Assembly: GCA_946618265.1 (NCBI GenBank)
Contig: CAMOLA010000056.1
Span: forward strand, 1 to 13,791
Origin: an uncultured Eggerthellaceae bacterium
Lineage (GTDB): Bacteria; Actinomycetota; Coriobacteriia; Coriobacteriales; Eggerthellaceae
Length of the DNA stretch: 13,791 bases
Reading direction: 5' to 3'
This document shows, one piece after another, positions 1-13,791 of the stretch; position 1 is the stretch's first letter, and each line of letters opens with the position of its first letter. A program made the position numbers and the translations under genes. The notes under the pieces were generated by a model. It made no database searches, was not told the DNA's origin, and was given only the letters and a program-made list of their open reading frames with translations.

Positions 1-75
1 CGCGACGTCGCGCCGCCAGTCGGCCGGCGTGACGGTAGGGATTGTCGAAGAATCCAAGGGGGTCCCTTTCTCGCG
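1..75. other. window-edge segment, probably the 3' end of a plus-strand gene plus intergenic DNA
   Basis: This is too short to assign. One plus-strand frame closes at a TGA at 30-32. Another stays open to the TAA at 97-99 inside the adjacent palindrome, and a minus-strand frame opening in that palindrome runs off the edge. Positions 56-68 hold AAGGG-GGT-CCCTT, which resembles the hairpin behind the Ro-like gene (5022-5053). Both are preceded by ATTGTCG (41-47 and 5016-5022). That similarity favours reading about 33-75 as a transcription-end region, so a converging plus-strand gene probably ends near position 32. The identity of that gene cannot be told. Confidence 0.3.
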
Positions 76-76
76 A

Positions 77-107
77 ATGATACATTACCTCTGAGGTAAT
101 GTATCAT
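77..107. repeat. dispersed palindrome, copy 1
   Basis: Two 15-base arms (77-91 and 93-107) are perfectly complementary around one central base. The sequence reads ATGATACATTACCTC, T, then the reverse complement of the arm. It directly abuts the TAG stop codon of the ModD-like gene (108-110, minus strand). It shares eight further upstream bases, TTCTCGCG (68-75), with copy 2. No T tract follows on either strand, so it is not a classical intrinsic terminator, although the RNA would fold into a strong hairpin. Confidence 0.9.
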
Positions 108-950
108 CTACCGTGCGGTCATGCGCACGCTCATGTCGAGGGGCTTGGCGGTGAACAGCGCGGTCGTGGCCAGGCCGTCGACGCCGGTCGCGGCGTATTC
201 GGCGGCGTTGGCGGGGTTGATGCCGCCGGCGGCGATGAGCGTGACGCGCGGGTCCACGGCGCGCAGCTCCCTGACGAGCACGGAGAGTTCGGTGGCGGGC
301 ACCTTGTCGAACTGGATGCCGTCGACGCCGGCCTTCGCCAGCACGCGCGCCTGGTCGGCGGACGCCTCGACGAAAAGCTTCTTCTCGATGCAGCGGCTGC
401 GGAATTCGGGGATGCGGCGCACGAACTCGTCGAAACCGCCCAGGAACTCCATGTGGTGGTCGAACACGAGCACTGTCTCGGAGAGGCCCAGGCGGTGGGG
501 GAACGCGCCGCCTAGCATGACGGCCTCGACCAGCAGGTCCTTGCAGCCGGGCATGCTCTTGCGCGTGGTGAGCACCTCGCAGCGCGGGTTGACCGCGTGC
601 ACGGCCTCGACCATGCCGCGCGTCTTCGTGGCCACGGCGGACAGGTGGTCGAGCAGGTTGAGCCCCACCTTCCACACCTGGTGCAGCTGGCCAGCCGTGC
701 CGCGCACCGAGACGATGGCCTCGCCGGGCTCGGCATGCTCGCCGGGCTTGCGCAGCACTTCGGCTTTGCACCCGGCTGTCCGCGCGAGGCGGGCGACCTC
801 GTCGGCGCCGGCGACCACGCACGCTTCGCGCGAGAAGTACTCCATCTCGCCGGGCGCGTCGCCGATCCCCAGGACCTCGCTGGTCAAATCGACGTACGGC
901 ACGTCCTCGGCCATGAAGTAGTCCAGGCGGGCATCGGATATGCGTACCAT
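108..950 (-). CDS. modD: ModD-like nicotinate-nucleotide pyrophosphorylase family protein
   Basis: This 280-residue protein belongs to the quinolinate phosphoribosyltransferase (NadC) fold family. The match is to the ModD branch, found in molybdate-transport loci, rather than NadC proper. An N-terminal EDVPYVDLT segment (about residues 15-23) corresponds to the NadC/ModD start motif. TTRKSMPGCKDL (about 128-139) and PHRLGLSETVLVFDHH (about 151-166) carry the basic residues that bind phosphate and PRPP in the family. The C-terminal AAGGINPANAAEYAATGVDGL is the second phosphate-binding strand and loop. The start at 950 is supported by AGGAG seven to eleven bases upstream. No modABC genes lie beside it, so the molybdenum role is known for the family only. 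The exact substrate is not established for ModD proteins. The repeat palindrome starts right behind its stop codon. Confidence 0.85.
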   Translation of the reverse strand: MVRISDARLDYFMAEDVPYVDLTSEVLGIGDAPGEMEYFSREACVVAGADEVARLARTAGCKAEVLRKPGEHAEPGEAIVSVRGTAGQLHQVWKVGLNLLDHLSAVATKTRGMVEAVHAVNPRCEVLTTRKSMPGCKDLLVEAVMLGGAFPHRLGLSETVLVFDHHMEFLGGFDEFVRRIPEFRSRCIEKKLFVEASADQARVLAKAGVDGIQFDKVPATELSVLVRELRAVDPRVTLIAAGGINPANAAEYAATGVDGLATTALFTAKPLDMSVRMTAR

Positions 951-1110
951 GTAATCTCCTCGGGAACGAATTCGGTAATCCTAGTTATGTGCTTTGCTGA
1001 ATAAAGCGTTAGCAGCGAATAATTAATTGTTTCAGTATAAGATGCGTTCGAGAATAGATGCGAAAAAACGCTCTATCTCGGGCAAATTACCAGAAAAGCG
1101 AAGCTTAAAT

Positions 1111-1135
1111 CATAAAAGGGACTGTCCCTTTTATG
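1111..1135. repeat. perfect inverted repeat, hairpin in the gap between methyltransferase and ModD-like gene
   Basis: Twelve-base arms CATAAAAGGGAC and GTCCCTTTTATG flank a single T. In RNA a realistic fold is GGGA-CTG-TCCC with A/T pairs below, ending in TTTT on either strand. It could therefore act as a weak bidirectional terminator. The AAGGG/CCCTT heart recurs at 56-68 and 5031-5045. It lies in the 242-bp gap 951-1192, which holds no other gene I can support. Confidence 0.7.
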
Positions 1136-1183
1136 ACGAAGGATCTTGCGCATTACGGTTTACCCAGGTCACCGCTTCTCGCG

Positions 1184-1216
1184 AATGATACATTACCTCT
1201 GAGGTAATGTATCATT
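1184..1216. repeat. dispersed palindrome, copy 2 (overlaps the methyltransferase 3' end)
   Basis: A 33-base palindrome whose central 31 bases are identical to copy 1, with an extra A/T pair at the ends. On the minus strand it encodes N-D-T-L-P-Q-R and the TAA stop codon of the methyltransferase (1193-1195). The eight preceding plus-strand bases (TTCTCGCG, 1176-1183) also match copy 1, so the duplicated unit is about 40 bp. Confidence 0.9.
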
Positions 1217-1828
1217 CCGGGCGATGATGGCGAGGTGGCCTTTCTCGGGGATGCGCTCGACTTGCTCGACGACGAGGCCGGCCTGGGCAAGCGCCGTCTC
1301 CAGGATGACGGGCGTGTGCATCTCCATGCCGGGGATCTGCTCGGCCAGCTTGAGCGCCTCGGGGTCGCATCCGTCGTCCTCGTTGCACACGAGGAAGCGC
1401 CCACCGGGCTTCAACACGCGCTTCACCTCGGCAAATGCCCGAGTCAAGTCCCAGTAGTACGTCGTTTCGAACGCCGTCACCACGTCGAACGTCGAATCGG
1501 GCAGCGGAAGCGCCGACGAGTCGCCTTCGAGCACCTCGCAGCGGCCCCCCGCGATGGCGTCGGCGTTGTGGTCGCTCGAAGCCTGCACGCTGACGGGCGA
1601 GTAGTCGACGCCAGTCACGTGCCCGCTCGGCGCCAGCGCGAGCAGCCGCGCGATGTTGGCGCCGCCCCCGCAGCCGATATCGAGCGCGCGAGCGTCCGCG
1701 TCGACGGGAAGGAACGACAGCCCCCAGTTCGCGAGCTCTTCGTGATGGCCGCCGTTCATGCGTTCGAGCAGCTTGAAGCCGTCTTCGCCCTGCGGTTTCT
1801 CGGGATGTCCTGCTGGTACTTCTGCCAT
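1193..1828 (-). CDS. class I SAM-dependent methyltransferase (UbiE/type 11 fold)
   Basis: This 211-residue protein has the Rossmann-type methyltransferase core. Motif I is ALDIGCGGGANIARLL (about residues 48-63), which contacts S-adenosylmethionine. Motif II is around TGVDYSPVSV, an acidic turn EGDSSALPLPDSTFDVVTAFET follows, and RVLKPGGRFLV gives the conserved post-motif strand. The small-molecule or macromolecular acceptor cannot be told. The start at 1828 has GGAGG six bases upstream and a promoter about 35 bases upstream. The last seven codons and the stop lie inside palindrome copy 2, so the natural C-terminus of this lineage was probably near ...HLAIIAR and the tail is repeat-derived. 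It is transcribed in the same direction as the WYL regulator 90 bp upstream, but seems to have its own promoter. Confidence 0.9.
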   Translation of the reverse strand: MAEVPAGHPEKPQGEDGFKLLERMNGGHHEELANWGLSFLPVDADARALDIGCGGGANIARLLALAPSGHVTGVDYSPVSVQASSDHNADAIAGGRCEVLEGDSSALPLPDSTFDVVTAFETTYYWDLTRAFAEVKRVLKPGGRFLVCNEDDGCDPEALKLAEQIPGMEMHTPVILETALAQAGLVVEQVERIPEKGHLAIIARNDTLPQR

Positions 1829-1862
1829 GATGCGCCTCCGTTACTTGATGCTTCGAGTCTTT

Positions 1863-1893
1863 ATTATAGATGCAATTTTCAGGCGAAAGGCAA
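1863..1893 (-). promoter_or_regulatory. candidate sigma-70 promoter of the methyltransferase gene
   Basis: On the minus strand a perfect TATAAT lies at 1868-1863, with TTGCCT at 1893-1888 as a possible -35 box, 19 bases apart. The predicted transcript would start about 28 bases before the ATG at 1828. The -10 match is strong; the -35 and spacing are weak. Confidence 0.55.
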
Positions 1894-1918
1894 AAGGCGA
1901 AAGGGCGGGCCGCGCGGC

Positions 1919-3106
1919 CTATTCCGCTGGTGCGCCGCAGGCGTCGAGGGCTGCTTGTAGGAAGGATCGGTAGGCTCCCGTCATGGCCTCGTAATCTGCG
2001 ACGAGCTGGGCGTGCGACTTGCCGGTGCACAGGCGCGCCCACGGCTGCGCCTTCACGGTGAGGGCGTCGGGCGGTGCGACGATGCGCACCTGCCCGCCCG
2101 TTCCCGCGAGCCACCGGAAAAACGTCGGCGACTGCGCGATGGTCACGCACGTGTCGGCCGTGGCGTTCTTGCTGCCGGGGTCGCCGCGGAAATTCGCGAA
2201 CTCGAGCCCGAACCCGAACAGGTCGAACACCTCGTTGGTGCGCTCGGCGCCGACGCGCAGGAAAACCGTGCGCGCGATGCCGCCGAACATCTGCACCGAG
2301 CGGCGCATGCGACGGGCGGCCGTGCGCCTGGCCTCGGCGACTTCCTCGCACGCATCGGCGCGCTCAGCTGAGACGCGTGCGAACCGCATGCGGTCGATGC
2401 GGCTGCGCATCACGCGCTGGCCGTGGCGCCAGGGCGTCGCGCTGTATGATTCCAGGTAGTAGTTGCCATCGGAGAAGAACAGCGCGATGGGCGTCTCGAC
2501 GCGCAGCGTGTCGCCCGAATCGCCCGGCAGCGCGATCTGGCTCCCGTCGAAGTCGTTGAACGTGTACTCGAATTCCACCTTGCGGTCCTCGCGCAGCGCC
2601 TGCGCTATGGCATCGCAGGCGTCGAGCACGGCCGCGCGGCCCTCGGCCTCCATGCGCTGCACGACGTGCACGTCGCCTATCAGGTGGTATTCCTCGTGGG
2701 TCGACACCATGCCGAGCAGCGCCTCCTGAAGGTCCGCGCTTTCTTCGGGCGTGAGGAACCTCGAGGACTGTACGGCGTTGAACAGCAGGCGCACGTGAGC
2801 GGGCGCGAGCGCGGCGCCCTCGCACCATGAGCCGGAGGGGCTGGTGCGGAAGGCGTATCCCAAAGCGGGGAAGCGGCGGAGCGCGGCGATGTCGGCGTTG
2901 AGCGTGTTCTCGGCGGGCGCCACGTCGTCGCCGAACCGCGCGGCCAGCACGAGCCGGATGTCGGCGTTGCTCAGGCGGTGGTCGGCGTCGCTGAGCGTCT
3001 TCAGGATCTCGGCCACGCACAACAGCCGCTCGCGCGCGTTGTCGCAGCGCAGGCTATCGGGCAGCAGACGTGCGTATTCCCGTGCGGTTTCGGGGGTGAT
3101 GCTCAT
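1919..3106 (-). CDS. WYL-domain transcriptional regulator (helix-turn-helix / WYL / WCX)
   Basis: This 395-residue protein has the three-part layout of WYL regulators. A winged helix occupies about residues 22-98 (SNADIRLVLAARFGD and NTLNADIAALRRF look like the helix pair). The WYL domain spans about 160-245, with TPIALFFSDGNYYLESY and RSRIDRM matching the conserved strands. A WCX-like C-terminal domain spans about 275-375. WYL domains sense nucleic-acid or nucleotide ligands in several described systems. GGAGG precedes the start at 3106. It is divergent from the Ro-like gene across a 472-bp gap that holds an operator-like palindrome and the candidate RNA. In other bacteria Ro60/RNA-repair loci often carry a dedicated regulator, so control of the Ro-like operon is a fair inference, though not shown here. 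Confidence 0.85.
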   Translation of the reverse strand: MSITPETAREYARLLPDSLRCDNARERLLCVAEILKTLSDADHRLSNADIRLVLAARFGDDVAPAENTLNADIAALRRFPALGYAFRTSPSGSWCEGAALAPAHVRLLFNAVQSSRFLTPEESADLQEALLGMVSTHEEYHLIGDVHVVQRMEAEGRAAVLDACDAIAQALREDRKVEFEYTFNDFDGSQIALPGDSGDTLRVETPIALFFSDGNYYLESYSATPWRHGQRVMRSRIDRMRFARVSAERADACEEVAEARRTAARRMRRSVQMFGGIARTVFLRVGAERTNEVFDLFGFGLEFANFRGDPGSKNATADTCVTIAQSPTFFRWLAGTGGQVRIVAPPDALTVKAQPWARLCTGKSHAQLVADYEAMTGAYRSFLQAALDACGAPAE

Positions 3107-3314
3107 GATGCCTCCGTTCGAGTGCGGCGTTTGCGCTTGTTCTGGCGCATGTCCGTGGCGAGGGTCGTGATCGCGATTCGCTGCTGGGCGTTTTGCGCTA
3201 GTTTTGGCCCGCCCATCGCCGACCTGGGGCTATGCGCCTGTTCGGCGAAACAAGTGCATAATACGGTCGATTCGGTTTCCCATCTTAGCTCAAAGTTGGC
3301 CTTTTATTTGAAAA

Positions 3315-3334
3315 CACCTTAAATATTTGAGGTG
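3315..3334. promoter_or_regulatory. operator-like palindrome in the WYL/Ro-like divergent gap
   Basis: Twenty bases form CACCT-T-AAATATTT-G-AGGTG, a palindrome with a single mismatched pair. It sits in an AT-rich patch (about 3296-3332) inside otherwise GC-rich DNA, about 40 bases upstream of the likely -10 box of the rightward transcript. Position and symmetry suit a dimeric regulator binding site; the WYL protein encoded next door is the obvious candidate. TTGGCC (3296-3301) and TTAAAT (3319-3324) could also form a weak promoter here. Confidence 0.45.
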
Positions 3335-3375
3335 ATTCGCGCTTTCGCGTCCTGGAACGGTGCGTGCCCGCCGCG

Positions 3376-3381
3376 TATTCT
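3376..3381 (+). promoter_or_regulatory. possible -10 box for the candidate RNA / Ro-like transcript
   Basis: TATTCT at 3376-3381 matches four of six consensus bases. TGGAAC at 3353-3358 lies 17 bases upstream as a poor -35. A transcript would begin near 3388, close to the 5' strand of the long stem. The call is weak by sequence alone and gains from position. Confidence 0.3.
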
Positions 3382-3382
3382 A

Positions 3383-3517
3383 TGGTCATGCGAGGCGGCC
3401 AGCATCGCAGGGGGCGGTTACTTCCCACCCATTTCAAATTGCTTGCGTTGGGAGACGCAAGGTCCCTCGGAAGAGGGACAACCGCTTCCGATACCATCTG
3501 GCCGCCACGCACGATCA
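3383..3517 (+). ncRNA. candidate Y-RNA-like structured RNA upstream of the Ro-like gene
   Basis: The 135-base segment folds by inspection. Its two ends (3383-3402 and 3498-3517) pair over 20 positions with 18 pairs, one of them G-U, and two 1x1 mismatches at 3388/3512 and 3393/3507. Inside an asymmetric internal loop (3403-3409 and 3490-3497) a second stem, 3410-3419 with 3480-3489, has 10 pairs including two G-U. The head carries two abutting hairpins: CTTGCGT-tgggag-ACGCAAG (3442-3461) and GTCCCTC-ggaa-GAGGGAC (3462-3479, a GNRA loop). Bacterial Ro proteins bind Y RNAs whose 5' and 3' ends form a long stem with small mismatches, and these are encoded next to the ro gene in several species (established for Deinococcus and others). 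It could instead be a structured 5' leader of the Ro-like mRNA, since no terminator separates the two. Confidence 0.55.
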
Positions 3518-3578
3518 GACCCGGCGGAAAGCCGCGGCGATGACGGTCCATGTGGCGCGAAAACGAAAGGAGGAGCCA

Positions 3579-5012
3579 ATGGCAACGTTCAACACGAAGG
3601 CGGAGGGCATGAAGACGACCAACCGGTGCGGGCATGCGGCCTACAAGCTGGCAGCGCGCGAGGAGCTCATGTCGGAAGTGCTGACGAGTTTCGTCTGCGA
3701 GCCCAAGTTCTACGGCGACACGACGCCGCGCATGGTCGAGCTCGCGCGCGAACTGGCCCGGACCGACGGCCTGTTCGTCGCCAAGCTGGCGCTGTACGCG
3801 CGCACGGTGATGAACATGCGCTCTTCCTCGCACGTCTTGTGCGCGGTCCTCGCCCACGAGGTGAAGGGCGAGCGGTTCGTGCGCCAGGCGGTTCGCGCCT
3901 GCGTGGTCCGCGGCGATGACGTCACCGAGATGCTCGCGGCCTATTTCGCGCTGTTCCCGGGCGAGGCGCTGCCCAACAGCCTGCGCCGCGGCCTGCGCGA
4001 CGCGCTCGACGCGATGGACGACTACTCGCTGGCGAAGTATCGGATGGAAGGTCGTACGGTCACGATGGCCGATGCCGTCAAACTGTGCCATCCCCATCGT
4101 CGCGAGGCCACGCGCGCCCTGCTTGAGGGCGATTTGGCCAAGCCGATGAGCTGGGAAACCGAGCTCTCGGCGCACGGCAACACGGCTGAAGTGTGGGAGC
4201 GCCTGCTCGCAGAGGACGCCGTTCCCTACATGGCGCTGCTTCGCAACCTGCGAAACCTGCTGAGGGTCAAACCGGCCAATTTCGACCTGGCGCTCGAGCG
4301 TTTGGCCGATCCGGCTGCCGTCGCGAAGTCGCGTCAGCTGCCGTTTCGCTTCTGGTCTGCTTACAAGTCGGTCGAGCAGCTGGCATCGGGCAAGACGCTG
4401 GCGGCGCTCAGCCGGGCGTTGGACGCCTCGGTCGCAAATTACCCGACTCTGAGAGGCCGTACCGTCGTGGCGGTGGACGTTTCCGGCTCGATGGATTGGT
4501 GTACGGTATCGGAGCACAGCAGCGTCAAGTGCTCGGAAGTCGCGATGATGCTGGCAGCTTGCCTGGTCCGCCTGTCGGAGGACTGCTGGATGTACGTGTT
4601 CTCGGACGATGCGTGGCGCGTGCCGGTCGTGGCAGGCGCAAGCGTGCTCGATACCATGAAGGCGATGGAGTTCACCGCGGGCTGCACTAATCCGGAGGCG
4701 GTGTTCGAGGCAATGGAGCGCGATGGCGTCGATTGCGACCGCGTCGTGTTCCTCTCGGACTTCGAGGTGAACCGTCCGTTCCGTCGTGAGAGGGGCACGT
4801 TCCAAACATGTGCGGATCGCCTGCGCAAGCGGGTCGGTCATCGGGTGTGGCTGCATGCTTTCGACATGGCCGGTTTCGGCACGACCCAGTTCGCCGGCAG
4901 CGATACGACGTTTGCTGCCGGCTGGAGTGACAAGCTGCTGAGTTTCGCCGCTCTGGCGGAGGCCGGCATGGGCAGCATGGTCGATGCCGTGGACGCGCTC
5001 GAGGTGGCCTAG
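3579..5012 (+). CDS. rsr: Ro60-like RNA-binding protein (TROVE domain plus VWA domain)
   Basis: This 477-residue protein matches the bacterial Ro60 (Rsr) layout. A helical-repeat TROVE ring occupies about residues 15-285 (for example KFYGDTTPRMVELARELA, LAKYRMEGRTVTMADAVKLCHP). A von Willebrand factor A domain follows from about 295. The metal site (MIDAS) is intact: D300, S302 and S304 in DVSGSMD, T370 in GCTNPE, D394 in FLSDFE. Ro proteins bind misfolded RNAs in the ring cavity and Y RNAs on its outer surface, and help RNA turnover or survival under stress. The start at 3579 is chosen for AAAGGAGGAG ending four bases upstream; an in-frame ATG at 3360 lies inside the structured RNA and lacks a comparable site. 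It is followed by a strong hairpin, so it is probably monocistronic, or co-transcribed only with the upstream RNA. Confidence 0.9.
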   Translation: MATFNTKAEGMKTTNRCGHAAYKLAAREELMSEVLTSFVCEPKFYGDTTPRMVELARELARTDGLFVAKLALYARTVMNMRSSSHVLCAVLAHEVKGERFVRQAVRACVVRGDDVTEMLAAYFALFPGEALPNSLRRGLRDALDAMDDYSLAKYRMEGRTVTMADAVKLCHPHRREATRALLEGDLAKPMSWETELSAHGNTAEVWERLLAEDAVPYMALLRNLRNLLRVKPANFDLALERLADPAAVAKSRQLPFRFWSAYKSVEQLASGKTLAALSRALDASVANYPTLRGRTVVAVDVSGSMDWCTVSEHSSVKCSEVAMMLAACLVRLSEDCWMYVFSDDAWRVPVVAGASVLDTMKAMEFTAGCTNPEAVFEAMERDGVDCDRVVFLSDFEVNRPFRRERGTFQTCADRLRKRVGHRVWLHAFDMAGFGTTQFAGSDTTFAAGWSDKLLSFAALAEAGMGSMVDAVDALEVA

Positions 5013-5021
5013 GCGATTGTC

Positions 5022-5053
5022 GGTGACGGAAAGGGGGGTCCCTTTCCGTCACC
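5022..5053 (+). terminator. 14-bp hairpin behind the Ro-like gene
   Basis: GGTGACGGAAAGGG (5022-5035) and CCCTTTCCGTCACC (5040-5053) pair perfectly over a four-base loop GGGT, nine bases past the stop codon. There is no U tract, so it may be a 3' stabilising or Rho-assisted element rather than a classical terminator. The AAGGG...CCCTT part belongs to a motif also seen at 56-68 and 1116-1130. Confidence 0.7.
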
Positions 5054-5123
5054 ATGAGGCGTTCCGCGATGGAAACGTGCGTGGATGTCAACGGGCGGGG
5101 GACAAGGGCGGCGGCAAAACGCT

Positions 5124-5129
5124 TACAAT
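5124..5129 (+). promoter_or_regulatory. possible -10 box upstream of the CCA-adding enzyme gene
   Basis: TACAAT stands in a locally AT-rich patch. GGGACA (5099-5104) is 19 bases upstream and shares only ACA with the consensus -35. It is the best candidate in the 210-bp gap but weak. Confidence 0.3.
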
Positions 5130-5223
5130 TCATAGTGTGATAGAGCGGGGACGCGCAGGCGCGGGCCCCGAATGGGCGGCGGTCCGGCGGGCTGCTGCCC
5201 TGCAGATGTTTGGCGGTGGTTGG

Positions 5224-6615
5224 ATGGAAGAGATGCTGAAAGACCGATTCGACATGATGGCGGCGAAGGTGCCCGCGTCGGCGGCGGCCGTGATGTCCGA
5301 GCTCGCGGACGCGGGTTTCGAGGCGTACGTCGTCGGCGGTTGCGTGCGCGATGCGCTGTTGGGGAAAGAACCCCACGACTGGGACATGACCACCAACGCG
5401 ACGCCCGACCAGATGAAGGCGGCGGTCAGCTTCCCCTCGATCGACACGGGCTTGAAGCACGGTACGGTCACGTTCGTCGTGGACCACGAGCCCATCGAAG
5501 TGACCACGTTCCGAACTGATGGCGCGTATTCCGACGGACGCCATCCCGATTCGGTGTCGTTCGCCACGCGACTCGAGGACGACTTGTCGCGGCGGGACTT
5601 CACGGTCAACGCCATGGCGTGGTCGCCCGAGGTCGGCCTGGTCGATCCGTTCGGCGGCGCATCCGACCTCGAGGCCAAGGTGCTGCGCTGCGTGGGCGAT
5701 GCCGATCGGCGGTTTTCCGAGGATGGCCTGCGCGTCATGCGCGCGCTGCGGTTCGCGGCCGTGTACGGCTTTCGCATCGAGGAAGGCACGGCGCGCGCTG
5801 CCCACGACAAGAAGTGGATGCTCGACGCGGTGTCGGCGGAACGCATCTGCACCGAGCTCACCAAGATGATGGCGGCGCCCGACGGCGCGCACCTGGCGTC
5901 GATCGTCAAGGAGTTCGCCGACGTCATGATGCAGATCATGCCCGAGCTGGAGCCGACGTACGGCATGGACCAGCAAAATCCCCATCACGATCGCGACTGT
6001 TGGACGCACATGGTTGACACGATGGCGGACGTCGAGGCCGATTCGACCTTGCGGTTGACGGCGTTGCTCCATGACGTGGGCAAGCCGGTCGTGAAGCGGG
6101 TCGGGCCCGATGGCATAGCGCATTACAAGGGCCATGCCCCCGAGGGCGCCTGCATAGTCGAGGCGCTGCTGCGTCGGCTGAAGTTTCCGCGCAAGACGAT
6201 CGACGAGGTGTATTTCCTGGTCATGCAGCACGATAGCTGGCCGTCACCCACCAAGCGATCGGCGCGGCGGTTCCTGGCGCGGTGCGGCGACGAGCAGACT
6301 GCGCGCAAGCTGCTCGCGCTCATGAAGGCCGACCGCAAGGCCCATGCGCCCGGGTCGGTGAGCGGCAAGTTCGCCGAGCTCGATGACTTCGAGGTGCTCA
6401 TGAACGCCGAGCTGAACGAGGAGACGGCGTTTGCGGTCAAGGACCTGGCGATCAGCGGCGCCGATTTGATGGAACGCGGCTGGGAGGAAGGCCCTGCGCT
6501 CGGCGCCGAGCTTGAGCGGCTGTTCGGCCTCGTGCTTGCCGACGAGCTGCCCAACGAACGCGCGGCGCTGCTCGCCGCGCTACACGAGCCGAATGATACA
6601 GTACCTCAGAGGTAA
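5224..6615 (+). CDS. cca: CCA-adding tRNA nucleotidyltransferase with HD domain
   Basis: The protein is about 463 residues, within the usual 440-480 range. It adds or repairs the 3' CCA end of tRNAs in the cytoplasm. The class II nucleotidyltransferase head shows VVGGCVRDALLG, then DWDMTTNA with the two metal-binding aspartates, then RRDFTVNAMAW and FSEDGLRVMRALRFA (RNA-binding and nucleotide-selection helices). The C-terminal half has an HD phosphohydrolase domain (CWTHMVDTM, then LTALLHDVGKP). The start is uncertain: in-frame ATGs at 5206, 5224, 5233 and 5254 all have weak Shine-Dalgarno sites; 5224 is chosen as a compromise and all keep the whole catalytic core. The last seven residues (NDTVPQR) and the TAA come from palindrome copy 3. 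It is followed at 99 bases by the metallo-beta-lactamase-fold gene on the same strand. Confidence 0.92.
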   Translation: MEEMLKDRFDMMAAKVPASAAAVMSELADAGFEAYVVGGCVRDALLGKEPHDWDMTTNATPDQMKAAVSFPSIDTGLKHGTVTFVVDHEPIEVTTFRTDGAYSDGRHPDSVSFATRLEDDLSRRDFTVNAMAWSPEVGLVDPFGGASDLEAKVLRCVGDADRRFSEDGLRVMRALRFAAVYGFRIEEGTARAAHDKKWMLDAVSAERICTELTKMMAAPDGAHLASIVKEFADVMMQIMPELEPTYGMDQQNPHHDRDCWTHMVDTMADVEADSTLRLTALLHDVGKPVVKRVGPDGIAHYKGHAPEGACIVEALLRRLKFPRKTIDEVYFLVMQHDSWPSPTKRSARRFLARCGDEQTARKLLALMKADRKAHAPGSVSGKFAELDDFEVLMNAELNEETAFAVKDLAISGADLMERGWEEGPALGAELERLFGLVLADELPNERAALLAALHEPNDTVPQR

Positions 6616-6624
6616 TGTATCATT
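6592..6624. repeat. dispersed palindrome, copy 3 (overlaps the cca 3' end)
   Basis: Same 33-base palindrome as copies 1 and 2, but the left arm has G at 6601 where they have T, while the right arm keeps the old A. This leaves one mismatched pair. It provides N-D-T-V-P-Q-R and TAA to the CCA-adding enzyme. The central base is A on the gene-sense strand, as it is on the sense strand of the modD-like and methyltransferase genes. Confidence 0.9.
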
Positions 6625-6638
6625 ATGGTAGCGCTTGC

Positions 6639-6671
6639 AATGATACAGTACCTCTGAGGTACTGTATCATT
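6639..6671. repeat. dispersed palindrome, copy 4
   Basis: It lies 14 bases beyond copy 3. It carries the same T-to-G change in the left arm (6648) together with the matching A-to-C change in the right arm (6662), so the arms are perfectly complementary again. It lies between cca and the metallo-beta-lactamase-fold gene and overlaps no convincing coding sequence. Confidence 0.9.
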
Positions 6672-6713
6672 TTGCGCGATGGTGAAGTTGGGGGAAAGGA
6701 AAACAAGGTGCCC

Positions 6714-7610
6714 ATGATCGATTCGGGAGAAACGACGCTTTCCGCCGAACAGCTGGTGGTCCGTCGGCGCGAGGCGGATGGGCCGTCTGAGGAGCTGCTG
6801 CCGCCGCGGCCTGGCGCGCAGCTGCGGTTGCACGTGCTGGCAAGCGGCAGCAAGGGCAACTGCTCGGTCATCGAGAACGCGGCGACCGGCGAGAGCATCG
6901 TCGTCGATTGCGGCATCAGCAAGCGCGCTTTCATGGCGGGCCTTGCCGAATGCGGCGTGGACGTGGCGGGAGTGCAGGCGATTCTGGTCACGCACGAGCA
7001 TTCCGACCACACGAAGTGTCTGGGCGTGGTGACGCGCGGGCTGGCGAAGGCGGGCGTGCAGCCCGTCGTGTACGCGAGCCGCGCCGTCCATGCGGCGAGC
7101 CGCGAGCTTCAGTCCATCCAGGATGCGGTCGACCTGCGCTATTTCGCGAGCGGGGATGACCTGACGTTCGGCGGGGTGGCCGTGCATGCGTTTCCCACGC
7201 TGCACGATGCGGCCGAGTCGTTCGGGTTCCGCTTCGACTGCGGCGGCGATTCGGTCGGGTTCATGACCGATACGGGCATCGTGACGGGCGAGGCGTTCGA
7301 GGTGCTGCGCGGTTGCCGCGTGCTCGCGCTCGAGTCCAACCACGACCCGAGGATGCTCGAGGTAGGGCCGTATCCGCGCTACCTGAAGGACCGTATCGCG
7401 TCCGACCATGGTCACCTTTCCAACGAGCAGTCGGCCGACTTGCTGGACCAGCTGCTCGACACCTGCGTCGAGCGCGTCGTGGGCATGCACGTTTCCGAGA
7501 ACAACAACACCTATGCCCTCCCGCGTCAGTCGCTTTCCCAAGTGCTTGCGCGCAACGACCATCCCGCCCACGCCTTCGTCGGCTACCAGAACCGCGTCGT
7601 CAGCGTATAA
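6714..7610 (+). CDS. metallo-beta-lactamase-fold hydrolase, WalJ/YycJ type
   Basis: This 298-residue protein has the metallo-beta-lactamase fold. The first strands carry LASGSKGNCSVI (about residues 42-53). The metal site begins with THEHSDH (about 93-99). Further candidate ligands are LHDA (about 161-164), the aspartate of FMTDTG and the late histidine of GMHVSENNN. LASGSxGN plus HEHSDH is typical of the WalJ/YycJ branch, members of which have been linked to nucleic-acid exonuclease activity and cell-wall or division coordination; no direct function follows here. A GTG at 6708 is seven bases past GGGGAAAGGA and is a good alternative start; a longer reading from 6615 would start inside the palindrome and is unlikely. 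The long repeat array begins seven bases after its stop codon. Confidence 0.88.
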   Translation: MIDSGETTLSAEQLVVRRREADGPSEELLPPRPGAQLRLHVLASGSKGNCSVIENAATGESIVVDCGISKRAFMAGLAECGVDVAGVQAILVTHEHSDHTKCLGVVTRGLAKAGVQPVVYASRAVHAASRELQSIQDAVDLRYFASGDDLTFGGVAVHAFPTLHDAAESFGFRFDCGGDSVGFMTDTGIVTGEAFEVLRGCRVLALESNHDPRMLEVGPYPRYLKDRIASDHGHLSNEQSADLLDQLLDTCVERVVGMHVSENNNTYALPRQSLSQVLARNDHPAHAFVGYQNRVVSV

Positions 7611-7616
7611 ACCGAA

Positions 7617-8026
7617 TTCCCACGGGGAACGTGTTGCAAACCAAACTCCCACGGGGAAACCGATTTCCCACGGGGAACATGTGCGCGAACCGTTTTCCCA
7701 CGGGGAGCGTGTGCCCGGATCAAGCTCCCACGGGGAACGTGTGCTCGAATCAAACTCCCGCGGGGAAGCTGGTTGCGGATCAAATTCCCACGGGGAAACC
7801 GGTTGCGAATCGAACTCCCGCGGGGGAAACGGTCGCGAATCAATTTCCCACGGGGAAACCGGTTGCGAATCGAACTCCCGCGGGGGAAACGGTCGCGAAT
7901 CAATTTCCCACGGGGAAACCGATCGCAGATCAAGCTCCCGCGGGGAACATGTGCGCGAATCATTTTCCCACGGGGAAGCTGGTTGCGGATCAAACTCCCA
8001 CGGGGAAACCGATTTCCCGCGGGGAA
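7617..8026 (+). repeat. phased palindrome array 1: 15 cores of TTCCC(A/G)CGGGGAA
   Basis: Cores start at 7617, 7646, 7665, 7695, 7725, 7755, 7785, 7815, 7845, 7875, 7905, 7935, 7965, 7995 and 8014. The 12 cores from 7665 to 7995 sit on an exact 30-bp period; each end of that block has one core only 19 bp away. Spacers share a loose consensus (GGTTGCGAATCAAA or ATGTGCGCGAATCA). The core starts with TT or CT, its middle base is A or G, and three cores have an extra G. The blocks 7801-7860 and 7861-7920 are identical, a recent 60-bp duplication. Several frames are open only because the unit is a multiple of three. No credible gene lies in it. Confidence 0.95.
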
Positions 8027-8073
8027 AACGGTTCGAGGCGTGGATGCTGCTCATGATGCGTGAGGGGAAGGCT

Positions 8074-8103
8074 GGAGGGGCGTCCGAAACGGGAGGCCCC
8101 TCC
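8074..8103 (+). terminator. GC-rich hairpin after array 1
   Basis: GGAGGGGC (8074-8081) and GCCCCTCC (8096-8103) pair perfectly. An inner CCG-AAA-CGG adds three pairs. There is no U tract. It may end transcription coming from the metallo-beta-lactamase-fold gene through the array. Confidence 0.5.
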
Positions 8104-8112
8104 TCGTCATGC

Positions 8113-8152
8113 GGGTCGGTAAGCTTAAAAGGCGTGTAAAAGTAACCGACCC
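8113..8152. repeat. inverted repeat upstream of the TerD-like gene
   Basis: GGGTCGGT (8113-8120) and ACCGACCC (8145-8152) are perfect complements over a 24-base AT-rich loop. The right arm overlaps the first copy of the direct repeat at 8136. Confidence 0.5.
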
Positions 8153-8215
8153 AACGACTCCGTCTTTTGAACCGGTGAATCACGGAAGAGCGTAAAAGTA
8201 ACCGGCGCGACGACA
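8136..8215. repeat. direct repeat pair GTAAAAGTAACCG
   Basis: Identical 13-base copies lie at 8136-8148 and 8192-8204, 56 bases apart. Similarity continues for about ten bases (an ACGAC shared at the end). They lie 120-190 bases upstream of the TerD-like gene and could be protein binding sites or leftovers of a small repeat. The rest of the 295-bp gap before that gene holds only the hairpins and the -10 box. Confidence 0.5.
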
Positions 8216-8257
8216 GTGCCTCAAGTATAGCGAATCGGCTTCACCCGCGCGATAACC

Positions 8258-8263
8258 TATAAT
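8258..8263 (+). promoter_or_regulatory. -10 box of the TerD-like gene
   Basis: A perfect TATAAT stands 58 bases before the chosen start codon. No good -35 is visible at the usual spacing (TCGGCT at 8235-8240). The box covers the in-frame ATG at 8262, which argues against translation starting there. Confidence 0.55.
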
Positions 8264-8321
8264 GAGCCGAAACGGCGAACTGCGCGTCCTGTCGGCGCAA
8301 CCAAGCAGGCGAGGAGGCAGC

Positions 8322-10706
8322 ATGGGATTGTTCTCGAAAAAGATGTGGCATGACGATCTCCCGTCAAAACAAAGGCGCGAGGTAATTCACAACTTTCGGC
8401 CGACGGCTCAAAAGGAAGAATTCGAGGCTTTCGGGGTTTTGTACTACCCGAATTTCGTCGATGTTGCCAGCGAGGACGCCGTTCCCATCGACGAAGACGA
8501 CATGGCTTTCGCGATGACCTGCGTCGCGAATATGGAAGGCACGGGATACACGCTTGCGCCCGAGGCCATCGTCACGCTCGCAAGGAGCAGGCACTGGGTC
8601 AAGGAGCGCTTGGGAAGCGGCGAGGAGATCGATTTGCAATACAGCCTCGACCCCGCTGCCGACATTCGCGCGCTCGTTCCGAGCGTCAAGGCCGATCCGA
8701 TGTATCCGGGCTTTCCGCTCGAAGTGATGCAAATCGACGAAATGCGCTACCGCCTCGACCAGATGCGCCACTATTCCTCGACGTACGGCGTGGAATGGTT
8801 GGCGGGGCTTTTTGGCGTGAACGTGCAGGTGGGGCGAGGGTGGCTTCCGCACGATGGCGAGCGCAGCGCGGGAGCGGGCGGCGCTCGTGCTGGGGGGAAC
8901 GTGTCCGATGACGCTGGGAGAAAGGGCCAAGCCCCAGAATACGCCGTGCTCGCGGATGCGAAGCCCCTCGTCGTGGTGACGAGCGACGAGGCGATGCGCG
9001 AAATTATTCTCGCGCGAATCGCCCGACCCACGCGCATGCACGACCTGGAGGTCCGCTGCGCTGTCAAGCATTTCTTGAAACCCGGGGCGGAAGAGCCGCT
9101 CGTCTTCGGTTTTCACGAGAACATGCTCGAGATGGTGCGCATCGCGTCTCAGGGGAGCTCATCCGAGCTTCGCGACATGCTGCTGCGCACGGCCCAACAT
9201 CCGGGCGACGTGCTGAAAGCCGCCAACTACGTGCGCCTTGCGCATCCCGAGGGGAAGGCGCGGCTTTCGAATCGTCAGAAAAAGGGCTTCTGTCAGGCGC
9301 TTTCGCGTTTTCCTTATCAAACGCTCGTGGAGAATATCGCCGACGCGCGCCCGGAGCACCGCCGTGCGTTGAATTACCTTTCCATCGGGCGTTTCGGCGA
9401 CGGCAAGCTGAAGCGCGCCGTCAACGCGGTCGGCAGCGGCGCGGTGACGAGTTGGAATTCCCGAATCGAGCGCGCTTGGGAACGCCTTGCGCAAGATGGT
9501 CCCGAACCGTTGCTCGCGCTGTACGCCCAACGCCCTGGCATGTTGCTGCGTTCGCTCACGCGACTTGCGAAGGGCGGCGTGCCCGTAGACCTGATTGCCA
9601 AGACGGTGGAGGCGTCGGACGCCTATTCGATTTCCTCGCTTGCGCGGACGCTTGCGATCCTGTCGGCCGATGACCTGGGCTTAACGCGCATGAAGCAGCA
9701 TCCCAACGAGAGCGAGGAGGCGTTCGCGACCCGGAGGAAGCGGCATCTGGAGGCGTATCGCACCGTGACCCCGATCGTTCGGGGCATGCTCGCGCGGCGG
9801 CTCGCCGGTATCGACACCCCCTTGCGCGGACGGCGGGTGTATGTGGATGCCGGAGGGTTTTCGCTCGATTCGTCGGTGCTGATGCCCAACGATTCCGGTA
9901 ACACGGGCACTGCGTATCCGCCGGCGGGCATGGCTTACGCATTGCCGCCCGATGCGACCGTGCGTTTCTTCACCTTCTGGAATGACCAGGAGAAACGCGT
10001 CGATGTCGACCTGCATTTCTATGCGTGGGACGAGCAGGCTGGCGAAACGTACCATGTGGGCTGGGATGGCGCGTACCTTGGCCGGGGCATGGTGACGAGC
10101 GGGGATATCACCCATAGTGACAATGCGGTGGAGTACCTCGACCTGAACATGGCCGAGGCGCACGCGTGTGGAGTCGATTATGTGAAGCAGGTTTGCCATA
10201 TATTCGATGGGGCGTCGAGCTGGGCGAATATCGAGACCTGCTTTTCGGGAGCCATGGTTGTGGAAGCTCTGGGTGACATCGTTGCGGCTGGCGGGGAAGG
10301 CGCGTTCGCGAGCGGAGAGGCTGGGGCTGGTGCGCATGAAGGCGGCGCGGCGAACGCGATGCGAGCGGGCGTGGTGTCGGCGGGTGCGGCTCAAGCAGGG
10401 GCGATGCAGGCTGCCATCTACCAGGCCGAAAATCTCATCTTCCGCGACGACATGACCGGTGCGGGGCGAAGCATGACCTACGCTCTCGTCGACGTGAAAA
10501 ACGGTGCCGTGCGCATCCAGCGTGGGGCGAAGTACCCGTTCGTGCGCACGTCGTTTCCATTAGGGGCATACATCGATCTGCTCATCGAGGCGCAAGGTGC
10601 CACGCGCGTCGCCGCGCCCGACCAGGCGGATGTCGTGCTTTCGGTCGGCCGCACCGACAAGGAAGGCGCAATCTGCCTGATAGACGAGGGCTTTTTCCTC
10701 GGATAA
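8322..10706 (+). CDS. 794-residue protein with a TerD-like C-terminal segment
   Basis: The protein is large, has no signal peptide or membrane segment, and is presumably cytoplasmic. Residues 1-160 are mixed and acidic. A Gly/Ala-rich low-complexity insert lies around 183-205. Helical repeats follow (about 255-500), with phrases such as RPGMLLRSLTRLAKGG. Residues about 500-640 form a beta-rich domain: GRRVYVDAGGFSLDSSV, then VRFFTFWN, VDVDLHFYAWD, HVGWDGAY, GMVTSGDITHS and EYLDLNM. That order resembles TerD-family stress proteins and the long actinobacterial/myxobacterial proteins I recall as the MXAN_6230/SCO0854 group, though no RING-type cysteine cluster is visible. A second Gly/Ala-rich insert sits around 650-700. 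The start at 8322 has GAGGAGG ending four bases upstream, and a perfect TATAAT lies 58 bases upstream. Repeat arrays bracket the gene. Function is unknown; the TerD link is inference from motif order. Confidence 0.8.
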   Translation: MGLFSKKMWHDDLPSKQRREVIHNFRPTAQKEEFEAFGVLYYPNFVDVASEDAVPIDEDDMAFAMTCVANMEGTGYTLAPEAIVTLARSRHWVKERLGSGEEIDLQYSLDPAADIRALVPSVKADPMYPGFPLEVMQIDEMRYRLDQMRHYSSTYGVEWLAGLFGVNVQVGRGWLPHDGERSAGAGGARAGGNVSDDAGRKGQAPEYAVLADAKPLVVVTSDEAMREIILARIARPTRMHDLEVRCAVKHFLKPGAEEPLVFGFHENMLEMVRIASQGSSSELRDMLLRTAQHPGDVLKAANYVRLAHPEGKARLSNRQKKGFCQALSRFPYQTLVENIADARPEHRRALNYLSIGRFGDGKLKRAVNAVGSGAVTSWNSRIERAWERLAQDGPEPLLALYAQRPGMLLRSLTRLAKGGVPVDLIAKTVEASDAYSISSLARTLAILSADDLGLTRMKQHPNESEEAFATRRKRHLEAYRTVTPIVRGMLARRLAGIDTPLRGRRVYVDAGGFSLDSSVLMPNDSGNTGTAYPPAGMAYALPPDATVRFFTFWNDQEKRVDVDLHFYAWDEQAGETYHVGWDGAYLGRGMVTSGDITHSDNAVEYLDLNMAEAHACGVDYVKQVCHIFDGASSWANIETCFSGAMVVEALGDIVAAGGEGAFASGEAGAGAHEGGAANAMRAGVVSAGAAQAGAMQAAIYQAENLIFRDDMTGAGRSMTYALVDVKNGAVRIQRGAKYPFVRTSFPLGAYIDLLIEAQGATRVAAPDQADVVLSVGRTDKEGAICLIDEGFFLG

Positions 10707-10732
10707 ACGAAGCCGCCAACGCCCGTACCGTT

Positions 10733-10997
10733 TTCCCGCGGGGAACTTGATGCGCGCGGATCAAACTCCCGCGGGGAACTCGGTTGCGGATCAAACTCCC
10801 GCGGGGAAGCCGTACCGTTTTCCCACGGGGAACCGAACCAAACTCCCACGGGGAACTTGTCACGTGTGGATCAAACTCCCGCGGGGAAGCTGAATCGTTT
10901 TCCCGCGGGGAAACCAGAGCCGAATTTCCGAACCGAATTCCCACGGGGAAATTGATCTCCTGCGGTAAAGCGGTTCCGAGTCGTTTCCCCGTGGGAA
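10733..10997 (+). repeat. palindrome array 2, at least 8 cores plus one degenerate and one inverted
   Basis: Cores start at 10733, 10766, 10796, 10820, 10843, 10876, 10900 and 10938. Spacing is irregular (33, 30, 24, 23, 33, 24, 38). A decayed core is at about 10957-10969 and an inverted one (TTCCCCGTGGGAA) at 10985-10997. GATCAAACTCCC precedes several cores, as in array 1. A stretch of about 45 bases around 10789-10832 is repeated 80 bases later with few changes. The array begins 27 bases after the stop of the TerD-like gene. The 362-bp stretch 10707-11068 holds no gene. Confidence 0.9.
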
Positions 10998-11068
10998 TTC
11001 GGTTGATAGCGTGGTGTCTCCGAATTGCGCGCAGGATCGCAGGCTTCCCAGGACGCCGATCGCGTTTG

Positions 11069-11572
11069 CTACAGGTCGCGCTCGATGTCGAACGCGCTGG
11101 GTGTCGTTCGATACACGGCCAGCTCGCGCAGCACCGTTTCCCGTTCGCGCTGCTCGGCGATGAAAAAACAGACGGCAACTTCCATGTCGGGCAGCTCGCG
11201 GGCCAGCACGGGCAGCGCCTCGAGCGGGAACTCGAGCGCATGGCGCGATTCGTCGCGGTCGAAGCGGTGCTCCCCGGCCGCCCGCAGCGCCGCGACCGTC
11301 GGCTCGACGTCGCTTCCGAACACCTTGGCGCTCTTCAGGAAATAGTCGCGCTCGCTCATCGCGTGCCAGGGCTGGGCCAAACCCCGGCCCAGGAACTTGT
11401 TCTGCTGGTACACCTGCCCGCTGAATTTGTTCTCGAGAGAGCAGTAATGCACGCCAAGTCGCAGCCCCTTCTCGACGGCGAACTCGAGCAGCTCGATGCA
11501 TGCCGCCTCGCTGCCGTCGATGGGCAGGCCGCCTAGCGAATCATGGCGATGCGCGTGTGCCAGCCCGCGGCG
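11069..11572 (-). pseudogene. 5'-truncated gene remnant in frame behind the radical SAM stop
   Basis: From just after the TAA of the radical SAM gene, the same minus-strand frame stays open for 167 codons to a TAG at 11069-11071. The translation looks like genuine protein: GGLPIDGSEAACIELLEF, then GLRLGVHYCSLENKFSGQ and VYQQNKFLGRGLAQPW, a helical stretch with LEFPLEALPVLARELPDMEVAVCFF, and a C-terminus AFDIERDL. No ATG opens it; a GTG at 11450-11452 falls in the middle of the best-looking block (GVHYCSLENK). I therefore read it as the C-terminal part of a longer protein whose 5' end is gone, possibly itself radical SAM-related, which is a guess. It could instead be a separate short gene starting at that GTG (127 residues), or a read-through extension of the radical SAM protein. 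Confidence 0.5.
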
Positions 11573-12466
11573 TTAGCGGATCATGCGGCCTTCGGAGCCT
11601 TTCGGGGGCACGGTCTCGAGCTGCCAGTCGGGGAAGCGGCCCAAGCCGAGTTCGAGCTCGTGGATCAAGTATTCTTTATCGCGCGGCAAGATGCCTGACA
11701 CGCGTACCGGGTTCGACACGTGCAGACCGAAGAACACGCAATCGTCAACCTCGAGGCGTTTGAGGAATTCGATTTCCTCGGTGATGTAGTCGCCGAGCAC
11801 GCATTCCTCAAAATCGCCTTGCGCCACCAGCTGCTCGAGCCGCGCGCCGGGGTCGACGTGTAGGGGCGAAACGAAAATGAGTGTCGGGTTGGCTTCGTTA
11901 ACGATGGACGCATTGGCCGTCGCGTGCTCGACCGTGCGTCCGCGGCCAGCCGCCGCAGTGATGATGTTCAGGTTGAAGGGCATTTCCGCTTCGTTGAGCC
12001 GCGCGAACGCCTCGCGCGCTTCAGCAAGCGTGTAGCCTTTGTTCATGTAAGCCAGCACGTCGTCGAGCCCCGACTCCAATCCGATGTTGAAATCGGCGTA
12101 CCCCAAGCGGGCGAGCTCGCGTAGCTCGTCGGTGCTTTTTGCAAGGACGTTCTTTATCGAAGCGTAGCCGCCGATGGATTCGATGCGGGGCAGGTAGCGA
12201 TGTATGAGCTCGGCGATTTCGACGAGCTTGTCGAAGCTCAGGCAGAACGCATCGCCGTTCACCAGAAATACGCGTTTGAACAGCGCATTGTGTCGTCCGA
12301 TATAGGCCAGGTCCTCTTCGATTTCCTCGATGGGCGATATTTTGAACGGAACGTCTTGGTACATGCTGCAGAACGTGCATGCATTGTGCGAGCATCCGGA
12401 TGTCACCTGCAGCAGCAACGAGCTTGCCTCGTATGGCGGCCTGAACGTCGGTCCCGTGTAGTGCAT
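11573..12466 (-). CDS. radical SAM protein (Elp3/MiaB-type core)
   Basis: This 297-residue enzyme has an iron-sulfur motif at SGCSHNACTFCSMY (about residues 24-37). The cysteines are spaced C-x4-C-x2-C, a variant I associate with a branch of the family. LVNGDAFCLS, GGYASIKNVL, ADFNIGLESGLDDVLAYMNKGYT and FNLNIITAAAGRG follow the partial TIM barrel and include the usual SAM-contact positions. No substrate domain such as TRAM or B12-binding is attached, so the substrate is unknown. The start at 12466 begins MHYTGPTFRPPYEASSLLLQVT; AGGAG abuts the ATG, and GGAAAGGG lies about six bases further up. The frame continues past the stop at 11573-11575 as the remnant described separately. Confidence 0.85.
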   Translation of the reverse strand: MHYTGPTFRPPYEASSLLLQVTSGCSHNACTFCSMYQDVPFKISPIEEIEEDLAYIGRHNALFKRVFLVNGDAFCLSFDKLVEIAELIHRYLPRIESIGGYASIKNVLAKSTDELRELARLGYADFNIGLESGLDDVLAYMNKGYTLAEAREAFARLNEAEMPFNLNIITAAAGRGRTVEHATANASIVNEANPTLIFVSPLHVDPGARLEQLVAQGDFEECVLGDYITEEIEFLKRLEVDDCVFFGLHVSNPVRVSGILPRDKEYLIHELELGLGRFPDWQLETVPPKGSEGRMIR

Positions 12467-12572
12467 CTCCTGCCCTTTCCGCTGATTCCACCGTGCTTGT
12501 TCTTGTAGCCTACGCGTCCTCCGGGAACGAACATACCACACCGCCCGCTCCTCACTTTGGAAAACGTCCATC

Positions 12573-12653
12573 TTCCCCGTGGGAGTTTGATTCCGAAAAG
12601 TTAGCCGTTGTATTTTCCCCGCGGGAGTTTGATTCGAGCACGTTGCCCGCGGG
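12573..12653 (-). repeat. inverted-orientation palindrome pair upstream of the split-barrel gene
   Basis: Cores TTCCCCGTGGGAG (12573-12585) and TTCCCCGCGGGAG (12615-12627) stand 42 bases apart, with GAAAAGTTAGCC in the spacer. A decayed TTGCCCGCGGG follows at 12643-12653. These are the reverse complement of the array-1 core type. Confidence 0.8.
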
Positions 12654-12657
12654 TGGT

Positions 12658-12663
12658 TATAAG
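12658..12663 (+). promoter_or_regulatory. possible -10 box of the split-barrel flavoprotein gene
   Basis: TATAAG lies 37 bases before the ATG and directly behind the repeat cores. No -35 is recognisable at 16-18 bases. If real, the repeat cores occupy the -35 and upstream positions of this promoter. Confidence 0.4.
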
Positions 12664-12700
12664 ATGTACTCGGTTGGAAAGTTTGCGCGAAAGGATCGTT

Positions 12701-13111
12701 ATGGCGAAGATGCCCCAAGATTGCATGGACATGATTAACAACGTGTATGCCGCTGCCGTGGCAACGTGCGATGCGGATGGCGTGCCCAACGTGGTGTGCT
12801 GCTCGATGAAGCAGGCCTGGGACGACGAGACGGTCATGATATCGGACCAGTACATGAACAAGACGCTCGCCAACTTGCGCGCCAATCCGCACATGGCCGT
12901 GACCGTGTGGGACGAAACGCATGGTTATCAGGTGAAGGGCACGGTCACCTACGAAAACGAAGGCGAGCGCTACGAGATGATCGCCGCGCAGGTGCACCAG
13001 ATCCTGAGCTCGATGGGCTACGACTATTACAGCAAGGGCGTGTGCTGGATGCACGTCGATGAGGTGTTTTCGGTCACGCCGGGCCAAGATGCAGGCAAGA
13101 AGCTGGCATAG
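12701..13111 (+). CDS. pyridoxamine 5'-phosphate oxidase-family FMN-binding split-barrel protein
   Basis: This 136-residue protein has the length and strand order of the split-barrel flavoproteins. MINNVYAAAVATCDADGVPNVV is the entry strand pair, then DDETVMISDQYMNKTLANLRANPHMAVTVWD gives the FMN-phosphate-binding region, and QVKGTVTYENEGERYEM the following strands. HVDEVFSVTPG near the C-terminus completes the barrel. Members bind FMN, F420 or heme and reduce or sense various substrates; which applies here cannot be told. AAAGGA lies five bases before the ATG. It is monocistronic and flanked on both sides by the same pair of repeat cores, in the same orientation and 582 bases apart. Confidence 0.85.
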   Translation: MAKMPQDCMDMINNVYAAAVATCDADGVPNVVCCSMKQAWDDETVMISDQYMNKTLANLRANPHMAVTVWDETHGYQVKGTVTYENEGERYEMIAAQVHQILSSMGYDYYSKGVCWMHVDEVFSVTPGQDAGKKLA

Positions 13112-13154
13112 CGGATATTGCAAGAAGCTGCAACAGAAGACTAGCCGCATCATT

Positions 13155-13209
13155 TTCCCCGCGGGAGGTTGGTCACAAAAAGTTAGACATACCATTCTCC
13201 CCGCGGGAG
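13155..13209 (-). repeat. inverted-orientation palindrome pair downstream of the split-barrel gene
   Basis: Cores TTCCCCGCGGGAG (13155-13167) and CTCCCCGCGGGAG (13197-13209) are again 42 bases apart, with AAAAAGTTAGAC in the spacer. The spacer aligns without gaps with that of the pair at 12573. CCCCGCGGGAGTTTGATTCG is identical at 12617-12636 and 13199-13218. Confidence 0.85.
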
Positions 13210-13232
13210 TTTGATTCGTAGGTTTGATTCCA

Positions 13233-13257
13233 ACCATCCTACAAATTGTAGGATGGT
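13233..13257. promoter_or_regulatory. operator-like perfect palindrome upstream of the URO-D-family gene
   Basis: ACCATCCTACAA and TTGTAGGATGGT flank one central A, a perfect 25-base palindrome. TTGTAG (13246-13251) in its right arm and TATCCT (13268-13273), 16 bases on, could form the promoter, so a bound dimer would block RNA polymerase. Which protein binds cannot be told. Confidence 0.55.
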
Positions 13258-13273
13258 ATAGTGGCGATATCCT
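13246..13273 (+). promoter_or_regulatory. possible promoter of the URO-D-family gene
   Basis: TTGTAG and TATCCT are 16 bases apart, each matching four of six consensus bases. The leader to the ATG would be about 100 bases. An alternative -10, TATAGT at 13257-13262, lacks a -35. Confidence 0.35.
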
Positions 13274-13379
13274 TTTTTGTAAGGGTTATAAAAGTCTAGG
13301 TTGACTCCTAAAATGCAGGTCATCAACGGTTTACATCGTTATTGAAGGTACCGTCGTTTTTGATCAGAGGGGGTCTGCC

Positions 13380-13791
13380 ATGCTTTCACCAAAAGAGAAC
13401 TACCTTGCCGTCATCAACCATGAGAAACCCGATTTCGTACCGGATATCGCGCTCGACGCCATCATGGCCGGCGGTGCGTTCGAGACGCTCGAGAACGGTC
13501 CGCTCGGAGGCGGGCCCGACGAGTTCGGGCTCGAATGGGTGTGCACCGCATCGGCGAACGGCCAGGCCACGCCGCGGCCCGACTGCATCCCGATTCCCGA
13601 CGTCACCGAGTGGAAAAAATACCTCAAGCTTCCCGATTTGGCCAAGTTCGACTGGGAGGGGCTTGCGCAGATGCAGCTCGGCAACCAGGATCGCGGCGAG
13701 AAAGTGGTCATTTACGGCACGTGGAACTCGATTTTCCTGCGCTTCAGCCATCTGCTCGGCTTCGAGGAGGCGCTCATCGCCATGTACGAGG
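13380..13791 (+). CDS. uroporphyrinogen decarboxylase-family protein, N-terminal part
   Basis: The first 137 residues run off the window edge. MLSPKENYLAVINHEKPDFVPDI matches the start of the URO-D superfamily (usual form: MTxKERVLAALxHxxPDRVP), which covers both heme-pathway HemE and corrinoid methyltransferases such as MtaA/MtbA. The divergence from HemE in the following residues (GGGPDEFGLEW, PIPDVTEWKKYLKLPDL) is like the large set of URO-D-type proteins of anaerobes, often in methyl-transfer or demethylation loci. That narrower role is inference. AGAGGGGG ends six bases before the ATG. The long leader with a perfect palindrome suggests regulated expression. Confidence 0.85.
   Translation, partial: MLSPKENYLAVINHEKPDFVPDIALDAIMAGGAFETLENGPLGGGPDEFGLEWVCTASANGQATPRPDCIPIPDVTEWKKYLKLPDLAKFDWEGLAQMQLGNQDRGEKVVIYGTWNSIFLRFSHLLGFEEALIAMYE

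Follow-up and report, generated by a model that had tools for sequence, protein, structure and literature searches.

In bacteria, Ro binds the lower stem of its Y RNA, and in Deinococcus the Y RNA both gates Ro and tethers it to PNPase, as stated in the relevant passages of PMC4726728. Bacterial Y RNAs are portrayed as mimics of tRNA through which Ro is tethered to an exonuclease, and PNPase is said to be bound by their tRNA-like domain (both in the portions of PMC8394870 that treat these RNAs). The YrlA family (RF02553; Salmonella YrlA) is encoded beside the ro/rsr gene and the ends of the RNA form a long stem that holds Ro. The element analyzed here resembles YrlA in its location and in the long stem predicted for its ends, but it has neither a T-arm nor a tRNA-like domain, which in YrlA comprises T, D and acceptor arms, and it does not match RF02553.

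The window (the whole stretch of 13,791 nucleotides that was analyzed) originates from an uncultured Eggerthellaceae bacterium. Its ro gene (3579-5012, forward strand) specifies a protein of 477 amino acids with a TROVE and a Ro60 vWA domain, which the earlier note had called Ro60-like. This assignment was confirmed by Pfam (TROVE, PF05731, E 5.6e-31; Ro60 vWA, PF25045, E 1.3e-8), by a profile search of the PDB, which recovered Ro structures including Rsr of D. radiodurans (2nvo), and by the predicted fold, as all 13 PDB chains that matched the AlphaFold2 model (mean pLDDT 82.4, pTM 0.73) at E<=0.001 were Ro/TROVE proteins. To collect relatives, 30 Ro proteins were aligned and the alignment was searched against genome contigs, which yielded 50 loci; whole-genome searches added more Coriobacteriia. 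The closest Ro relatives (loci L001, L002 and L003) were 63-69% identical, and metagenome contigs encode further Ro proteins (P0002-P0013) with 66-82% identity. The distribution of Ro was sparse, with matches in 13 of 396 genomes in the class, in 12 of 140 genomes in the family of L017 and in 4 of 138 genomes in the family of L002, one of the latter (G130) extending over 65 residues only. The ro frame begins at a conserved ATG in L001 and L002, and Ro homologues align from that Met. In the window the frame is open in the 5' direction to 3360, through the whole RNA element (3360-3579); it is likewise open in L003 and L017 and not in L001 and L002.

The RNA core ends 65 nt before the ro start. 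Within 3383-3517, the earlier note had described a terminal helix of 18 pairs over 20 positions with two 1x1 mismatches, a second stem of 10 bp and two 7-bp head hairpins, one with a GNRA loop, and had considered these helices hard to explain by chance. Both stems were reproduced in the minimum free energy (MFE) structure, to which the centroid was identical: the terminal helix (3383-3402/3498-3517; 5+4+9 pairs) is followed by an internal loop (5' strand 7 nt, 3' strand 8 nt), the 10-bp stem 2 and two adjacent hairpins. An inverted-repeat search, independent of the fold, recovered the arms 3383-3402/3498-3517, 3442-3448/3455-3461 and 3462-3468/3473-3479, and thereby the terminal helix and both hairpins. 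Only the GNRA count had to be revised, as both hairpins close such tetraloops in the MFE structure (GGGA and GGAA). Chance is indeed a poor explanation, given an MFE of -71.7 kcal/mol against a shuffle mean of -44.97 (sd 3.75; z -7.13), with none of 200 shuffles as good. The core folded alone (3388-3513) gave a z of -6.5, and six related RNAs gave values between -3.2 and -5.1.

All parts of the RNA lie on the forward strand. Stem 1 (5' strand 3389-3402, with the inner 9 bp from 3394-3402 and with 3389-3392 past a 1x1 mismatch; 3' strand 3498-3511) and stem 2 (5' strand 3410-3419, 10 nt; 3' strand 3480-3489) were delimited by the fold and the pairing test. The internal loop was delimited by motif comparison and has CATCGCA on its 5' side (3403-3409; family consensus CAUUGCA) and GATACCAT on its 3' side (3490-3497; mostly GATTTTAT in Clostridia). 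The motif TACTTC occupies 3419-3424. The head (3420-3479) consists of a 5' single strand and the two hairpins (inverted repeats) at 3442-3461 (7 bp) and 3462-3479 (7 bp, GGAA loop), and lacks a T-arm according to the fold and the T-arm test. The loop of hairpin 1 (UGGGA) could pair with UCCCA just 3' of TACTTC, and in L003 the corresponding strands read UUGGA and UCCAA. Considering that the joint chance by shuffling is 1% for two sequences only, we regard this pseudoknot as a lead and make no claim for it. The predicted core (3388-3513) measures around 120 to 126 nt, with 126 nt for the ends as placed here, and bacterial Y RNAs range from 90 to 150 nt (size statement in PMC8394870). The transcript may start near 3388, because a -10-like TATTCT ends at 3381; the outermost 5 bp (3383-3387/3513-3517) may or may not be part of it. 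This candidate -10 element (3376-3381, forward strand) was recognized by alignment and reads TAYTCT in four aligned loci. A sigma-70 scan yielded no promoter for the RNA, and a terminator scan yielded no site after the RNA and one terminator-like site upstream of it, with 0.6 expected.

A stem of this kind recurs near the ro genes of relatives, many gut bacteria among them. Of 56 loci, 52 have TACTTC, which lies at the top of the stem, in the 700 nt preceding ro; among the remaining 700-nt blocks of these loci, 48 of 491 contain it. The motif was absent from the upstream region in L006, L063, L067 and L069. This count leaves out loci in which the ro start was missing or the match partial (L041, L044, L050), places that had already been counted (L055-L057, L059, L061, L062, L068, L102) and partial or remote matches (L058, L071, L103, L104), and it retains near-duplicates such as L007/L009, L027/L049, L064/L066, L076/L084 and L077/L079. 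The RNAs share a common plan, in which stem 1, a 7-nt loop like CAUUGCA and a 10-bp stem 2 that closes with the UU of UUACUUC lead into a variable head. On the 3' side of the head come the other strand of stem 2, a loop of 8 nt resembling GAUUUUAU (in the window, GAUACCAU) and the other strand of stem 1. The 5' and 3' ends pair in a long stem that is homologous to that of other ro-linked Y RNAs.

For 119 candidates with this plan the mean arm-pairing score was 33.6, against 18.5 when the downstream sequence was shuffled (best control 31). The 3' arm was then placed by the loop motif alone, so that pairing did not guide its choice. After removal of 25 candidates without the loop motif and 27 redundant ones, 67 rows remained, several visibly misplaced rows being retained. 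Within this set the two helices were paired in 77% of the cells, against 55% when the 3' arms were permuted among the rows (best of 500: 58.7%) and 37-47% in slid controls, and there were 362 double-change cells against 138 after permutation (highest 187). In the seven window-type RNAs 88.6% of the cells were paired and 11 double-change cells were present against 3.9 expected from the shuffles, a number that none of 500 shuffles attained; an example is the change from C-G to A-U at window positions 3399/3501. Two of the five pairing measures for these seven RNAs were modest, being reached by 21 and 37 of the 500 shuffles. The earlier note had proposed a test for covariation in all four helices upstream of orthologous Ro genes; compensatory changes were found in the two stem helices, and the head was seen to diverge even between close relatives.

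A covariance model of the seven window-type Y RNAs (R1) was searched over 52 sources. At E<=1 it returned 51 rows. Two were on the window itself, one of them antisense; 48 preceded ro in the same orientation, and the remaining one, in L069, lay 3' of ro on the opposite strand. At E<=0.01 there were 36 rows, 35 of which lay outside the window, and 34 were further same-strand sites upstream of ro in loci outside the training set. Among its hits were Y RNAs encoded next to Clostridial ro genes (best E 4.6e-8), and in L006 it placed the copies more than 2 kb upstream of ro. Among the 138 genomes of the family, searched with strict filters and 24 candidates scored per genome, R1 matched G001, G002 (two copies) and G003 only, which are the three with a full-length ro. 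An exact sequence pattern selected the same three; at two mismatches it added two genomes, as many as a reversed-pattern control matched.

None of the Y RNA models of Rfam reached its cut-off in the window clade. The best Rfam match of the window was Deinococcus_Y_RNA (17.2 bits, E 0.94, cut-off 80), YrlA (RF02553, at least 69 bits needed) gave no match in the window, and L003 matched none of the Rfam Y RNA families. L090 yielded a weak tRNA match only, and at the gathering cut-off L001, L002, L003, L082, L090 and the window together returned two tRNAs and nothing else. Seven loci from Clostridia contained 12 sister Y RNAs that matched the YrlA model, with E values from 4e-8 to 0.77; none of these matches reached its cut-off.

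Because the stem is kept near ro in relatives, shows double changes and co-occurs with ro in the R1 searches, we consider it very probable, from comparative sequence data, that 3388-3513 is a Y RNA gene and that its product is the non-coding partner of this Ro60-like ring protein. The earlier note had assigned the RNA to the protein at 3579-5012, and this is supported: the RNA belongs to a family encoded beside ro in Coriobacteriia and Clostridia, some members of which match YrlA below cut-off.

The head sets the window clade apart. Scoring a T-arm as at least four of five pairs around TTCNANN, we found one in 72 of the 109 Y RNAs; of the 60 loci or contigs, 44 had at least one Y RNA with this feature. 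In these counts L030 was entered as lacking a T-arm through a 3' arm that was placed too early, though its sequence has one, and for viral contigs the counts cover those copies alone that the pattern had matched. The T-arm was missing from each of the five Y RNAs of the clade (window, L001, two copies in L002, L003), in line with the divergent type without an obvious T-arm that had been proposed, and R1 recovered no Y RNA in G001-G003 beyond those already counted. The designation 'undescribed class' was too strong, however: because the Ro-docking stem is common to tRNA-like Y RNAs, the window RNA is better viewed as a head variant. The abstract of Chen et al. (2014) reportedly states that each species has at least one Y RNA with a tRNA-like domain. 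Among the titles listed by literature searches, none concerned Y RNAs of Coriobacteriia, and Y RNA sets without a tRNA-like member may have been described.

In Clostridia, the folds of L004, L023 and L048 have heads with a hairpin carrying a 7-nt anticodon-arm-like loop, a T-arm, an acceptor-like hairpin and a D-arm-like hairpin, and many Clostridial heads read as a tRNA that is opened at another place. Tandem arrays of two to four Y RNAs with differing heads, tRNA-like ones beside very short ones, were seen upstream of ro in L004, L005, L010-L016, L023, L024, L027 and L033-L040. As the head sequence changes even between close relatives, it could be functionless. A Y RNA that has lost its tRNA-like domain might then have no effector tether and merely occupy and stabilize the Ro ring, for which the heads of 17 nt (between the strands of stem 2) in L001 and phage contig L082, and of 14-24 nt in some members of the Clostridial arrays, can be cited. 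The window RNA and L003, however, each retain two stable head hairpins with a possible loop contact in both, and the heads in L002 still measure 71-84 nt, so that we consider a gate without a tether rather unlikely. By analogy with the known systems, the Ro gate and tether with another effector head is the likely arrangement, and, provided that the RNA is a Y RNA, tethering to a different effector is slightly favored over gating alone.

A second alternative, already raised in the earlier note as a structured mRNA leader, is that the element is a cis-acting structure in the 5' UTR of the ro transcript that yields no free RNA and to which Ro may bind in order to regulate its own production. Such a leader would fit the position immediately before ro in the same orientation, no terminator having been found between the two. 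Several copies do not precede ro in this way, which argues against it as the sole role: many Clostridia have two to four tandem copies upstream of ro, the copies in L006 lie more than 2 kb away, that in L069 lies downstream on the other strand, and stand-alone copies occur in L002, where the second copy precedes a nucleotidyltransferase gene by 107 nt on the opposite strand, and in two phage contigs (L082 and L090) that carry the same stem and in which no ro was detected. A leader as the whole explanation is therefore highly improbable, and a second role as a leader is possible.

The phage contigs came from IMG/VR, where 24 contigs contained the Y RNA pattern. Nine were read as Y RNAs, and seven of these nine records also encode Ro; the other 15 were left out, being without a matching 3' arm by eye. 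L082 (record of 21,059 bases) and L090 (4,940 bases), which may be fragments, have a window-type Y RNA, and no Ro was found in either record. A protein-level search of the viral contigs for Ro gave no relative. Their stem is identical to that of the window in 29 of 30 nt from GCGGCCAGC to TACTTC. The 17-nt head of L082 equals that of L001 in 16 of 17 positions, and the Y RNA of L090 has a T-arm. In both contigs the Y RNA (L082: 13312-13396; L090: 974-1098; both reverse strand) directly follows a GH25 lysin gene and a tRNA-Met gene is close by; L082 also encodes an integrase, a repressor-like HTH protein and a primase. When phages and plasmids were searched by BLAST with the RNA, no hit had an E value under 0.4, and wider phage patterns (8, 85 and at least 120 stretches) gave no further window-type Y RNA. 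Over 81 sources (78 loci from the pattern with 85 stretches, plus L082, L090 and L216), R1 matched only L082 and L090, both training sequences, below E 0.25; a scripted screen for the motif together with both arms covered every viral locus retrieved.

That there is no RNA gene at all, the element being either an N-terminal extension of Ro in the same frame or a structure arisen by chance in GC-rich DNA, would agree with the frame that is open to 3360 in the window and likewise in L003 and L017, but is refuted for practical purposes by the conserved start in L001 and L002 from which the homologues align, the double changes in the stem and the exclusive co-occurrence with ro.

Upstream of the Y RNA lies a palindrome, AAACACCTTAAATATTTGAGGTGATT (3312-3337), which was identified as an inverted repeat and by alignment as conserved upstream of several Coriobacteriia ro loci. 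It recurs upstream of ro in L002, L003, L017, L046, L060, L064 and L065 (eight matches including the window, 14 loci tried), with a degenerate form in L001. The divergent gene on its other side (1919-3106, reverse strand) encodes a WYL-domain protein (Pfam) with homologues at the same place in L003 (69%) and L046 (49%), and is a candidate regulator. Located between this gene and the Y RNA/ro pair, the palindrome is probably an operator. On the downstream side, ro is adjoined by a gene for a CCA-adding/poly(A) polymerase type nucleotidyltransferase (5206-6615, forward strand, Pfam; start predicted, frame open from 4984). In L002 the only gene of this type in the genome sits between two RlaP genes and the second Y RNA (8610-8762, reverse strand), the RlaP genes lying between it and ro. 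Because the gene is on another contig in G003 and none was found in G001, its tie to Ro and the Y RNA is a lead only. RtcB is encoded near ro in L017, and neither RtcB nor RtcA was seen among the window ORFs scanned by Pfam. Elsewhere in the window, arrays of ~30-bp repeats built on TTCCCACGGGGAA/TCCCGCGGGGAA palindromes occupy 7617-8030 and 10734-10856, and an 814-aa ORF (8262-10706) has no Pfam match at E<=0.001. Two adjacent intergenic palindromes, GATACAGTACCTC..GAGGT..GTATC, lie at 6591-6672 and account for chance miRNA matches in Rfam, a search of which with the whole window gave chance matches only.

Returning to the Y RNA with another effector head, the following mechanism can be proposed. 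The two-helix stem, whose 7x8 internal loop is fixed and which carries UUACUUC, is maintained by compensatory changes in Y RNAs encoded beside ro; it would bind the outside of the Ro ring and partly gate the entry of RNA, as known for other bacterial Y RNAs. The head would be held out as a handle for an effector, which in Deinococcus is the exonuclease PNPase. Since the handle of this clade appears to consist of short, fast-changing hairpins and is no tRNA mimic, the effector contact must differ or be lost. The WYL protein, acting at the palindrome 3312-3337, probably controls the Y RNA and ro together. The stem supports the Ro-docking half of the known mechanism, judged from sequence conservation, and leaves apart the effector half, which here would have to do without a tRNA-like domain. 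None of the Y RNAs detected in the three related genomes has a head of the tRNA type, on which basis we tentatively suggest that the Ro RNP of this clade may have given up tRNA mimicry altogether, with Ro serving another effector, perhaps the neighboring CCA/poly(A)-type polymerase, and that the stand-alone Y RNAs of temperate phages, with a near-host stem and exchangeable heads, might seize and redirect the host Ro ring; this combined proposal may well prove wrong.

With regard to known systems, the Y RNA genes on L082 and L090 recall the phage-encoded Y RNAs treated in sections of PMC12282133 and PMC7765460. The phages described there also encode Ro, unlike L082 and L090 as far as these possible fragments extend, and a host-like stem without Ro suggests that phages may use the host Ro, which would be a new reason to consider Ro RNPs in phage biology. 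The rsr-yrlBA-rtcBA RNA repair operon of Salmonella, as outlined in the corresponding part of PMC7790460, has RtcR and RtcBA as neighbors, whereas those in the window are the WYL protein and the CCA/poly(A)-type nucleotidyltransferase; both keep Ro and Y RNA genes together, and repair genes lie near some relatives of the window (two RlaP in L002, RtcB in L017). The Y RNA of Deinococcus radiodurans (RF01053) has an unrelated head, scores 17.2 bits against a cut-off of 80 and has no match in L003, but it has CGGUUACUUC following the second stem in common with the window RNA, and its stem-loop-stem arrangement is similar. The motif set CAUUGCA, UUACUUC and GAUWYYMU around the 7x8 loop, together with R1, detects Y RNAs missed by Rfam. 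To YrlA the window RNA is connected by its Clostridial sister Y RNAs, which have the same stem and loop motifs and whose tRNA-like heads are the part that matches RF02553. With the Ro-docking stem retained and the mimic lost, this clade separates the two halves of the RNA and makes the role of tRNA mimicry testable.
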